From assembly GCF_018599245.1 (NCBI RefSeq), contig NZ_JAHEVJ010000003.1, forward strand, positions 359,813 to 423,812: DNA of 64,000 nt, in the 5' to 3' direction. Origin of the DNA: Aliiroseovarius lamellibrachiae. GTDB lineage: Bacteria; Pseudomonadota; Alphaproteobacteria; Rhodobacterales; Rhodobacteraceae. The translations under genes were made by a program, and so were the position numbers. The first letter of the stretch is position 1. The number at the start of each line of letters is the position of its first letter. The notes below the pieces were generated by a model. The model saw only the letters and a program-made list of their open reading frames with translations, was not told the origin of the DNA and did no database searches. Of the stretch, positions 1 through 64,000 are shown piece by piece.

Positions 1-89
1 TCCGGTCGGGGCCGATTTTCCTGTGGCGTGATGGTGGGGGCGGTGGTTGGCGGAACCGCACGCAGACGTCGGGGTCTAGATTCCTGAGG

Positions 90-105
90 ACCTGTATGTA
101 CAGGT
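90..105. promoter_or_regulatory. Perfect 7-2-7 dyad of unknown role
   Basis: ACCTGTA-TG-TACAGGT is a perfect inverted repeat with a 2-base centre, the form expected of a dimeric repressor site. The surrounding stretch 1-270 has no convincing reading frame on either strand, and I could not match it to RNase P, tmRNA, SRP or 6S RNA. The dyad could belong to a gene starting left of the window. It is only a candidate operator. Confidence 0.3.
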
Positions 106-270
106 GGGCGCCAGGTAACGTAGCCAGGGCTATGACAGAGCCAGCTCCCTCAGAATTGCTTAAGGCCGCTGGAATATGACCCGGGATGACGAAAAGGGCA
201 GAAACCGCCAACACCCTAGATAGGGCGCGGGTGGGGATGTTGCAAGGGGTGGCAGGAGGCGCGCGCGCTA

Positions 271-304
271 TTGACAATTTGTTCATGAATTGTTCACATG
301 TGAC
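271..304 (+). promoter_or_regulatory. SOS promoter with LexA box for mmcB
   Basis: GTTC-ATGAATT-GTTC at 281-295 exactly fits the alphaproteobacterial LexA box GTTC-N7-GTTC. A consensus -35 TTGACA lies at 271-276, and a poor -10 candidate sits around 293-299. The LexA site therefore falls in the promoter spacer, a classic repression position. A start point near 305 would coincide with the mmcB ATG, so the message may be leaderless. No ribosome-binding site is visible before 305. Confidence 0.75.
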
Positions 305-793
305 ATGCGCCACTCAACCCCACCTTCGGTCCACACCCAACCCGGCCAACTTTTGGCGCGCGGCGTTTGTCGCCATATGGTGTCCCACGGATTTGTCACG
401 GTTGAAGAGCTGGTGCCAACGCGTGGCCTTCGCGTGGACGTGATGGCTTTGGGGCCAAAAGGCGAGATTTGGGTGATCGAATGCAAATCCAGCCGCGAAG
501 ATTTCACCTCTGACAAGAAATGGCAGGGCTATCTGGAATGGTGCGACCGCTATTTCTGGGCTGTGGATGGCGATTTTCCGACGGATTTGTTGCCCGAGAC
601 CTTTGAAAACCGTGGCACCGGGCTGATCATCGCAGACGCTTATGACGCAGAGATCATGCGCATGGCACCCGAGCACAAACTGGCCCCCGCGCGGCGCAAA
701 GTCATGGTGCAGAAATTTGCCACCCACGCCGCGCGCCGCCTTCAGGCGTACCGCGATCCGGGGGTGGCGGCGCTTATCAAGAGCCAAATATAA
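305..793 (+). CDS. mmcB: MmcB family DNA repair protein (PD-(D/E)XK nuclease-like)
   Basis: This 162-aa protein belongs by recognition to the MmcB family, a small alphaproteobacterial DNA-repair protein of the SOS/mitomycin C response. The restriction-nuclease-like core is readable: RVDVMALGPKGEIWVIECKS supplies the D...ExK pattern, followed by conserved KWQGYLEWCDRYFWAVD and TGLIIADAYDAEIMRMAPE blocks. The frame stays open upstream to a TTG at 290, but ATG 305 fits the family N-terminus better and does not overlap the LexA box. The LexA box immediately upstream independently supports a repair role. The exact enzymatic activity is not established by the sequence. Confidence 0.85.
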   Translation: MRHSTPPSVHTQPGQLLARGVCRHMVSHGFVTVEELVPTRGLRVDVMALGPKGEIWVIECKSSREDFTSDKKWQGYLEWCDRYFWAVDGDFPTDLLPETFENRGTGLIIADAYDAEIMRMAPEHKLAPARRKVMVQKFATHAARRLQAYRDPGVAALIKSQI

Positions 794-804
794 AGGATCA
801 GACG

Positions 805-990
805 ATGATGATTAAATATTACTATCCGGACGGGGATTGGTGCTTTCGCGCGCTGCACACCGCCCATGCGGTGTTTCATGACCCCGAGGGGAAATTAATT
901 GCACGGGCGCAAAAGCCTGATGGAACAGGGCTTTACGAGTTTGAAATCACCGGGTTTGAACTGATCGGCCCCGGTGAGATCCATCGGTGA
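805..990 (+). CDS. Small hypothetical protein
   Basis: This 61-aa ORF begins 11 bases after mmcB, so it is probably on the same SOS-controlled transcript. Its start, ATG ATG at 805-810, is preceded by AAAGGA at 791-796. The protein is rich in aromatic and acidic residues (IKYYYPDGDWCFRALH at the N-terminus, then a possible beta-sheet repeat ending FEITGFELIGPGEIHR). I see no membrane segment, signal peptide or known motif. I do not recognise a family; codon use looks like the neighbours, which favours a real gene. Confidence 0.6.
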   Translation: MMIKYYYPDGDWCFRALHTAHAVFHDPEGKLIARAQKPDGTGLYEFEITGFELIGPGEIHR

Positions 991-1046
991 AATGCATAGG
1001 TGTGAGCCATAGGTGACGCCCGTGCGCGCACGCGCGTCACGTCGGA

Positions 1047-1247
1047 TTACTTGCTGCCAGCGTCTGACATGGCGCGGGCTTGCTGGGCCGCGGCGCGCAG
1101 CTCTTCGGCGATTTCCTCAGCTTCTTCCGGATCGAAATCCATCGGCACTTCGACCCCGTCGCCTTCGATGAACAACCGGACCATCCCATTGGTGGTTGGG
1201 CCGATTTGCAGGTTGGCTTGGATGTCACTTTCGTCGTTGATGCCCAT
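1047..1247 (-). CDS. DUF6324 family small protein
   Basis: This 66-aa protein opens MGINDESDIQANLQIGPTT, continues with a beta-like stretch (GMVRLFIEGDGVEVPMDF) and ends in a Glu/Ala-rich helix (PEEAEEIAEELRAAAQQA). That pattern matches my recollection of DUF6324, a small conserved Rhodobacterales protein of unknown function. A good ribosome-binding site (AAGGAGG, minus strand) precedes ATG 1247, favouring this start. It stands alone, convergent with the mmcB unit. No function is inferred. Confidence 0.75.
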   Translation of the reverse strand: MGINDESDIQANLQIGPTTNGMVRLFIEGDGVEVPMDFDPEEAEEIAEELRAAAQQARAMSDAGSK

Positions 1248-1353
1248 GATTTGGCCTCCTTATTCTTTGACGTCATGAGTTACGGATCTTTTGTGAATTT
1301 TTCAAGCTTCCCCTCTTGCAAACCCCAGCCTGTGACGCTAAATCAGCGCCAGT

Positions 1354-1430
1354 GCCGCCTTAGCTCAGTTGGTTAGAGCACTGGTTTGTGGAACCAGGGG
1401 TCCCCCGTTCGAGCCGGGGAGGCGGTACCA
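1354..1430 (+). tRNA. tRNA-His (GTG)
   Basis: A 77-base cloverleaf with encoded CCA. Acceptor GCCGCCT pairs with AGGCGGT; the D arm is GCTC/GAGC. The anticodon stem CTGGT/ACCAG holds loop TTGTGGA (anticodon GTG), and the T arm CCCCG/CGGGG encloses TTCGAGC. The base before G1 is T, so no G-1 is coded. The first pair is G1-U72 and the discriminator is A73, the arrangement reported for alphaproteobacterial tRNA-His. Confidence 0.97.
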
Positions 1431-1456
1431 TTCTCCCCACATTGGGGACGGTTGAG

Positions 1457-1482
1457 AAAGACGCCCTTGGGCGTCTTTTTTC
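1457..1482 (+). terminator. Rho-independent terminator after tRNA-His
   Basis: AAGACGCCC-TTG-GGCGTCTTTTTT forms an eight- to nine-pair stem followed directly by a T run, about 27 bases after the tRNA CCA. It most likely ends the tRNA-His transcript. Confidence 0.9.
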
Positions 1483-1637
1483 GTTTTGATGCTTGGTCTT
1501 GGCTGAAAAACTGATGGTGTCGCAATCGAAGGACGGTGAGGATTGCGAATGACCAACCGGCTCATGCCCGGCTGCACCACCGATGCCACAATCGGGGGCC
1601 GGCGCGAAAGATGCAAGTGTTTGGTGGGGGCGGTCGA

Positions 1638-1961
1638 TTATCTGCCGGGGGTGATCGCGATGTCCTGATACACGGTTTCCCCATCAAGCCCCATGATCAG
1701 AATGCGGTCATCATTGGTCACAATCGCCAGCCAGCCCGCCCCACGGGTCACGGCGGTGGCGGTCACGCCTTCTGGCAATGTGATGTTTTCCGGCAAGGGC
1801 AGGGCGCTTTCTTGCTGGAAGCGCATGACAATCACCGTGATCAGCACTATGAGACCAATGATTGTGGTCGCCGTCAGGGTGGTCACGAGGATTTTCAGAA
1901 AGCGGACGGTGCCATCAATGGCGCCTGTGTCCGGTGTTTCGTCCTGAGGAGTATTGTCCAT
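1638..1961 (-). CDS. DUF6476 family single-span membrane protein
   Basis: This 107-aa protein has an acidic N-terminus (MDNTPQDETPDTGAIDG), one strong membrane helix at about residues 20-46 (FLKILVTTLTATTIIGLIVL then ITVIVM) and a small soluble C-terminal domain ending in a beta-like WLAIVTNDDRILIM segment. This matches the Rhodobacterales DUF6476 family, which has no assigned function. The frame is open upstream, but ATG 1961 is preferred: it has AAGGGG upstream and overlaps the rluD start head to head. The divergent neighbour is rluD. Confidence 0.8.
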   Translation of the reverse strand: MDNTPQDETPDTGAIDGTVRFLKILVTTLTATTIIGLIVLITVIVMRFQQESALPLPENITLPEGVTATAVTRGAGWLAIVTNDDRILIMGLDGETVYQDIAITPGR

Positions 1962-2994
1962 GGCCGCCCCTTTGCGCCTGATCGAGGTCATCATTGCGGA
2001 AGATCCGCCCAAGCGCTTTGATAAGGCGATTGCGCGCGATGTGCCAGAAGAAGCTGCGCTGTCCCGCTCGCGTTTGGCCAAGCTGATCGCGGATGGTGCC
2101 GTGCGGCGCGGGGATGAGGTGATCACCGATCCGCGCGCCAAGGTTGATGCGGGCGACGTCTTGGTGATTTCGGTGCCAGAAGCGGAGGAAAGCCATATTG
2201 GGCCGGAGGATATCCCGCTTGAGGTGGTCTATGAGGACGACGATCTGATTGTGGTCAATAAGCCCGCGGGCATGGTGGTGCATCCCGCCCCCGGCACACC
2301 GTCGGGCACCTTGGTCAACGCGCTGTTGCATCATTTTGGTGGGGAATTGTCAGGGGTTGGCGGGTCCAAACGCCCCGGCATTGTGCACCGCATCGACAAG
2401 GAAACCTCGGGCCTGTTGGTGGTGGCGAAATCGGATGCGGCCCATCACGGATTGGCGGCGCAATTCGCCAAACACACGGCGGAACGCCATTATATTGCGG
2501 TGGTCCACGGCGCGCCGGATCAGGCAGATCCGCGTTTGGGCGGGGTGAAGGGGGCCAGTTTTGAGACCGGGAATATCCTGAAAATCACCACGCAACTTGC
2601 GCGTCACAAGACCGACCGGCAACGCCAGGCGGTGCTGTTTTCCGGCGGGCGCCACGCCGTGACCCGCGCGCGGATTGTGGAAACCTTTGGCAGCCCCGCG
2701 CAGGCCACCTTGGTGGAATGCTGGCTGGAAACCGGCCGCACCCACCAGATTCGCGTGCATATGGCCCATGCGGGTCACGGGCTGATTGGCGATCCGACCT
2801 ATGGCGGGCGGCGCAAGTTGAATGCCAAAGCCATTGGGGACGGCGCGGTTGAGGCGGCGCGGGCTTTCCCACGTCAGGCGCTTCATGCGGCGACCCTTGG
2901 ATTTGTGCATCCCATTTCGGGCGAAAAACTTAGCTTTGAAGCGCCGCTGCCCCGCGATATGGTAGAGTTGATTGAGGCTCTTAAAAACGGCTAA
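1960..2994 (+). CDS. rluD: RluA/RluD family 23S rRNA pseudouridine synthase
   Basis: This 344-aa enzyme has an N-terminal S4-like RNA-binding segment (RFDKAIARDVPEEAALSRSR, residues ~18-60) and an RluA-type catalytic domain. The catalytic motif is GIVHRIDKETSGLLVVAKSD, whose Asp is the family nucleophile; the later ETGRTHQIRVHMAHAGHGLI and GDPTYGGRR blocks are also typical. RluD modifies large-subunit rRNA in helix 69. ATG 1960 has GAGGAG at 1946-1951; its codon shares bases with the opposite-strand DUF6476 start inside CCATGG. Assignment to RluD rather than RluC rests on the S4 domain and size, so the subfamily is likely but not certain. Confidence 0.9.
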   Translation: MAAPLRLIEVIIAEDPPKRFDKAIARDVPEEAALSRSRLAKLIADGAVRRGDEVITDPRAKVDAGDVLVISVPEAEESHIGPEDIPLEVVYEDDDLIVVNKPAGMVVHPAPGTPSGTLVNALLHHFGGELSGVGGSKRPGIVHRIDKETSGLLVVAKSDAAHHGLAAQFAKHTAERHYIAVVHGAPDQADPRLGGVKGASFETGNILKITTQLARHKTDRQRQAVLFSGGRHAVTRARIVETFGSPAQATLVECWLETGRTHQIRVHMAHAGHGLIGDPTYGGRRKLNAKAIGDGAVEAARAFPRQALHAATLGFVHPISGEKLSFEAPLPRDMVELIEALKNG

Positions 2995-3020
2995 GCAACG
3001 GTTGCACGGTGGATGACCAC

Positions 3021-4460
3021 ATGAATTGGGCGGTGATCTGGTCTGTCAGTTTTTTCCTTCTTGACCTGGTTGTGGTGGTGCGCGCGCTGACGCGGGATCA
3101 TCGCACGCCAGCGTCACGTTTGGCGTGGGTGACGGTGATTTTCACCCTGCCGGGGCTTGGCATTGTCGCCTATTTTCTGTTTGGCGATCCCAGTGCAAAT
3201 GCGCGTATGGATCGTCGTCTGACGGCGTTGCGCAAAGAGCTTCCGCGCGTGCCTCTTGGTGGCACCCCTGATCCTGAACTGCCCCCGCTTTATACCCAGT
3301 CCTTTGCCCGAGCGGCGTCGTTAAATGGCTTTGTTCCGGTCGCGGGCAACCGGGCCGAGCTGACCGCGGATAGCAATGAGGCGATTGACTGGTTGGTGGC
3401 CGATATTGAGGCTGCAAAAGGCCACGCGCATCTCTTGTTTTACATCTGGTTGCCAGATCACAATGGTACCCGCGTGGCTGAGGCGATGATCGCCGCCGCC
3501 ACCCGTGGGGTGAACGCGCGCGTGATTGTCGATGGGTTGGGGTCGCGCACGTTGCTGTCGCACCCCCTGTGGCGCAAAATGCAAGAAGCGGGCGTGGAAT
3601 GCGTTGTGGCCTTCGATATCTCGTACCCGCTATTTGCTGCGCTTTATCAACGGCTTGACATCCGCAATCACCGCAAGATTGTGGTGATTGATCATAACAC
3701 GACCTATGTCGGCAGCCAAAACTGCGCGGATCCAGAATTTCTGATCAAGGCAAAATACGCCCCTTGGGTCGACACGATGTTGCGCATCGAAGGGCCGGTC
3801 GCGTGGCAGGCGCAGCGCCTGTTTGTCGGCGATTGGATGGCGCATGGCGGCCCTGATATTTCCGAGATGTTGGACCGAGAGGCGCCGGTGCCTGAGGCGC
3901 CCGGCAAGGACAGTTTTACCGCCGTAATGGCGGGCACGGGGGCGGTGCAAACCTATGAGGGTGTTCCGGATATGATCCAGATGCTGCTCGCATCCGCCCA
4001 GCATGAGGTGGTGATCACCACACCTTATTACGTGCCATCTGACGCGCTGCACGGGCAGATTTGTTCCGCGGCCAAACGGGGGGTGCGGGTGCGGGTGAAC
4101 CTTCCGGCGCGCAACGACAGTTGGATTGTGGGTATGGCGGCGCAAAGCTATTTCAGCAGTTTTCTTAAAGCTGGCGTTGAGTTGTACCAATTCCACGGTG
4201 GGCTTTTGCATGCCAAGCTTTTGACGGTGGACGGGCAGGTGGGGCTGGTGGGGTCGGCCAATCTGGATCGGCGCAGTTTTGATCTGAATTTTGAGAACTC
4301 CATGATGCTGCAGGGGGCGGATGTGGTGGGTGAGATCCGCGCGCAACAAGAGCGGTTTTTGCAAAGCTCCGAGCAGGTCATGCGAGACGATGTGGTCGCC
4401 TGGACGCGTTTGCGGCGGTTGGTGATCAATGGCATGGGCACTTTGGCGCCGCTGTTATAA
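3021..4460 (+). CDS. cls: Cardiolipin synthase (phospholipase D family)
   Basis: This 479-aa membrane enzyme condenses phosphatidylglycerol to make cardiolipin. Two N-terminal membrane helices (residues ~4-25 and ~38-58, ending IVAYFLFGDPS) precede two HKD catalytic motifs: NHRKIVVIDHNTTYVGSQN and HAKLLTVDGQVGLVGSANLD. Both HxKx4D cores are intact, so activity is expected. The frame is open to a GTG at 3009, but ATG 3021 gives the normal membrane N-terminus. It follows rluD by 26 bases and may share its transcript. Confidence 0.93.
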   Translation: MNWAVIWSVSFFLLDLVVVVRALTRDHRTPASRLAWVTVIFTLPGLGIVAYFLFGDPSANARMDRRLTALRKELPRVPLGGTPDPELPPLYTQSFARAASLNGFVPVAGNRAELTADSNEAIDWLVADIEAAKGHAHLLFYIWLPDHNGTRVAEAMIAAATRGVNARVIVDGLGSRTLLSHPLWRKMQEAGVECVVAFDISYPLFAALYQRLDIRNHRKIVVIDHNTTYVGSQNCADPEFLIKAKYAPWVDTMLRIEGPVAWQAQRLFVGDWMAHGGPDISEMLDREAPVPEAPGKDSFTAVMAGTGAVQTYEGVPDMIQMLLASAQHEVVITTPYYVPSDALHGQICSAAKRGVRVRVNLPARNDSWIVGMAAQSYFSSFLKAGVELYQFHGGLLHAKLLTVDGQVGLVGSANLDRRSFDLNFENSMMLQGADVVGEIRAQQERFLQSSEQVMRDDVVAWTRLRRLVINGMGTLAPLL

Positions 4461-4568
4461 GCGCCGGGTTTTTCAAAAACTGAAACGCTTTGCACGAGTG
4501 CGTGAGCCCCCTTCACAAAGCGGCGTTTGAGGTTTCATATAGCGGTAACAAAAATTGGATATGTCCCT

Positions 4569-4596
4569 CTTGAAAACTTTTCAAAAGGACCTATTT
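4569..4596 (+). promoter_or_regulatory. Candidate sigma-32-type promoter of rpoH, with palindrome
   Basis: CTTGAA at 4569-4574 and CCTATTT at 4590-4596, separated by 15 bases, resemble the alphaproteobacterial heat-shock promoter pattern, suggesting rpoH autoregulation. A perfect 7-1-7 palindrome, TTGAAAA-C-TTTTCAA (4570-4584), overlaps the -35 half. The transcription start is not visible from sequence. Confidence 0.5.
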
Positions 4597-4663
4597 CGAT
4601 GTTAAGCCTCGATACATCGAGCGAGCTGACAGGAAGAGTTTGGCCAGGAGGGCCATGAAGAAA

Positions 4664-5560
4664 ATGAGCAATTACAAAAACCTACCGGCACCCACCCCCG
4701 AAGGCGGTTTAAACCGTTACCTTCAGGAGATCCGCAAGTTTCCCATGTTGGAACCGGAAGAAGAATATATGCTCGCCAAACGGTGGGTGGACCATCAAGA
4801 CAGCAAATCCGCGCATAAAATGGTCACAAGCCACCTGCGATTGGCGGCCAAGATTGCCATGGGCTATCGCGGCTATGGATTGCCGCAGGCCGAGGTGATT
4901 TCCGAGGCCAATGTCGGTCTGATGCAGGCGGTCAAGAAATTTGACCCGGAAAAGGGGTTTCGCCTCGCGACCTATGCGATGTGGTGGATCCGCGCGAGCA
5001 TTCAGGAATATGTGCTGCGTTCGTGGTCGATGGTGAAACTGGGCACTACCTCCGCGCAGAAAAAGCTGTTTTTCAATCTGCGCAAAGCCAAGGCCCGTAT
5101 CGGCGCGTTGGAAGAGGGTGATTTGCGCCCCGAAAACGTGGCCAAAATCGCCAATGATCTGAATGTGTCCGAGCAAGAAGTGATTTCCATGAACCGCCGC
5201 ATGTCGGGCGGGGATGCGTCGTTGAATGCGACCATTTCGGCCGATGGCGAAGGGGCGATGGAATGGCAGGAATGGCTTGAGGATGAAGATGCGGATCAGG
5301 CCGGGGATTACGCCGAAGCCAACGAACTTTCGGTGCGTCGCGATCTGCTGACGCAATCGATGGAAGTGCTGAATGACCGTGAAAAGGACATTCTGACCCA
5401 GCGTCGGTTGAAAGATAAGCCGGTCACGCTGGAGGATCTGTCGGGGATCTATGATGTTAGCCGCGAACGGATCCGTCAGATCGAAGTGCGCGCTTTTGAA
5501 AAGCTGCAAACCCGGATGCAGGAACTGGCCGCGGAAAAGGGTCTGTTGGAAGAGGCGTAA
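4664..5560 (+). CDS. rpoH: Heat-shock sigma factor RpoH (sigma-32)
   Basis: This 298-aa protein is an RpoH-type sigma factor. Region 2 contains SHLRLAAKIAMGYRGYGLPQ and the -10-binding helix FRLATYAMWWIRASIQEYVL. The RpoH box follows as SWSMVKLGTTSAQKKLFFNL, and region 4 ends in an HTH (TLEDLSGIYDVSRERIRQIE) that reads the -35. ATG 4664 (MSNYKNLPAPTP) matches the family N-terminus and lies 11 bases after AGGAGGG; ATG 4655 is only two bases from that site. It stands alone between its own promoter and a terminator. Many roseobacters carry two RpoH paralogues; I cannot tell which this is. Confidence 0.95.
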   Translation: MSNYKNLPAPTPEGGLNRYLQEIRKFPMLEPEEEYMLAKRWVDHQDSKSAHKMVTSHLRLAAKIAMGYRGYGLPQAEVISEANVGLMQAVKKFDPEKGFRLATYAMWWIRASIQEYVLRSWSMVKLGTTSAQKKLFFNLRKAKARIGALEEGDLRPENVAKIANDLNVSEQEVISMNRRMSGGDASLNATISADGEGAMEWQEWLEDEDADQAGDYAEANELSVRRDLLTQSMEVLNDREKDILTQRRLKDKPVTLEDLSGIYDVSRERIRQIEVRAFEKLQTRMQELAAEKGLLEEA

Positions 5561-5603
5561 GGCGCCCCATCAGACGCTTGCGCGTAAGTGTGATAAAACT
5601 TGG

Positions 5604-5642
5604 AAAAGCCGCATGAGCAAAGGTCTCATGCGGCTTTTTCTT
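5604..5642 (+). terminator. Rho-independent terminator after rpoH
   Basis: AAAAGCCGCATGAG pairs with CTCATGCGGCTTTTT around a short loop, followed by more T residues. The A tract on the other side would also let it stop the convergent dipeptidase transcript, so it is probably bidirectional. Confidence 0.93.
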
Positions 5643-5657
5643 TTGTGTAAATGGGGG

Positions 5658-6833
5658 TTACGGGTCCAGACGCGCGCGCAGGACCCGCAGCATATTGCCG
5701 CCAGAGACTTTGCGGATTTGCGTCTCAGAAATCCCGGCGTCCATCATCGCTTGGGTCAGGACCGCAAGTTCCGAGGTATCAAAGCTGGTGGTCACGGTGC
5801 CGTCGTAATCGGACCCAAGGGACACCGCGTCTTCGCCCACCGCGGCAATCGCGGCCTTGATCGCTTTGGCGACCCCCGCGGGGCTGTCATCACAGGTCAC
5901 GTCGGCCCAATACCCCATGCCAATCACCCCCCCGGTGGCGGCGATCTTTTGCATCAACGGGTCGGGGAAATTGCGTTTGGTGCCGCAATGACTGTGCAGC
6001 CCGGTGTGGCTGACAATGATCGGCATATCGGTGATATCCAGCACGTCCCAGGCCACTTGTTGGCTGGAATGGGCCAGGTCCAGAACCATACCACGTTTGG
6101 CCACTTCGCCAACCACGTCGCGGCCAAAATCGGTCAGGCCTTTGTTGCCGATCCCATGCAGGGATCCGCCCAGTTCATTGTCAAAGAAATGCTGTAAGCC
6201 AATGATGCGGTAGCCAACCGCCTCAAGCCGATCGAGGTTTTTGATGTCGCCCTCAAGCGGGTGGGCGCCTTCGATGCCCAACAGGGCGGCGACCGTGTCA
6301 TCGCCGTTGGAGCGGGCGTCCAGAACGGCGTCCAGCTCGCTTATCGTGGTCACAACCTGCAAATCATGCGGCGCTTGGGCGGCGTATTCATGCAGGCGTT
6401 CTGCCTGATAATGGGCGCGTTCAAAGATCGAGGTCCAGGTGCGCAGCGGCCAAAGCTGGCCAAAGGCCAGAAGCGTGATGTTGTCGCGCGCGTCCGCTGC
6501 GTTTTCTTCATAATTCAACCCCGCCGGGCTTTTGGTCACGGCGGTAAAGACCTGGATGGCGACGTTGCCCTCTTGCAAACGTGGCACGTCCACATGGCCG
6601 TAATCATGGCGTTTCAGCAGGCTGCGGTTCCACAAAAGGCTGTCGGCGTGCCAATCACCAATGATCAGATCCCGGTGCAGCGCCTCTGCCGCGTCACTGA
6701 TCACATAGGGGGCATGCGGTTTCACCGGGTTTTCACCGGCATCCACAATCCGGGGGGCAAAGCTCCAAAATCCAATCAGTCCCAGCGCGCAAAGCCCCAA
6801 AAGGCCGAAAAGCCCGCGTTTGATCCATTTCAT
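5658..6833 (-). CDS. Membrane dipeptidase (renal dipeptidase, peptidase M19)
   Basis: This 391-aa metallopeptidase of the M19 family begins with a signal-anchor helix (WIKRGLFGLLGLCALGLIGF). The zinc-site motifs are present: DWHADSLLW early, LLGIEGAHPL in the middle (bridging Glu), then DLAHSSQQVAWDVL, IVSHTGLHSHCG and LGSDYDGTVT. The family cleaves dipeptides, often with D- or dehydro-residues, and the anchor suggests action on the periplasmic side. ATG 6833 is preceded by GGGAG, whereas the longer frame to 6857 lacks a site. It is convergent with rpoH and stands alone. Confidence 0.9.
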   Translation of the reverse strand: MKWIKRGLFGLLGLCALGLIGFWSFAPRIVDAGENPVKPHAPYVISDAAEALHRDLIIGDWHADSLLWNRSLLKRHDYGHVDVPRLQEGNVAIQVFTAVTKSPAGLNYEENAADARDNITLLAFGQLWPLRTWTSIFERAHYQAERLHEYAAQAPHDLQVVTTISELDAVLDARSNGDDTVAALLGIEGAHPLEGDIKNLDRLEAVGYRIIGLQHFFDNELGGSLHGIGNKGLTDFGRDVVGEVAKRGMVLDLAHSSQQVAWDVLDITDMPIIVSHTGLHSHCGTKRNFPDPLMQKIAATGGVIGMGYWADVTCDDSPAGVAKAIKAAIAAVGEDAVSLGSDYDGTVTTSFDTSELAVLTQAMMDAGISETQIRKVSGGNMLRVLRARLDP

Positions 6834-6966
6834 TATGTTTCTCCCTGTCTGGGGCAATGAAACGTCAGCTTGTGGCGTTTGCCAAGTCTGACGCGGGGGA
6901 AATGGTCAGAAAAACGGCCTTGATCCCGCGGGCAGGGCGCTTAGGTTTGTCAGAAAGGAGAATGCT

Positions 6967-7236
6967 ATGGCCGGTGGATGGGCGCGCGATGGCGCGGTGT
7001 CTGAGCAGATCGAGGCGTCGATCTCGGATGAACTTGCGCGGATGAAAGGCAAATCGACCCCCGTGGGCGAGAGCTTTACCCATTGCGCGGAATGTGAAGA
7101 GGAAATCCCCGAAGCGCGGCGCGTGGCCTTGCCGGGGGTGAAGCTGTGCATCGACTGCGTGCGCGAACGCGACGGCGCGTTTCAGGCGCGGGCCGGGATC
7201 AACCGGCGTGGGTCAAAGGACAGTCAGTTGAAGTGA
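6967..7236 (+). CDS. DksA/TraR family C4 zinc-finger protein
   Basis: This 89-aa protein has the short-DksA layout: an N-terminal helix (RDGAVSEQIEASISDELARM) followed by a C4 zinc finger (HCAECEEEIPEARR, then KLCIDCVRERDG, spaced C-x2-C-x17-C-x2-C). It is far shorter than true DksA (~150 aa), like YbiI/TraR types that bind the RNA polymerase secondary channel. AAGGAG at 6955-6960 precedes ATG 6967. The dipeptidase gene lies divergently upstream. A role in transcription is inferred from the family. Confidence 0.82.
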   Translation: MAGGWARDGAVSEQIEASISDELARMKGKSTPVGESFTHCAECEEEIPEARRVALPGVKLCIDCVRERDGAFQARAGINRRGSKDSQLK

Positions 7237-7548
7237 GGGGGCTGTTTATAGAGTGAAAAGGAGGGGCGCTGCCCCTCGCGCTTTGCGCTCACCCCGAGGT
7301 ATTTGAGGCAAGAAAAACAGATGGCGCGCGCGGATCATCGGTCGGGCGTGACCAGTTTTTTGGCACTTATCCTGTTACGTCTGCTTATGGCCACCACGTC
7401 CACCATTTGGTGAGCATTGTTTTCAGCTTTGCGCCATCGCCTATTTTGGGACAGAAATCAGCATGAACAAGACTGCCCCAAACGATAGGATGCGCAAAGG
7501 AACTTGAAACGCCCCGTCACGGGGGACAGGGCGTTTCTGAGCGTATGA
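7237..7548. other. Intergenic region with two hairpins
   Basis: No gene is seen in these 312 bases. GAGGGGC-GCT-GCCCCTC (7261-7277) forms a perfect 7-3-7 hairpin just after the DksA-like gene; the following text ending GAGGTATTTGAGGCAAG resembles intergenic sequences common after genes in Rhodobacterales. A second hairpin, GAAACGCCC...GGGCGTTTC (7506-7537), lies just past the pepF stop on the minus strand and probably ends that transcript, though its T run is weak. Confidence 0.55.
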
Positions 7549-9384
7549 TCACCCCATCGCTTCCAGTTCATCAATGAAGCCTTCGATCATTGACAGGCCT
7601 TTGTCCCAGAATTTCGGGTCAGACGCGTCCAGGCCAAATGGGGCCAACAGCTCTTTGTGGTGCTTCGATCCGCCCGCTTTCAGCATGTCGAAATACTTGG
7701 CTTGGAAATCCGCGTCGCCTTCCTCGTAGACCGCGTAGAGCGCGTTCACCAAGCCGTCGCCAAACGCATAGGCATAGACGTAAAACGGTGAATGCACGAA
7801 GTGGGGGATATAGGCCCAGAAGGTTTCATAGCCGTCCATATAGTCAAAGACCGGCCCCAGGCTTTCGGCCTGAACCGACATCCAGATGGCGTTGATGTCA
7901 TCGGGGGTCAACTCGCCTTCGGCGCGGGCCGCGTGCAGTTTGCATTCAAAATCGTAGAACGCGATCTGGCGCACAACCGTGTTGATCATGTCTTCCACTT
8001 TGCCCGCCAGAAGGATCTTTTTCTCGGCAGGGGATTTCGCCTCGCTCAGCAGCTTGCGGAAGGTGAGCATTTCGCCAAACACAGACGCGGTTTCGGCCAG
8101 CGTGAGCGGCGTGCTCGCGAGGTGTTCGCCCTGTTCGGCGGCCAGAACCTGATGCACACCGTGGCCAAGTTCATGGGCCAAGGTCATGACATCGCGGGGT
8201 TTTCCCAGATAGTTCAGCATCACGTAAGGGTGTGCGTCGGTCACGGTGGGGTGGGCAAAGGCGCCGGGGGCTTTGCCGGGGGTCACGCCCGCGTCAATCC
8301 AGCCATCGGTGAAAAACGGCTTGGCGATCTCGGCCATTTTGGGGTCAAAATCGGCGTAGGCGTCCATCACGGTTTTTTCCGCATCCTCCCAGCTGACCAG
8401 CGTTTCATCTTCCATCGGCAGGGGCGCGTTGCGGTCCCAAACCTGCATCGTTTCCAGCCCCAGCCACTTGGCCTTAAGCGCGTAATACCGGTGGCTTAGG
8501 CGCGGGTAGGCGGCAACCACGGCGTTGCGAAGCGCCTCAACCACTTCGGGTTCCACATGGTTGGCAAGGTGCCGCCCGGTTTGCGGGGTCGGCATTTTGC
8601 GCCATGTGTCTTCGATGTCTTTTTCCTTGGCGAGCGTGTTGTGCACGCGGGAGAAGATTTTGATGTTTTCGCCCAGCACGCGGGCGATTTCGCGCGAGGC
8701 GGCTTCGCGGGTGGCGCGGTCTTGTTCGGTGAGCAGGCTGGCGGTGGCCTCAAGGTTGCGGGTTTCGCCGTTCACGGTGAACATCAGCCCGGCAACGGTT
8801 TCATCAAAGAGCGTGTTCCAAGCGCCAGCCCCCACCGAGGATTTGTCGTGCAAGAACTGCTCTAACTCATCCGACAGCTGGTGTGGGCGCATGGCGCGCA
8901 TGCGTTCAAAGATGGGCGCATAACGGGCGAGGTCTGCGTTTTCTGAAAACCAGCCAGCCAGAAGGTCATCGTCTAACCGGTTCACTTCCAACGAGAAAAA
9001 CACCAAGGGGGCGGTGGAAACCGTGATGCTTTCCTGACAGTTTTGGAAGAACTGCGCGCGGTCCGGGTTGGTGGTTTCTTGGTAATACCGCAGGCCCGCA
9101 AAGGACATGATGCGCCCGACGATCATGGTGATCTTTTCGTCTTCCAAGATACACGCAAGCATCCCGGCGGCATCGAGATCCGCCAATTTGCCCTGATAGG
9201 TCGCCGCAAATTCCGCGCTTGCGGTTTCTACCCATGCCAGATCGCGGGTCAGCTCAGAGGCGTCTGGGCTTGCGTAAAGATCGCTTAAGTCCCAAACGGG
9301 AAGATCGCCAAACGGGCTGGCGCCAGCGCCGGCATTTGCATCGCGAACGGGAAAGGAAAGGGGCTGTTGAAGGGGATGGAACAT
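7549..9384 (-). CDS. pepF: Oligoendopeptidase F (peptidase M3)
   Basis: This 611-aa cytoplasmic zinc metallopeptidase cleaves short peptides. The HExxH zinc motif is in LAHELGHGVHQ (residues ~400), with the downstream Glu ligand in LTLAETASVFGEMLTFRKLL. The length and the closing domain (FVHSPFYVYAYAFGDGLVNA, a substrate-binding tyrosine region) match PepF. It lies divergent from mrcA with ~240 bases between, and convergent with the DksA-like gene. No sign of decay is visible. Confidence 0.94.
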   Translation of the reverse strand: MFHPLQQPLSFPVRDANAGAGASPFGDLPVWDLSDLYASPDASELTRDLAWVETASAEFAATYQGKLADLDAAGMLACILEDEKITMIVGRIMSFAGLRYYQETTNPDRAQFFQNCQESITVSTAPLVFFSLEVNRLDDDLLAGWFSENADLARYAPIFERMRAMRPHQLSDELEQFLHDKSSVGAGAWNTLFDETVAGLMFTVNGETRNLEATASLLTEQDRATREAASREIARVLGENIKIFSRVHNTLAKEKDIEDTWRKMPTPQTGRHLANHVEPEVVEALRNAVVAAYPRLSHRYYALKAKWLGLETMQVWDRNAPLPMEDETLVSWEDAEKTVMDAYADFDPKMAEIAKPFFTDGWIDAGVTPGKAPGAFAHPTVTDAHPYVMLNYLGKPRDVMTLAHELGHGVHQVLAAEQGEHLASTPLTLAETASVFGEMLTFRKLLSEAKSPAEKKILLAGKVEDMINTVVRQIAFYDFECKLHAARAEGELTPDDINAIWMSVQAESLGPVFDYMDGYETFWAYIPHFVHSPFYVYAYAFGDGLVNALYAVYEEGDADFQAKYFDMLKAGGSKHHKELLAPFGLDASDPKFWDKGLSMIEGFIDELEAMG

Positions 9385-9626
9385 GGGCTCTCCGAGACTT
9401 CTATTTGAATTTTTATGCCCTGATTTGATCTAGGCATTTGCCCAAGACATAGGCGCGGCGACGCGCGGATGCAATCTGACCCTGTCATTCCTGACGCGTT
9501 TGCGGCGCGGACGGCGGGGGCGCTGGCGCAATCGTGCCGATTTTCCCCCCTTAATCGCGGCGAGTTGCTTTGACCCGCGCGCGCGCGCACCCTATATGAG
9601 GGGGCACACAAGGCTTGGGGGCACCC

Positions 9627-12164
9627 GTGATCCGATTCATTCTGGGTATTTTTGGTTCGATTTTTACATTCCTCACGTTGGGGGTGTTTGTCGGCGCGTT
9701 GATTATTGGGGCCGTATTCTGGATGTATTCCAGGGACTTGCCCAGCCACGAGCAATTGGCGAACTATACGCCTGCGACCATCAGCCGGGTCTATTCCGGC
9801 GAAGGTGACCTGATGGACGAATTTGCGCGCGAACGGCGTCTTTACACGCCCGCAGATGAAATTCCGGCCTTGGTCAAACATGCTTTCATCTCTGCCGAGG
9901 ATAAAAATTTCTATCAGCACCAAGGTTTTGACATGCGCGGCATTGTGGCGGCGGCGATCGAGGCGGCGCGCGGTGGGCGTCTGCGCGGTGCGTCGACGAT
10001 TTCGCAACAGGTGGTGAAGAACTTTTTGCTGTCCTCCGAGCGGTCTGCTGAACGGAAGATCAAGGAATTGATCCTGTCGGTGCGATTGGAAAGTTCGCTG
10101 AACAAAGACCAGATCCTTGCGCTGTATTTGAACGAGATTTTTCTGGGGCAGAACTCGTACGGGGTGACCGCCGCGGCGCAGACCTATTTCAACAAAACGC
10201 TGGACCAATTGGCCCCGCATGAGGCCGCGACTTTGGCCGCAATGCCGCAGGCGCCGGGCAAATATCACCCGGTGCGCGCCAAGGAGCGCGTGTTGAAGCG
10301 GCGCAATTATGTGCTGCGCGAAATGTATCAAAACGGCTATATCGACAAGGCGAGTTATGAGGTTGAGGTCGAACAGCCGCTGCGGTCGGTGCAGAACGGA
10401 GATTTTGAGGGCTTTCGCCGCAAACTCCCGCCGCGCGACTATTTCTCGGATGAAATTCGTCGTCAGCTGAGCCGCGATTTTGGCGCGGAAGAGTTCTTTA
10501 CCGGCGGCATGTCCGTGCGCGCCACGGTGGATCCGGATTTACAGCTTGAGGCGGCGAAATCCTTGCGCAAAGGGCTTGAGGATTATGACCGTCGTCAGGG
10601 TGTGTGGCGCCCATCGGGGGTGACCATTCCGGCGGATCAGTTGGGCGATGAAGCCAGCTGGCGCGCGGCCCTTGCCGACACCAAATTCCCCCGTGATATC
10701 GAAGGCTGGCATGCGGCAGTGGTGCTTGAGATTGGTAGCAAAGATGCCCGTATTGGCATTGAGGGCGTCGATGAGGACGAGGACGGTCATTGGATCCCCG
10801 CCAAAGACGTCACATGGGCGCGCCGCCGTGATCCGGAAAGCGGCAAGCTGGGCCGCAAAGCCCGCGTGGCCGATGACCTTTTGAATGTTGGCGACGTGGT
10901 GCATGTGCGCCGCATGGTCAAAGACGATGACGGCAGCTTTATCCGTTGGACCTTGCGCCAGGTGCCAGAAGTGCAGGGCGGCTTTATGGCGATGGACGTA
11001 AACACCGGTCGCGTGATCGCGATGCAGGGTGGGTTCAGCTATCAGGCGTCGGTGTTTAACCGCGCCACGCAAGCGACCCGTCAGCCGGGGTCAAGCTTTA
11101 AACCATTTGTCTATGCGTCCGCCTTGGACAGTGGGTTTTCGCCTGCGACCATCGTGATTGACGCGCCGATTGAGGTGAAATCTGGCGGCAAAATCTGGCG
11201 GCCACAGAATGCGTCGAAACAGTTTTACGGCCCCACGCCACTGCGCACCGGGATTGAACGCTCGCGAAACCTGATGACCGTGCGTCTGGCGCAGGAAATC
11301 GGTATGGAGACGGTCAAGGCCTATGCCGAACGCTTTGGCGTTTACGACAATATGAACCCGTTCCTTGCGAACTCATTGGGGTCGGAAGAGACCACTTTGT
11401 TCAAAATGGTCGCGGCTTATGCGATGTTTGCCAATGGCGGCGAGCGGGTGGAACCGACGCTGGTGGACCGGGTGCAGGATCGGTGGGGCAAGACGGTGTA
11501 CCGTCATGACCGCCGCGATTGTGTGGATTGCGAGAACCCCAATATTGCGCCGGGCGAGGCGCCACGCATTCTGTCAGACCGCGAGCGGGTGATGGATGCG
11601 ATCACCGCCTATCAGCTGACCTCGATGATGACCGGTGTGGTGCAACGCGGCACCGCGTCCAGAACGGTGAACCTTCCGGTGCCCACCGCGGGCAAGACCG
11701 GCACCACCAATGACGGGCGTGATGCTTGGTTTATTGGCTTTACCTCAAACATCGTGGCGGGGTGCTATATTGGCTATGACCGCCCGCGTTCTATGCCCGG
11801 TGCGTCGGGGGGCGGCATGTGTGGTCCGGTGTTCAACCGGTTCATGAAAGAGGCGATCAAGGACTATGGCGGCGGGCCCTTTAAGGTGCCGCCGGGCGGG
11901 CACTTTATCAAGATTGACCGCTTTACCGGCGCGCGCCTGCCGGAGGATGCCTCTGGCGATCATGTGGTGGCAGAATATTTCCGTGACGGGGAAGAGCCAT
12001 TGTTTGGGGTGATGTTTGATGGCGGCTTTGCGATGGGGTCAAACCTGCCGCTGTTTGCGCCGGGCGGGGATCAAGCCTCTGAGGTGACCACCTCCACCGG
12101 GAAACGGGTGATTGTGCCGGGCAAAGCTGACTTTGGGTCGCTTTCCTCGGGTGGCCAATACTAA
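9627..12164 (+). CDS. mrcA: Penicillin-binding protein 1A (bifunctional peptidoglycan synthase)
   Basis: This 845-aa class A PBP polymerises and cross-links peptidoglycan. After an N-terminal anchor (residues ~5-36) comes a glycosyltransferase-51 domain with ISAEDKNFYQHQGFD and RGASTISQQVVKNFLL. The transpeptidase follows with SxxK in RQPGSSFKPFVYAS and KTGT in TAGKTGTTNDGRDAWFIGFT. An OB-like insertion lies between them. GTG 9627 is chosen because it starts the hydrophobic anchor directly (MIRFILGIFGSI) behind a G-rich site at 9617-9621; a TTG at 9615 is also possible. Confidence 0.94.
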   Translation: MIRFILGIFGSIFTFLTLGVFVGALIIGAVFWMYSRDLPSHEQLANYTPATISRVYSGEGDLMDEFARERRLYTPADEIPALVKHAFISAEDKNFYQHQGFDMRGIVAAAIEAARGGRLRGASTISQQVVKNFLLSSERSAERKIKELILSVRLESSLNKDQILALYLNEIFLGQNSYGVTAAAQTYFNKTLDQLAPHEAATLAAMPQAPGKYHPVRAKERVLKRRNYVLREMYQNGYIDKASYEVEVEQPLRSVQNGDFEGFRRKLPPRDYFSDEIRRQLSRDFGAEEFFTGGMSVRATVDPDLQLEAAKSLRKGLEDYDRRQGVWRPSGVTIPADQLGDEASWRAALADTKFPRDIEGWHAAVVLEIGSKDARIGIEGVDEDEDGHWIPAKDVTWARRRDPESGKLGRKARVADDLLNVGDVVHVRRMVKDDDGSFIRWTLRQVPEVQGGFMAMDVNTGRVIAMQGGFSYQASVFNRATQATRQPGSSFKPFVYASALDSGFSPATIVIDAPIEVKSGGKIWRPQNASKQFYGPTPLRTGIERSRNLMTVRLAQEIGMETVKAYAERFGVYDNMNPFLANSLGSEETTLFKMVAAYAMFANGGERVEPTLVDRVQDRWGKTVYRHDRRDCVDCENPNIAPGEAPRILSDRERVMDAITAYQLTSMMTGVVQRGTASRTVNLPVPTAGKTGTTNDGRDAWFIGFTSNIVAGCYIGYDRPRSMPGASGGGMCGPVFNRFMKEAIKDYGGGPFKVPPGGHFIKIDRFTGARLPEDASGDHVVAEYFRDGEEPLFGVMFDGGFAMGSNLPLFAPGGDQASEVTTSTGKRVIVPGKADFGSLSSGGQY

Positions 12165-12924
12165 AGTGTTTCGGCTTTAACCCGAAACGGGGGACCGTCG
12201 AAGCGCAGTAAGATATTTCGATGAAGCAGGCATTTTGCGACAAACCCGTGTGACTGGTTTATCTCGAAACGCTTTAGACACAACAATAATGTCGGCGTGT
12301 ATCGCGGCGAGAAATCTCAATCTTGCCGTGATTTACGCGTTTTGCTCCATTTTGCCCATTGTCATAACCCCCCCTCTCCCCATATGTTCAAAACAGGTGA
12401 TTGACGCAGAATTTGCGCCCACCTGAGAGTTTCGCTGTTTTGCTAAGACGTGTGGCGCATGACGACATGTGCCGGTTGCACGGGGCAACACAGGCTGAGA
12501 GCGCCACTAGAGCGCCACAGAGCGGTAGGTTCGATACGACACGATCGACGAACACCACCCCTTGTGGCCAGAAATTGAAGATCTGAACGACCAAAGGTTT
12601 GACACGCCAATGGGTTCGGGTTGGAGACAACGCCCGGTTTGGCCCCTGTTGGGTCGGCGGGGTATAAATTGGGGTCGGGCGGGCCACCGGACATAATGCA
12701 GATGGGATGACCCTCTGTGATGTGAAAGGGCAGGCCGCCGGCGCCGGAGAAGCAAACGCGATGAAGCGTGTGAGGTTTGAGCAAAGAACACATCAGGGGC
12801 ACACGCCCCTGTCTGTGCTGCTGTATCCCGCGCATCCGCTCGCCCAGACAAGCCACCCCTATTCTCAAGCACTCCCGCCAATAAGACTTCGGCGGGCGCC
12901 TGATATCGGGTGCAGAAAGACATC
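12165..12924 (+). other. 760-base region upstream of rne: probable long leader
   Basis: No convincing gene is found between mrcA and rne; the open frames here on the minus strand overlap each other with poor codon use. CAGGGGC-ACAC-GCCCCTG (12794-12811) is a perfect 7-4-7 hairpin about 114 bases before the rne start. RNase E messages often carry long structured 5' leaders through which the enzyme controls its own mRNA. A leader here is an inference; no promoter was identified with confidence. Confidence 0.45.
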
Positions 12925-15900
12925 ATGGCTAAAAAGATGCTCATCGACGCCACACACACGGAAGAGACCCGTGTTGTTGTGGTCGACGGCAACAAAGTCG
13001 AGGAATTTGACTTTGAAAGTGAAAACAAACGTCAGCTAGCTGGCAATATTTATTTGGCAAAAGTGACGCGGGTTGAACCCTCGTTGCAGGCGGCCTTTGT
13101 GGATTATGGTGGGAACCGTCATGGGTTCCTGGCGTTTTCCGAAATCCATCCCGACTATTATCAGATCCCGGTCGCGGACCGTGAGGCGCTGATGGAAGAA
13201 GAGCGTGCCTATGCGGAAGCTATGGCCGCCGAAGAAGAAAAACCCAAGAAATCGCGCCGCCGCCGGTCGCGCGGTCGTTCAAAAGCCGAAGAGACCAAGA
13301 CCGACGACGTTGTCGCCACCAAAGAGGTGGACGCGGCGGATGCGGCAAAACCTGCAACCGACGGCAATGTTGGTGGCATGGATGTGATTGATCTGGACCA
13401 GGGTGGCGATGACACGCTGGAAGGTCACTCGCCAATGGATTTGGTTGAGGACACCCCTGTTGCGGAACCCGCGGCGGATGCGGCGGACGGCGATGCGGCG
13501 CAGGCTGAGGCTTCGACCGAGGATGCGCCAGAGAATGTGACTGAGAATGTGGCTGAGGCACCTGCTGAAGCGGCCGCTGCAGAAGAGACATCTGAAGAAG
13601 CTGCCAAAGACACCGCTTCGGATGCTGACACGGATAAGTCTGACGACGATGATCATGATCATGATCATGACGGTGACGACGAAGACTCGCCACTGGAAGC
13701 TGACGAAAAAGACGACCAGATTGAACGCGTGGCGGATGATGACAGCTCGGACGATATTCGCCCGCGCCGCAAACCACGCCCCAAGCGTTACAAGATCCAA
13801 GAAGTTGTCAAAGTGCGCCAGATCCTTTTGGTGCAGGTTGTCAAAGAAGAACGTGGCAATAAGGGCGCTGCCCTGACCACTTACCTGTCGCTTGCGGGTC
13901 GTTACTGTGTGCTTATGCCCAACACCGCGCGTGGCGGTGGCATCAGCCGCAAGATCACCAATGCTGTTGATCGCAAAAAGCTGAAAGACATCGCAACCGA
14001 GATTGACGTGCCACAAGGCGCCGGTCTGATCGTGCGCACCGCAGGGGCCAAACGCACCCGCACCGAGATCAAGCGCGATTACGAATATCTTCAGCGCCTG
14101 TGGGAACAGATCCGTTCCTTCACGCTGGAAAGCATTGCGCCTGCGAAGATTTACGAAGAAGGCAACCTGATCAAACGGACGATCCGGGATCTGTATTCAC
14201 GCGAAATCGACGAAGTGTTTGTCGAAGGCGAAGCGGGCTATCGCACCGCCAAAGACTTCATGAAAATGATCATGCCGTCGCACGCCAAAAACGTGAAACT
14301 GTACCAGGACCAAATGCCGCTTTTTGCGCGTTATCAGGTCGAAAGCTATCTGTCGGGCATGTTTAACCCGACCGTTCAGCTGAAATCCGGTGGCTATATT
14401 GTGATCGGCATCACCGAAGCGCTGGTGGCGATTGACGTGAACTCTGGCCGGTCCACTCGCGAAGGATCCATTGAAGACACCGCGGTGAAAACCAACCTTG
14501 AGGCCGCCGATGAAGTGGCGCGCCAATTGCGTTTGCGCGATTTGGCTGGTCTGATCGTGATCGACTTCATCGACATGGATGAACGCCGCAACAACAACGC
14601 CGTTGAAAAGCGGATGAAAGACAAGCTGAAAACCGACCGTGCGCGCATCCAGGTGGGCCGCATTTCGGGCTTTGGTCTGATGGAAATGTCCCGTCAGCGT
14701 CTGCGCCCCGGCATGATCGAGGCGACCACCCAGCCGTGTAACCATTGCCACGGCACCGGGCTGATCCGCTCAGATGACAACCTTGCGCTGAACATCCTGC
14801 GTCAGTTGGAAGAAGAGGGCGTGCGCCGCCGGTCCCGCGAAGTGCTGGTGAAAGCGCCGATTGGCATCGTCAACTTCCTGATGAACAACAAACGCGAACA
14901 TATCGCGCAGATCGAAGCCCGTTATGGCATGTCGGTCCGCATCGAGGCCGACCCCTTCCTGGTGTCGCCCGATTACGCGATTGAAAAGTTCAAAACCGCC
15001 ACCCGTGTTGTGGCCGAAGTGGCCGCCCCTGTGGTGTCGGCTGATGCGTCTTTGATGGCGGATCTGGACGAGGTCGAAGAGGCCGAGGTGATCGAAGAGG
15101 CCACCCCGGTTGACGCCGCATCTGAAGACGAACAGAAGCCCAAAAAGCGCCGTCGTCGTCGTCGCCGTCGTCGCGGTGGCAACGGTGAGAATGGCGAAAA
15201 CGGTGAAGGCACGGAAGGTGGCGAGACCACCGAAGGCGCCAGCGCCGAAGGGTCTGATGCTGGTACGAATACTGCTGACACGCCTTCGGAGACCTCAAAT
15301 GAGGGGGCAGAGGCCAGTGCTGATGCGCCTGCAGAGGTGGATGCCGCAACCGACACGGTTGAGGAAAAGCCAAAGAAAACCCCGCGCAAACGTGCGCCAC
15401 GTAAGAAAAAATCCGATGTTGCGGCCGAGGCCGTGACGGACGGTGCTGAAACAGCTGAGGCCACACCTGAGGCCAAAGCAGCGGATGCGCCAACTGAGGG
15501 TGGGACGGAGGCGGCTTCGGAAGAAAAACCGAAGAAAGCCCCACGCAAACGCGCCCCGCGCAAGAAAAAGACCGAAGAGACGGTCGAGGCGGCGGCGTCC
15601 GACGCGCCAACTGAGGCCACAGCAGAGGCCGCACCTGCGGAAACTGCTGAGGAAGAGAAGCCTAAGAAAGCACCGCGCAAACGTGCGCCGCGCAAGAAAA
15701 AGGTAGAGCCTGTAGCTGAGGAAGTGACGGCTGATCCTGTTGCGCCAGTGGCGGCTGAACCAGCCCCTGCGCCCACAGCGGAACCTGCGCCAGAAGCCAA
15801 ACCAGAAGCCAAACCAGAGCCTGAAATGGCCGCGGCTGCGCCAGCACCAGCCCCCGCCGCTGCTGAGGCCGCAGCTGAGGCCCCGAAGGCAGACGATGGT

Positions 15901-15945
15901 CCGCCGAAGCCAAAGCGCAAAGGGTGGTGGTCACTTGGTCGCTAA
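12925..15945 (+). CDS. rne: Ribonuclease E
   Basis: This 1006-aa endoribonuclease drives mRNA decay and rRNA/tRNA maturation. The N-terminus (MAKKMLIDATHTEETRVVVV) leads into an S1 domain (GNIYLAKVTRVEPSLQAAFV). That domain is interrupted by a ~190-residue acidic/basic insertion, including an Asp/His run near residue 240 (DDDDHDHDHDGDDED). The catalytic core contains VAIDVNSGRSTREGSIEDTA and DLAGLIVIDFIDMDERRNN; the zinc-link is PCNHCHGTG (~residue 602). The C-terminal third is an Ala/Glu-rich scaffold with an Arg tract (KPKKRRRRRRRRRGG) and three KPKK-[TA]-PRKRAPRKKK repeats near 813, 867 and 910, likely RNA-binding. ATG 12925 is preferred over GTG 12910. Confidence 0.96.
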   Translation: MAKKMLIDATHTEETRVVVVDGNKVEEFDFESENKRQLAGNIYLAKVTRVEPSLQAAFVDYGGNRHGFLAFSEIHPDYYQIPVADREALMEEERAYAEAMAAEEEKPKKSRRRRSRGRSKAEETKTDDVVATKEVDAADAAKPATDGNVGGMDVIDLDQGGDDTLEGHSPMDLVEDTPVAEPAADAADGDAAQAEASTEDAPENVTENVAEAPAEAAAAEETSEEAAKDTASDADTDKSDDDDHDHDHDGDDEDSPLEADEKDDQIERVADDDSSDDIRPRRKPRPKRYKIQEVVKVRQILLVQVVKEERGNKGAALTTYLSLAGRYCVLMPNTARGGGISRKITNAVDRKKLKDIATEIDVPQGAGLIVRTAGAKRTRTEIKRDYEYLQRLWEQIRSFTLESIAPAKIYEEGNLIKRTIRDLYSREIDEVFVEGEAGYRTAKDFMKMIMPSHAKNVKLYQDQMPLFARYQVESYLSGMFNPTVQLKSGGYIVIGITEALVAIDVNSGRSTREGSIEDTAVKTNLEAADEVARQLRLRDLAGLIVIDFIDMDERRNNNAVEKRMKDKLKTDRARIQVGRISGFGLMEMSRQRLRPGMIEATTQPCNHCHGTGLIRSDDNLALNILRQLEEEGVRRRSREVLVKAPIGIVNFLMNNKREHIAQIEARYGMSVRIEADPFLVSPDYAIEKFKTATRVVAEVAAPVVSADASLMADLDEVEEAEVIEEATPVDAASEDEQKPKKRRRRRRRRRGGNGENGENGEGTEGGETTEGASAEGSDAGTNTADTPSETSNEGAEASADAPAEVDAATDTVEEKPKKTPRKRAPRKKKSDVAAEAVTDGAETAEATPEAKAADAPTEGGTEAASEEKPKKAPRKRAPRKKKTEETVEAAASDAPTEATAEAAPAETAEEEKPKKAPRKRAPRKKKVEPVAEEVTADPVAPVAAEPAPAPTAEPAPEAKPEAKPEPEMAAAAPAPAPAAAEAAAEAPKADDGPPKPKRKGWWSLGR

Positions 15946-15973
15946 CCGGATCACAGATCCGAATATGAAACGC

Positions 15974-16003
15974 AAAAAGCCGGGCCCAGTGCCCGGCTTT
16001 TTT
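15974..16003 (+). terminator. Rho-independent terminator after rne
   Basis: AAAAAGCCGGGC-CCAGT-GCCCGGCTTTTTT is a long GC stem with flanking A and T tracts, so it can work in both directions and also ends the convergent TusA-like gene's transcript. Confidence 0.95.
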
Positions 16004-16045
16004 ATGCCGTGTTCCTGCAAGCCGTCCTGAAATCCCGCGCCCGGA

Positions 16046-16306
16046 TCAGCCCTTGCGAATGAAATAATATGTGATCGTCTCATTGCCCGCATCAGGGGTG
16101 TCACCCAAAAGCGTGTGACCTTGTTCGGCACAGAAATGCGGCACGTCAATCACCGCGGCCGGATCCGAGGCTTCCAACCGCAACACAGCGCCTGATGGCA
16201 TAGATTTCAACCGCTTACGCGCCTTTAGCACGGGCAACGGACACAAGAGACCAACGGCATCGAGGGTCTCGTCATAGCTGAGGTCTGGGGTGTTGTCTGT
16301 GTTCAT
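16046..16306 (-). CDS. TusA family sulfurtransferase
   Basis: This 86-aa protein has the TusA/SirA fold signature: an N-terminal CPxP motif in LDAVGLLCPLPVLKARKRLK, whose Cys carries persulfide sulfur, then a beta strand (GAVLRLEASDPAAVIDVPHF). It passes sulfur to acceptors such as those for tRNA thiolation or cofactor synthesis; the actual partner is unknown. ATG 16306 is chosen as the first codon giving a family-like N-terminus. It is divergent from ccdA, and the pairing of a persulfide carrier with a membrane thiol transporter suggests related thiol chemistry, which is inference. Confidence 0.85.
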   Translation of the reverse strand: MNTDNTPDLSYDETLDAVGLLCPLPVLKARKRLKSMPSGAVLRLEASDPAAVIDVPHFCAEQGHTLLGDTPDAGNETITYYFIRKG

Positions 16307-16433
16307 ACCCCGTGCATAAATCGGCAAATGCGCGCTGTCTATATCCGGTTTCTGAGCGCGGGGCGCGGGCCTGTCGCGGGGATGTGACCAAGTGGCAGGT
16401 GACACCCGCGAAAACTTCGCCTATGTGGTAATT

Positions 16434-17186
16434 ATGTTCGGAATTGACCTGATAGACGCGAGCCTTCTGCCCGCCATGACCGTTGCCCTCGTTGCGGGGC
16501 TTTTGTCATTTCTCAGCCCCTGTGTGCTGCCGATTGTCCCGCCGTATCTGGCGTATATGTCGGGGGTGTCCATGGGCGACATGTCCGAGGGGCGCGGGGT
16601 GCAGGGCAAGGTGCTGATGACCGCCGGATTCTTTGTGCTGGGCCTGTCGACGGTGTTTCTGTTTCTTGGCTTCACGACTTCGATCTTTGGGTCATTTTTC
16701 CTGCAAAACCAAAGCACATTCAACACGTTGGCGGGGCTTTTGGTGATGGTGTTCGGCGCGCATTTTCTGGGCGTGATCAACATCCCCTTTCTCAACCGCG
16801 AAGCCCGCATTGATGCCGGTGACCAAGGCGGAAGCGCCTTTGGCGCCTATCTTTTGGGGCTGGCGTTTGCCTTTGGTTGGACGCCCTGCATTGGGCCTCA
16901 ACTGGGCATGATTTTATCCTTGGCCGCCACCGAAGGCTCTGTGTCGCACGGCACGTTGCTGTTGGCGGTCTATGCGGCGGGGCTGGGCATTCCGTTCCTT
17001 TTGGTCGCGGCGTTTTTCCCACGCATGGGCGGGGTCATGGCGTTCATGAAGCGGCATATGCTGCGCATTGAACGGATCATGGGGCTGCTTTTGTGGACCA
17101 TCGGGCTTTTGATGCTGACAGGCGGGTTTTCGTCGTTCTCATACTGGCTTCTGGAAACCTTCCCAGCCCTGGCAACGCTCGGGTAA
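16434..17186 (+). CDS. ccdA: Cytochrome c biogenesis protein CcdA
   Basis: This 250-aa membrane protein carries reducing power from cytoplasmic thioredoxin to the periplasm for cytochrome c assembly. The paired CcdA/DsbD cysteines are in LSFLSPCVLPIVPPYLAY (first helix) and FAFGWTPCIGPQLGMILS (fourth helix). About six membrane helices are seen, as expected. The frame is open to a GTG at 16392, but ATG 16434 (MFGIDLIDASLLPA) gives the family start. It is divergent from the TusA-like gene. Confidence 0.93.
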   Translation: MFGIDLIDASLLPAMTVALVAGLLSFLSPCVLPIVPPYLAYMSGVSMGDMSEGRGVQGKVLMTAGFFVLGLSTVFLFLGFTTSIFGSFFLQNQSTFNTLAGLLVMVFGAHFLGVINIPFLNREARIDAGDQGGSAFGAYLLGLAFAFGWTPCIGPQLGMILSLAATEGSVSHGTLLLAVYAAGLGIPFLLVAAFFPRMGGVMAFMKRHMLRIERIMGLLLWTIGLLMLTGGFSSFSYWLLETFPALATLG

Positions 17187-17256
17187 ATCCCTGAAAACAG
17201 GGCTTACTTTGGCCATAAACTCGCGCTAGCATATGCCCAGTTGAAAGGCCGGGCAG

Positions 17257-18504
17257 ATGGCAGAAAACGTGACAGCCAAACAAGAAATACGCCGCAGGCG
17301 GGTGTTTTACATCCCCGGCTATGACCCCATTCATCCGCGGCGTTACCGCGAGCTTTACCGCAAGGAAAGCGCCCGTCAGGGGCAGATTTCCGGCTATTCG
17401 GTGGATCTGATTGGCCGACAGGGGACCTCGACCTATGGCTGGCAAGTCACCGGCAAAATGGACGGGATCGAAACCGAGGCGGAATTTGATGTGCTGGTCT
17501 GGTCGGACATTGTGCGCGAGAGCATGGATTTGAACATCTTCCAGACCTATCTGATGATGGCGCGCACGGCGGGAACCTATATCGGATCCGGTGCGTTGTG
17601 TCGCCTGATGCAGCTGCGCAAAGGCCCGGTGATCGCAGCCCTTTACCCCGTTGGCATGTTGATCCTGCAATTGCTTTTGGCGGTTTTGGCAGGGTGGAGC
17701 ATGGGCGGCCTCATTGCGCTTGGGTTTGCATCCCTTATCGGTGGATCACTTGCCAAACTCGTAGGGGGTGCGGCTGGCATTTTCGTTTTTATCTTTCTTC
17801 TCAAATGGTTCCGCAAGATCGATAACAAGCTTTACGTCTATTACCTAATGCATGACTACAGCTATTCCGCGGCGTCAAAAGGGGCCAATCCGCCCCAGCT
17901 TGAAGCGCGCATGGCGCAATTTACCGATCAAATCGCCGAGGCGCTGACCTCGGACGTGGATGAGGTTTTAGTGGTGGGGCACAGCTCTGGTGCGCATCTT
18001 GGCGTGTCCATTCTGGCCGATTTGGTACGCGGAGGGCGCGTGCCAAAATCCGGTCCAAAGCTTGGGTTTCTGACCCTCGGGCAGGTGGTGCCGATGGTGT
18101 CATTCCTACCCAACGCGGGCCGTTTGCGCCGGGATTTGCATGACCTTTGCCAGACCGACCAGATCGCTTGGGTGGATGTGACGGCGCCCGGCGATGGCTG
18201 TGCCTTTGCGCTGTGCGATCCGGTGTCGGTGTCTGGGGTCGCGCCGGCGACGGGCAAACGCTGGCCGATCGTTTTTTCCGCAGCCTTCACCAAAACCCTA
18301 AGCCCCGCGCGCTGGAAGGCGCTGAGATGGCGATTTTTCCGGCTGCATTTCCAATATCTCTGCGCCTTTGACCGCCCCAAAGATTATGACTATTTTCAGA
18401 TCACCGCAGGCCCTATAAGCCTTTTAGAACGCTACCGGAATCGCCCTTCATCCAATAGCCGTATCGACCGTTCCATATCGAAGTTTACGAGTATGGATCC
18501 ATGA
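17257..18504 (+). CDS. Hypothetical membrane protein with alpha/beta-hydrolase-like GHSSG motif
   Basis: This 415-aa protein combines an N-terminal soluble part (RRRVFYIPGYDPIHPRRYRE, resembling the first strand of an alpha/beta hydrolase) with two or three membrane helices at about residues 128-190. A hydrolase-like second half follows, including VDEVLVVGHSSGAHLGVSIL (nucleophile elbow GxSxG, Ser ~242). The helices inserted between strand and elbow are unusual. I recognise no named family; a membrane-bound lipase or esterase is the best guess. Its stop overlaps the P450 ATG by four bases, implying co-translation. AAAGGCCGG precedes ATG 17257. Confidence 0.65.
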   Translation: MAENVTAKQEIRRRRVFYIPGYDPIHPRRYRELYRKESARQGQISGYSVDLIGRQGTSTYGWQVTGKMDGIETEAEFDVLVWSDIVRESMDLNIFQTYLMMARTAGTYIGSGALCRLMQLRKGPVIAALYPVGMLILQLLLAVLAGWSMGGLIALGFASLIGGSLAKLVGGAAGIFVFIFLLKWFRKIDNKLYVYYLMHDYSYSAASKGANPPQLEARMAQFTDQIAEALTSDVDEVLVVGHSSGAHLGVSILADLVRGGRVPKSGPKLGFLTLGQVVPMVSFLPNAGRLRRDLHDLCQTDQIAWVDVTAPGDGCAFALCDPVSVSGVAPATGKRWPIVFSAAFTKTLSPARWKALRWRFFRLHFQYLCAFDRPKDYDYFQITAGPISLLERYRNRPSSNSRIDRSISKFTSMDP

Positions 18505-19904
18505 CAAAAACCACTGCTGAGACCGGTGGAGAGACCTCAAAGCTCCCCCCAAAACCGCCGGCGCGAGAGGGGCGTGTGTCGCTGCGCAGATATGCCAAGC
18601 TGTTTCGAAAAGATATTTTGTCGGCCCAGCCCGCGCGGCTGTATCGGGCGTGGATGGCCGAATTTCGCACCCCATTTTTTCGCAGCTTCATGTGTAATGA
18701 CCCGGAATTGGTCGATCTGGTTCTAAAGGGCCGCCCTGATGATTTCCCAAAATCTGACCGCATTCGCGAAGGTCTGGCCCCGCTTTTGGGCAATTCGGTG
18801 TTCATCACCAATGGCGAGACGTGGAAGCGGCAGCGGCGTATCATTGACCCCGCCTTCGAAGGGGGGCGCGTGCGGGATGTGTTTCCCGCGATGTGGGATG
18901 CGGGTGTGGCCGCGGTGGACCGTCTGGCCCCCAATGCGGATGGGCAACCCCTTGAAATTGAATTGCAAACCAGCCACGCGGCCGCGGATGTGATCTTTCG
19001 CACGCTGTTCTCAATTCCGATTGAACATGAGGTTGCGGGCGCGGTTTTTGACAAGTTCAAAGACCATCAACGCGCCCAGCCCGTGGTCAATCTGGGCGCC
19101 TTGTTGCCGCTGCCTAAATGGTTTCCGCGCTTTCACAGCAAGCAAACCAAAGAAACGGCGCGCGATATCCGTGCGCTGATCACACAGTTGACCGAAGACC
19201 GCATGGCGCAGATCAAGGCGGGCACGGCCCCTGATGATCTGGCCACCAAAATTATGACCACAAAAGACCCGGAAACCGGTGCGCAATTTGACACCGAAGA
19301 GATGGTGGACCAGGTGGCGATTTTCTTTTTGGCGGGGCATGAAACCAGTGCATCGGCGCTGGCGTGGTCGCTGTATCTATTGGCGCAGTTTCCAGAGTGG
19401 CAGGACCGTGTGGCGGCAGAGGCGGAAGCGGCGATTGACCCGGAAAAGATATATTTTTCAACGATGTCCAAGCTGAAACTGTCGCGGGATGTGTTTCGAG
19501 AGGCGATGCGGCTTTATCCCCCCGTGCCGATGATGGTGCGCGAGGCGGCCTGTCCTGAGAGCTTTCGAGCTCGCAAGGTGCCCAAGGGCAGTCAGATTGT
19601 ATTAAGCCCGTGGCATTTACACCGGCACGAACGGATTTGGGACAATCCCGATGGCTTTGACCCGGGCCGGTTTGCGACAGAAGAGGGCAAAGCCTGCATG
19701 CGCAAAGCCTATATTCCGTTCTCATCCGGGCAACGGGTGTGCCCTGGGTCTGCTTTTGCGATGATCGAAGGGCCTTTGATCTTATCGCTGCTGATACGCG
19801 CCTATCGCTTTGAAATCGTGACCGAAAAACCAGCAATGCCCGTCGCACACCTGACGGTGCGCGGCAAAGATGGGATCTGGCTGAGGCTGACGCAGCGGGG
19901 TTAA
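18501..19904 (+). CDS. Cytochrome P450
   Basis: This 467-aa soluble P450 shows the oxygen-binding I-helix (FFLAGHETSASALAW), the ExxR motif (FREAMRLYPPVPMM) and the haem loop FSSGQRVCPGSAFAMIEG with its axial cysteine. No N-terminal membrane anchor is present. Resemblance is to CYP4/CYP102-like fatty-acid or hydrocarbon hydroxylases by general pattern, but the substrate is unknown. ATG 18501 overlaps the previous stop (ATGA), suggesting coupling to the hydrolase-like protein. No ferredoxin or reductase gene is adjacent. Its stop overlaps that of the convergent RHH gene by four bases. Confidence 0.92.
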   Translation: MTKTTAETGGETSKLPPKPPAREGRVSLRRYAKLFRKDILSAQPARLYRAWMAEFRTPFFRSFMCNDPELVDLVLKGRPDDFPKSDRIREGLAPLLGNSVFITNGETWKRQRRIIDPAFEGGRVRDVFPAMWDAGVAAVDRLAPNADGQPLEIELQTSHAAADVIFRTLFSIPIEHEVAGAVFDKFKDHQRAQPVVNLGALLPLPKWFPRFHSKQTKETARDIRALITQLTEDRMAQIKAGTAPDDLATKIMTTKDPETGAQFDTEEMVDQVAIFFLAGHETSASALAWSLYLLAQFPEWQDRVAAEAEAAIDPEKIYFSTMSKLKLSRDVFREAMRLYPPVPMMVREAACPESFRARKVPKGSQIVLSPWHLHRHERIWDNPDGFDPGRFATEEGKACMRKAYIPFSSGQRVCPGSAFAMIEGPLILSLLIRAYRFEIVTEKPAMPVAHLTVRGKDGIWLRLTQRG

Positions 19905-20116
19905 GCGCGGTAGTGGTTCAACACGTAAACGCGGATGGCAGAGGCAAGGCCGCGGTCCATGCCGCGGGTTTCGTCCACTTCGGCGGCCAAGGCGTTCAGG
20001 GCCATGCCGCGCGCGCGGGCAATCTCGTTAAAGGCTTGCCAGAATTCCGGTTCCAGCGACACCGAGGTGCGGTGACCGTGTAAGGTGAGCGAGTGTTTTT
20101 GCGGGCGGGTGGTCAT
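19901..20116 (-). CDS. Ribbon-helix-helix domain protein
   Basis: This 71-aa protein has the layout of a CopG-like ribbon-helix-helix fold: a short strand (HRTSVSLEPEFWQAFNEIAR) followed by two helices (GMALNALAAEVDETRG, LASAIRVYVLNHYRA). The strand would insert in DNA as a dimer. It is the last gene of fumC-DUF4169-RHH, with a four-base overlap (ATGA) with the gene before. Its target is unknown. Confidence 0.8.
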   Translation of the reverse strand: MTTRPQKHSLTLHGHRTSVSLEPEFWQAFNEIARARGMALNALAAEVDETRGMDRGLASAIRVYVLNHYRA

Positions 20117-20316
20117 GTTTTGTCGTCCTCGCCGTCCCGTTTGTGGCCATCAAAAAGCTTGCGCACCCGTTCAGCATCCACATGTTCCGCGTCTTTTTGC
20201 GCCTTTGTGCGGCCAAATTTCACCGCGTTTTCTTGCGCGCGGGCCTTACCCTCGGCCCGCGCTTTTTCTTTTCTGTACCGGTTCAGATTGACCGGCTCTG
20301 AACCGTCTTTAGTCAT
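20113..20316 (-). CDS. DUF4169 family protein
   Basis: This 67-aa, highly charged, probably disordered or coiled protein contains [20 protein letters not shown] and [16 protein letters not shown], the recognisable DUF4169 pattern of alphaproteobacteria. Its function is unknown. It overlaps fumC upstream and the RHH gene downstream by four bases each, so all three are translationally coupled. The conserved linkage with fumC seems to be a genomic habit rather than evidence of a metabolic role. Confidence 0.85.
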
Positions 20317-21710
20317 TCGTCTTTTGGGCCGATCATCTGCTCGGGGCGGACCACCTCGTCAAAGGTTTTTGCGTCCACAAAGCCAAGCGCGATTGCCTCT
20401 TCCTTCAGGGTTGTGCCGTTTTTATGCGCCGTTTTGGCCACTTTGGTTGCGTTGTCATAACCAATTGTTGGCGCCAAAGCGGTGACGAGCATCAGGCTTT
20501 CTTTCATCAGCTTGTCAATGCGTGGCTCGTTGGCTTGGATACCGTTCAGCATACGTTCGGTGAAGCTGTCGGTTGCGTCGCCCAAAAGTTGGATGGATTG
20601 CAAGAGGTTATAGCTCATCATCGGGTTGTAGACGTTGAGTTCAAAGTGACCTTGCGACCCTGCGAATGTCATTGCGGCGTTGTTGCCCATGACGTGGGCC
20701 GCGACTTGGGTCAGGGCTTCGGCCTGTGTCGGGTTCACTTTGCCCGGCATGATCGAGGACCCGGGTTCATTTTCCGGCAGGATCAATTCGCCCAGACCCG
20801 AACGGGGGCCAGAGCCCAAGAAACGGATGTCATTGGCGATTTTATAGCAAGATCCCGCGACCGTGGCCAAAGCGCCGGACATAAAGACCATGGCGTCATG
20901 GGCGGCGAGCGCTTCGAATTTATTGGGGGCGGTTACAAATGGCAGGCCAGTGATGCGCGCCATATTGGCGGCAACCGTTTCGCCCCAACCGTTTTTGGTG
21001 TTGAGCCCGGTGCCGACAGCGGTGCCGCCTTGCGCGAGTTCATAAATGCCGGGCAGGGCGGCGTTCACCCGCGCGATGCCCTGGCGGATCATATGGGCGT
21101 AGCCTGAGAATTCCTGACCCAAGGTCAGCGGGGTTGCATCCTGCGTGTGGGTGCGGCCGATTTTGATGATGTCTTTGAATTCTTCTTGCTTGGCTTCAAG
21201 GCCCGCCAGCAGTTTTTCAAGACCGGGCAACAGCACGTCGCGCACGGACATCGCGGTGGCGATATGCATGGCGGTGGGGAAGGTGTCGTTGGAGGATTGG
21301 CCCATATTGCAGTGATCATTGGGGTGCACGGGGTCTTTGGACCCGATCACACCGCCCATGATTTCAATCGCGCGGTTGGCGATCACTTCGTTGGAGTTCA
21401 TGTTTGACTGGGTGCCGGACCCGGTTTGCCACACGACCAGCGGAAAGTTGTCGTCAAACTTGCCGGCGATCACTTCGCTTGCGGCTTGGATCACGGCGTC
21501 AGCGATTGTGGCGTCCATGTCGCCCGAGGCTTTGTTGGCCTCGGCGCAGGCTTGTTTGATCACGCCCAACGCGCGCACGATGGCGACAGGTTGTTTTTCC
21601 CAACCAATGGGGAAGTTCATCAACGAGCGTTGCGTCTGTGCGCCCCAATATTTGTCGGAGGGCACTTCGAGCGGGCCAAAGCTGTCGGATTCTGTGCGGG
21701 TTTGGGTCAT
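20313..21710 (-). CDS. fumC: Class II fumarate hydratase
   Basis: This 465-aa TCA-cycle enzyme interconverts fumarate and malate. It shows the fumarase/aspartase signature [17 protein letters not shown] (catalytic serine loop), plus [14 protein letters not shown] and [20 protein letters not shown] substrate-binding blocks. The oxygen-stable, iron-free class II type is clear. ATG 21710 ([12 protein letters not shown]) is the family start; a longer frame to 21728 lacks support. It heads a three-gene operon with DUF4169 and RHH. Confidence 0.96.
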
Positions 21711-21874
21711 GGTATGCGCCTTTAGCAAAAGAAGTCCCGGCTTTTGTACTTAAAAGCGCGCGGAATTCAATGCTGGTAGCGTCAGAACCTGTCGCATGTT
21801 TGTGATTATTCGTCGCAAACTGCGCCCGGTTGCAGGACCGGGGCCCGTGCGGCTCTCGCGTTGCAGGCGCAAAA

Positions 21875-22372
21875 TTACTTGCGGAAACTATCGAGACTGA
21901 CCACGTCGGCATCTTTGGGTTCTGGTTCGGCCTCTTCCAGTTCAATTTCGGGCGCGTCCTCTGTGCCCTCTTCGTCCTCGTCTTCGCCCGCGATGTGCAA
22001 ATTGGTGTGATGGTCGCTGTCTTGTGTTTCAAAGCGCAGGCCAAACTCTACCGAGGGATCGACGAAGGTGTTGATCGCATCAAAGGGGACATACATGGTT
22101 TCGGGTGTGTCGCCAAAATTCAATGTGACCCCGAAGCCGTCGTCGTTGACGTTGAGGTTATCGAACCAATGTTGCAGCACGATGGTCATATCTTCGGGGA
22201 AGCGATCATGCATCCAATCCGCCAGCTCTGCATCGGGATGGCGGGTGTTGAAATTGATAAAGAAATGGTGATCTCCCGGCAGGCCCTCGCGCGCCACATC
22301 TTCCAGCACGGACTTTATCAGACCGCGCATGGCATCATGCATCAAATTTCCATAGTCGATCGATCCGGACAT
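21875..22372 (-). CDS. sspB: SspB-alpha family ClpXP adaptor
   Basis: This 165-aa protein begins with an SspB-alpha core (IDYGNLMHDAMRGLIKSVLE and HHFFINFNTRHPDAELADW). It continues into an acidic disordered linker (DEDEEGTEDAPEIELEEAEP) and ends in a conserved tail, ADVVSLDSFRK, likely the peptide that docks on ClpX. Known family members deliver ssrA-tagged and other substrates to ClpXP. It is a single gene between fumC and the SnoaL-like gene on the same strand. Confidence 0.9.
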   Translation of the reverse strand: MSGSIDYGNLMHDAMRGLIKSVLEDVAREGLPGDHHFFINFNTRHPDAELADWMHDRFPEDMTIVLQHWFDNLNVNDDGFGVTLNFGDTPETMYVPFDAINTFVDPSVEFGLRFETQDSDHHTNLHIAGEDEDEEGTEDAPEIELEEAEPEPKDADVVSLDSFRK

Positions 22373-22476
22373 GCTGCACCCTTGCTGTTGCTTGATTTGA
22401 GCATACGGGAAATTAACGTAAAAGGAAGTGGTGAGGTGAAAAACTTATCGCTTTTCTTGCGGGGTATTCGCCAAGC

Positions 22477-22506
22477 AAAAGGGGGCATGTTCGCGCCCCC
22501 TTTTTT
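22477..22506 (-). terminator. Rho-independent terminator after the SnoaL-like gene
   Basis: AAAAGGGGGC...GCCCCCTTTTTT forms a six-GC-pair stem extended by A-T pairs, seven bases past the stop of the minus-strand SnoaL-like gene. Tracts on both sides allow bidirectional action. Confidence 0.9.
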
Positions 22507-22513
22507 CATAGAT

Positions 22514-22936
22514 TTAGCCGATGGTTTCCCCGGCCAAGCACAGAGCCAATGTGTGTTCTGGTAATAGGCCAAGTTGTTCAAATAGTGTCAAAAAGTCGAA
22601 TTGGTTATAGGCTTCGACGATTTTGCCATCTTTGATACGACACATGATTTGGCCGGTGACATTTACCGTGCCTTCATTCAGTTTTCCAGTCGCCTTGGCG
22701 GACATTTGTGCCCAGACCCAATTGTCCAGTTCAACCACGCGGTCAAAGTGGATTGTCACGTCTTCGATTTGTTCATGTACGGCCCCGGCGAGGGCTTTGA
22801 AATCTTCAGGGCCGACGCCAAATTCCATCATGCCCTGCGCTTCGGTGTCTGGTGTGAATAGGGTGTCGATGACCTCTAGGTCTGCTTCGACCCAGACGCG
22901 TTGATACCATTCTTTTAGGATGTCCAGATTAGACAT
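22514..22936 (-). CDS. SnoaL/NTF2-like domain protein
   Basis: This 140-aa protein fits the NTF2-like cone fold: helices (NLDILKEWYQRVWVEADLEV), then DTLFTPDTEAQGMMEFGVGP and the sheet region IHFDRVVELDNWVWAQMSAK with GKIVEAYNQFDFLTLFEQLG. This is the SnoaL-like polyketide-cyclase/ester-cyclase group, which covers many small-molecule enzymes and binding proteins. No activity can be assigned. ATG 22936 has a GGAG-type site upstream. It stands alone, and the patch upstream of it is unusual. Confidence 0.75.
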   Translation of the reverse strand: MSNLDILKEWYQRVWVEADLEVIDTLFTPDTEAQGMMEFGVGPEDFKALAGAVHEQIEDVTIHFDRVVELDNWVWAQMSAKATGKLNEGTVNVTGQIMCRIKDGKIVEAYNQFDFLTLFEQLGLLPEHTLALCLAGETIG

Positions 22937-23009
22937 GTGGTCTCCGCCTTTATGCTGCTCAGCGTTCAAAAGTTACGACAAGTATAGTGAGTGAAACGTG
23001 AACAAACCC

Positions 23010-23072
23010 TTGCACGGGCACCTGTCTATTTGGACAGGTTGTGCAAAAAACCCCATAAAAAATGGGTTTTTC
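23010..23072. other. Two consecutive hairpins upstream of a short ORF
   Basis: The first structure is TTGCAC-(GGGC)-ACCTGTC-loop-GACAGGT-(T)-GTGCAA at 23010-23046, a two-step stem. The second, CCCAT-AAAAA-ATGGG, sits in A and T tracts at 23045-23071 and looks like a terminator. Together they could end a transcript or form a leader for the short ORF at 23112. The role is not determined. Confidence 0.55.
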
Positions 23073-23111
23073 ACTTGCAAATTCGAAGTGATATGATGAG
23101 GGGAAGGTTAA

Positions 23112-23288
23112 GTGCAGGTTTCTGTTGCCAGGTACCTGCGGACCCCGCCAAACGCGGCTAGGCGTAAGGACTTAAGGTCAGCGACCAAGGTTGCTTACGC
23201 AGCCATAGCCATTGCTGGAGCTTTGTTGTCATTTGCAACTAGCTTAAAATGTACCGATAACGGTGGTAACTCACCGAAACAAAGCTAA
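23112..23288 (+). CDS. Possible 58-aa single-span membrane protein
   Basis: A GTG-started frame encodes a basic N-terminus (MQVSVARYLRTPPNAARRKD), one likely membrane helix (VAYAAIAIAGALLSFATSL, residues ~30-48) and a short polar tail ending GGNSPKQS. GGGAAGG at 23101-23107 is a plausible ribosome-binding site four bases upstream. The organisation is coherent for a small membrane protein. Against it: rare codons for this genome (three AGG, two TTA, one ATA) and no ATG. I do not recognise it. It is convergent with a second doubtful ORF five bases away. Confidence 0.4.
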   Translation: MQVSVARYLRTPPNAARRKDLRSATKVAYAAIAIAGALLSFATSLKCTDNGGNSPKQS

Positions 23289-23293
23289 CCCCT

Positions 23294-23491
23294 TTAGACG
23301 TCCGTCGATCCTATTTCGTCCCCATGATCCCAAATGATAGGATGTTTGGTGGAGACGCCGGGTACCGCCCCCGGGTCCGATCCGCTTATTGCGAGCGCGT
23401 TTATGTCCATAGTCCCCGAGGGGACGAAACAGATATAAGTCTTCGTGCCGGCAGATAAAAGGGCCTGTGTGAAATCTTTGAAAGATTTCAT
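23294..23491 (-). CDS. Doubtful 65-aa hypothetical ORF
   Basis: The frame from ATG 23491 reads MKSFKDFTQALLSAGTKTYI and ends HGDEIGSTDV. The frame remains open to 23644, but that part looks like translated non-coding sequence. Three ATA codons and weak upstream ribosome binding (AAGAAA) count against it, although the composition is protein-like. A perfect palindrome (23470-23490) covers its start region. No family is recognised; it may be a relic of transferred DNA. Confidence 0.25.
   Translation of the reverse strand: MKSFKDFTQALLSAGTKTYICFVPSGTMDINALAISGSDPGAVPGVSTKHPIIWDHGDEIGSTDV
23470..23490. repeat. Perfect 10+1+10 palindrome
   Basis: TGAAATCTTT-G-AAAGATTTCA: both arms match over all ten bases. 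The length and odd centre are like a strong repressor site or a small stem-loop. It overlaps the start of the doubtful minus-strand ORF. No copy was noticed elsewhere in the window. Confidence 0.6.
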
Positions 23492-23715
23492 ACCGTTTTC
23501 TTGCAGTGAAAGCGCGGCTGTCACAGAGGCGGCGGGTGGATTGGCGCCCGATTGCAGAAGATGAGGGTCTGGCCGGAATTTTCCGTACGCCGGATCACCG
23601 CGCCTGTGTGCTCGGTTTTTGAGGTGAAGAGCGCGTGCTGCCATGCCTTTGGTGCGTGTGGGGATATGGGGGCGTGGTTAAAGCCGCAGCATTGGTTATT
23701 GTGGTTAAGCGTGGG

Positions 23716-24456
23716 TTAACCGTGATCCGCAGAGTGCCCGCGCCGCGCAAAGGCCTGTCTTGCCAGTGTCTGGGTGTATTCCCCCAAGGCGGCAAGGGTG
23801 TCATCTGTCTGTGCTCCGCCCCGTGCCTCTAATGCGTCGGCGATCTGGGTGTGCAGGGCAATGATCCGGTCGCGATCCCGCTGTGTATAGGTGATCATGT
23901 TCATCAGCGGCTGCATCGCCTCTACGGCGCCGGCCAGTTGATAAGACAGCACCGGATTGCCGGCCCCGTCGACCAGCGCGCGGTGAAAGGCCACGTCCGA
24001 GGCGCAGAAAGCCTCGTCTGACAGGCCGGTTTGCCCCTGACGGACAATCTCGGCGCGCATGGTGGCAAGGTGGTCAGGCGTGCGGCGTTGGGCGGACAGT
24101 GGCGCACAGGCGCGTTCCAGCGCATAGCGCGCTTCGCAAGCGGTTTCAAAGCTGACGGAATTCATTGAGAGCAGCAGGGTGGAGGTGGTGATCTGCTGGC
24201 CGTAAGCGTCCTCAAACGACATGCGGTTCACAAAGGCGCCCCCGGTGGCACCGCGCTGTGTGCGGATAAGGTTCTGAGCGGCCAGTCTTTTTAGCGCCTC
24301 GCGCACGGTGGGGCGGGAGACGGAAAACTGATCGGCCAATTCGGCCTCTGACGGCAGGCGCTGATCGACAATCAGGTCGCCGGCAATGATGGCATCACGA
24401 ATATCGCTGGCGATTTGGGCGGAAAGGTCTTGCGGGGTGGGTTTTTGCGCGCTCAT
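23716..24456 (-). CDS. GntR family regulator with FCD domain
   Basis: This 246-aa transcription factor has a winged HTH (QRLPSEAELADQFSVSRPTV, then REALKRLAAQNLIRTQRG) and an FCD effector domain with metal-site histidines (SDVAFHRALVDGAGNPVL; IIALHTQIADALEARG). FCD-type GntR proteins usually repress a divergent operon until a small acid or CoA ester binds. The divergent neighbour is DUF2182-DUF1326-dmdA-acuI; a GntR gene next to dmdA-acuI is, from memory, also found in Ruegeria pomeroyi. Acryloyl-CoA or a related metabolite is a reasonable but unproven effector. Confidence 0.88.
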   Translation of the reverse strand: MSAQKPTPQDLSAQIASDIRDAIIAGDLIVDQRLPSEAELADQFSVSRPTVREALKRLAAQNLIRTQRGATGGAFVNRMSFEDAYGQQITTSTLLLSMNSVSFETACEARYALERACAPLSAQRRTPDHLATMRAEIVRQGQTGLSDEAFCASDVAFHRALVDGAGNPVLSYQLAGAVEAMQPLMNMITYTQRDRDRIIALHTQIADALEARGGAQTDDTLAALGEYTQTLARQAFARRGHSADHG

Positions 24457-24530
24457 CCTTTGTGTCTAGGCGGTGAGGGGGCGTGTGGTCAACTGGACGC
24501 TGCGTCACTTTCGGTGCGGAAAAAAATCAT

Positions 24531-24541
24531 TTGTCTGACAA
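24531..24541. promoter_or_regulatory. GntR operator in the divergent promoter
   Basis: TTGTC-T-GACAA is a perfect 11-base palindrome, matching the T-x-GTC-x-GAC-x-A form bound by FCD-type GntR regulators. A half-matching copy (TGTAAGACAA) lies ~25 bases downstream, at about 24568. The position between the regulator and the DUF2182-dmdA operon suggests control of both. Confidence 0.65.
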
Positions 24542-24599
24542 TTGGTTCCGGATGTAGCGTTTAAATGTAAGACAATTGCGAATCTTTCAGGAGCACCCC

Positions 24600-25391
24600 A
24601 TGCAAATCGCCACCCGCATCAGGCAAATGGCCGCCCCTCACTGGCTGGCTCTGTTTGGCTTGGTCTTGCTGGGTTGGGGGGGGCTCTATGCGATGGCCGT
24701 TCCCACGGATGATTTGGCGATGGCGCAGATTTACGGGGCCGAGTTCTGGCGCTCGCTGTGCGTGGTGTCGCCCGATCGGGCAGGATATTGGGGCCTGGCT
24801 GCAATGTGGGCGATTATGTCGGGGGCGATGATGGCGCCCACCGCATTGCCCGCATTGGCAACTTATGACGACATGCGCAGCAGTGGCGCGGCCAGCACAC
24901 GCGGCTTTGGCGAGCTGATTGCGGGCTATCTGGCGATCTGGCTGGGCTTTGCGCTGGTGGCGGCAGGCGCGCAATTGGCGCTGTTCCGGCTTGGGTTGAT
25001 CTCTCCGCTGGGTCAAAGCCTGTCGGTCTGGTTGTCGGGGGCTTTGCTGATTGGCGCGGGGCTTTATCAGTTCTCAGCCTTCAAGGAGGCTTGCCTGTCA
25101 AAATGCCGCCAACCGATGAGTTTTTTCATGCAGTATTGGCGCAACACCCGCTGGAACGCTGTGGCGCTGGGTCTGCGATTGGGGGCGGTCTGCCTTGGCT
25201 GTTGTTGGGCGCTTATGCTGCTTGGGTTTGTGGGGGGCGTGATGAACATTGCCTTTATGGGCCTCGCCACGCTTGTGATGATTTTCGAAAAACTGCCGGA
25301 CATTGGCCGGTATGTGACCAAACCGCTGGGCTGGGGACTGACTATTCTTGGCCTTGCACTCATGACCAATGGCGCAATGAACCTGCTTTAG
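24600..25391 (+). CDS. DUF2182 integral membrane protein
   Basis: This 263-aa protein is mostly membrane helices. It shows the DUF2182 hallmarks: WAIMSGAMMAPTALPALATY in the second helix region and an ACLSKCRQPMSFFMQYWR loop with a Cys pair, then GAVCLGCCWALMLLGFVGGV. The Met/Cys-rich pattern underlies its description as a predicted metal-binding membrane protein. ATG 24600 follows AGGAG at 24589-24593. It is the first gene of an operon with DUF1326, dmdA and acuI. Pairing with DUF1326 is common; a link to DMSP metabolism is only suggested by this context. Confidence 0.88.
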   Translation: MQIATRIRQMAAPHWLALFGLVLLGWGGLYAMAVPTDDLAMAQIYGAEFWRSLCVVSPDRAGYWGLAAMWAIMSGAMMAPTALPALATYDDMRSSGAASTRGFGELIAGYLAIWLGFALVAAGAQLALFRLGLISPLGQSLSVWLSGALLIGAGLYQFSAFKEACLSKCRQPMSFFMQYWRNTRWNAVALGLRLGAVCLGCCWALMLLGFVGGVMNIAFMGLATLVMIFEKLPDIGRYVTKPLGWGLTILGLALMTNGAMNLL

Positions 25392-25415
25392 GGGCGCCGA
25401 ATAAGGGAGAATGAC

Positions 25416-26048
25416 ATGGACGGGACGCAAGTAGGCCAGGTTGAATGGGCCATCAAAGGGGAACTGATCCTCAACTGTAACTGCACGGTGTTTTGCCCCT
25501 GTGTGGTCAGTTTGGGCGATCACCCCCCGACCGAAGGGTATTGCATGGGCTGGGCGGGCATTCGCATCGACAGCGGCCATTATGGCGGCGAGGACCTGTC
25601 TGGCCTGAATGTGGGGCTTCTGTTGGAAATCCCCGGCCGCATGGCGCGTGGCAACTGGAAAGCTGCGGCCTATATTGATGATCGTGCCAATGATGCCGCG
25701 TTCGAAGCGCTGTGCCACATTTTCACCGGGGCGGCCAAAGGCACAACCGGGTTGTTCAAGATGTTGGTCAGCGAGTTTCTGGGTGCAGAACGCGCGCCGG
25801 TTGTTTTTGAAACCGAAGGCAACAAGCGCCGCCTGATGGTCGGCAAAGCCATCAAAGGCGAGATTGAACCTGTGCCCGGAAAAGGCGGGGCCGATCAGGT
25901 CATCACCAACACCAATTACTGGATGGGTCCGGATATCACCGTTGCCAAGGCCAATGTTGCCAAAGTGCGCGCCTTTGGTCGGGTGTGGGATTTTGACGGA
26001 AAATCCGCTGAAATCTGTCAGATCGACTGGAAAGGTCCCGGTCGCTGA
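25416..26048 (+). CDS. DUF1326 domain protein
   Basis: This 210-aa soluble protein has the DUF1326 N-terminal cysteine motif (LILNCNCTVFCPCVVSLGDH), probably a metal or thiol site, and the typical CMGWAGIRIDSGHYGG block. The partner DUF2182 gene is 24 bases upstream and both are often neighbours in proteobacteria. A metal-handling role is possible, but no activity is known to me. ATG 25416 is preceded by AGGGAG. It lies 54 bases before dmdA on the same strand. Confidence 0.88.
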   Translation: MDGTQVGQVEWAIKGELILNCNCTVFCPCVVSLGDHPPTEGYCMGWAGIRIDSGHYGGEDLSGLNVGLLLEIPGRMARGNWKAAAYIDDRANDAAFEALCHIFTGAAKGTTGLFKMLVSEFLGAERAPVVFETEGNKRRLMVGKAIKGEIEPVPGKGGADQVITNTNYWMGPDITVAKANVAKVRAFGRVWDFDGKSAEICQIDWKGPGR

Positions 26049-26102
26049 CGCGGCCGGACCTTTGATAAGGGAGCGCGACCCGTGGTAAGTTCTTCAGGAG
26101 CC

Positions 26103-27209
26103 ATGATCTCACCCTCTCGCCGTTTGCGGCGCACCCCTTTCAGCCCCGGTGTCGAAGCCGCCGGGGTCAAGGGGTATACGATCTACAACCACATGCTTCT
26201 ACCGACTGTTTTTCGGTCGGTGGAAGAGGATTACCGCCACCTGAAGGACGCCGTGCAGGTCTGGGATGTGTCGTGTGAACGACAGGTGGAAGTGCGCGGG
26301 CCGGATGCGGCGCGCCTGATGCAAATGCTCACCCCGCGCGATCTGTCAAAGATGCAGGATGGGCAATGTTTCTATGTGCCGATGGTGGATGAGACGGGGG
26401 GGATGCTCAACGACCCTGTTGCTGTGCGGTTGGATGAAAACCGGTTTTGGATTTCCATCGCCGACAGTGATCTTTTGTTTTGGGTCAAAGGGTTGGTCTA
26501 CGGCTTTCGTCTGGATGTATTGGTGGATGAACCGGATGTTTCGCCGCTTGCCATTCAAGGCCCGCGCGCGGATGATCTGGCGGCGGCTGTGTTTGGCGAC
26601 GCGGTGCGTGACATTCGGTTTTTCCGCTATAAACAGCTGGACTTTCAGGGGCGCAAACTGGTGGTCGCCCGCTCTGGCTATTCAAAGCAGGGTGGGTTTG
26701 AGATCTATGTCGAGGGGGCTGACATTGCCATGCCGCTGTGGAACGCCTTGATGGAAGCCGGCAAAAGCATGGACGTGCATGCCGGATGTCCCAATGGGAT
26801 TGAGCGCGTCGAAGGCGGGCTTTTGTCTTACGGCAACGATATGACCCGCGATAACACCCCGCACGAGGCCGGGTTGGGGCGGTTTTGCTCCACCCAAAGT
26901 GCCTTGGGCTGTGTCGGGCGTGATGCGCTGCTGCGCGTGGCCAAGGAAGGCCCGGTGCAACAGGTGCGCGCGATTGAGATCCACACCGGGGATGGGCGCC
27001 CCGTGCCGCCCTGTGATCGGGCCTGGCCCTTGATGGATGGGGAAAACCAGGTGGGGCAGGTGACGTCCGCCGCCAATTCCCCGGATTTCAACACCGGTGT
27101 CGCGATTGGCATGGTGCGCATGACCCATTGGGCGTCCGGCACCGAGTTGGATGTGCTGACACCAGATGGGCCGCGTGCTGCGACCGTTTATGACACATTT
27201 TGGATTTAA
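26103..27209 (+). CDS. dmdA: Dimethylsulfoniopropionate demethylase DmdA
   Basis: This 368-aa protein of the aminomethyltransferase (GcvT) fold closely resembles, from memory, Ruegeria pomeroyi DmdA. Shared blocks are RRTPFSPGVEAAGVKGYTIY-NHMLLPT at the N-terminus, QVWDVSCERQVEVRGPDAAR, SPLAIQGPRADDLAA, RDIRFFRYKQLDFQG and ERVEGGLLSYGNDMTRDNTP. DmdA moves a methyl from DMSP to tetrahydrofolate, making methylmercaptopropionate. ATG 26103 has AGGAG at 26096-26100; the earlier GTG (26082) lacks one. It sits directly before acuI, as in other roseobacters, which supports DmdA over a generic glycine-cleavage T protein. Confidence 0.87.
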   Translation: MISPSRRLRRTPFSPGVEAAGVKGYTIYNHMLLPTVFRSVEEDYRHLKDAVQVWDVSCERQVEVRGPDAARLMQMLTPRDLSKMQDGQCFYVPMVDETGGMLNDPVAVRLDENRFWISIADSDLLFWVKGLVYGFRLDVLVDEPDVSPLAIQGPRADDLAAAVFGDAVRDIRFFRYKQLDFQGRKLVVARSGYSKQGGFEIYVEGADIAMPLWNALMEAGKSMDVHAGCPNGIERVEGGLLSYGNDMTRDNTPHEAGLGRFCSTQSALGCVGRDALLRVAKEGPVQQVRAIEIHTGDGRPVPPCDRAWPLMDGENQVGQVTSAANSPDFNTGVAIGMVRMTHWASGTELDVLTPDGPRAATVYDTFWI

Positions 27210-27245
27210 CCGGCGGGCAGGGTGGCCCGCAAAAAGGAGATGACG

Positions 27246-28238
27246 ATGTTTAAAGCGCTGGTAATGGAGCAGGGCGAGGATGGTTTGGCCGCGGCTGAGA
27301 TCAAAGAGATCGAGGCGGCTGCGCTGCCCGAGGGCAATGTGACGGTTGCGGTGGAGTATTCCACCGTGAACTACAAAGACGGGCTGTGCCTGTCGGCCAA
27401 AGGCGGCGGGCTGGTGCGCAACTATCCCCATGTGCCGGGCATTGATTATGCAGGCACCGTTGAGGCGTCGGAGGACGCGCGCTACAAACCCGGCGACAAA
27501 GTGGTGCTGACCGGTTGGCGCGTGGGCGAGGCAACTTGGGGCGGTTATGCGCAGAAGGCGCGCATTTCAGCCGATAAGCTGGTGCCGCTGCCCAAAGGGC
27601 TTGATACCCGTCAGGCGATGGCGGTGGGCACGGCGGGATTTACCGCAATGCTGGCGGTGATGGCGCTTGAGGATCACGGGCTGAAGCCCGGCAATGGTCC
27701 GGTGCTGGTTACGGGTGCTGCGGGCGGTGTTGGTTCGGTTGCCACGGCGATTTTGGCCCATCTTGGCTATGAGGTTGCGGCCGTCACGGGGCGTCCCGAT
27801 CAGGCGGAGTATCTGAAATCGCTGGGGGCCACCACCATTGTCGCCCGAGAGGAACTGAACGAAACCACCAAACGTCCGCTTGAGGCGGAAACCTGGGCGG
27901 GGTGTGTGGACGCGGTGGGCGGCGAGATGCTTGCGCGTGTTTTAGGTCAGATGAAATACGGGGCAAGCGTGTCTGCGGTGGGGCTTGCGGGCGGCGCTGG
28001 GCTGCCGGCCACGGTCATTCCCTTCCTTCTGCGTGGGGTGAACCTGTTGGGTATTGATAGTGTGATGCAACCGACCGAGAACCGTCTGCGCGCATGGGAA
28101 CGCATTGCCACCGATCTGCCGATGGACAAGTTGGAGGCGATGATCCGCCCGGCCAAACTGTCTGATTTGCCCGCGCTGGGCGCCGATATCCTGAAAGGTC
28201 AGGTCAAGGGGCGTGTTGTGGTGGATGTGAACGCCTGA
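27246..28238 (+). CDS. acuI: Acryloyl-CoA reductase AcuI
   Basis: This 330-aa medium-chain reductase (quinone-oxidoreductase type) reduces acryloyl-CoA to propionyl-CoA with NADPH, detoxifying a product of DMSP breakdown. It shows STVNYKDGLCLSAKGG, VPGIDYAGTVEASEDARYKP, and the cofactor loop VLVTGAAGGVGSVATAILAH. The C-terminus (DILKGQVKGRVVVDVNA) is typical of AcuI. ATG 27246 has AAGGAG at 27234-27239; ATG 27240 is too close to it. The gene is the last of its operon; its terminator was split by the mobile element downstream. Confidence 0.92.
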   Translation: MFKALVMEQGEDGLAAAEIKEIEAAALPEGNVTVAVEYSTVNYKDGLCLSAKGGGLVRNYPHVPGIDYAGTVEASEDARYKPGDKVVLTGWRVGEATWGGYAQKARISADKLVPLPKGLDTRQAMAVGTAGFTAMLAVMALEDHGLKPGNGPVLVTGAAGGVGSVATAILAHLGYEVAAVTGRPDQAEYLKSLGATTIVAREELNETTKRPLEAETWAGCVDAVGGEMLARVLGQMKYGASVSAVGLAGGAGLPATVIPFLLRGVNLLGIDSVMQPTENRLRAWERIATDLPMDKLEAMIRPAKLSDLPALGADILKGQVKGRVVVDVNA

Positions 28239-28276
28239 GCGCGGTTAACCTTGTAAGGCATGACCTGTGACATAAG

Positions 28277-28295
28277 AAAGGGCGCCCATTTGGGT
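28277..28295 (+). terminator. Left half of a terminator split by the mobile element
   Basis: AAAGGGCGCCC-ATTT-GGGT here and GCCCTTTT at 40109-40116 are the two halves of one 11-pair stem with an ATTT loop (one G-U pair). With the insertion removed it lies between acuI and the convergent trhO and would serve both. The insertion point is next to the loop; the duplicated 10 bases include the loop. Confidence 0.85.
28286..28295 (+). repeat. Target site duplication, left copy
   Basis: CCATTTGGGT directly precedes the left terminal inverted repeat; the identical 10 bases in the same orientation follow the right repeat at 40099-40108. This is the footprint of a transposition event. Confidence 0.93.
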
Positions 28296-28320
28296 CCAGC
28301 CTGTGCGATAAATGTTGAAA
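28296..28320 (+). repeat. Left terminal inverted repeat (25 bp)
   Basis: It begins CCAGCCTGTGCGATAA and ends TGTTGAAA. Every base matches the reverse complement of 40074-40098. It abuts, without gap, a second and different inverted repeat starting at 28321. Confidence 0.95.
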
Positions 28321-28363
28321 CCTCCCGCAAATAATTTGTGACGCATTCTCACCTATAGGACAT
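28321..28363 (+). repeat. Second inverted repeat, left copy (~43 bp)
   Basis: It begins CCTCCCGCAAAT and ends CCTATAGGACAT. The reverse complement of 31627-31673 matches with two substitutions and a two-base gap. A GC hairpin lies about ten bases inside both copies, so the two ends look built alike. They probably bound an older nested element. Confidence 0.88.
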
Positions 28364-28372
28364 GGCCAAACG

Positions 28373-28409
28373 ACGCTGCCGGATTGATTTCCGGCAGCGT
28401 TTTGTTTTT
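28373..28409 (+). terminator. Terminator just inside the left end, stopping rightward transcription
   Basis: ACGCTGCCGG-ATTGATTT-CCGGCAGCGT followed by TTTGTTTTT is a ten-pair stem with a T run on the plus strand. Coming from acuI, polymerase would stop here, compensating for the broken host terminator and shielding the element from readthrough. Confidence 0.9.
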
Positions 28410-28514
28410 GCGCCATAATTTTTTCAAATTCATCTGCCAGATGAGGCTTGTTCGTGCACGGCCAGAGGTCCGCACGAGAAAAATTTCAAATACTGAGTAA
28501 TAGGCCCTTTGGAA

Positions 28515-29575
28515 ATGCTCGATCAAGCCAATGTAGCTGATACGAAACACAAACTCTTGACCGAAACTTCGAAGGGCAAACGCTTGGGCAAGAGTATTCC
28601 ACAACTGTCGTTGGAGCAGATCTATCCAGCACAAAATGGTGATGTAAACCTAAATACCTGCGGCGATCCTGATTGCGGCAACTATGGCATCGCACCTGAT
28701 AGCATCCACAATGCTTTTCGCGGCAGAAATGCTGGACAACGGCGATTAGCTGCATCTTTGAAGAACTCTGGCATCAACATGGGCGTGGGCTGATATCGCT
28801 TTCATGGCGGAAAAGATGACAAGAAATACGAAACAGTATTGCTCTGGAATACGCGGATGATCCTCACTCTTGGGATGATAATCGCTCTGTGAAATGCCAG
28901 CACACAGCGCGAAACTCTGAATGCGGGATTCAGTTTAAAGTTCTTTCAAACGAACACTTTGCAAAAGAAGAAGAGCGTTTCCTATCACAAAATGGTCTGC
29001 TTGATGGACCAAGCTGCGGGCATTGCGGGACAACTTACCTATCCGCGCCTGAAGAGTTTGTTTTCAATGGGGCAAACGGCAAGAAAACGACCACCAAAGG
29101 CAAATCAAAAGCCATAGGTGTGCGTATGATCCACGAGCCCTGCAAGGGCAAAACGGGCGCGCGCTTTACGGTTTCTCAATCTCATATCCGGCAACAGGAC
29201 CGGCGAGAGAATATCCGAATTCTCAAACACCTGGTTAACGATGCAAGCATCAACGGATTGAAGCGGTTGCTGATGCCGGCAAAAGGAAAACGTAAAGTCG
29301 GGGTGAAAAGGATCTACGACCGCATTTTCTGGCTTGAGAAAACCCTGCTTGCATACGGAAAGATAACACTGGTTGGAGAGCAGGAAGCCGCTATGGCTCG
29401 CACCGTTCCTCACATATTTCGAGACATGATCAAAGATGATCGCTTTGAGTGGCATGTCATCTCGTTCGACAAGGACGCGACCAAGCCAACGCGACAGAAA
29501 CGAGCGAAAGAATATGACAAAATGATGAAGGAAACCGACGGGGACGGCTATCGCTTGCTGAGATACGCGCAATAG
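28515..29575 (+). pseudogene. Decayed transposase, distant relative of the gene at 38236-40026
   Basis: Two plus-strand pieces (28515-28793 and 28820-29575) together resemble the 596-aa transposase-like protein. Shared features: NTCGDPDCGNYG here against NFCRNPHCEAFG there, a further Cys pair (SCGHC), FTVS against FSVG, and a helical segment ending WLEKTLLAY. The first piece ends at an in-frame TGA (28791-28793), and a frame change near 28850 is needed to continue. After LLAYGK the text jumps to EQEAAMARTVPHIF, like the region around the second catalytic Asp. The catalytic core is therefore probably deleted. Sequence distance shows it is not a recent duplicate. Confidence 0.65.
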
Positions 29576-29632
29576 CACCTGTTTAGGGCCGCAGCGAGAC
29601 CCCGGCAGCCATCGGCAACACCCCTGTTGGGG

Positions 29633-30187
29633 CTATCCTGCGCAGCCCGAAAAGAACGTTTGTTTTGCATATCTGGCTGCATCGCTGGGCGACAGATCGC
29701 CCGAACTGACCAGCACCCAGGCCGCCGCGAAGGTGCTGTCAAAAACCGCGACAATCCATTCTGAAGGAATGTCGCGGTTGATCTCGCCCCGTTTTTTGGT
29801 TTGCTTTACAAGGGCCTGCATGTCCTTTTTCCAACCGGCTTCGATCTTGACCAGGTCCTTGTCGTTTTGGACCTGGGACCAGATGCCAGCCATGAACTGA
29901 TACCTGTCTGCGAGCGGCATCAGCAGGTCGAAAATGGCCTCAAACGCGGCGCGGCCCTTCAGGTGCTCAATGCCCTTCAACGCGATTTCGGTCTCTTTCA
30001 TGCAGTCCACAACGAGCGCCTTGATCAGAACCTCGCGCGTTTCGAAATGCCGATAAAGCGTCGCCCGCCCCACGTCTGCGGCAATGGCAATTTCTGACAT
30101 TGCCGCAGACGGATTGGTGATCAGCGTCTTGAGAGCTGCTTCAACGATGGCCGTTTCAGATTGCACAAGGCGCTGATCCCGTTTCAT
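29633..30187 (-). CDS. TetR/AcrR family transcriptional regulator
   Basis: This 184-aa regulator has the TetR HTH near residues 26-52 (AMSEIAIAADVGRATLYRHF-ETREVLI) and an all-helical ligand domain behind it. Its start ATG 30187 lies five bases after the stop of the lipoprotein gene, so the two form one transcript. TetR proteins usually repress their own operon; the promoter at 31254-31282 is the likely target. The ligand is unknown. It is cargo of the left nested element and is unlike core-genome neighbours in having no obvious metabolic partner. Confidence 0.88.
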   Translation of the reverse strand: MKRDQRLVQSETAIVEAALKTLITNPSAAMSEIAIAADVGRATLYRHFETREVLIKALVVDCMKETEIALKGIEHLKGRAAFEAIFDLLMPLADRYQFMAGIWSQVQNDKDLVKIEAGWKKDMQALVKQTKKRGEINRDIPSEWIVAVFDSTFAAAWVLVSSGDLSPSDAARYAKQTFFSGCAG

Positions 30188-30192
30188 GAGCG

Positions 30193-31224
30193 TTATTCGA
30201 CCACCTTTGTGAATTTGATGAACAGCCCCTTGTCGGCGGCATCATTTGATCCGACTTTTGGGCTGGAAACGTTCAACAAGCAATGGTTTTCGTCGCTGTT
30301 CAGATTGGCGCTCCAGCGGGCGTCTTCCATACCGCGCCCTTGATCGTCGAGAGGCTGATAGATCAGCTGCGATTGGTCGTCTGATAACCAGGCTTCGAAC
30401 GCGGCGGTCATGGCGTCATTGGAGACCATGAAGCCGGTGAACCGGTCCTGCTCTGAATTCCACGACGTCAGGGACGATCCGAAATAGCCGTCACCCGCGT
30501 CCGCTTCGAACTTGAAGTTGATGAACATCGCGTGGCCACCCAGGATGAGTTCGATGGATTCATCGCCAAGGATGGGCGAACCCTGATAGCTGCCCTCCTG
30601 ACGGTAGAACCCCGCCATGCAGGCGATGCGGTTCGTGTCGTCAGACAGCGGCACTTGGGCACCCACTTTGAACAGGTCAACGTCCAGCGCCTCAGAGCTG
30701 CGCTGATAGGTGCCTTCAAAGCTGACAAACGGCGTTCCGCCATCCACAGCACGCATCCGGGACACCGTGTAGGTGTTGCCCGACAGCTCCATTGTCGTCT
30801 GATCAACGACGGCTTGACCTTGCGCGTTCATGGTCGTGCGCGTGACCATGAATTCGGTGTCGCTGATGCGGGTCATCGGTTCTTTGCGCGCACCCAGCCC
30901 GTCATTGCCAACGGTCAGGTGAACAGGGTTTTCAGTGCCCCAGTCCCAGCCCAGAAACGACAGGGTCGCGATGGGTTGCGCGGCGCCCGTGTCGATGATT
31001 TCCCGTTTTTCCATCAGAACATCATCGTAGGCCGGCGTGTAGATGACCTCAGATGTCCAAGGGGTGCCCTGGCTGCCTGCATCTGAATAGAGGGTGCCTG
31101 AACCTGTCCAGCTGCCGGTGAACTCATGCAGTTCGCCCAGGGTTTTCATTCCTTTACCTGGGTAGCACGCCGAGACGAGAAGGAGGGCCGAGATGGCCGA
31201 GATGGCCAAGAGCAGATGTTTCAT
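30193..31224 (-). CDS. Putative lipoprotein of unknown function
   Basis: This 343-aa protein starts with a lipoprotein signal (MKHLLLAISAISALLLVSAC), with Cys 20 as the expected lipidation site. The mature part has repeated beta-rich stretches (LGELHEFTGSWTGSGTLY, PVHLTVGNDGLG, FVSFEGTYQRSS, AMFINFKFEADAGDGYFGSS). This suggests two similar beta-barrel-like (lipocalin or DUF1579-like) domains, which is only an impression. ATG 31224 is chosen because AAAGGA lies a good distance upstream; ATG 31230 is too close to it. It leads the two-gene operon with the TetR regulator. Confidence 0.7.
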   Translation of the reverse strand: MKHLLLAISAISALLLVSACYPGKGMKTLGELHEFTGSWTGSGTLYSDAGSQGTPWTSEVIYTPAYDDVLMEKREIIDTGAAQPIATLSFLGWDWGTENPVHLTVGNDGLGARKEPMTRISDTEFMVTRTTMNAQGQAVVDQTTMELSGNTYTVSRMRAVDGGTPFVSFEGTYQRSSEALDVDLFKVGAQVPLSDDTNRIACMAGFYRQEGSYQGSPILGDESIELILGGHAMFINFKFEADAGDGYFGSSLTSWNSEQDRFTGFMVSNDAMTAAFEAWLSDDQSQLIYQPLDDQGRGMEDARWSANLNSDENHCLLNVSSPKVGSNDAADKGLFIKFTKVVE

Positions 31225-31253
31225 TTTCATATCCTTTGTGTGTCTTGACATGG

Positions 31254-31282
31254 GACATAGGTGTATCAAAACCGGACGTCAA
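31254..31282 (-). promoter_or_regulatory. Promoter of the lipoprotein-tetR operon
   Basis: On the minus strand, -35 TTGACG (31282-31277) and -10 TATGTC (31259-31254) have a 17-base spacer. The start would fall near 31247, about 20 bases before the lipoprotein ATG. A TetR site probably overlaps, but I see no perfect dyad. Confidence 0.55.
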
Positions 31283-31626
31283 GATATGAGGCATGCATGT
31301 ATCATAAAAATTAAACTCGGAAGAAATCCCATTTAGGTGGCAAAGGTCAAACCGGCTTAACAGATCCCAGTTCAGACCGTGGAAAGTTGCCATCGGCGCA
31401 ATTGTCGAGAACGGAAGCTAAGTCCCGCCAGTCCTGCCGCTCAGGCAGGCAAAATGCTGCACCATTTTTCGAACAACAGGTTTCGGGAAGCTGCGATGCA
31501 GCGATTTGTTGTCAGGCGAATGGCGGGTCTGGGCCGTCAACATCAGATCGTCACGTAGACGACCAACTCAAATTGCGGACCCTCCAAAGGGTTTCCTCGG
31601 CAGATAAGCTGCCGAGGACCCACTCA
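31283..31626. other. Non-coding stretch inside the element
   Basis: These 344 bases lack a convincing gene; a plus-strand frame at 31387-31641 has Ser/Arg/Gln-rich composition and no ribosome site. A hairpin, CCTCGGCAG-ATAAG-CTGCCGAGG (31595-31617), lies ten bases inside the second inverted repeat, mirroring the arrangement at the left end. Confidence 0.5.
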
Positions 31627-31673
31627 ATGTCCTATAAGTGAGAATGCGTCAAATAATTTGCGGGAGGTTTTTC
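31627..31673 (-). repeat. Second inverted repeat, right copy (~43 bp)
   Basis: It begins ATGTCCTATAAGTGAG and ends GCGGGAGGTTTTTC. In reverse complement it matches 28321-28363 nearly throughout, bounding a 3.35-kb segment that contains the decayed transposase and the lipoprotein-tetR pair. No flanking duplication was found. Confidence 0.85.
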
Positions 31674-31730
31674 TATGACTACGGTCCGAACTAATTCCTA
31701 TTGGTTGATCGATTTTTTTTTGGAGCAAGT

Positions 31731-32105
31731 ATGCGAATAGGATCATTTGGCCTCTTCTGGAAGGATCAGGCGGATAGAGATGCACAAGACTTCATAGAAG
31801 CAAATTTTGCGCCAATCTCTGAATTTTCATCAGAAGAGAAAGGTCTGTTCCTGGAAGAGGCGCGACTGATAAGAAAAAGGGGAAAGGTGACGGTAAATGC
31901 CTCCGCGGTGCTGGCTTTAACCAAACTTCTCGCGTTGAGAGTGGCCTTGCCCAATGATGCTTCCATGCCTCTAAGACATTGTTGCCGAGACATGGAACTT
32001 TTCATTAAAAAGGCTGCCTGGAAGACTGATAGCGACCCTATTGTTCTGGCCGAATACTTCATCGCTCTGCGAAACCAATACTGCGAAAAAGAATTCGAAG
32101 CCTAA
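31731..32105 (+). CDS. Hypothetical 124-aa protein beside hsdR
   Basis: The protein begins MRIGSFGLFWKDQADRDAQD and is predicted mostly helical (PISEFSSEEKGLFLEEARLI, then VNASAVLALTKLLALRVALP). It has two cysteines in a RHCCRDMELF stretch but no membrane segment or known motif. TGGAG at 31721-31725 precedes ATG 31731. It is convergent with hsdR, with seven bases between the stops. Lying between the nested element's right end and the restriction genes, it could be an accessory or unrelated defence gene. I do not recognise a family. Confidence 0.6.
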   Translation: MRIGSFGLFWKDQADRDAQDFIEANFAPISEFSSEEKGLFLEEARLIRKRGKVTVNASAVLALTKLLALRVALPNDASMPLRHCCRDMELFIKKAAWKTDSDPIVLAEYFIALRNQYCEKEFEA

Positions 32106-32112
32106 TTTCTCT

Positions 32113-35100
32113 TCAGGAAATTTCTGTTGCGAGCGCTTCAGCTTGCTTCAGAACCGTTTTGATGGCGTCTGATGTGAGATCAGGCGGATATCCGTGTCGC
32201 TGAAGGATCTTCTTCACCGCAATCCTCATTTTCGCGCGCACATTCTCACGACGCCACCAATCAGCACCCGCATTCCCCCTGACTGTCTTGACCAACTCGG
32301 CCGCGATAACTTGGAGTTCATTGTTGGACATGATCTCAACAGCGCTGTTATTCTGCGCGAGCGCGTCATAGAACGCGCGTTCGTCCGTCGTAAGGCCGTC
32401 GTCAGGCTCTGCGCGAAGGTCTTTCGCAATTTCGATCAGCTCTTGAATGATCTGAAGCGCATCAACACTGCGATTATGGTAGCGCCCAATTGCCACCTTA
32501 AGGCGTTGAGAGAACTCGTCTTTCTTGACAACGTTGCTTCGAGTCCGCGCACTGATCTCTCCATTTAGAAGCTTTTTCAGTGCTTCCACTGCGAGATTTT
32601 TATGCTGCATGTTCTGAAGCTCGATCATGAACTCCTCGGAGAGCATGCTGATGTCAGGTCGGTCAAAGCCACAAGCGCCGAGAATGTCGACCACTTCCGT
32701 TGAAGCGACAGCATTGTTGACGAGCTGCTGAATTGCAAAATCCGACTGCCCACTCTTCTTGCCCTTGCGATCAGCATCGAGCTTTTCGATCCCCGTTCGA
32801 ACCGCTGAGAAGAACGCCACTTCGACAGCATGCTCGGTCGCCTGAGGGCTGCCTGATGCCAGCTTGAACGCCTTTACCAGCGCAGCAACCGCGTCCTGGA
32901 ACCTTTTGACGGATGCGCCATCATCTTGGATGCTTTTGTTTAGGATGTGTTCAATCGCGGGTGGAAGAACCTTGATCCTGTCTTTCGACGATCCATCAAG
33001 CACATCAGCATAGTCATACCCAAAAAACTGTTGTCGCGCGACATCCAATGCATCAAGAAACGCGGAGACAGCCTCCGCCTCATTGACACCCGTCTGTTTC
33101 TGATCGGACTGCGAGTAATGCGCGAGGGCATTCTTCAGGTCCGCAGCAATCCCAATGTAATCAACGACCAAGCCAGCTGGCTTACCTTTGAACACCCGAT
33201 TCACGCGCGCGATGGCCTGCATCAAGCCATGTCCCTTCATCGGCTTGTCGACATACAGCGTATGCATGCAAGGCGCGTCAAAGCCGGTCAACCACATGTC
33301 CCTGACGATCACGAGCTTCAATGGATCAGCTGGATCTTTGTATCGATTGCGAATGGCTTCCTGTCGGGACTTCGAGCGGATGTGAGGCTGCATCGCCGCC
33401 GGATCTGTTGCGTTGCCGGTCATGACAACTTTCACCTCTCCGGTGTCATCTGTATCTCCGTGCCATTTGGGGCGTGTCGCAACGATACGATCGTAGACTT
33501 CGGCGCAAATCCTGCGGCTCATACACACAATCATGGCTTTGCCATCGATTGCCTCAATGCGCGCATCGAAGTGTTGGAGAATGTCTGCGACAACAGCGTC
33601 CAGCCGGTTGTCTGCCCCCACAAGAGCCTCAACCCGCGACCATTTCTTGGCTGCGGCGTCAGTCTCTTCTTCTTCGAGCTCTTCAGTTGCGTCGTCGAAT
33701 ACCTCGTCAATTTCGTCAGCAAGGTCTTCGTTTAGCTTAATCTTCGCAACCCTCGCCTCATAATAGATTGGCACAGTAGCGCCATCTTCGACGGCCTGAG
33801 CGATGTCGTAGACGTCGATGTATTCGCCAAACACGCCGCGTGTGTTCGCACCTACCAACTCAACAGGTGTCCCTGTGAAGGCCACATAGACGGCATTCGG
33901 CAGGGCCTGGCGAAGCTGATAGGCGAGGCCGTATTTCACATCGCCTTCCTTGGTCATCTTCGCGTCGAACCCGTATTGGGTGCGGTGCGCTTCGTCGACC
34001 ATGACGATGACATTCGAGCGATCCGTGATTTCTGGGAACTCTCCGCCAGCGTCTGGTCGGAACTTCTGAATGGTCGAGAAAACAACGCCACCTACATCAC
34101 GATCCAACAGCGATTTTACATCACTAATGCTGTCTGCCTGCACAGGTTCTTCACCCAGAATGTCCTTACAACGCGCGAAGGTGGCGAACAGTTGGTTGTC
34201 CAAATCATTGCGGTCCGTCAGCACCAACAGGGTTGGGTTTTCAAGCTGAGGATCATGCATGACCCGCCCAGCAAGGAAGGTCATCAGGAGCGACTTACCC
34301 GAACCCTGCGTGTGCCAGATCACACCCGCTTTGCCGTCCTGTCCACGGGCACTGGCGATGGCGTCCATGGCTTTGCGCACGGCAAAGAACTGGTGATAAC
34401 CGGCGACCTTCTTGATCGGGCCTTTGCCCTCATCCTCGAACACCACACACCAGCGCAGCAGATCAAGCAGCGTCTGACGGTTCAACAATCCTCGCGCCAG
34501 CGTTTCCAGCGCAAGATCCGTGCCCGCAGGAACAAGCGTCTCACCGTCGAGCGTGCGCCATGTCATGAAACGGTCGAGATTGGCCGAGAGCGAACCATAG
34601 CGCGCCGTGAACCCGTCGCTGATCACATTGAGCAGCGTCGTTCGGAACAGATCAGGGATATCTGCCTTGTAGGTCTCGATCTGGTTGAAGGCGGCTTCGA
34701 TATCCTTGCCCTCGGTGCCTTTCAGCTCAATCACGACCAATGGCAGCCCGTTGAGGAAGATGACCATATCGGGGATGCGAGGGGCTTTGCCCACGACGTC
34801 GACCTGATTGACCGCACGCCAGTCGTTGTTCTGGTCTTCCCAATCAACCAGATGCACAACCGCGCCGCGCTCTTCGCCGTCTTGCACATAGGTGGCTTTG
34901 ATGCCTTCAACCATCAGCCGATGAATACGCCGGTTTTCCTGCACGACGTCGGTGGTGAAAACGGGGTCGAGAATTTTCTTGGAGGCGTCGATCAAGGCCC
35001 GCTCGGGCAGATCGGGGTTGATGGCGCGCAAAGCATCCATGAAAACGGGTTCCAGGATGGTATCGCGGTTGCTGGCGCGCAGGGCGGGTTTCACATCTGG

Positions 35101-35193
35101 CGAAAGCTGCGCACCATGCATCAACTGACAGCCCAGATCGCCCATTTCTTCCATCAGGAAGTCTTCAAGATCGGCTTCAATCAAAAACGCCAT
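32113..35193 (-). CDS. hsdR: Type I restriction enzyme subunit R
   Basis: This 1026-aa motor-nuclease cuts unmodified DNA after translocation. The N-terminal PD-(D/E)xK nuclease reads RIPDMVIFLNGLPLVVIELK (residues ~140-160). Helicase motifs are GVIWHTQGSGKSLLM (motif I, ~297) and VMVDEAHRTQYG (DEAH box, ~396), with later FTGTPVELVG and QAIARVNRVFKGKPAGLVVD. Full length suggests function. ATG 35193 or the GTG three bases before it could start it; AGGTGA lies just upstream. It is last in the hsdM-hsdS-hsdR operon, 57 bases after hsdS. Confidence 0.95.
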   Translation of the reverse strand: MAFLIEADLEDFLMEEMGDLGCQLMHGAQLSPDVKPALRASNRDTILEPVFMDALRAINPDLPERALIDASKKILDPVFTTDVVQENRRIHRLMVEGIKATYVQDGEERGAVVHLVDWEDQNNDWRAVNQVDVVGKAPRIPDMVIFLNGLPLVVIELKGTEGKDIEAAFNQIETYKADIPDLFRTTLLNVISDGFTARYGSLSANLDRFMTWRTLDGETLVPAGTDLALETLARGLLNRQTLLDLLRWCVVFEDEGKGPIKKVAGYHQFFAVRKAMDAIASARGQDGKAGVIWHTQGSGKSLLMTFLAGRVMHDPQLENPTLLVLTDRNDLDNQLFATFARCKDILGEEPVQADSISDVKSLLDRDVGGVVFSTIQKFRPDAGGEFPEITDRSNVIVMVDEAHRTQYGFDAKMTKEGDVKYGLAYQLRQALPNAVYVAFTGTPVELVGANTRGVFGEYIDVYDIAQAVEDGATVPIYYEARVAKIKLNEDLADEIDEVFDDATEELEEEETDAAAKKWSRVEALVGADNRLDAVVADILQHFDARIEAIDGKAMIVCMSRRICAEVYDRIVATRPKWHGDTDDTGEVKVVMTGNATDPAAMQPHIRSKSRQEAIRNRYKDPADPLKLVIVRDMWLTGFDAPCMHTLYVDKPMKGHGLMQAIARVNRVFKGKPAGLVVDYIGIAADLKNALAHYSQSDQKQTGVNEAEAVSAFLDALDVARQQFFGYDYADVLDGSSKDRIKVLPPAIEHILNKSIQDDGASVKRFQDAVAALVKAFKLASGSPQATEHAVEVAFFSAVRTGIEKLDADRKGKKSGQSDFAIQQLVNNAVASTEVVDILGACGFDRPDISMLSEEFMIELQNMQHKNLAVEALKKLLNGEISARTRSNVVKKDEFSQRLKVAIGRYHNRSVDALQIIQELIEIAKDLRAEPDDGLTTDERAFYDALAQNNSAVEIMSNNELQVIAAELVKTVRGNAGADWWRRENVRAKMRIAVKKILQRHGYPPDLTSDAIKTVLKQAEALATEIS

Positions 35194-35250
35194 CACATCA
35201 CCTGTAAATCATCTTTTGGGCAAACGCCCGAATATGAAGAGGCAGCCGCA

Positions 35251-36579
35251 TCACGCGATTGCCTCTACTTGTTCTTTGGCCTCACCCACGCGCAACTCAC
35301 CGGACATCAGGCGCGGGAGAAGCGTGTCTCGCAGGGCGGCGAGGGTTTGGTTTTCTTCGGACATGGCGTGAATGCGCTCAAACCAGTTTCCACAGACCTC
35401 ACCGAAGGCTTGAAGAAGACCATCTGTTGGTTTGATCACCTCGATCTCTGCAAAAGCTTTGGGGGGCACCCGCTGGTGGCTGTTGGATGTGCCAGTTACC
35501 CTAAAAAGGGCCTCATCACGGAAGTTTGCCGAGGACATCAGGCAATAAAGCCAGGGCGTTTGAAGTTCATGAAGCGCCTTGGCGACATAGAACTCCGTCG
35601 AAGAAGCAGGAATTGCCGCTTCTTCATCTGTCTGCGCCCACCACACGCGGGATATCGACGGATTAAGGCGCGAAAACAGAATTGCATTGTTTGGAACAAA
35701 CAGCTTGTTGCTTTTGATATCTTTGCCGTTTTCTAAGACAGGAACGCGCCCAGTATCGAATGCTGGCAGGCTGAAATGATGGAATGGCTGATCTGGCTGA
35801 TCCATCGGTTTCACCGTCTGTTTTACATGCTCACAGACTGCAGAAACCGTCGACTGTTCCCACCCCTCCGGCAGGCCATTCTCGCCGAAGCTGTCGGGGA
35901 AGAGAGCGGCGGTGGCGGCGTCCATGTGGGCGGGGGTGCGGCCTGCGGCTTTGGCGTGGACGGGGTCGAAGTCAACGAACCACGACCGATAAAGCGCCTG
36001 CGCCAACTCTTCCAGCGTCGCCGCCGTCTTGCGGTTCACCTCAATCTTGTCATCCAGCGCCCCGAGGATCGCCGCGATCTCGAGTTGTTCTTCTATATTT
36101 GGGATATCGATTTCTGCGCTAAGTATTTGAGCTGGCGAGAGATTTGCTTGCCCCCCAGAGCTGGTAGCAATCGCAATGAATTGCTCTTGATAGGGAAACG
36201 AACTCAGCAAATACCCCATAAAGCGAATACTCGCCTGCTTTTCCTTTTTGAGACGGAGCGCCCCGACTCGCTGATTCAGAAAGTAAGGTGTCGCCCTGTC
36301 AAAGAAGGCGACTTTACCAACCCATGTCTCCGGCGAACCGTCATGCCGGTTCCCTGACATGCTGATGAGAAGGTCCTGAGGCTTAGCAAGTTTGTTGGCG
36401 CGTTCCGTTAAGAATTTGTCCGATACATAAGAGAACTCATGCTCACTGAAGAAACCTGCTTTTACGTTTTTGATCTTAATAACTGGAACGCCTTGATCAA
36501 TGAAGTCTCTGCTTTTGAAGGCGAAACCATTTTCAAGCTCAAACAAGTCACCGACGGACAAAATTTGGCGACTTATCAT
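35251..36579 (-). CDS. hsdS: Type I restriction enzyme specificity subunit S
   Basis: This 442-aa subunit picks the DNA target for methylation and cutting. Two target-recognition domains are visible, each followed by a conserved helical spacer: IEEQLEIAAILGALDDKIEV (residues ~165-185) ending EELAQALYRSWFVDFDP, and SEENQTLAALRDTLLPRLMS near the C-terminus. The recognised sequence cannot be read from the protein. Its ATG overlaps the hsdM stop by four bases, so the two are co-translated. Both halves look intact. Confidence 0.94.
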   Translation of the reverse strand: MISRQILSVGDLFELENGFAFKSRDFIDQGVPVIKIKNVKAGFFSEHEFSYVSDKFLTERANKLAKPQDLLISMSGNRHDGSPETWVGKVAFFDRATPYFLNQRVGALRLKKEKQASIRFMGYLLSSFPYQEQFIAIATSSGGQANLSPAQILSAEIDIPNIEEQLEIAAILGALDDKIEVNRKTAATLEELAQALYRSWFVDFDPVHAKAAGRTPAHMDAATAALFPDSFGENGLPEGWEQSTVSAVCEHVKQTVKPMDQPDQPFHHFSLPAFDTGRVPVLENGKDIKSNKLFVPNNAILFSRLNPSISRVWWAQTDEEAAIPASSTEFYVAKALHELQTPWLYCLMSSANFRDEALFRVTGTSNSHQRVPPKAFAEIEVIKPTDGLLQAFGEVCGNWFERIHAMSEENQTLAALRDTLLPRLMSGELRVGEAKEQVEAIA

Positions 36580-38096
36580 TTCAACTCCCCCAAACGATCT
36601 TCGATCTGCGCTTCCAGCCGCCGTCCCTCGGCAAACTGCTGGCGCAAGGCCCTCATCAGGCGGGTGAACTTTTCCTCAAAGGGTTCGCCGTCATCCTCCA
36701 CCTCTCCTGCGCCGACATAGCGGCCTGGGGTCAGGACGAAGTTGTGTTTGGCGATCTCTTCGGTTGTGGCTGACTTGCAGAAGCCCGCGACGTCTTCATA
36801 TGCGCCTGCGTCCGGCTCACCCCGCCAAGCGTGATAGGCGGTGGCGATTTTCTCGATTTCCACGCGCGACAGCTCTTTTTGCTTGCGCGATCCCGGCACC
36901 AGCGCGCCCATCTTGCGCGCGTCGATAAACAGCACCTCACCGCGACGGTCGCGCAGCTTTGCGTCCTTGGCGATACCGTTGGATTTATCCTTGGCCAAGA
37001 TCCACAAGCAGGCCGGGATCTGCGTGCCGTAGAACAGCTGCCCCGGTAGGGCGACCATGGCATCGACCGCGTCGCCTTCGACCATGGCGCGGCGAATATC
37101 GCCTTCGCCACCAGACATGGACGACATCGAGCCATTGGCCAGCACCACGCCGCCGATCCCCTTGGAGGACAGGTGCGTGTGAATGTGTTGGAGCCACGCG
37201 TAGTTCGCATTGCCGACAGGCGGCGCGCCGAATTTCCAACGCGCATCCTCGCGCAGCAGATCACCGGACCAGTCCGAGATGTTGAACGGCGGGTTGGCGA
37301 GGACATAGTCAAAGCGTTCATCCGGGAAGGCATCTTTGAGCAGCGTGCCTTCGGAATTCCAACGGATCTCCGCAAAGATACCGCGAATGGCAAGGTTCAT
37401 GCGCGCCAGACCATAGGTGGTGTGGTTGCGTTCCTGACCATAGATGGCAATGTCGTTCTTCTGGCCTTTGTGTGCGTCGATGAACTTTTCCGACTGCACA
37501 AAAAAGCCGCCAGTGCCGCAGCAGGGGTCATAGACGCGGCCTTTGGTGGGTTCGATCATCTCGATCAGCGTGTCAACTACGGGTTTGGGCGTGTAGAACT
37601 CACCACCGCGTTTGCCCTCGGCAGATGCAAATTCACCGATGAAGTATTCATAGACGCGGCCGATCAGGTCGAAGTCTTCATCGTTGCCAGCCAGCTTGAA
37701 GTTGGTGAACAGGTCCATCAAGCCCGACAGCATGCCACGGTCCATGCTTTCCTTGCCATAGACCTTCGGGAGCGCACCTTTCAGGCTTTCGTTGTCAGCC
37801 TCGATCGCGCGCATGGCATCGTCGAGCATGACACCGATCTCTGGGCTTTTGGAATTCTTGGCCAGAAAAGACCAGCGCGCCTTTTCCGGCACCCAAAAGA
37901 TGTTCTCGGCCAGGTATTCGTCGCGGTCTTCTGCGTCCGAGTATTGGTCCTCGGAAAGTGTATCGTGCAAACGCTGAAAGGACTCCGAGACATATCGGAG
38001 GAAGATCAGGCCAAGAGCCACGTGTTTGTATTCGCCGGGGTCCATATTGCCCCACATTTTGTCTGCTGCGGCGAAAAGGGTGGTTTCGATGCTCAT
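36576..38096 (-). CDS. hsdM: Type I restriction-modification DNA methyltransferase subunit M
   Basis: This 506-aa subunit adds methyl groups to adenine N6. The SAM-binding motif I is RVYDPCCGTGGFFVQ (~residue 190) and the catalytic motif IV is YVLANPPFNISDWS (~267). The N-terminal HsdM helical domain (MSIETTLFAAADKMWGNMDP) is present. It is first in the operon. GAGGAAG just before ATG 38096 is the ribosome site. Upstream lies a perfect dyad at 38147-38163. Methylation before restriction, as required to protect a new host, is favoured by this order. Confidence 0.95.
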   Translation of the reverse strand: MSIETTLFAAADKMWGNMDPGEYKHVALGLIFLRYVSESFQRLHDTLSEDQYSDAEDRDEYLAENIFWVPEKARWSFLAKNSKSPEIGVMLDDAMRAIEADNESLKGALPKVYGKESMDRGMLSGLMDLFTNFKLAGNDEDFDLIGRVYEYFIGEFASAEGKRGGEFYTPKPVVDTLIEMIEPTKGRVYDPCCGTGGFFVQSEKFIDAHKGQKNDIAIYGQERNHTTYGLARMNLAIRGIFAEIRWNSEGTLLKDAFPDERFDYVLANPPFNISDWSGDLLREDARWKFGAPPVGNANYAWLQHIHTHLSSKGIGGVVLANGSMSSMSGGEGDIRRAMVEGDAVDAMVALPGQLFYGTQIPACLWILAKDKSNGIAKDAKLRDRRGEVLFIDARKMGALVPGSRKQKELSRVEIEKIATAYHAWRGEPDAGAYEDVAGFCKSATTEEIAKHNFVLTPGRYVGAGEVEDDGEPFEEKFTRLMRALRQQFAEGRRLEAQIEDRLGELK

Positions 38097-38146
38097 GCGG
38101 CTTCCTCAAAAAGTGTTGTTTCTTGCCGAGAATATGGGGATGAAAC

Positions 38147-38163
38147 CCATTTCCCAGAAATGG
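38147..38163. promoter_or_regulatory. Dyad upstream of hsdM
   Basis: CCATTTC-CCA-GAAATGG is a perfect 7-3-7 dyad about 50 bases before the hsdM start, where it could overlap the -35 region. A control protein or the methyltransferase itself might bind here, but no such regulator gene lies in the operon. Confidence 0.4.
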
Positions 38164-38235
38164 ATTCTGCTAAATGCTTTGCGCAACCATAACGTGAAGC
38201 ATGTTTGACGCAAACCATTGTTTGGCTGGAGGAAA

Positions 38236-40026
38236 TCATTTGTATGACAACACGTCACGGACATAGATTTTTCCTTTCGTTAAGCCTAATCGCATAGCTG
38301 GCGTCTTGCCGTCGCCATCCCGTGGCACCAGCATGTAGTTGTAGTAAAACCGAAGGATGGCGACCATCTTGGGGACCATCTCGGGATTGTAGTAGGAATA
38401 GGCATGCCAGATGCGTTGATCGTTTGAGGCCGTTGGGACGCCACGTTCAAAACCCATGACGCGGCGGCGGGCTAAATTGAAGTAGGCATCCACTGGATGA
38501 ATGGTCGCATTGGCAAAGAACTTCGCCAGTCCATCCCAGCCCATGTCATCGAGATCTGTCTTCAGACGAATAAACTTGTAAGGCTCAGACTTGGTATGGA
38601 AAGGCCAAGGCACTCCTGATTTAGCAAGCTTTGCAGCGCGAGCGGCAGGAGCGAGCGAGCGGTAGTTTTTCCACAGCAAGATTAGAGTAATGGCCTGAAA
38701 ATCGCTCAAGTTCGGGAATTCGCTTTTCACCAAGGCCATGTTTTGTGCTTCAGCGGCAATCGAATTGGTAAGGGTGGCTCTGCCCTGGGCCGCCAAGACT
38801 TGCCGATCATCATTGATCATCCCTTTCTTGAAACTAATCTCCGCGACATTGACGCGTCCTGCTTTGATATTTTCTACATTCAAAGCGCAGACGGCTGCTG
38901 CGAGGCCAGCTTCATCATCAAGGCAGTAGTTCGCTGTCTTGAAGCGCTCTCCAATCAGCTTCTTCACATGCATCATATGTGCGAACTTGAAGGCATCACC
39001 GCGAACCCTGCTTCCATGCCCGGGAAGGAGTAGCTTGCCAGCTGTAGCAATATCATCCTTTGAAAAGCGCACTCCCTGCGAGCGCATGAGAGACCCCTGA
39101 TACTCGGTAGCGGACCACAGCCTTGCATGTTTACGCATGCTTCGCGGCAAATCAAAGTCGCCGCAACCTTCCATGGCACTTTCGAGGTCTTCGGGGGAGA
39201 TGCTTGCATCGTAGTCAACGGTGGCTGCCACAACGAATTGAGAAAACTTATGAACTGTGGCCATGTGCAGGAGAGGAATTGTTCCGCGTCGTTTCTTCAC
39301 GGGCCAATTGACCAAGATTGTTTGGATGTCAGTAGTGAAAAACGGCCTTCGGCCTTCGAAACACGCATCCAAACGCTTTTCCCGTTCGTGTGAAAAAGCC
39401 ACGACTTGTTTATGCAAGAAATCCACCTTGCTGTGGATCTGTTTCATACTGACATCGTGAATTTCACAGATGCGGGCGAGAGCAACCTTGTTCACCAGAC
39501 TTTTGAAGATCGCCCCTGTGTCGTCTGTCGACTTGTGCCTCCGAGTTGGTTTGCCAACCGAGAAAGTCTTTTTGCACGATTTGCACTGATATCGGGGGTC
39601 ACCTTTCGCCGTCTTGCCAAAGGACGAGTAAGAACTTGGACTAAGACAAACGGACAGGCCATGGTTCTCACAGGTCGAATTTTGGCAATGTTTTCCGTTT
39701 GTTCTCCTATCTTGTCGACGAACTCTTGAATACTCTTCAGCTACGGCACGGTTTGATTTGACTACATTTGCCACACCGCATGTTGGGCAGATATACGATC
39801 GCTCCTCGCCAGAGCCAGATAAGGTTCCTCGGTTGTCAGACGGCTTTGACCTTCCTCGTCCATCAAGGGGGTCCGGGAAACGACCAAAGGCTTCGCAGTG
39901 AGGATTCCGGCAAAAATTGATCGAAAATCCACCTGGAGTTGCTGGAAGGCGCCTCCTTGCAACTCTCGAAGATTTCTTCGGGAGCTTTTGGGATGAATTT
40001 GCCTCTGATTTTTTCGCCACAACCAA
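38236..40026 (-). CDS. Cys-rich DDE-type transposase-like protein
   Basis: This 596-aa protein begins near the right terminal repeat and reads inward. Four Cys pairs (NFCRNPHCEAFG, YICPTC, HCQNSTCENHG, YQCKSCKKTFSVG; residues 39-151) look like zinc ribbons of InsA-type transposases. A helical HTH-like part follows. An RNase-H-like core is suggested by FFTTDIQTILVNW (Asp 233), FVVAATVDYDAS (271-273) and ANYCLDDEAGLAAAV (370-372). The start is TTG 40026 or GTG 40020; no early ATG exists. It is the only apparently intact mobility gene of the element, so it probably moves it. I cannot name its family. Confidence 0.75.
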   Translation of the reverse strand: MVVAKKSEANSSQKLPKKSSRVARRRLPATPGGFSINFCRNPHCEAFGRFPDPLDGRGRSKPSDNRGTLSGSGEERSYICPTCGVANVVKSNRAVAEEYSRVRRQDRRTNGKHCQNSTCENHGLSVCLSPSSYSSFGKTAKGDPRYQCKSCKKTFSVGKPTRRHKSTDDTGAIFKSLVNKVALARICEIHDVSMKQIHSKVDFLHKQVVAFSHEREKRLDACFEGRRPFFTTDIQTILVNWPVKKRRGTIPLLHMATVHKFSQFVVAATVDYDASISPEDLESAMEGCGDFDLPRSMRKHARLWSATEYQGSLMRSQGVRFSKDDIATAGKLLLPGHGSRVRGDAFKFAHMMHVKKLIGERFKTANYCLDDEAGLAAAVCALNVENIKAGRVNVAEISFKKGMINDDRQVLAAQGRATLTNSIAAEAQNMALVKSEFPNLSDFQAITLILLWKNYRSLAPAARAAKLAKSGVPWPFHTKSEPYKFIRLKTDLDDMGWDGLAKFFANATIHPVDAYFNLARRRVMGFERGVPTASNDQRIWHAYSYYNPEMVPKMVAILRFYYNYMLVPRDGDGKTPAMRLGLTKGKIYVRDVLSYK

Positions 40027-40041
40027 GCCCGCAATAGAAAA

Positions 40042-40067
40042 CGCCCCACCAGGTTACTGGTGGGGCG
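40042..40067 (-). terminator. Terminator just inside the right end, stopping leftward transcription
   Basis: CGCCCCACCAG-GTTA-CTGGTGGGGCG is an 11-pair stem; the minus strand runs on into TTTTC. It lies between the right terminal repeat and the transposase start, so it blocks readthrough from trhO into the transposase, as some insertion sequences are known to do. Confidence 0.9.
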
Positions 40068-40073
40068 ATTCAT

Positions 40074-40098
40074 TTTCAACATTTATCGCACAGGCTGG
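40074..40098 (-). repeat. Right terminal inverted repeat (25 bp)
   Basis: It reads TTTCAACATTTATCGC on the plus strand and ends CAGGCTGG, the exact reverse complement of 28296-28320. Confidence 0.95.
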
Positions 40099-40108
40099 CC
40101 ATTTGGGT
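40099..40108 (+). repeat. Target site duplication, right copy
   Basis: CCATTTGGGT, identical and in the same orientation as 28286-28295. It is followed by GCCCTTTT (40109-40116), the right half of the split terminator. Confidence 0.93.
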
Positions 40109-40126
40109 GCCCTTTTGCTTTATCCG

Positions 40127-41044
40127 TTAACGAGGTAGGGGGTCCCGCCCCAAATGACGTTCGCCGCGTTTGGCAGACAATGCCATTTGCTTTTGGCGTT
40201 CGCGGAATCGTTCCCGGCGGGCTTCGTCAAACTGGTCGATGCACTGATGACAGCTCACGCCTTGTTCAAATTCCACACGGTTTTTGTCTTCGGGCAGAAT
40301 GGGTCGGCGGCAGGCATGGCACAGCTCATGCGGGCCTTCGGTCAGCCCGTGACCCACAGAAACGCGGTTGTCAAAGACAAAGCATTCGCCTTCCCAAGTG
40401 CTCTCCTCCTTGGGGATATCTTCCAGATATTGCAGGATGCCACCCTTGAGGTGGAACACATCCTCAACCCCTTGGCTGATCAGGTAATTGGTTGATTTCT
40501 CACAGCGAATGCCGCCGGTGCAAAACATCGCCACACGTTTGTTGTGGAAGCGATCTTTGTTGTCTTGCCACCAGCCGGGGAAATCGCGAAAGCTTTCGGT
40601 TTTGGGATCAACTGCCCCCTCAAACGTGCCGATCGAGACCTCGTAATCATTGCGGGTGTCGATCACCACCACATCATCCTGCGCGATCAGATCGTTCCAA
40701 TCCTCGGGCTGCACGTAATGACCGACAGAGGCATTGGGGTCCACATCCGGCACGCCCATGGTCACGATCTCGTTCTTCAGGCGCACCTTCATTTTGCCAA
40801 AGGGCTGATCGGTTGCGGTGCTTTCTTTCCACGAGAACTCCGCGCAGCCCGGCAAAGCGCGGATATGCGCGAGCACCGCGTCGATGCCTGCGCGAGATCC
40901 GGCAATGGTGCCGTTGATGCCCTCATTGGCAAGCAAAAGCGATCCGGTCACGCCCTTGGCCTGCGCCAGCGCCAACAAGGGGGCCTGCAACGCAGAAGGG
41001 TCGTCAAAGCGGGTGAAGTGATAAAGAGCAGCGATTGTGAACAT
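40127..41044 (-). CDS. trhO: tRNA uridine(34) hydroxylase TrhO (rhodanese family)
   Basis: This 305-aa protein of the YceA/TrhO family makes 5-hydroxyuridine at the wobble base of certain tRNAs. An acylphosphatase-like N-terminal domain (SLLLANEGINGTIAGSRAG) precedes a rhodanese domain with the active-site loop MFCTGGIRCEKSTNYL. A cysteine-rich C-terminal tail (LCHACRRPILPEDKN and SCHQCIDQFDEA) may bind zinc. ATG 41044 gives the family start; the frame is open further. Its stop lies 11 bases from the split terminator shared with acuI. Confidence 0.93.
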   Translation of the reverse strand: MFTIAALYHFTRFDDPSALQAPLLALAQAKGVTGSLLLANEGINGTIAGSRAGIDAVLAHIRALPGCAEFSWKESTATDQPFGKMKVRLKNEIVTMGVPDVDPNASVGHYVQPEDWNDLIAQDDVVVIDTRNDYEVSIGTFEGAVDPKTESFRDFPGWWQDNKDRFHNKRVAMFCTGGIRCEKSTNYLISQGVEDVFHLKGGILQYLEDIPKEESTWEGECFVFDNRVSVGHGLTEGPHELCHACRRPILPEDKNRVEFEQGVSCHQCIDQFDEARRERFRERQKQMALSAKRGERHLGRDPLPR

Positions 41045-41131
41045 GTGCGCCAAATAGGCGGTTGTGGGGGCGGGATCAAGTCCCTGTGTGGGAGCGGTGC
41101 CAATGTGGACGCGAGAGATTGGAAAGAGGGC

Positions 41132-41167
41132 TTGACAATGTAGCGCTATATCGCGATATCTCGATAT
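41132..41167 (+). promoter_or_regulatory. ArsR-type operator in a leaderless promoter
   Basis: A consensus -35 TTGACA lies at 41132-41137. A perfect 12-base palindrome ATATCGCGATAT (41148-41159) runs into a second ATAT-CTCG-ATAT block (41156-41167). A -10 near 41156-41161 would start transcription at the ATG itself. No ribosome-binding site precedes 41168, so a leaderless message is likely. Confidence 0.6.
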
Positions 41168-41470
41168 ATGGATATCGACAAAGCCATTTCGGCTCTCAAC
41201 AACCCCGCTCGTCGCCAAATACTAATCTGGCTGAAGGACCGCTCAAACTTTCCACCTGCGCTGCCAGAACACGCGGATCTGGCGGGGGTTTGTGTTGGAT
41301 ATATTCAAGAGAAATCCGGCCTCTCTCAGTCGACGATTTCGACCTATATGAATGCGTTGAAGGGGGCTGGGCTGGTGTTGTCAGAGCGTCATGGTCAATG
41401 GACTTTTTATCGCCGCAACGAAGAGGTGATTGCCCAGACGTTGAAAAAGCTTTCGGAGGATCTGCAATGA
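41168..41470 (+). CDS. ArsR family winged-helix regulator
   Basis: This 100-aa regulator shows MDIDKAISALNNPARRQILI, the ArsR opening helices, and the recognition helix in GLSQSTISTYMNALKGAGLV followed by a wing (LSERHGQWTFYRRNEE). The two central cysteines of metal-sensing ArsR are absent; Cys 41 is single (AGVCVGYI). It may therefore sense an organic or redox signal. It overlaps the next gene by four bases (ATGA), so it most likely controls the reductase. The operator overlaps its own start. Confidence 0.88.
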   Translation: MDIDKAISALNNPARRQILIWLKDRSNFPPALPEHADLAGVCVGYIQEKSGLSQSTISTYMNALKGAGLVLSERHGQWTFYRRNEEVIAQTLKKLSEDLQ

Positions 41471-42690
41471 ACATGTTTGGAACCGAACTAACGCTGCCCA
41501 ATGGGGTGACGCTGAAGAACCGAATTGTGAAATCCGCAATGTCAGAGGCGCTGGCGGATGCGCAGAACAACCCGACGCAGGCGTTAATCAATCTGTTTGG
41601 ACAGTGGAGCGCAGGCGGGGCGGGAGTTTTGATCACCGGCAACACGCCCATTGACCGGATGCATCTTGAACACGCAGGGAATTTTGTGCTCGACCCCCAG
41701 TCCGACAGCGAAAAAGTATCAGCACTTGTTGAGGCGGGGCAAAGTGGCGGGGCAAAGATACTGGCCCAGCTTGCCCATGCGGGGCGACAGACGCCAGAGG
41801 CGATCAACCCGCATCCCACGTCTGTCTCAGAGGTTCAGCTGGCCTTGCCGGGCTATGGCGCGCCTGATGCCGCAACGGATGAAGATTTTGCCGAGGTTAT
41901 TGCGAAATTTGTGCGCTCTGCGAAGATTGCGCAAGACGTGGGGTTTGACGGGGTCGAGATCCACGCCGCCCACGGGTATCTGCTCAGCTCGGCTTTGTCG
42001 CCGCGGATAAATACACGTACCGACCGTTGGGGGGGATCCCTTGAAAACCGGGCGCGATTGACGGTTGAGGTGGTCCGGGCGGTCCGCGCGGCGGTTGCAC
42101 CTGATTTTATTGTCGCGGTGAAGCTGAATTCATCTGATTTTCAGAAGGGGGGCTTTGACCACGCGGATTCGGTTCTGGTGGCTGTGATGTTAGAGGCGGA
42201 AGGCGTTGATTTTATAGAAATATCTGGTGGGAACTTTGAAGAACCCACAGCCTATCAACACGCGTCAAAAACGGGCTCTACCCAAATACGTGAAGCCTAT
42301 TTCTTAGACTATGCGGCGGCCATTAAAGACGCTTTGAGCATCCCCTTGATGGTCACTGGTGGGTTTCGTTCGGCCAGCGTGATGGATGCGGCGATTGAGG
42401 GGGGGAAGACGGATCTGATTGGCATGGGACGGCCTTTTATCACTGATCCGGGATTTGTCAGGAAATTGCTAAGTGGAGAGATTGATAAAGCCCCTGCGAT
42501 TGAGCAGGCGTTCCCTCCGGCGGATAAATTGCCGCGTGGGGCGGTGTTGAATTGGTTCTGCACACAGTTGGCAATTGCGGGCGCGACGGGCCAGCCGGAT
42601 CTGTCCATGCCCGTGGTCGAGGGGCATGACCGGTATTTGGCGCAAATTCAGCGGGCCACAGAGATCCATTTGGACAACAGGGCCAGCTAA
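41467..42690 (+). CDS. NADH:flavin oxidoreductase, Old Yellow Enzyme family
   Basis: This 407-aa FMN enzyme has the OYE pattern: LPNGVTLKNRIVKSAMSEAL at the start, AQLAHAGRQTPEAI, and the signature VEIHAAHGYLLSSALSPRIN followed by TDRWGGSLENRARLTVEVV. The His-Ala-Ala-His motif supplies substrate-binding residues. OYEs reduce activated C=C bonds of enones and nitro compounds. The ArsR-type regulator upstream is translationally coupled, suggesting induction by such an electrophile, which is inference. No iron-sulfur domain is present. Confidence 0.92.
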   Translation: MNMFGTELTLPNGVTLKNRIVKSAMSEALADAQNNPTQALINLFGQWSAGGAGVLITGNTPIDRMHLEHAGNFVLDPQSDSEKVSALVEAGQSGGAKILAQLAHAGRQTPEAINPHPTSVSEVQLALPGYGAPDAATDEDFAEVIAKFVRSAKIAQDVGFDGVEIHAAHGYLLSSALSPRINTRTDRWGGSLENRARLTVEVVRAVRAAVAPDFIVAVKLNSSDFQKGGFDHADSVLVAVMLEAEGVDFIEISGGNFEEPTAYQHASKTGSTQIREAYFLDYAAAIKDALSIPLMVTGGFRSASVMDAAIEGGKTDLIGMGRPFITDPGFVRKLLSGEIDKAPAIEQAFPPADKLPRGAVLNWFCTQLAIAGATGQPDLSMPVVEGHDRYLAQIQRATEIHLDNRAS

Positions 42691-42718
42691 TCCCAACGAA
42701 ATCGTTCCCCAAAAGAAA

Positions 42719-42747
42719 AACGGCGCCGGTTTGACGCGGCGCCGTTT
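42719..42747 (+). terminator. Terminator after the OYE gene
   Basis: AACGGCGCC-GGTTTGACGC-GGCGCCGTTT is a nine-pair stem with A and T tracts at its sides. It serves both the OYE gene and the convergent BCCT gene. Confidence 0.88.
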
Positions 42748-42768
42748 GGTGTTTGATCAGCGAAAAGC

Positions 42769-44595
42769 TTACTCGGCGGGTTGTTCCTGAACCGCGTTGT
42801 GCTTGTCGCGCAGACCGTCACGATAGAGCGCTTTGGCAAGCGCCACCATCATCAGGCCCATCACGGCGGTAAAGGGCAACGCGCCGATGATCATCGCGTT
42901 TTTCAGCGCGTCCATCGGGTTGTTTTCCCCGGCCGCCAGAAGCAGCGTGCCAATCACCAGTGTCAGGATCACACCCCAGACGATGCGGTGTTTGATGCCG
43001 GTTTCCTGCTCGCCGCCGGACATGATGGTGTTCATCACCAGGATGCCGGAGTCAGCTGAGGTCACGAGGAAGGTCATGATCAGAACCACACACATGACGG
43101 TGATGATCGACAGGAACGGACCTGAGATCATCTCGCCCAAGGTCACAAAGAGCTTGGCTGTGTTTGAGGCACCGATGATGGCACCTTCGGCCCCACCGGT
43201 CAGTTCCAGATCAATCGCGGTGCCACCAAGGATGGTCATCCAGGCGAAACACACCAGAGCGGGTGCGAAAACGCAGCCGATGATGAATTCACGCACGGAG
43301 CGCCCTTTGGAGATGCGGGCCAGGAAGAGGCCAACAAAGGGTGAGAACGCGATCCACCATGCCCAGTAGAACGTGGTCCAACCCGCTTGCCAGCCGAACT
43401 GACGGGCAGGTTCGCCGGCCGCATAGGCGGCTTGTAGCACATCTTGGGGCAGGGCGGCGGCGTCGCCTTCCAGACCCGAGACAAAGCCATCAAAGCTGCC
43501 CCATGCGTTGGTTGCGCCACCTTTCAGGGCGTCGGCAAAGGGGGCCGCGGCCTCGGGAAGGGCATTGGCAAAGTCACCAGCCGCTTGTGGACCGTAAGGG
43601 CCAAATGACAGCTGTACGATATGCAGGATGTAATCGATGAAGGCCGCTCCATATGTGGACATTGCAAAGGCAAACGAGCCAAAGACCACAAACACGGTCA
43701 GCAAGATCAGCGAGAGAACGAGGTTCAGGTTTGAAAGGTATTTCACGCCTTTGCCGACACCGGAAACCGCCGAGATGATTGACATCGCCATAATCACCAC
43801 AAGACCGGCCACAAGACCGACTTTGCCCGGGGCAGGGGCGTCACCTGACATATCCATCATCCATTCCATTCCGGTGATGGCATACATCCCGTCGATGAAC
43901 TGGCTAACCCCAAAGCCGATGGTCACAGACACACCCAGAATGGTCGCCACAACCCCCAGCACGTCAACGATATGACCAAAGAAGCCATTCACGTATTTGC
44001 CAAACAGCGGTGTCAGCGCGGAACGGATGGTCAGCGGCATGTCTCGGGTATAGGCGTAATACGCCAGCGCAAGGCCGGTCATCACGTAAATCGCCCAGGC
44101 ATGGAAGCCATAGTGCAAGAAGGTGTAGCGATACGCCGATTGCAGTGCCTCTTCGGTGTTGGGGGCAACGTCCCCTGACAGCACCACAGGGTTAGATCCC
44201 CACAGGCCCAGCGGTTCCGCGGTCGCAAAGACCATCAGCCCCACACCCAGACCAGCGCCGAACATCATCGAAAACCACGAGAAGTTCGAAAACTCGGGTT
44301 TTTGTCCGGGCAGCCCCATCACCCGCCGCCCTGTTGAGGGGAGAATGGCCACGACGGCCAGAAAGAATAGAAAGAAGCCAACGATAACGATGTAGAAAGA
44401 ATTGAACCCCTCTAGCAGTTTCCAGTTCAAGCTTCCCAATGTGGAATTTGCATTGGCTGGAAAGACCAGCGCCCAAATCACCAGCGCCACCATGATCCCC
44501 TTTGAGATCAAAGCGATTGGAAGGCTGTTCCCTTCGTAAAAACCAGACGAAGCCTTGTTAATCTCAAGCTCCGTAAACGGTGGTTTGATACTCAT
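42769..44595 (-). CDS. BCCT family osmolyte transporter
   Basis: This 608-aa, twelve-helix transporter belongs to the betaine/carnitine/choline family, which also takes up DMSP. It shows FSMMFGAGLGVGLMVFATAE (the glycine-rich TM3 stretch) and FYWAWWIAFSPFVGLFLARI-SKGRSVREF (TM8, aromatic box). An extra ~50-residue loop is present between TM7 and TM8 (ADALKGGATNAWGSFDGFVS). Transport is usually sodium-coupled. It is divergent from a second, shorter BCCT gene. The substrate cannot be told from sequence; the dmdA operon makes DMSP one candidate. Confidence 0.93.
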   Translation of the reverse strand: MSIKPPFTELEINKASSGFYEGNSLPIALISKGIMVALVIWALVFPANANSTLGSLNWKLLEGFNSFYIVIVGFFLFFLAVVAILPSTGRRVMGLPGQKPEFSNFSWFSMMFGAGLGVGLMVFATAEPLGLWGSNPVVLSGDVAPNTEEALQSAYRYTFLHYGFHAWAIYVMTGLALAYYAYTRDMPLTIRSALTPLFGKYVNGFFGHIVDVLGVVATILGVSVTIGFGVSQFIDGMYAITGMEWMMDMSGDAPAPGKVGLVAGLVVIMAMSIISAVSGVGKGVKYLSNLNLVLSLILLTVFVVFGSFAFAMSTYGAAFIDYILHIVQLSFGPYGPQAAGDFANALPEAAAPFADALKGGATNAWGSFDGFVSGLEGDAAALPQDVLQAAYAAGEPARQFGWQAGWTTFYWAWWIAFSPFVGLFLARISKGRSVREFIIGCVFAPALVCFAWMTILGGTAIDLELTGGAEGAIIGASNTAKLFVTLGEMISGPFLSIITVMCVVLIMTFLVTSADSGILVMNTIMSGGEQETGIKHRIVWGVILTLVIGTLLLAAGENNPMDALKNAMIIGALPFTAVMGLMMVALAKALYRDGLRDKHNAVQEQPAE

Positions 44596-44640
44596 GTTCC
44601 CTGTCCTTTTATAGTTTTAGGAAAACAGGTCTTTCGCCTA

Positions 44641-44792
44641 TGTCCCATCGAACCAGAGTGGGACACTTCACCTGTTCACCAATACTCACTATGGACATAA
44701 TACCGGCCATTTGCGACGAAAATGTCGGAAATGCACCGCGCGAGGTCTTTTGAACCCATATTAAATCCCCGGTTCCAGACAGGGATGTCTGG
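44641..44792. promoter_or_regulatory. Two dyads between divergent BCCT genes
   Basis: TGTCCCA-N11-TGGGACA (44641-44665) and CCAGACA-GGGA-TGTCTGG (44775-44792) are perfect seven-base inverted repeats within the 225-base divergent promoter region. They may be separate repressor sites for the two transporters. No regulator gene is adjacent. Confidence 0.5.
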
Positions 44793-44820
44793 ACAAAATA
44801 TGCAAAAAAACGGGGGCCAC

Positions 44821-46416
44821 ATGGCGCAAGAAGAAGAGACCACATATGAGGCTGGGCAGGACAATGTTCAGATCATGGGTCTGGATATCCACAATCCAGT
44901 GTTCGGCGTGTCTGCGCTGACCATTTTGGCGTTTGTGTTTTTTACCTTGGTGTTCAAAGACGAGGCCGGGGCATTCTTTGGCTGGTTGCGCCCGGCACTG
45001 ACGCGCCAGTTCGACTGGGTGTTCTTATTGGCGGGCAATATCTTTGTGCTGTTTTCACTGGCGCTTGTGGTTTCGCCTTATGGCAAGATCCGGTTGGGCG
45101 GCGCCACGGCGACACCCAACTATAGCTATATGGAATGGTTCTCGATGCTGTTTGCGGCGGGCATGGGCATTGGCCTTGTGTTCTGGGGCGTGGCGGAACC
45201 GATTTCGCACTATGGGGCCTCCTTGGGGGGCATCGCTGTTGAGGGCGGTATGCGTACGGATTGGGCGCCTTTGGGGGCGGCTGCGGGGGATCCGGCAGCG
45301 GCGCGAGATCTCGCGATGGCGGCAACCATCTTTCACTGGGGGCTGCACCCTTGGGCGGTGTATGCGGTTGTGGGGCTGGCATTGGCATTTTTCAGCTTCA
45401 ACCGGGGTCTTCCGCTGACCATGCGCTCGGTGTTTTACCCGCTGTTCGGCAAGGCCACTTGGGGGGCCGTGGGCCATGTTGTTGATGTTTTAGCGGTCTT
45501 CGCAACTATCTTTGGTCTTGCCACCTCGCTTGGCCTGGGCGCGACACAGGCGCTGGGCGGGTTGAATTATCTGTTTGGTGTGCCGGTCTCTGATGGGATG
45601 AAAGTGTTGCTGATCATCGTGATCACCGGCTTTGCCTTGACCTCGGTTGTGGCTGGGATGGACAAAGGCGTGAAACGTCTGTCCGAGGCGAACATGATCC
45701 TTGCGGGGGCTTTGCTGGTTTTGGTGGTCATTGTGGGGCCAACTGTGGCAATCCTGACCGGGTTTTTCGACAATATGTGGGCCTATGCGGTGAACCTGCC
45801 GAAGCTTTCGGGCATCATTGGCCGTGAAGACAGTAACTTTATGCAAGGCTGGACCGCATTTTACTGGGCGTGGTGGATCAGCTGGTCGCCTTTTGTGGGC
45901 ATGTTCATCGCGCGCATCTCACGCGGGCGCACGGTGCGCGAGTTCATCATCTGCGTTTTGCTGATCCCAACTGTGGTTGGCGCAATCTGGATGTCGGTCT
46001 TTGGTGGGGCCGCTTTGGATCAAGTCATGGGGGATGCGATGACCGGGGGCGGCCAAGCTTTGAAAGACGCAGCGCTTGAGCTTAAGATGTTTACCATGTT
46101 CGAAGCCTTCCCGCTGACCGGGATCCTCAGCTTTGTGGGCATTGTGCTGGTCATCGTGTTCTTTGTGACCTCATCGGACAGCGGATCCTTGGTCATTGAT
46201 GCGATCACCGCCGGGGGCAAAACCGACGCCCCCACCGCACAGCGCGTGTTCTGGTGCATCCTGGAAGGGGCGATTGCCATTGCGCTTTTGCTGGGGGGCG
46301 GACTTGCAGCACTTCAGGCCGCGGCCATTGCAACGGGCTTTCCCTTTGCCATTGTGCTGGTGCTGATGTGCGTGTCGATCTTCTTGGGTCTGCGCGCCGA
46401 GAGCAAAGGCAAGTAA
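44821..46416 (+). CDS. BCCT family osmolyte transporter, second
   Basis: This 531-aa transporter is close to the usual BCCT length. It shows WFSMLFAAGMGIGLVFWGVA (TM3) and FYWAWWISWSPFVGMFIARI-SRGRTVREF (TM8). The change GAGLGVG to AAGMGIG in TM3 compared with the neighbour fits a different ion or substrate preference; this is speculation. ATG 44821 is preferred for its G-rich upstream site. The long upstream frame from 44722 looks untranslated. A terminator follows at 46435. Confidence 0.93.
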   Translation: MAQEEETTYEAGQDNVQIMGLDIHNPVFGVSALTILAFVFFTLVFKDEAGAFFGWLRPALTRQFDWVFLLAGNIFVLFSLALVVSPYGKIRLGGATATPNYSYMEWFSMLFAAGMGIGLVFWGVAEPISHYGASLGGIAVEGGMRTDWAPLGAAAGDPAAARDLAMAATIFHWGLHPWAVYAVVGLALAFFSFNRGLPLTMRSVFYPLFGKATWGAVGHVVDVLAVFATIFGLATSLGLGATQALGGLNYLFGVPVSDGMKVLLIIVITGFALTSVVAGMDKGVKRLSEANMILAGALLVLVVIVGPTVAILTGFFDNMWAYAVNLPKLSGIIGREDSNFMQGWTAFYWAWWISWSPFVGMFIARISRGRTVREFIICVLLIPTVVGAIWMSVFGGAALDQVMGDAMTGGGQALKDAALELKMFTMFEAFPLTGILSFVGIVLVIVFFVTSSDSGSLVIDAITAGGKTDAPTAQRVFWCILEGAIAIALLLGGGLAALQAAAIATGFPFAIVLVLMCVSIFLGLRAESKGK

Positions 46417-46434
46417 TTGCTGTGACATGACCCT

Positions 46435-46465
46435 AAAAAGGGCTCTCAGTTGAGGGCCCTTTTTT
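46435..46465 (+). terminator. Rho-independent terminator after BCCT gene
   Basis: AAAAAGGGCTCTCA-GT-TGAGGGCCCTTTTTT is a long near-perfect stem with a T run, 19 bases past the stop codon. Confidence 0.92.
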
Positions 46466-46641
46466 GTTGGACTTGACGCCCAATACCCCAACACGTTAGC
46501 CATTGGGAAAGGACCGTCCCAAGAGGCGGGCTGCGGGGCAGAGCCATATCTGCACCGCTGGCTGGAAGACCTGCCGGAACGGAGCCACATGGGCGCGCCG
46601 GTCTGACATAGGTCCCGCGTGCTCTCAGACAGTGAGAGAGA

Positions 46642-47880
46642 ATGATGAAAGACACCACCACAACACTCGACACCACATGGGTGCGCAGCCAATTCCCGGC
46701 CTTTGCCGAGGATGTGTTGCAGGATCAGGCCTTTTTTGAAAACGCGGGCGGGTCGTATACTTGCGCGCCGGTGATAAACCGCCTGACCCGCTATTACACC
46801 CAACGTAAGGTACAACCCTATGCGCCTTATGAGGCGTCGACCTTGGCGGGCGCGGAAATGGATGAGGCGCGCAGCCGTCTGGCGGCGATGATGGGGGTCG
46901 ACACCGATGAGCTGTCATTTGGGCCATCCACCACGCAGAACACATATGTTCTGGCCAACGCCTTTCGTCAGCACCTGAACACGGGCGATGCGATCATTGT
47001 CACCAATCAGGACCACGAGGCCAACACCGGCCCGTGGCGCCGTTTGGCGGAGGAAGGGATCGAGGTGCGGGAATGGCAGATTGACCCTGAAACCGGTCAT
47101 TTGGATGTGGCAACCCTTGATAACCTCTTGGACGAAAAGGTGAAACTGGTCTGTTTCCCCCATTGTTCCAATGTGGTGGGTGAGATCAATGACGTGGCTT
47201 TGATCTGTGCCAAGGCGCGCGCCAATGGGTCCTATACCTGCGTCGACGGGGTCAGCTATGCGCCGCATGGGTTTGTGGACGTGAACGCGCTGGGCGCGGA
47301 TATTTACCTGTTTTCCGCCTATAAAACCTATGGGCCGCATCAAGGCATCATGATCATTCGGCGTGGTTTGGGCGAGGCGTTGCCCAACCAAGGGCATTAT
47401 TTCAACGCCGACAGCCTTTATAAACGCTTCACCCCGGCGGGGCCGGATCACGCGCAAATTGCGGCCTCGGCTGGCATGGCGGATTATATGGAGGCGCTTT
47501 CGGCGCATCATGGCCACGCCGCGTCTGGTGCGGCGGCAGCACGGGCCGCGCATTCCTTGATGCGGGATCATGAGGCGACGTTGCTGCAACCGCTTCTGGA
47601 TTACGCAAGCGCCAAGAACTCGGTGCGCCTATTGGGCCCAGATCAGGCCGCCAACCGCGCGCCAACTGTGGCACTGGCGTCGCAAATTCCCGGTGAAGAG
47701 CTGGCGGTGAGGCTGGCCTCAATGGGCATTATGGCGGGTGGAGGTGATTTCTATGCCGTGCGAGCGCTTGCCGCACAGGGCGTGGACCCGGCCCACGGCG
47801 TGCTGCGGGTCAGCTTTACCCATTACACAACCGAGGCGGAGGTCAGCAAACTGATCGCGGCTTTGGATCAGGTGCTGTAG
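46642..47880 (+). CDS. Cysteine desulfurase-like aminotransferase class V
   Basis: This 412-aa PLP enzyme has the class V fold: FFENAGGSYTCAPVIN at the N-terminus, SFGPSTTQNTYVLANA, the binding-site Asp/His region VDGVSYAPHGFVDV and the PLP lysine in YLFSAYKTYGPHQGIMI. It lacks the mobile active-site Cys loop of IscS/SufS that I would expect, so it may act on a different amino acid. ATG 46642 or 46645 may start it. It is a lone gene between terminators. Confidence 0.87.
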   Translation: MMKDTTTTLDTTWVRSQFPAFAEDVLQDQAFFENAGGSYTCAPVINRLTRYYTQRKVQPYAPYEASTLAGAEMDEARSRLAAMMGVDTDELSFGPSTTQNTYVLANAFRQHLNTGDAIIVTNQDHEANTGPWRRLAEEGIEVREWQIDPETGHLDVATLDNLLDEKVKLVCFPHCSNVVGEINDVALICAKARANGSYTCVDGVSYAPHGFVDVNALGADIYLFSAYKTYGPHQGIMIIRRGLGEALPNQGHYFNADSLYKRFTPAGPDHAQIAASAGMADYMEALSAHHGHAASGAAAARAAHSLMRDHEATLLQPLLDYASAKNSVRLLGPDQAANRAPTVALASQIPGEELAVRLASMGIMAGGGDFYAVRALAAQGVDPAHGVLRVSFTHYTTEAEVSKLIAALDQVL

Positions 47881-47907
47881 ACGCGAGGCCAGGGAAAATA
47901 AGCCAAA

Positions 47908-47936
47908 GAAAAAGGGGCGCTGCGGTGCCCCTTTTT
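47908..47936 (+). terminator. Rho-independent terminator
   Basis: AAAAAGGGGC-GCTGCGGT-GCCCCTTTTT follows the aminotransferase gene by about 28 bases. Confidence 0.92.
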
Positions 47937-48086
47937 GATGGGATGTCCTTTCCCGCCTATTTGCGGTGAACCGGCGTCCTTTCGCCCATGCAGCACGGCA
48001 TTCTGCAGGTGCAGAACGACCATCTTGCCAGCCAACCCCCTCTGCGCCTAGCCTATTGCCATTCAGGGATAGCCTCGGGGGGAGCC

Positions 48087-49304
48087 ATGATCCTGTTTAC
48101 AACACGCGGCCAAACCGGCCTGCCACGCTATTTCAAACGCGTTTTTGACCTTGCTCAGAAATTGAACCGGGGACAGTTGGATTTTGTCCTACCCGATGGG
48201 CGACGGTTTCGTGCCAGCGGAGAGGGGGGCGGGCAGGTGGCCGAACTTCACATCCACAACCCGGATGTCTTTGCGCGGCTGGTGCGCGAAGGGGATCTTG
48301 GCTTTTGCGATGCTTATATCGAAGGCGATTGGTCGACCCCGGATCTTCAGGCGTTTCTGGATCTGGTGCAGGATGACAATGACATGCTGTATGACGGGTT
48401 TCCGGGCATGATCTTTGTACGGGCCTATGAGCGGATGCGCCATGTGATGAATGGAAATTCACGTCGGCAAGCCCGCAAAAATATCTCGTATCACTATGAT
48501 TTAGGGAATGATTTCTATGGGTTATGGCTGGATGACAGCATGACCTATTCCTCGGCGCTGTTTTTGTCAGGCCAAGAAAGCCTGGAACGTGCGCAACAGC
48601 AAAAATACGCGTCCATGCTTGAGCAAATGGGCGTGGGGCCGGGGGATCATGTGCTGGAAATCGGCTGCGGCTGGGGCGGATTTGCGGAATATGCGGCGCG
48701 GCGCGGGGTGCGCGTCACCGGGCTGACGATCAGCCAGGAACAGCATGATTTTGCGGTGGGGCGCATCCATGAGGCGGGCCTGTCGGAGCTTGTGACCATC
48801 CGGATGCAGGATTACCGCGACGAGACAGGGGAATACGACGGCGTTGCCTCGATCGAGATGTTTGAAGCGGTCGGTGAAAAATACTGGCCGATCTATTTTG
48901 AGACCGTGCGCAAATGCCTGCGCCCCGGCGCGCAAGCCGTGCTTCAGATCATCACCATCACCGAAACCCGCTTTGACAAATACCGAAAAGGTGTTGATTT
49001 CATTCAGAAATACATCTTCCCAGGTGGGGTGCTGCCGTCAAAATCCCGGCTTAGGCACGAGGTGGAACGCGCAGGGCTTGCGTTTCGCGATCAAATCACC
49101 TTTGGCGAAAGCTATTCGGTCACGCTGCGCCGTTGGCACGATGTGTTCAACGCAAAATGGGCCCGTGTGTCGCGATTGGGATTTGATGATAAGTTCCGCA
49201 GAATGTGGAATTTTTACCTGACGTCTTGTGCAGCGGCGTTCCACTCGGGTAATTGTGATGTGGTACAGGTGACACTCCAGAACCCGGCAGCAAGCCGGGC
49301 GTGA
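48087..49304 (+). CDS. Cyclopropane-fatty-acyl-phospholipid synthase family methyltransferase
   Basis: This 405-aa SAM-dependent enzyme modifies membrane lipids. Motif I is HVLEIGCGWGGFAEYAARRG. The opening ISYHYDLGNDFYGLWLDDSM (residues ~130-150) and SIEMFEAVGEKYWPIYFETV and YRKGVDFIQKYIFPGG are classic for CFA synthases. Methylene transfer to unsaturated acyl chains is the family reaction; relatives also methylate other lipids. ATG 48087 follows GGGGGAG at 48078-48084. It is followed after 43 bases by trgA. Confidence 0.9.
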   Translation: MILFTTRGQTGLPRYFKRVFDLAQKLNRGQLDFVLPDGRRFRASGEGGGQVAELHIHNPDVFARLVREGDLGFCDAYIEGDWSTPDLQAFLDLVQDDNDMLYDGFPGMIFVRAYERMRHVMNGNSRRQARKNISYHYDLGNDFYGLWLDDSMTYSSALFLSGQESLERAQQQKYASMLEQMGVGPGDHVLEIGCGWGGFAEYAARRGVRVTGLTISQEQHDFAVGRIHEAGLSELVTIRMQDYRDETGEYDGVASIEMFEAVGEKYWPIYFETVRKCLRPGAQAVLQIITITETRFDKYRKGVDFIQKYIFPGGVLPSKSRLRHEVERAGLAFRDQITFGESYSVTLRRWHDVFNAKWARVSRLGFDDKFRRMWNFYLTSCAAAFHSGNCDVVQVTLQNPAASRA

Positions 49305-49347
49305 CCGCAAAACCTGCGGTCCTGTCCCTGATAAGGAGGAGAGCAGT

Positions 49348-49800
49348 ATGCCCAGCAAAATGCCCACGGCCGCGAAACTCGTGGCCAGTATTTTCTTTGC
49401 CGCCTTGGGGTGGTTTGTCGCCGATCTGACCAAACCCTATCTGCCCGAGGGGCGGTCGTTTGAATGGCTGTCACCGGGGCTGGCGGCGGTTGGCTTGTTG
49501 GTCGGCTGGCGTTTTACTGGGAAGCGCATTGGATCGGGGATGGGCGGTGCTGTTGGCATTGGACTGTCGACTGGATTTTTACTTTGGTTTCTGGGTCTGT
49601 TTTCCTTTTCGGGGTATGAAATGCTACGCTTGTCGCTGCGCAAATCCTATGATGGCCCGGTCGAGGCGATCCGGGCGGTGGTGGAAATTGGTCTGGAATT
49701 TGGGCTGATGTTGTCGCAACCAGATGTGATTGGCACCTTGGTTGTCGGCAGCCTTCTGGGCGGCTGGCTGACCCAACGCACCGCGCGTAAGTGGTCGTAA
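49348..49800 (+). CDS. trgA: TrgA family membrane protein
   Basis: This 150-aa protein has four likely membrane segments (VASIFFAALGWFVADL; LAAVGLLVGWRF; AVGIGLSTGFLLWFLGLF; DVIGTLVVGSLLGGWL). The opening PTAAKLVASIFFAALGW matches the TrgA family named from a Rhodobacter sphaeroides tellurite-resistance locus. In that organism trgA, trgB and cysK are neighbours, as here. Its biochemical role is unknown. AAGGAGGAG at 49334-49342 gives a strong start at 49348. Confidence 0.88.
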   Translation: MPSKMPTAAKLVASIFFAALGWFVADLTKPYLPEGRSFEWLSPGLAAVGLLVGWRFTGKRIGSGMGGAVGIGLSTGFLLWFLGLFSFSGYEMLRLSLRKSYDGPVEAIRAVVEIGLEFGLMLSQPDVIGTLVVGSLLGGWLTQRTARKWS

Positions 49801-49804
49801 CAAC

Positions 49805-50929
49805 ATGAAAAGCCTGTTTTTCTATGGCACGCTGTGTCATCAACCTTTGCTTGATCTTGTGTTGGCAGGCCAGTCGTTTTCAGCGCGCGCCGCCAGGTTG
49901 CCAGATCACGCGGTCTTTTGGGCCAAAGATCAGATTTTCCCGATGATCACGCCCCAGCCGGGGGGACAGGCAGACGGTCTGTTGGTCGAGGGGCTGTCAG
50001 AACAGGCGATTGCCCGGTTGAACCACTATGAGGGCGGTTTTGCCTTTGCGCTGACCGAAATGACCGTGATCACCAAGGCCGGCCCCGCCACGGCAGAGGT
50101 TTATGTTCCACAACCCGGTCTTTGGACCGCCGGCGCGCCGTGGTCATTGACGGATTGGGCGCAGGATTGGGGCGAGATCACACTGGAGGCCGCGCGCGAG
50201 GTCATGTCCTATATGGGCATCCTGAGCGTCGAAGAGGTGGCGCAGCGCTTTGCCATGATCCGCCTGCGCGCCGCCAGTAAACTGCGCGCGCGCGCGACAT
50301 CTGCCCCGGCCCAATTGCGCAGCGATTGGGGACCGGACCGGGTCGAGGTGTCACGCCACATGCGCCCCTATACAAATTTCTTTGCGGTTGAAGAACAGGA
50401 TCTGTCCTTTCCGCGTTTTGACGGCACAATGAGCCCAAAGGTCAACCGCGCCGCGTTTGTGGGCGGTGATGCGGTCACGGTGCTGCCCTATGACCCCAGC
50501 CGCGACAGTGTGCTATTGATCGAACAGTTTCGCATCGGGCCGTATATGCGTGGCGATCAGCGCCCGTGGATATTGGAACCCATTGCGGGGCGTATTGACC
50601 CCGGCGAGCAACCAGAGGCGACGGCACATCGCGAAGCGTTGGAAGAGGCCAATTTGACCCTGGGTGCGCTGGAAAAAGTGGCGTTTTACTATCCAACCCC
50701 CGGTGCTGTGACCGAATACCTGTATTCCTATGTGGCGATCTGTGATCTGCCAGACGAGGTCGCGGGATTGGGCGGGGTGTTGGGCGAGGCCGAAGACATT
50801 CGCAGCCATATCCTGAGTTTCGAGCAATTGATGGGGCTGGTTGCCAGTGGCGAGGCGGACAATGCGCCGCTTTTGCTGTCGGCCATGTGGCTGTCGCAAA
50901 ACCGTGATCGCTTGCGCCACGCTTCTTGA
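49805..50929 (+). CDS. trgB: TrgB: gamma-glutamylcyclotransferase-like and NUDIX fusion
   Basis: This 374-aa protein fuses two domains. Residues ~1-115 resemble a gamma-glutamylcyclotransferase-like fold (LFFYGTLCHQPLLDLVLAG). Residues ~200-365 form a NUDIX hydrolase with Nudix box GRIDPGEQPEATAHREALEE and a preceding ADP-ribose pyrophosphatase-like strand (DSVLLIEQFRIGPYMRG). It probably hydrolyses nucleoside diphosphate sugars. It sits four bases after trgA and before cysK, as in the known tellurite-resistance locus. Confidence 0.9.
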   Translation: MKSLFFYGTLCHQPLLDLVLAGQSFSARAARLPDHAVFWAKDQIFPMITPQPGGQADGLLVEGLSEQAIARLNHYEGGFAFALTEMTVITKAGPATAEVYVPQPGLWTAGAPWSLTDWAQDWGEITLEAAREVMSYMGILSVEEVAQRFAMIRLRAASKLRARATSAPAQLRSDWGPDRVEVSRHMRPYTNFFAVEEQDLSFPRFDGTMSPKVNRAAFVGGDAVTVLPYDPSRDSVLLIEQFRIGPYMRGDQRPWILEPIAGRIDPGEQPEATAHREALEEANLTLGALEKVAFYYPTPGAVTEYLYSYVAICDLPDEVAGLGGVLGEAEDIRSHILSFEQLMGLVASGEADNAPLLLSAMWLSQNRDRLRHAS

Positions 50930-51009
50930 AGTCCTGCGCCCGCGCGCCTACACATAACAGGAACAGACGGTCAAACCGACAGAATTTGCGCGCGCGAAAA
51001 GGGAACAAC

Positions 51010-52044
51010 ATGGATATCAAACAAGATCTTGCAGCGACAGTGGGCAACACGCCGCTGATCCGTCTGAACGCCGTTTCGGACGCCACCGGATGTGAGATTT
51101 TTGGCAAGGCCGAATTTATGAACCCGGGCCAGTCGGTCAAGGATCGCGCCGCCCTTTACATCATCAAAGACGCGGTGGCGCGCGGCGCGTTGCAGCCGGG
51201 CGGCACCATTGTCGAAGGCACAGCGGGCAACACCGGTATTGGTCTGGCGCTGGTGGGCGCGTCGATGGGGTATAAAACCGTGATCGTGATCCCGGAAACC
51301 CAATCGGAAGAAAAGAAAGATATGCTGCGTTTGGCCGGCGCAGAACTGGTACAAGTGCCCGCAGCACCCTATCGAAATCCGAACAATTTCGTGCATTATT
51401 CGCGCCGTTTGGCCGAACGGCTTGCACAATCCGAACCTAATGGTGCGATCTGGGCCAATCAGTTCGACAATGTCGCCAACCGCCAATCGCATGTGGAAAC
51501 CACCGGTCCAGAGATCTGGGATCAGACCGACGGCAAGGTCGATGGCTTTATCTGTGCGGTGGGCTCCGGCGGGACTTTGGCGGGCGTGGCCGAGGTGCTG
51601 CAACCCAAGGGCGTGAAAATTGGCCTGGCCGACCCAATGGGGGCGGGGCTTTACAGCTATTACACCACCGGCGAGATCGCGATGGAGGGCGGCTCGATTG
51701 CCGAGGGGATCGGCCAAGTGCGCATCACCAAGAACCTCGAAGGGTTCACGCCGGACATGAATTACCAGATCCCCGACGAAGAGGCGCTGCCTTATGTGTT
51801 TGATCTGCTGCGCGACGAGGGCCTGTGCCTTGGCGGATCCTCGGCGATCAATATCGCCGGTGCCGTGCGTATGGCGCGCGCGATGGGACCGGGACATAAG
51901 ATTGTGACGGTGCTGTGCGATTATGGCACGCGCTATCAGTCAAAACTGTTTAACCCTGCGTTTTTGAAGGAAAAAGAGCTTCCTGTGCCCGCTTGGCTGG
52001 ATCGTGATCCCGCCCTGTTGCCAGAGGTTTTTGAGGATATCTGA
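51010..52044 (+). CDS. cysK: Cysteine synthase A
   Basis: This 344-aa PLP enzyme makes cysteine from O-acetylserine and sulfide. It shows the PLP lysine motif NPGQSVKDRAALYIIKDAV, TAGNTGIGLALVGASMGY and the phosphate-binding GSGGTLAGVAEVL. ATG 51010 is the family start; GGGAAC lies just upstream. Co-location with trgA-trgB matches the Rhodobacter locus in which cysK contributes to tellurite resistance. Its stop shares a base with the next gene's ATG. Confidence 0.95.
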   Translation: MDIKQDLAATVGNTPLIRLNAVSDATGCEIFGKAEFMNPGQSVKDRAALYIIKDAVARGALQPGGTIVEGTAGNTGIGLALVGASMGYKTVIVIPETQSEEKKDMLRLAGAELVQVPAAPYRNPNNFVHYSRRLAERLAQSEPNGAIWANQFDNVANRQSHVETTGPEIWDQTDGKVDGFICAVGSGGTLAGVAEVLQPKGVKIGLADPMGAGLYSYYTTGEIAMEGGSIAEGIGQVRITKNLEGFTPDMNYQIPDEEALPYVFDLLRDEGLCLGGSSAINIAGAVRMARAMGPGHKIVTVLCDYGTRYQSKLFNPAFLKEKELPVPAWLDRDPALLPEVFEDI

Positions 52045-54575
52045 TGTTTCAGCTGTTATTGGCTGCCTGTGTTGCGCTGTTGCCTTTGGGGGCGATGGCG
52101 CAAGAGGCCGCGACGGAGGGTGCTGCATCAGTTGCAGCGCCCGCTTCTGTTTCCAACACGACCAACACTCGTGCGATAGAGCCAACAGGTGATAGTGAGC
52201 CGTCGGCGGTTGTTGTCTTAGGGGACGGCGCGCCAGATTACACGGCATGGAGCCAGCTGGCAGATCGGGTCGAGCAGGCGCTGGATGTGGGGCGAGCATC
52301 GGACCAGGTGATGGCGGACCTGCGCAAGGATTTAACGCAATGGCGCGAGCTTTTCGCAGACGCGCAAAAAGAAAACTCCATCCGTATCAATACGTTAAAG
52401 ACACAGATTTCCACTTTAGGGCCGGAACCAGAACAGGCGGGCGTGGAGCCTGAAATTCTGACCCAACGCCGAACCGAGCTGACCGCCGAATTAAACGCGG
52501 CCCGTGTGCCGGTGCAAACCGCAGAAGAGGCGTTTTCGCGTTCAAATGTGCTGATTTCAGAAATCGATGGATTGATGCGTAGCCGTCAGGCCGACCAGAT
52601 TGTAAAATTAGGGCCAACGCCGATGAACCCGGTGCTTTGGCCGCAGGCTTTGGCTGATGTCCGCACGTCAGCCCGATTGGCCTGGGCCGAATTGGAAACG
52701 AGTTGGGGCAGCGACGCCCAGCGAAAGGATTTCCAGCAGGATCTTCCGATCACTTTGGTGTTTTTGGCCGTTGGGGCCGTTTTGCTGCTGCGGGGCCGCC
52801 ATTGGATGATGCAGCTTGGGGCCTATCTTCGCCGCAAACGCAGCGGGTTGTCGCGGGGCGTTGTCGGATTTGTTGTCTCTCTGGGCCAAGTGATCGCGCC
52901 GCAGATCGGCATCTATTTTCTGGTGATTGCGCTCTATCTTGCGGGGGTCTTAGGATTGCGCAGCCAAGTGGTTGCGGATGTTTTACCACAAATGGGTATG
53001 TTGATCTTTGGCGCGCTCTGGATTGGCAACCGGGTGTTTGGGATCGAAGGCGCAAACTGGACCGTGCTGGAATTGCCCTCGGCTGTTGCCCGGACCGAGG
53101 CGCGGGTCAATGTGGCCTTTTTGGGGGTGCTTTTGGCGTTCTGGGCGCTGTTTCGAAATGTTTCGAATTATGAGGGGTATTCCGACGCCACCCACGCGGT
53201 ACTGCTGTTTCCGGTCATTGCGTTGATCGGATATTTCCTTGTGCGGATTGGGCGGTTGTTGCGGCTGCACACGCAATTGCGCGCGCGTGACGAACAGCAT
53301 GGTGCCTTTCGCAACAATGTGTTGAACCTTGTTTCAACCGCCACGACGTTGGTTGGGTTTGTGGGGCCGGTGGCCGCCGCGATTGGGTATAATTCCTTGG
53401 CAAGCTGGTTGTTGGGCCCCTGGGTGCTGACGCTTGCGTTGCTGGCGTTCTTGATCGTTCTGCATCGGTTTTACATTGGGCTTTACGGCGTGATCGCCAA
53501 ACGCGACGAGGAAGAGGCGGAGCAGGCGCTTTGGCCTATTCTCATTTCTCTTGGCACCACGGTGCTGTCGTTGCCGGTTTTTGCGTTGATCTGGGGCGCG
53601 CGGACCACCGATTTGACAGAGCTGTGGACCAAGGTAATGGCCGGGTTCAAGCTGGGAGATGCCACCGTCACGCCGCGCACGTTCCTGATTTTTGCGATGG
53701 TGTTTGTGGTCGGCTATGCGGCGACACGTTTGCTGCAATCCATGCTGAAAACCTCGATCCTGCCGAAAACAAAACTGGATCTCGGCGGGCAAAATGCGAT
53801 TTCTGCTGGGGTTGGATATGTCGGGATTTTCCTCGCGGCTCTTGTGGCGATCACCTCGGCGGGGCTTGACCTCAGCTCGGTGGCGATTGTGGCTGGGGCT
53901 TTGTCGGTGGGCATTGGGTTTGGTCTGCAAAACATCGTGTCGAACTTTGTGTCAGGCATTATCCTCTTGATAGAACGGCCAATTTCCGAAGGGGATTGGA
54001 TCGAGGTGGGCGGGCAGATGGGGTATGTGCGCGACATTTCCGTGCGCTCGACCCGGATCGAGACCTTTGATCGTTCGGACGTGATCCTGCCCAACTCAGA
54101 CCTGATTTCTGGCGTTGTGACCAATTATACTCGTGGCAATGCGATTGGGCGGATCATTCTGCCGGTTGGGGTGGCCTATGGCACCGACACCCAGCGGGTC
54201 GAAGAGGTGCTGCGCGAGGTGGCGGAAAACCATCCGATGGTGACCGTGAACCCGCCACCCAGTGTGCTGTTCAGTTCATTTGGGGCGGATGCGCTGGAGT
54301 TTGAAATTCGCGCGATCCTGAGTGATGTGAATTACTCCTTGTCGGTGAAAAGCGAAATGAACCACGAGATTGCGCGACGCTTTGCTGAAGAAGGCTTTGA
54401 AATTCCATTTGCACAGCGCGATTTGTGGTTGCGCAACCCAGAAGCGTTGCAGCCCAAACCAAAGCCAAAGACACAGCGAAAGCGCAAGAAACAGGCCAAT
54501 CCCCCTGTGAGCCCAACCTTGGAAGACATGCAAAACAACGCGGACGAAGGTGTGGAAGGGGAGGGCGATGAGTGA
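52044..54575 (+). CDS. Large mechanosensitive channel (MscS, DUF3772)
   Basis: This 843-aa inner-membrane channel has a signal peptide (LLLAACVALLPLGAMAQ), a periplasmic DUF3772-like coiled-coil region (residues ~55-200) and many helices. The MscS pore and beta domain follow: SVAIVAGALSVGIGFGLQNI, VSNFVSGIILLIERPISEGD and GYVRDISVRSTRIETFDRSD. A basic cytoplasmic tail (PKPKPKTQRKRKKQ) closes it. It probably opens on hypo-osmotic shock. TGATG overlap with cysK suggests coupling. Confidence 0.93.
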   Translation: MFQLLLAACVALLPLGAMAQEAATEGAASVAAPASVSNTTNTRAIEPTGDSEPSAVVVLGDGAPDYTAWSQLADRVEQALDVGRASDQVMADLRKDLTQWRELFADAQKENSIRINTLKTQISTLGPEPEQAGVEPEILTQRRTELTAELNAARVPVQTAEEAFSRSNVLISEIDGLMRSRQADQIVKLGPTPMNPVLWPQALADVRTSARLAWAELETSWGSDAQRKDFQQDLPITLVFLAVGAVLLLRGRHWMMQLGAYLRRKRSGLSRGVVGFVVSLGQVIAPQIGIYFLVIALYLAGVLGLRSQVVADVLPQMGMLIFGALWIGNRVFGIEGANWTVLELPSAVARTEARVNVAFLGVLLAFWALFRNVSNYEGYSDATHAVLLFPVIALIGYFLVRIGRLLRLHTQLRARDEQHGAFRNNVLNLVSTATTLVGFVGPVAAAIGYNSLASWLLGPWVLTLALLAFLIVLHRFYIGLYGVIAKRDEEEAEQALWPILISLGTTVLSLPVFALIWGARTTDLTELWTKVMAGFKLGDATVTPRTFLIFAMVFVVGYAATRLLQSMLKTSILPKTKLDLGGQNAISAGVGYVGIFLAALVAITSAGLDLSSVAIVAGALSVGIGFGLQNIVSNFVSGIILLIERPISEGDWIEVGGQMGYVRDISVRSTRIETFDRSDVILPNSDLISGVVTNYTRGNAIGRIILPVGVAYGTDTQRVEEVLREVAENHPMVTVNPPPSVLFSSFGADALEFEIRAILSDVNYSLSVKSEMNHEIARRFAEEGFEIPFAQRDLWLRNPEALQPKPKPKTQRKRKKQANPPVSPTLEDMQNNADEGVEGEGDE

Positions 54576-55296
54576 GGCGCTTTATCTGCAAGATGCGTAT
54601 CTGACAGAGGCCCCGGCCACAGTTATCGGGCATTCTGACCAAGGCGGCGTGATTGTTGATACCCCTTTGTTTTATGCCACAGGCGGCGGTCAGCCCGGCG
54701 ATCAAGGCCGGCTGAGCTGGCAGGGGGGCGAAATGGCTGTGCAGACCACGGTGAAAGGCAGCTTTGAGGGGGCGATCACATCGGTCATGGTCCCGGACGA
54801 CGGCGCCTCATTGCCCGCAATTGGCACCGAGGTGACGCAGCATTTGAATTGGGATCTTCGCCTGCGCCATATGCGCATGCATTCTGCGCTGCATCTTTTG
54901 TCGGTGATCGTCCCGCTGCCCGTCACCGGTGGGCAAATCGGTGCGGAAAAATCCCGGCTGGATTTCGCGATGGAGCAACCTCCCGAGGATAAGCAAGCGT
55001 TGGAACAGGCATTAAACGCCTTGATCGCGCGTGATCTTACCGTTTCAGAACAATGGATTACCGATGAGGAATTGGCCGCAAACCCCGGTCTTGTGAAAAC
55101 AATGTCGGTCCAACCTCCCAAAGGGGCAGGGCGTGTGCGTTTGGTGCGCATGGGTACGGACGTGGAACAGGTGGATTTGCAACCCTGTGGCGGTACCCAT
55201 GTGAAATCCAGTGCTGAAATCGGTAAAATCCGCATTGGCAAGATCGAGAAAAAAGGCCGCCTGAACCGCCGCGTGGCGCTTCATCTCATTGATTAA
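54568..55296 (+). CDS. alaX: Alanyl-tRNA editing protein AlaX
   Basis: This 242-aa free-standing editing domain removes misplaced Ser or Gly from tRNA-Ala. Zinc ligands are [10 protein letters not shown] (H-x3-H) and [14 protein letters not shown] (C-x3-H), as in the AlaRS editing domain. The N-terminal [18 protein letters not shown] block is typical. Its ATG overlaps the mscS stop by eight bases. AGGGGAGG precedes it, within the mscS coding region. It ends the trgA-to-alaX run. Confidence 0.92.
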
Positions 55297-55372
55297 GCGG
55301 TGGCGAAATTGTTTTTGAAATCGGGCAGAAAGATGCTTGAAACCCATCGGGTTTGCCCTTAACAACGCCCTC

Positions 55373-55462
55373 GGACAGGTGGCCGAGTGGTCGAAGGCGC
55401 ACGCCTGGAAAGTGTGTAGGCGGGGAACCGTCTCGAGGGTTCGAATCCCTTCCTGTCCGCCA
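55373..55462 (+). tRNA. tRNA-Ser (GGA)
   Basis: A 90-base class II tRNA with encoded CCA. The acceptor GGACAGG pairs with CCTGTCC, then G73 and CCA. The anticodon stem CACGC/GTGTG carries loop CTGGAAA (anticodon GGA). A long variable arm (GGCGGGGAACCGTCTC region) and the T loop TTCGAAT are present. Confidence 0.97.
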
Positions 55463-55518
55463 GCCCCCCCCCTCGATCTTCTGCAGTACTGAATGTCGTT
55501 TGCGTCAGGAGCGGCTGC

Positions 55519-56247
55519 CTATCGTGACATCCAGGCCTGAACGTAGATTTTCGCGCGCCAGCAGGCCTTTTGTAAATCATGACCAGCCGCCAATTGGCAG
55601 GCAATGGCCGTGGCAAGCGTGCATCCGGTGCCGCGTTTGCTTTGCGCCAGTCGCGGGAGGCAAAATTCTCGACGATTCTGTTCTTCAAACAGCTGATCGC
55701 AGCAACGCTCCCCGCGTCGATGCCCACCTTTTATCAGCACCGCCTGCGCGCGGTGTCTGCGTAAAATGCCTGCTTGTCGGGACAGATCTACGCTCGTTTT
55801 GGCAAGCGGTTGGCCGCTGAGCGTAGCGGCTTCGTCGAGGTTTGGGGTCAGCAGAGATGCAATCTGAAACAGGGGCGCCGCCCCCTCAAGCGTGCTTAGG
55901 ACACCACCGGACGAGGCGTTCAGGACCGGGTCCAGAACAATGGGCAAATCACATCCATTCATTGCGCAGGTGAGGGCGTTTGCGATGGCCAAGGCCGCGG
56001 CGTTGCTTCCGACCATACCAATTTTGATGGCATCCGGCGGGGTATCCGCGAAGCCGGCCTTAATCTCTTCGGAAATGATATTTGCGGGCAGTTGGTGGAT
56101 CAGGGAAACAGCCGAATTGGTCTGTGCGGTGACACAGGTGACAACGGGTTTGGCAAGACAACCGTGATCTTGTGTGACGGCGGTATCGCGGGTCAGGCCT
56201 GCGCCGCCGCTGCTGTCAGTGCCGCCGATAAGCATGATCCGTTTCAT
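55519..56247 (-). CDS. thiD: Hydroxymethylpyrimidine (phospho)kinase
   Basis: This 242-aa kinase phosphorylates the thiamine pyrimidine twice. Landmarks are IMLIGGTDSSGGAGLTRDTA at the N-terminus, KIGMVGSNAAALAIANAL, LDPVLNASSGGVL and the C-terminal anion-hole stretch KRGTGCTLATAIACQLAAGH. It is the distal gene of the thiC-thiO-thiS-thiG-thiE-thiD run, 90 bases after thiE. It is a little shorter than usual (~260-270). Its stop faces tRNA-Ser. Confidence 0.92.
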   Translation of the reverse strand: MKRIMLIGGTDSSGGAGLTRDTAVTQDHGCLAKPVVTCVTAQTNSAVSLIHQLPANIISEEIKAGFADTPPDAIKIGMVGSNAAALAIANALTCAMNGCDLPIVLDPVLNASSGGVLSTLEGAAPLFQIASLLTPNLDEAATLSGQPLAKTSVDLSRQAGILRRHRAQAVLIKGGHRRGERCCDQLFEEQNRREFCLPRLAQSKRGTGCTLATAIACQLAAGHDLQKACWRAKIYVQAWMSR

Positions 56248-56337
56248 TTCAGATCCCTTGATTTGGTTTGGGGGCGTTCTGGTTTATGTGCATATTGTCA
56301 ATGTGTTACGTGCTGATGTGAAAGGGGCCATGGGGCA

Positions 56338-56934
56338 TCAAAAGTCGCACGCGGCAAGCCAACGCCGGGTGCGGGCCTCGGGGTCGGGGGCGCGTTGAAT
56401 ATCTGTCACGACCGCCGCGCTGTCGGCGCCAGCTGCAAAGACATCGGGCAGGCGTTCAGGGGTTAGCCCGCCAATGGCAACCAGCGGCGTTTCCCCGGCC
56501 ATCGCCTTCCAGCGCGTCACCCGATCAAGCCCTTGCGGCGCCCATTTCATCTCTTTCAAAAGTGTAGGATAGACCGGGCCGAGTGCCACATAAGCGGGAT
56601 CAAGGGACAGGGCACGCTCCAGCTCATTTTCGTCATGTGTCGACAGGCCGAATTGAACCCCAGCCCGGCGCAATGCGGCAAAATCCACCTGGTCCATGTC
56701 CTCTTGTCCAAGGTGCACATATCCACACCGCAGATCCAATGCTGCTTGCCAATAATCGTTCACCACCAACTGTGTGCCATGAACGGCACAAAGATCGCGG
56801 GCGCGGGCGATTTGGCGTCGAACTTCAGCAGGTGGTTGGTTTTTTATCCGCAATTGTACCAATTTGACCCCCTGTGGGATCAGCAATTCAAGCCGCGCGA
56901 CATGGCCCACAATCAGATAGAATTTTTCCATCAT
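56338..56934 (-). CDS. thiE: Thiamine phosphate synthase
   Basis: This 198-aa TIM-barrel protein joins the pyrimidine and thiazole halves of thiamine. Family blocks are [69 protein letters not shown] and [20 protein letters not shown]. The start ATG 56934 overlaps the thiG stop (ATGA), so it is co-translated. The frame continues far upstream but only as a shadow of thiG. Confidence 0.93.
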
Positions 56935-57698
56935 CCCAGATCTGCCATGCCAAGGATTGGGGTGGAGGGCACCGCCATGTCTCGCCGTTCCATTGGCTCC
57001 GCCAGAAACCCCTCGCGCCCGGCTTTGATCGCCAATGCCATCGCGCGGGCCATCCCAACAGGGTCGCCGGCCTTGGCGACGGCGGTGTTCAGCAACACCG
57101 CATCCATGCCCAATTCCATTGCGTGTGCCGCATCCGATGGGCGGCCGATCCCCGCGTCGACAATCAACGGCGTGTTGGGGAAATATGCGCGCATTGCCCG
57201 CAGCGCATTGGGGTTGCGCAGACCTTGGCCAGAGCCGATCGGCGCGCCCCAAGGCATCAAAACCTCGCATCCCGCATCGAGGAGCTTTTCGCCGACCACC
57301 AGATCTTCGGTGGTGTAAGGGAAAAGTTTAAATCCGTCCGCCGCCAGAACCCGCGCGGCTTTGACCAAGCCAAACACATCTGGTTGCAACGTGTCGGAAT
57401 GCCCGATCACTTCGAGCTTGATCCAATCGGTTTCGAACAATTCACGCGCCATTTTCGCGGTTGTGATCGCCTCTTGCGCGGTGTGGCACCCGGCGGTGTT
57501 GGGAAGGATATGGCAGTCGTTTTGCCGCAGCAGATCGAAGAACCCCGCGCCGGATCCATTTGCGGTTTCCCGACGCAGCGAAACAGTGATGATCTGGGTG
57601 CCGCTTGCCTTGATGGCCGCATTCAGCACCGTGGGCGAGGGGTATTGTGCGGTGCCCAGCAGCAGAGGTGATGTGATTTGTGTGCCGTAAATTTGCAT
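56931..57698 (-). CDS. thiG: Thiazole synthase
   Basis: This 255-aa enzyme forms the thiazole ring from deoxyxylulose phosphate, dehydroglycine and ThiS thiocarboxylate. Landmarks are [36 protein letters not shown] (Schiff-base Lys), [18 protein letters not shown] and [20 protein letters not shown]. It lies three bases after thiS. Confidence 0.95.
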
Positions 57699-57879
57699 CC
57701 CTTATCCTCCTTGCATCGGGGCCAGAACTTCCAACTGGTCGCCATCAACCAACGCCACGTTTTTGCGCGCATCGCGTGGTACAAACACGCCGTTTACCGC
57801 TGTCGCAAGGGCGGGATTGGTAAAGCCAAGCTTTGCCAAGGTGGCGGTCAGGGCGAGGGTGGGGCCGGGGTGCGACAGG

Positions 57880-60680
<2,801 letters not shown>

Positions 60681-60770
60681 TCAAAAAGACACCAGATGAG
60701 GCTCGGCTTGGGAAACGGGGGACGTCCTTGTCTCCCTCAGACATCACACCAACTACAGGGTCGGGTGCGC

Positions 60771-60878
60771 CCTTAGCTTCCTACGCCAGTGTCAACTGGG
60801 TCAGGTTCAAAGGGTCGCGACACTGCAGACTTGCTGCTATTCGCCTCTCAGTCCCTTGGTTGGGACTCCCCTGCGTGG
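60771..60878 (-). promoter_or_regulatory. TPP riboswitch (THI element) before thiC
   Basis: On the minus strand the conserved pieces occur in order: CGCAGGGGAGTCC, GGGACTGAGAGG (the CTGAGA pyrimidine-sensing motif), CGACCCTTTGAACCTGA and ACTGGCGTAGGAAGCTAAGG. It lies ~115 bases before thiC. Thiamine pyrophosphate binding should shut off the operon, most likely by blocking translation, as is common in proteobacteria. Confidence 0.96.
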
Positions 60879-60969
60879 GGTTTGGCTAGCGAATTGAGGG
60901 TGCATACACAAGAAAAATTTTGAATGCGCGTTTGGGGTCATCGTTTTTTCGGTATGGTCTTGGCTGCGG

Positions 60970-61656
60970 TCAGGGGCGATCACTGGGCGCACCCAAAAGG
61001 CGTTCGGCCACCGCGTAGACATCATCCAGATGGGCGTTCACCGCGGCGCGTGCGGCATCTGTTTTCCCGGATTGAATGGCGTCATGGATCGCTTTCATAT
61101 GAGATTGCCCAGACCGGCTCCGATCATCAGATGACAGGGTCATGGCGCGCAACCGACTGATGCGACCATTCAGGCGCTGCACGATATCCCATGCGATATT
61201 ATGTCCAGCACCTTCAAAAATAATACTGTAAAAACAGGCTGTTGCCTTGAATAATCCGCCGGGTTGCACATTGTTGTAACTGTGATTGAGCGCCTCAAGC
61301 GCGGCGGTCAAGCGCGCCGCTAAGTCCGGTGTCATATTGCGTGCGCAGGTGACGGCGGCGGCGGTTTCCAGCATGCGACGGATGTCGTAAATCTGCTGCG
61401 CATCCTCCCAGCTCATGCGCGCCACAATAGGGCCTTTGCCGGGGAGTATTTCGACCAAACCTTCGGCTTCCAGATAGCGGATGGTTTCGCGGATCACGGT
61501 GCGGCTGACGCCCAGTTGATCACAGAGCGGGCGTTCTACAAGGCGTTCTCCCGGTTTGAAATGCCCCTCGATAATCGCCTCGCGCATCCGGTCCTGAACG
61601 ATGTCGCGCAGGGTGGCGGGGGGCTGTTCGATTTTGGTCAGGCTGGGTTTTGTCAT
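60970..61656 (-). CDS. GntR family regulator with FCD domain, second
   Basis: This 228-aa regulator has a winged HTH (RLVERPLCDQLGVSRTVIRE, then TIRYLEAEGLVEILPGKGP) and an FCD domain with His residues of a metal site (SGQSHMKAIHDAIQSGKT). It is divergent from the DUF1185-hydrolase-flavin reductase operon and probably represses it. A perfect ATGGTATACCAT lies between. The ligand is unknown. Its 3' end lies close to the TPP riboswitch region on the same strand. Confidence 0.88.
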   Translation of the reverse strand: MTKPSLTKIEQPPATLRDIVQDRMREAIIEGHFKPGERLVERPLCDQLGVSRTVIRETIRYLEAEGLVEILPGKGPIVARMSWEDAQQIYDIRRMLETAAAVTCARNMTPDLAARLTAALEALNHSYNNVQPGGLFKATACFYSIIFEGAGHNIAWDIVQRLNGRISRLRAMTLSSDDRSRSGQSHMKAIHDAIQSGKTDAARAAVNAHLDDVYAVAERLLGAPSDRP

Positions 61657-61717
61657 GATCTGCCGCGTTTGATTTCAGTCTTTTAGATAGCAGTGCGTAT
61701 GGGGGTGAGCAAGATGA

Positions 61718-61744
61718 TTGACATATGGTATTATGGTATACCAT
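61718..61744 (+). promoter_or_regulatory. Promoter and GntR operator of the DUF1185 operon
   Basis: TTGACA at 61718-61723 is a consensus -35. The perfect palindrome ATGGTATACCAT (61733-61744) and a preceding direct TATGGTAT repeat (from 61725) overlap the -10 area. ATGGTATACCAT matches the TGGTATACCA type of site bound by FCD GntR regulators. The site would control both directions. Confidence 0.65.
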
Positions 61745-61783
61745 CATGTAGCAACGAGACGACTCATGGATCAAAGGTGCCAA

Positions 61784-62386
61784 ATGCCCGCTGAAATTCG
61801 TAAAACACTGCTTCACGTCGAAGAGACGCTAATCGAAGGGGGAAAAACCGCCCCCGTGCCGCTGAAGATGATTGCCGCTGTCGCGGTGATTAAGAACCCT
61901 TGGGCGGGGCAGGGGTTTGTCGAAGACCTTAAACCTGCAATTCTGGACTGCGCGCCAGGGTTGGGGGAGCTGCTGACCAAAATGGTGCTTGAGGCGGCCG
62001 GTGGCGGCGACAAAGTCGAAGGCTACGGGAAATCCGCAATTGTTGGCGTGAATGGCGAGGTGGAGCATGCCTCGGCCCTTATCCACACCCTGCGCTTTGG
62101 CAATCATTTCCGCGAGGCGGTTGGGGCGAAATCCTATCTGGCCTTCACCAACACGCGCGGCCCGGCGAATGCGCCCTTGCAAATTCCGCTGATGGACAAA
62201 AACGATGGCGGACGGCGCAGCCATTATCTGACCATCCAGCTGTCGGTCGCGGATGCGCCCGGCCCAGATGAGATTGTGATCGCCCTTGGGGCCTCGATCG
62301 GTGGGCGCCCGCATCATCGGATTGGGGATCGCTATCAGGACTTGAAGGATTTGGGGCATGACGTTGACAACCCAGCCTCAGTGTAA
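61784..62386 (+). CDS. Amino acid synthesis family protein (DUF1185)
   Basis: This 200-aa protein opens MPAEIRKTLLHVEETLIEGG and continues with VIKNPWAGQGFVEDLKPAIL, YGKSAIVGVNGEVEHASALI and FGNHFREAVGAKSYLAFTN. These blocks define the family annotated as amino acid synthesis protein, whose reaction is unclear to me. ATG 61784 follows AAAGGTG. It is first in an operon, overlapping the hydrolase gene by 29 bases. In other alphaproteobacteria such genes accompany flavin-dependent degradative steps. Confidence 0.85.
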   Translation: MPAEIRKTLLHVEETLIEGGKTAPVPLKMIAAVAVIKNPWAGQGFVEDLKPAILDCAPGLGELLTKMVLEAAGGGDKVEGYGKSAIVGVNGEVEHASALIHTLRFGNHFREAVGAKSYLAFTNTRGPANAPLQIPLMDKNDGGRRSHYLTIQLSVADAPGPDEIVIALGASIGGRPHHRIGDRYQDLKDLGHDVDNPASV

Positions 62387-63203
62387 CTCGCTCAAATCAT
62401 TGACGGTTCCTTCGTTGGGGCCCGTCGCGTATCGCGAGGTGGGCAACCCGAAGCTTACGCCACTTGTGTTGCTACATGGTGTCGGGATGCAATCCGCCGC
62501 ATGGGGGCCGCAATTGGATGCATTTTCAGACAAGCATCATGTGTTTGCGCTGGATCTGCCCGGCCATGGCGGCAGTGATCCATTGCCAAAAGGGGCAGGG
62601 CTTGCGGAATTTGTGGGCTGGTTGCACGCCGTCCTGTCCCATCTGAAGCTTGGTCCGGTCAATCTGGCGGGCCATTCCATGGGCGCGCTGATCGCCGGGG
62701 GGTACGCGGTCACGCATCCAAATATGGTCGCCCGTGTGGCGCTGTTAAACGGCGTGTTTCTGCGCACGGACGCTGCGCGCGCGGCTGTCGAGGCGCGTGC
62801 TGATGAAATTCTGGATGGTCAGTTTGATCTTGAGACGCCCTTGGTGCGCTGGTTTGGTCCCTCCGCGTTTGAACAGAAAATCTGTGCGCAGGTGTCCGGC
62901 TGGCTGTCCTCGGTGGACCCGGGTGGATATGCAACGGCTTACGGTGCCTTTGCTCGGGGTGATGCGCTTTATGCCGATCGTTTTGCGGGCCTCACCGCCC
63001 CGCTTCTTGCGCTAACGGGGGCGGATGATCCAAACTCGACCCCTGAGATGTCGGCGGCCATGGCAGATCGCGCCCGGAACGGGCAGGCCGTGGTCATTAA
63101 TGGGCATCGCCACATGGTCAATCTGACCGCCCCAGATCAGGTGAATTCCGCGCTGGACGCATGGCTTTTGCGCCCTTTAGAAGAAAGGCAGAGTGATGAG
63201 TGA
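62358..63203 (+). CDS. Alpha/beta hydrolase
   Basis: This 281-aa hydrolase has the strand-loop motif LVLLHGVGMQSAAWGPQL (oxyanion hole), the nucleophile elbow NLAGHSMGALIAGGYAV (Ser ~102) and a C-terminal Asp/His part (LTGADDPNSTPEM; VINGHRHMVNLTAPDQ). The triad looks complete. It resembles esterase/amidohydrolase types of catabolic operons. It overlaps its neighbours by 29 and 8 bases and is thus co-translated. The substrate is unknown. Confidence 0.88.
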   Translation: MTLTTQPQCNSLKSLTVPSLGPVAYREVGNPKLTPLVLLHGVGMQSAAWGPQLDAFSDKHHVFALDLPGHGGSDPLPKGAGLAEFVGWLHAVLSHLKLGPVNLAGHSMGALIAGGYAVTHPNMVARVALLNGVFLRTDAARAAVEARADEILDGQFDLETPLVRWFGPSAFEQKICAQVSGWLSSVDPGGYATAYGAFARGDALYADRFAGLTAPLLALTGADDPNSTPEMSAAMADRARNGQAVVINGHRHMVNLTAPDQVNSALDAWLLRPLEERQSDE

Positions 63204-64000
63204 GATTGATCCCCGCGCGCTGCGCAGCGCCTTTGGTGCCTTTATGACCGGCGTGACCGTTGTCACCGCAATTGGGCCGGATGGCATGCCGATTGGCTTT
63301 ACCGCAAACTCGTTTTCCTCGGTCTCGCTTGACCCGCCTTTGGTGCTGGTCTGTCTTGCCAATTCATCAAGCAACTACGCGGCATTTGAGAGCGCAAAAG
63401 GATTTGCAATCAATGTCTTGTCCGAGGCGCAAAAGGATGTGTCCAACACGTTTGCCCGACCTGTTGAGGATCGTTTTTCCGCCGTGAACTGGCAGGCTGG
63501 CCCGCAAGGATCGCCCGTTTTTGAGGGCGTGTCGGCTTGGTTTGACTGCTCCATGTTCAAAACCGTTGAGGCGGGGGATCACCTGATCATGATCGGCCAG
63601 GTCGAAGGGTTTGAAGCCACGCCAGCGCCTGGGCTTGGCTATGCCCGAGGGGCCTATGTGACGGCGGCGGCTGAGGTCGAGGCGCTGGGATCAGGTTCCG
63701 GGCTTGTGGTCTCGGCTTTGATCGAACGCGAGGGCAAAGTGCTTTTGATGGACGACGGTCAAGGCAAGCTGACCCTGCCAGAGGCCCATGTGGGCAAAGG
63801 GGGCGCATCAGCTGCCTTGGAAAAACTGATCATCGCCAGCGGTGTCAGCGCCGAACACGGGTTTATTTATTCAGTCTACGAAGATGATGCGCGCGAACAT
63901 CAGCATATCTCGTTTCTATGCCAAGCGGCGGAGGGCACCCCGACAAAAGGGGGGTTTACCGAGCTGAGTGAAACCACCTTGATGGACATTGCGGACCCTG
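63196..64000 (+). CDS. Flavin reductase with C-terminal extension (partial)
   Basis: The gene starts at ATG 63196, overlapping the hydrolase stop by eight bases, and is cut off by the window end after 268 codons. Residues ~5-160 form a flavin reductase domain (RSAFGAFMTGVTVVTA, PIGFTANSFSSVSLDPPLVL, LSEAQKDVSNTFA, DHLIMIGQVEGFE). An extra region follows (LVVSALIEREGKVLLMDDGQ, GKLTLPEAHVGKGG) that looks like a Nudix fold without a clear Nudix box. It likely supplies reduced FMN to a monooxygenase beyond the window. Confidence 0.85.
   Translation, partial: MSEIDPRALRSAFGAFMTGVTVVTAIGPDGMPIGFTANSFSSVSLDPPLVLVCLANSSSNYAAFESAKGFAINVLSEAQKDVSNTFARPVEDRFSAVNWQAGPQGSPVFEGVSAWFDCSMFKTVEAGDHLIMIGQVEGFEATPAPGLGYARGAYVTAAAEVEALGSGSGLVVSALIEREGKVLLMDDGQGKLTLPEAHVGKGGASAALEKLIIASGVSAEHGFIYSVYEDDAREHQHISFLCQAAEGTPTKGGFTELSETTLMDIADP

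Follow-up and report, generated by a model that had tools for sequence, protein, structure and literature searches.

A transposon family that very probably targets the loops of transcription terminators

The 64-kb stretch of Aliiroseovarius lamellibrachiae DNA analysed here (the window) contains a complete transposon, whose insertion introduced a type I restriction-modification module. Very probably, its target was an intrinsic transcription terminator, with the insertion centred on the loop. We consider it equally probable that the element represents a whole family that enters terminator loops, swaps in terminators carried at its own ends, and transports passenger genes. Target and mechanism are inferred from sequence alone; transposition, termination, and restriction activity were not measured.

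The outer transposon spans 28296-40098 (11,803 bp; Table 1). Its terminal inverted repeats are exact reverse complements (25/25) and are flanked by a 10-bp direct repeat, the best-scoring such arrangement in an unbiased search of the whole window. A perfect 25-bp inverted pair with a correctly placed 10-bp repeat is not expected by chance within 64 kb. Moreover, a natural empty site is present in a genome of the same genus (G008, contig C21): the left flank, as far as 28295, aligns with contig positions 2-350, and the right flank, starting at 40099, with positions 341-1324. The stretch common to both alignments is precisely the 10-bp duplication, single copy in G008 (CCAATTGGGT). The initial annotation had claimed a complete transposon carrying a restriction-modification module, with perfect 25-bp ends and a 10-bp duplication. 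These claims held, favoured by the empty site and by the failure to find the element at this locus in other congeners, and supported by other copies with different 10-bp duplications.

Rejoining the flanks restores a hairpin with a 12-bp stem, a 4-nt loop, and a T-run, intact in G008; its right half (GCCCTTTT) resumes at 40109. This terminator, not noticed in the initial annotation as the insertion site, lay between two convergent genes, the left of which is kept in 21/21 genomes of the genus.

The same arrangement was surveyed in 45 complete elements, each delimited by terminal repeats and its own duplication. As in DDE transposons, inverted repeats accompany a duplication of fixed length, 9-10 bp in all 45. 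A strict test for a terminator hairpin at the duplication centre was met by 30 of 43 rejoined sites, versus 68 of 7,912 control positions shifted 25-300 bp from the site (binomial p ~3e-52). The first terminator rule missed two sites (L046 and L138), their stems being extended by A/T pairs; with the tail rule corrected afterward, 33/45 rejoined sites are terminator hairpins, versus 33/8,280 nearby positions (0.4%). The scoring rule was fixed after the first nine sites had already been seen. Among 35 sites with a strong hairpin (search ±20 nt), 30 have the middle of the loop no more than 1.5 bp from the middle of the duplication; the median offset is 0.5 bp. A clear terminator is absent from 12 of the 45 sites (L055, L085, L088, L097, L111, L114, L115, L118, L122, L133, L135, and L137); therefore, the rule is not valid for every lineage.

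The elements also carry hairpins just inside their ends: at 83% of 90 ends, versus 4% of internal windows. Hairpins with an inward T-run occur at 69% of ends versus 0.8% of internal controls, and the opposite, outward orientation is much rarer (22%). Terminators at both ends characterize 26 elements in terminator sites and 3 elsewhere; the remaining elements divide 7 to 9 (p=0.0016). Not all of these hairpins are independent, because some elements are related. In the window, the end terminators rank first in an independent terminator scan, the right-end one being its top match. The left-end terminator, restored across a nested element, reads GAAACCTCCCGCAAATAATTTGCGGGAGGTTTTTCTATG; the 74 nt joined in this way have a folding energy of -25.6 kcal/mol. 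No Rfam family matched in the region. The presence, orientation, and enrichment of the end hairpins are thus shown; that they terminate transcription, and to what purpose, is inferred.

The nested element is itself a transposon, belonging to a related clade, that inserted into the outer element's own left-end terminator, as shown by its own inverted repeats (28339-28363 and 31627-31651) and duplication. The window therefore records two transposition events. The initial annotation had claimed one, overlooking this 3.3-kb element with its TetR-family and lipoprotein-like genes. Whether the nested insertion preceded or followed the arrival of the outer element at the locus is not set by sequence evidence. 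By eye, the transposase remnant resembles the decayed transposase frames of L059, a second element elsewhere in the same genome whose ends and decayed transposase are related to those of the nested element; similarity to the outer transposase is weak (E=3e-4). The lipoprotein-like frame had no Pfam match, and no close copy of the nested DNA was found among 296 genomes of the bacterial family. (A nested end at 28318, suggested by the inner repeat CCTCCC...GGGAGG, was rejected: the flanks carry no duplication there, and the repeat forms the hairpin stem of the outer left-end terminator. The true ends are 28339 and 31651.)

Table 1. Features of the window; the two neighbour genes are named from sequence only.
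Feature	Position	Strand	Basis
Left neighbour, quinone-oxidoreductase/AcuI-like	27222..28238	+	ORF; transcribed toward element
Split target terminator, left half AAAGGGCGCCCATTTGGGT	28277..28295	+	Fold of rejoined site; intact in G008
10-bp target-site duplication, left copy CCATTTGGGT	28286..28295		Direct repeat outside left end
Outer left terminal inverted repeat	28296..28320	+	Sequence comparison, TIR+TSD search
Outer left-end inward-facing terminator, left half (GAAACCTCCCGC-AAATAATTTG)	28317..28338	+	Rejoined across nested element
Nested 9-bp duplication AATAATTTG, left copy	28330..28338		Right copy 31652-31660
Nested transposon, 3313 bp, TIR TGACGCATTCTCACYTATAGGACAT (24/25)	28339..31651		TIR + 9-bp duplication
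Inward-facing terminator, nested left end	28372..28401	+	Hairpin; independent terminator scan
Decayed zinc-finger transposase remnant, nested (ORFs 28509-28793, 28889-29575)	28509..29575	+	
TetR-family regulator, nested cargo	29633..30187	-	PF00440 above cut-off
Predicted lipoprotein-like protein, unknown family, nested cargo	30193..31269	-	ORF, LxxC-like motif
Outer left-end terminator, right half + T-run	31661..31677	+	Rejoined across nested element
134-aa ORF, no family	31701..32105	+	ORF; downstream of hsdR, opposite strand
HsdR, type I restriction subunit	32113..35196	-	TIGR00348, HSDR_N, T1RH-like_C above cut-off
HsdS, specificity subunit	35251..36579	-	PF01420
HsdM, N6-adenine methyltransferase subunit	36576..38096	-	PF02384, PF12161; PADLOC MTase_I
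Transposase, 596 aa: N-terminal zinc-binding/HTH part + predicted RNase-H-fold DDE-type core	38236..40026	-	
Outer right-end inward-facing terminator, upstream of transposase start	40042..40067	-	Hairpin; independent terminator scan
Outer right terminal inverted repeat	40074..40098	-	Sequence comparison, TIR+TSD search
10-bp target-site duplication, right copy CCATTTGGGT	40099..40108		Direct repeat outside right end
Right neighbour, rhodanese/TrhO-like	40127..41218	-	ORF; transcribed toward element

The outer cargo includes hsdR, hsdM, and hsdS, a complete type I set whose restriction activity is inferred. HsdS is 37-38% identical to the HsdS proteins of sister elements; HsdM and HsdR of the same sisters are 92-95% identical. 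Related elements frequently carry putative phage-defence genes (CBASS and other restriction systems), a function again inferred from sequence. Some members are 1.9 kb long and carry the transposase as their sole gene.

The transposase core is predicted to be RNase-H-like and of the DDE type. In an AF2 model (pLDDT 82), the best structural matches of residues 163-584 are all DDE transposases or integrases, among them ISCth4 of the IS256 family (Z 11.6 over 241 residues), Hermes (Z 10.8), and Tn5 (Z 10.0). Identity to these three is 9-13%, and their ends, duplications, and targets differ. Residues D233 and D370 are invariant. There are two candidates for the third acid, neither universal: D513, replaced by N in Firmicutes; and E527, replaced by S in one clade and, being absent there, dropped as the certain third catalytic residue.

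The initial annotation had found that the transposase matches no insertion-sequence family that it could name, which held at curated cut-offs: no curated IS family model matched above its threshold. The IS1 model scored 35 bits against a cut-off of 100, over residues 135-219 only, and the NF050000 model of the IS1/IS1595 zinc-binding domain 26 bits against 28. No Pfam DDE domain, DDE_Tnp_IS1595 included, matched at E≤1. Thus neither the IS1 nor the IS1595 family test was met. Alphaproteobacteria, gammaproteobacteria, and Firmicutes harbour relatives, whose annotation goes no further than "hypothetical protein" or "insertion element protein". The terminator pattern recurs in relatives with transposase identities of 32% (a P. 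aeruginosa plasmid) and 21% (Pontibacillus). The family is widespread and seemingly undescribed, judging from curated models and literature, without comparison to ISfinder or TnCentral.

Other mobile elements also recognize gene-control signals. The p-MULT/TnGBS elements (Guerillot et al. 2014, PMC3942029) encode a DDE transposase and integrate upstream of sigma-A promoters; like the window family, they target a class of signal rather than a sequence and range from small insertion sequences to large cargo elements, but their signal is the promoter, not the terminator. Class C (IIC) group II introns target Rho-independent terminators (PMC3522654). These are retroelements that retrohome downstream of the stem-loop without inverted repeats or duplications, whereas the window family consists of DNA transposons that enter the loop. 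Tn7 at attTn7 likewise inserts at a gene's terminator region, often with defence cargo; it uses several proteins, one fixed site where TnsD reads glmS, and a 5-bp duplication, in contrast to the single transposase and many different terminators seen here. Terminator targeting and promoter targeting are thus already known; of transposons that as a family enter terminator loops, no report was found in the open-licence literature searched.

In the mechanism proposed here, the transposase would recognize ends of ~22-25 bp (CCAGCC...ATAAATGTTG in the clade of the window element) and join them to the target at a stagger of 9-10 bp that has the terminator loop at its middle. The ends, the duplications, the empty site, the terminator at the rejoined site, and the loop centring are shown. 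A split terminator would normally allow the neighbour's transcription to run on. The inward-facing terminator inside each end would replace it, preserving a stop for the neighbours and shielding the element from transcription entering from outside. Passenger genes, often for putative phage defence, would travel between the ends, as would the type I module now between convergent genes.

The strongest rival is that any perfect palindrome or cruciform-forming DNA is recognized, with terminators hit merely because no other strong hairpin is as common in these genomes. One site (L088) is a hairpin without a T-run, and both arms plus the flanking A/T runs are palindromic; palindromic REP units are targets of IS1397-type elements. 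Nonetheless, nearly all strong central hairpins also carry an A- or T-run, and terminators at the element ends imply adaptation to terminators as such, so we lean modestly against this reading. A less likely possibility is that the end hairpins do not replace the split terminator but bind the transposase or attenuate its expression. The one at the right end is found immediately upstream of the transposase start and could also attenuate it; however, hairpins occur at both ends, including that distant from the transposase, and members preserve the stem and inward T-run despite widely diverging hairpin sequences.

It is unlikely that the element simply belongs to the IS1/IS1595 families and carries passenger genes. 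Both families resemble the window family in a DDE-type transposase (predicted here), in a zinc-binding N-terminal domain and following HTH region to which the match is only weak, and in direct repeats of similar length (8-10 bp are known in IS1/IS1595). The weak IS1 and zinc-domain scores also favour this reading. Against it, all curated cut-offs were missed, and the window family differs in its single frame of ~600 aa with several CxxC pairs, its lack of a DDE-domain match, its terminator-loop targeting, and its end terminators. None of four delimited IS1595 elements from the same bacterial family lies in a terminator, a sample too small to weigh. Random insertion with selection for harmless copies in terminator-rich 3' intergenic regions, although compatible with a site between convergent genes, is very unlikely: it cannot account for the loop centring, terminators occupy 0.4-0.9% of positions 25-300 bp away versus 70-73% of sites, and a host should suffer less from an insertion that leaves a terminator whole than from one that splits it.

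Terminator-loop targeting with terminator replacement thus remains the preferred explanation. A bolder reading, likely when taken as one joint claim, extends it to a superfamily across Proteobacteria and Firmicutes for which terminator loops are generic safe harbours. Insertion would be close to neutral because the split terminator is exchanged for the element's own. Restriction-modification and CBASS genes and, in Gram-positive plasmids, dfrG would travel on such elements. Because the ends of every inserted copy would offer two further terminators as targets, elements would nest and build islands, as in the window.

If true, these proposals describe a DNA transposon family that targets a functional signal, the terminator, by shape or pattern in many genes, and that solves the problem of harmless landing simply, by using a terminator and replacing it. 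A single-protein integrase that locates the 3' ends of genes could serve safe DNA insertion. Moreover, terminators would provide a generic safe landing site for mobile defence genes, and a route by which restriction-modification and CBASS genes may spread and gather into defence islands.

Both flanks of the outer transposon lie contiguously on a single contig of a same-genus genome, G008: the match to the left flank ends at position 28295 and that to the right flank begins at 40099, with a single shared copy of the 10-mer, CCAATTGGGT, where they overlap. The initial annotation had described 25-bp ends with a 10-bp duplication and had called for a search for an empty site; the former held exactly, and the latter is this G008 locus. 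When the whole window is scanned without bias for inverted ends flanked by direct repeats, this end pair ranks first. Ends, duplication, and empty site are all shown.

Coordinates of the principal features (window positions unless a locus is named)
Feature	Location	Ends or sequence	Target duplication
Outer element, left end	28296-28320	CCAGCCTGTGCGATAAATGTTGAAA (25 bp)	CCATTTGGGT (10 bp, both sides)
Outer element, right end	40074-40098	exact reverse complement of left end	
Outer element, right-end terminator (top match of an independent terminator scan)	40042-40067		
Nested element	28339-31651	TGACGCATTCTCACYTATAGGACAT (25 bp)	AATAATTTG (9 bp)
134-aa open reading frame	31701-32105		
HsdS	35251-36579		
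Sister element, another same-genus genome	L044:5653-17393		
Second-clade element, contig C2, same genome as window	L059:9408-13594	TGGCGCATTCCGGATTTTGGGA	TCTATTTAT
Element on E. faecium plasmid NZ_CP116515.1	L115:11323-14598	TAAGTAGTTCAGTTTTGGAGTACA (perfect, 24 bp)	9 bp

From right to left, the outer element encodes a 596-aa transposase, hsdM, hsdS, hsdR, a 134-aa open reading frame, and a second transposon. The 134-aa frame, which separates the hsd genes from the nested element, has no family match; it is conceivably an accessory or anti-restriction gene. The nested element carries TetR and lipoprotein-like genes alongside a decayed zinc-finger transposase. The related L059 element, whose ends resemble those of the nested element, occupies the loop of terminator AAAAATGGCCGTCTATTTATGGCGGCCATTTTATTT and encodes a decayed transposase along with a T5orf172/MUG113-like coiled-coil protein (named from sequence only).

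No Pfam DDE model matches the 596-aa transposase, and the NCBIfam IS1 model covers only its zinc/HTH part, with a score far under cut-off. In an AlphaFold2 model built on 17 aligned members (mean pLDDT 82), residues 163-584 resemble DDE enzymes by structure comparison: ISCth4 (Z 11.6, rmsd 4.4, 241 residues); Hermes (Z 10.8, rmsd 3.7, 170 residues); and Tn5 (Z 10.0, rmsd 5.2, 260 residues). D233 and D370 are invariant even in Firmicutes relatives (21% identity); the identity of the third acid is uncertain.

Of 391 genomes of the order, 36 contain transposase relatives, as do 7 of 398 in a phylum sample (E<=1e-30). A species-wide collection has 36 loci with such relatives, most of them from Rhodobacteraceae and some from Parvibaculum. 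A further 120 plasmid records have hosts including Pseudomonas, Rhizobium, Acidovorax, Polaromonas, Marinobacter, Azospirillum, Vibrio, Pontibacillus, Enterococcus, and Staphylococcus. Forty-five complete elements were delimited, each with matching ends and a 9-10-bp duplication; sizes extend from 1.3 kb (decayed) through 1.9 kb (transposase only) up to 11.8 kb. Nearly all the duplications differ, and the elements therefore represent separate insertions.

Most of these insertions share a type of target. Rejoined in silico with one duplication copy, most sites form an intrinsic terminator; that of the window is AAAGGGCGCCCATTTGGGTGCCCTTTT, its loop spanned by the duplication. A fixed rule, requiring a GC-weighted stem with its loop positioned at the duplication centre and an adjoining A- or T-run, passes 30 of 43 sites versus 68 of 7,912 controls displaced by 25-300 bp; counting the tail from the GC core changes these figures to 33 of 45 versus 33 of 8,280. 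The rule was fixed only after the first nine sites were known. A search for the strongest hairpin within 20 nt each way yields one at 35 family sites, its loop centre at most 1.5 bp from the duplication centre in 30 (median, 0.5 bp). Remote relatives on a P. aeruginosa plasmid and in Pontibacillus, inserted in AAAAAAGGCCCTGTATCGCTACAGGGCCTTT and AAAAAAGCAAAGGGGCCCTTTGCTTTTTT, follow the same pattern. Twelve sites are exceptions; the IS1595 control elements (none of four in terminators) are too small a sample. Selection against harmful insertions might be invoked to explain site choice, but it cannot put an insertion mid-loop. Target identity is shown; whether the transposase reads hairpin shape, A/T runs, or both remains inference.

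Most elements also carry predicted terminators of their own: hairpins followed by T-runs, directly inside the terminal repeats and directed into the element. A strong hairpin is present at 83% of 90 ends (versus 4% of internal windows and 0.7% of shuffled ends), and a hairpin with inward T-run at 69% (versus 0.8% and 0.2%); the opposite orientation occurs at 22%. Omitting the nested element and one duplication in silico restores the left-end terminator of the outer element, GAAACCTCCCGCAAATAATTTGCGGGAGGTTTTTCTATG. The nested element therefore sits exactly in its loop, as the targeting rule predicts. Terminators at both ends mostly go with a terminator target (26 to 3 versus 7 to 9, p=0.0016). 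A subgroup at loci L088, L133, and L135, with ends CCAGCCGTTCTGG / CCAGCCGTTCTGGTTCGTGTGG, has neither end terminators nor terminator targets, and may have changed target.

Phage-defence genes are recurrent cargo: hsdRMS (window, L044, L046 [decayed], and L074), adjoined in L044 by type II CBASS genes; MmeI-like (L131), BsuBI/PstI-like (L137), NotI-like (L136), and type IIG (L138) systems; and an Abi_C protein (L126). Other cargo includes a sulfatase, a GNAT protein, and dfrG (E. faecium). The L044 CBASS set (cyclase, E2-like, and HNH-SAVED effector) lies with hsdRMS within a single end pair. HsdR and HsdM are 92-95% identical between window and sister elements, and the transposases about 83%, whereas HsdS shares only 37-38% with L044 and L074; the recognition subunit has therefore been swapped between sister transposons. 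The complete 3.3-kb L115 element carries the trimethoprim-resistance gene dfrG. Since plasmid records with its transposase family number about 90 for Enterococcus and 9 for Staphylococcus, this type of element is possibly dfrG's mobile unit.

For class C group II introns the insertion point lies downstream of terminators (PMC3522654), and TnGBS-type transposases direct insertion upstream of promoters (PMC3942029). Tn7 uses the glmS terminator region. Unlike the present family, none of these is a TIR-bounded transposon that enters the loops of many different terminators, and the open-licence literature searched holds no report of one.

The most likely mechanism is that the ends, bound by the transposase, are joined across a 9-10-bp stagger within the terminator loop. 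The end hairpins and their orientation are shown; that they terminate transcription in the cell, making insertion neutral, is inferred without bench data. In this model, the two inward terminators would stand in for the one split by insertion, halting the transcripts of both neighbours and shielding the transposase and cargo from outside transcription.
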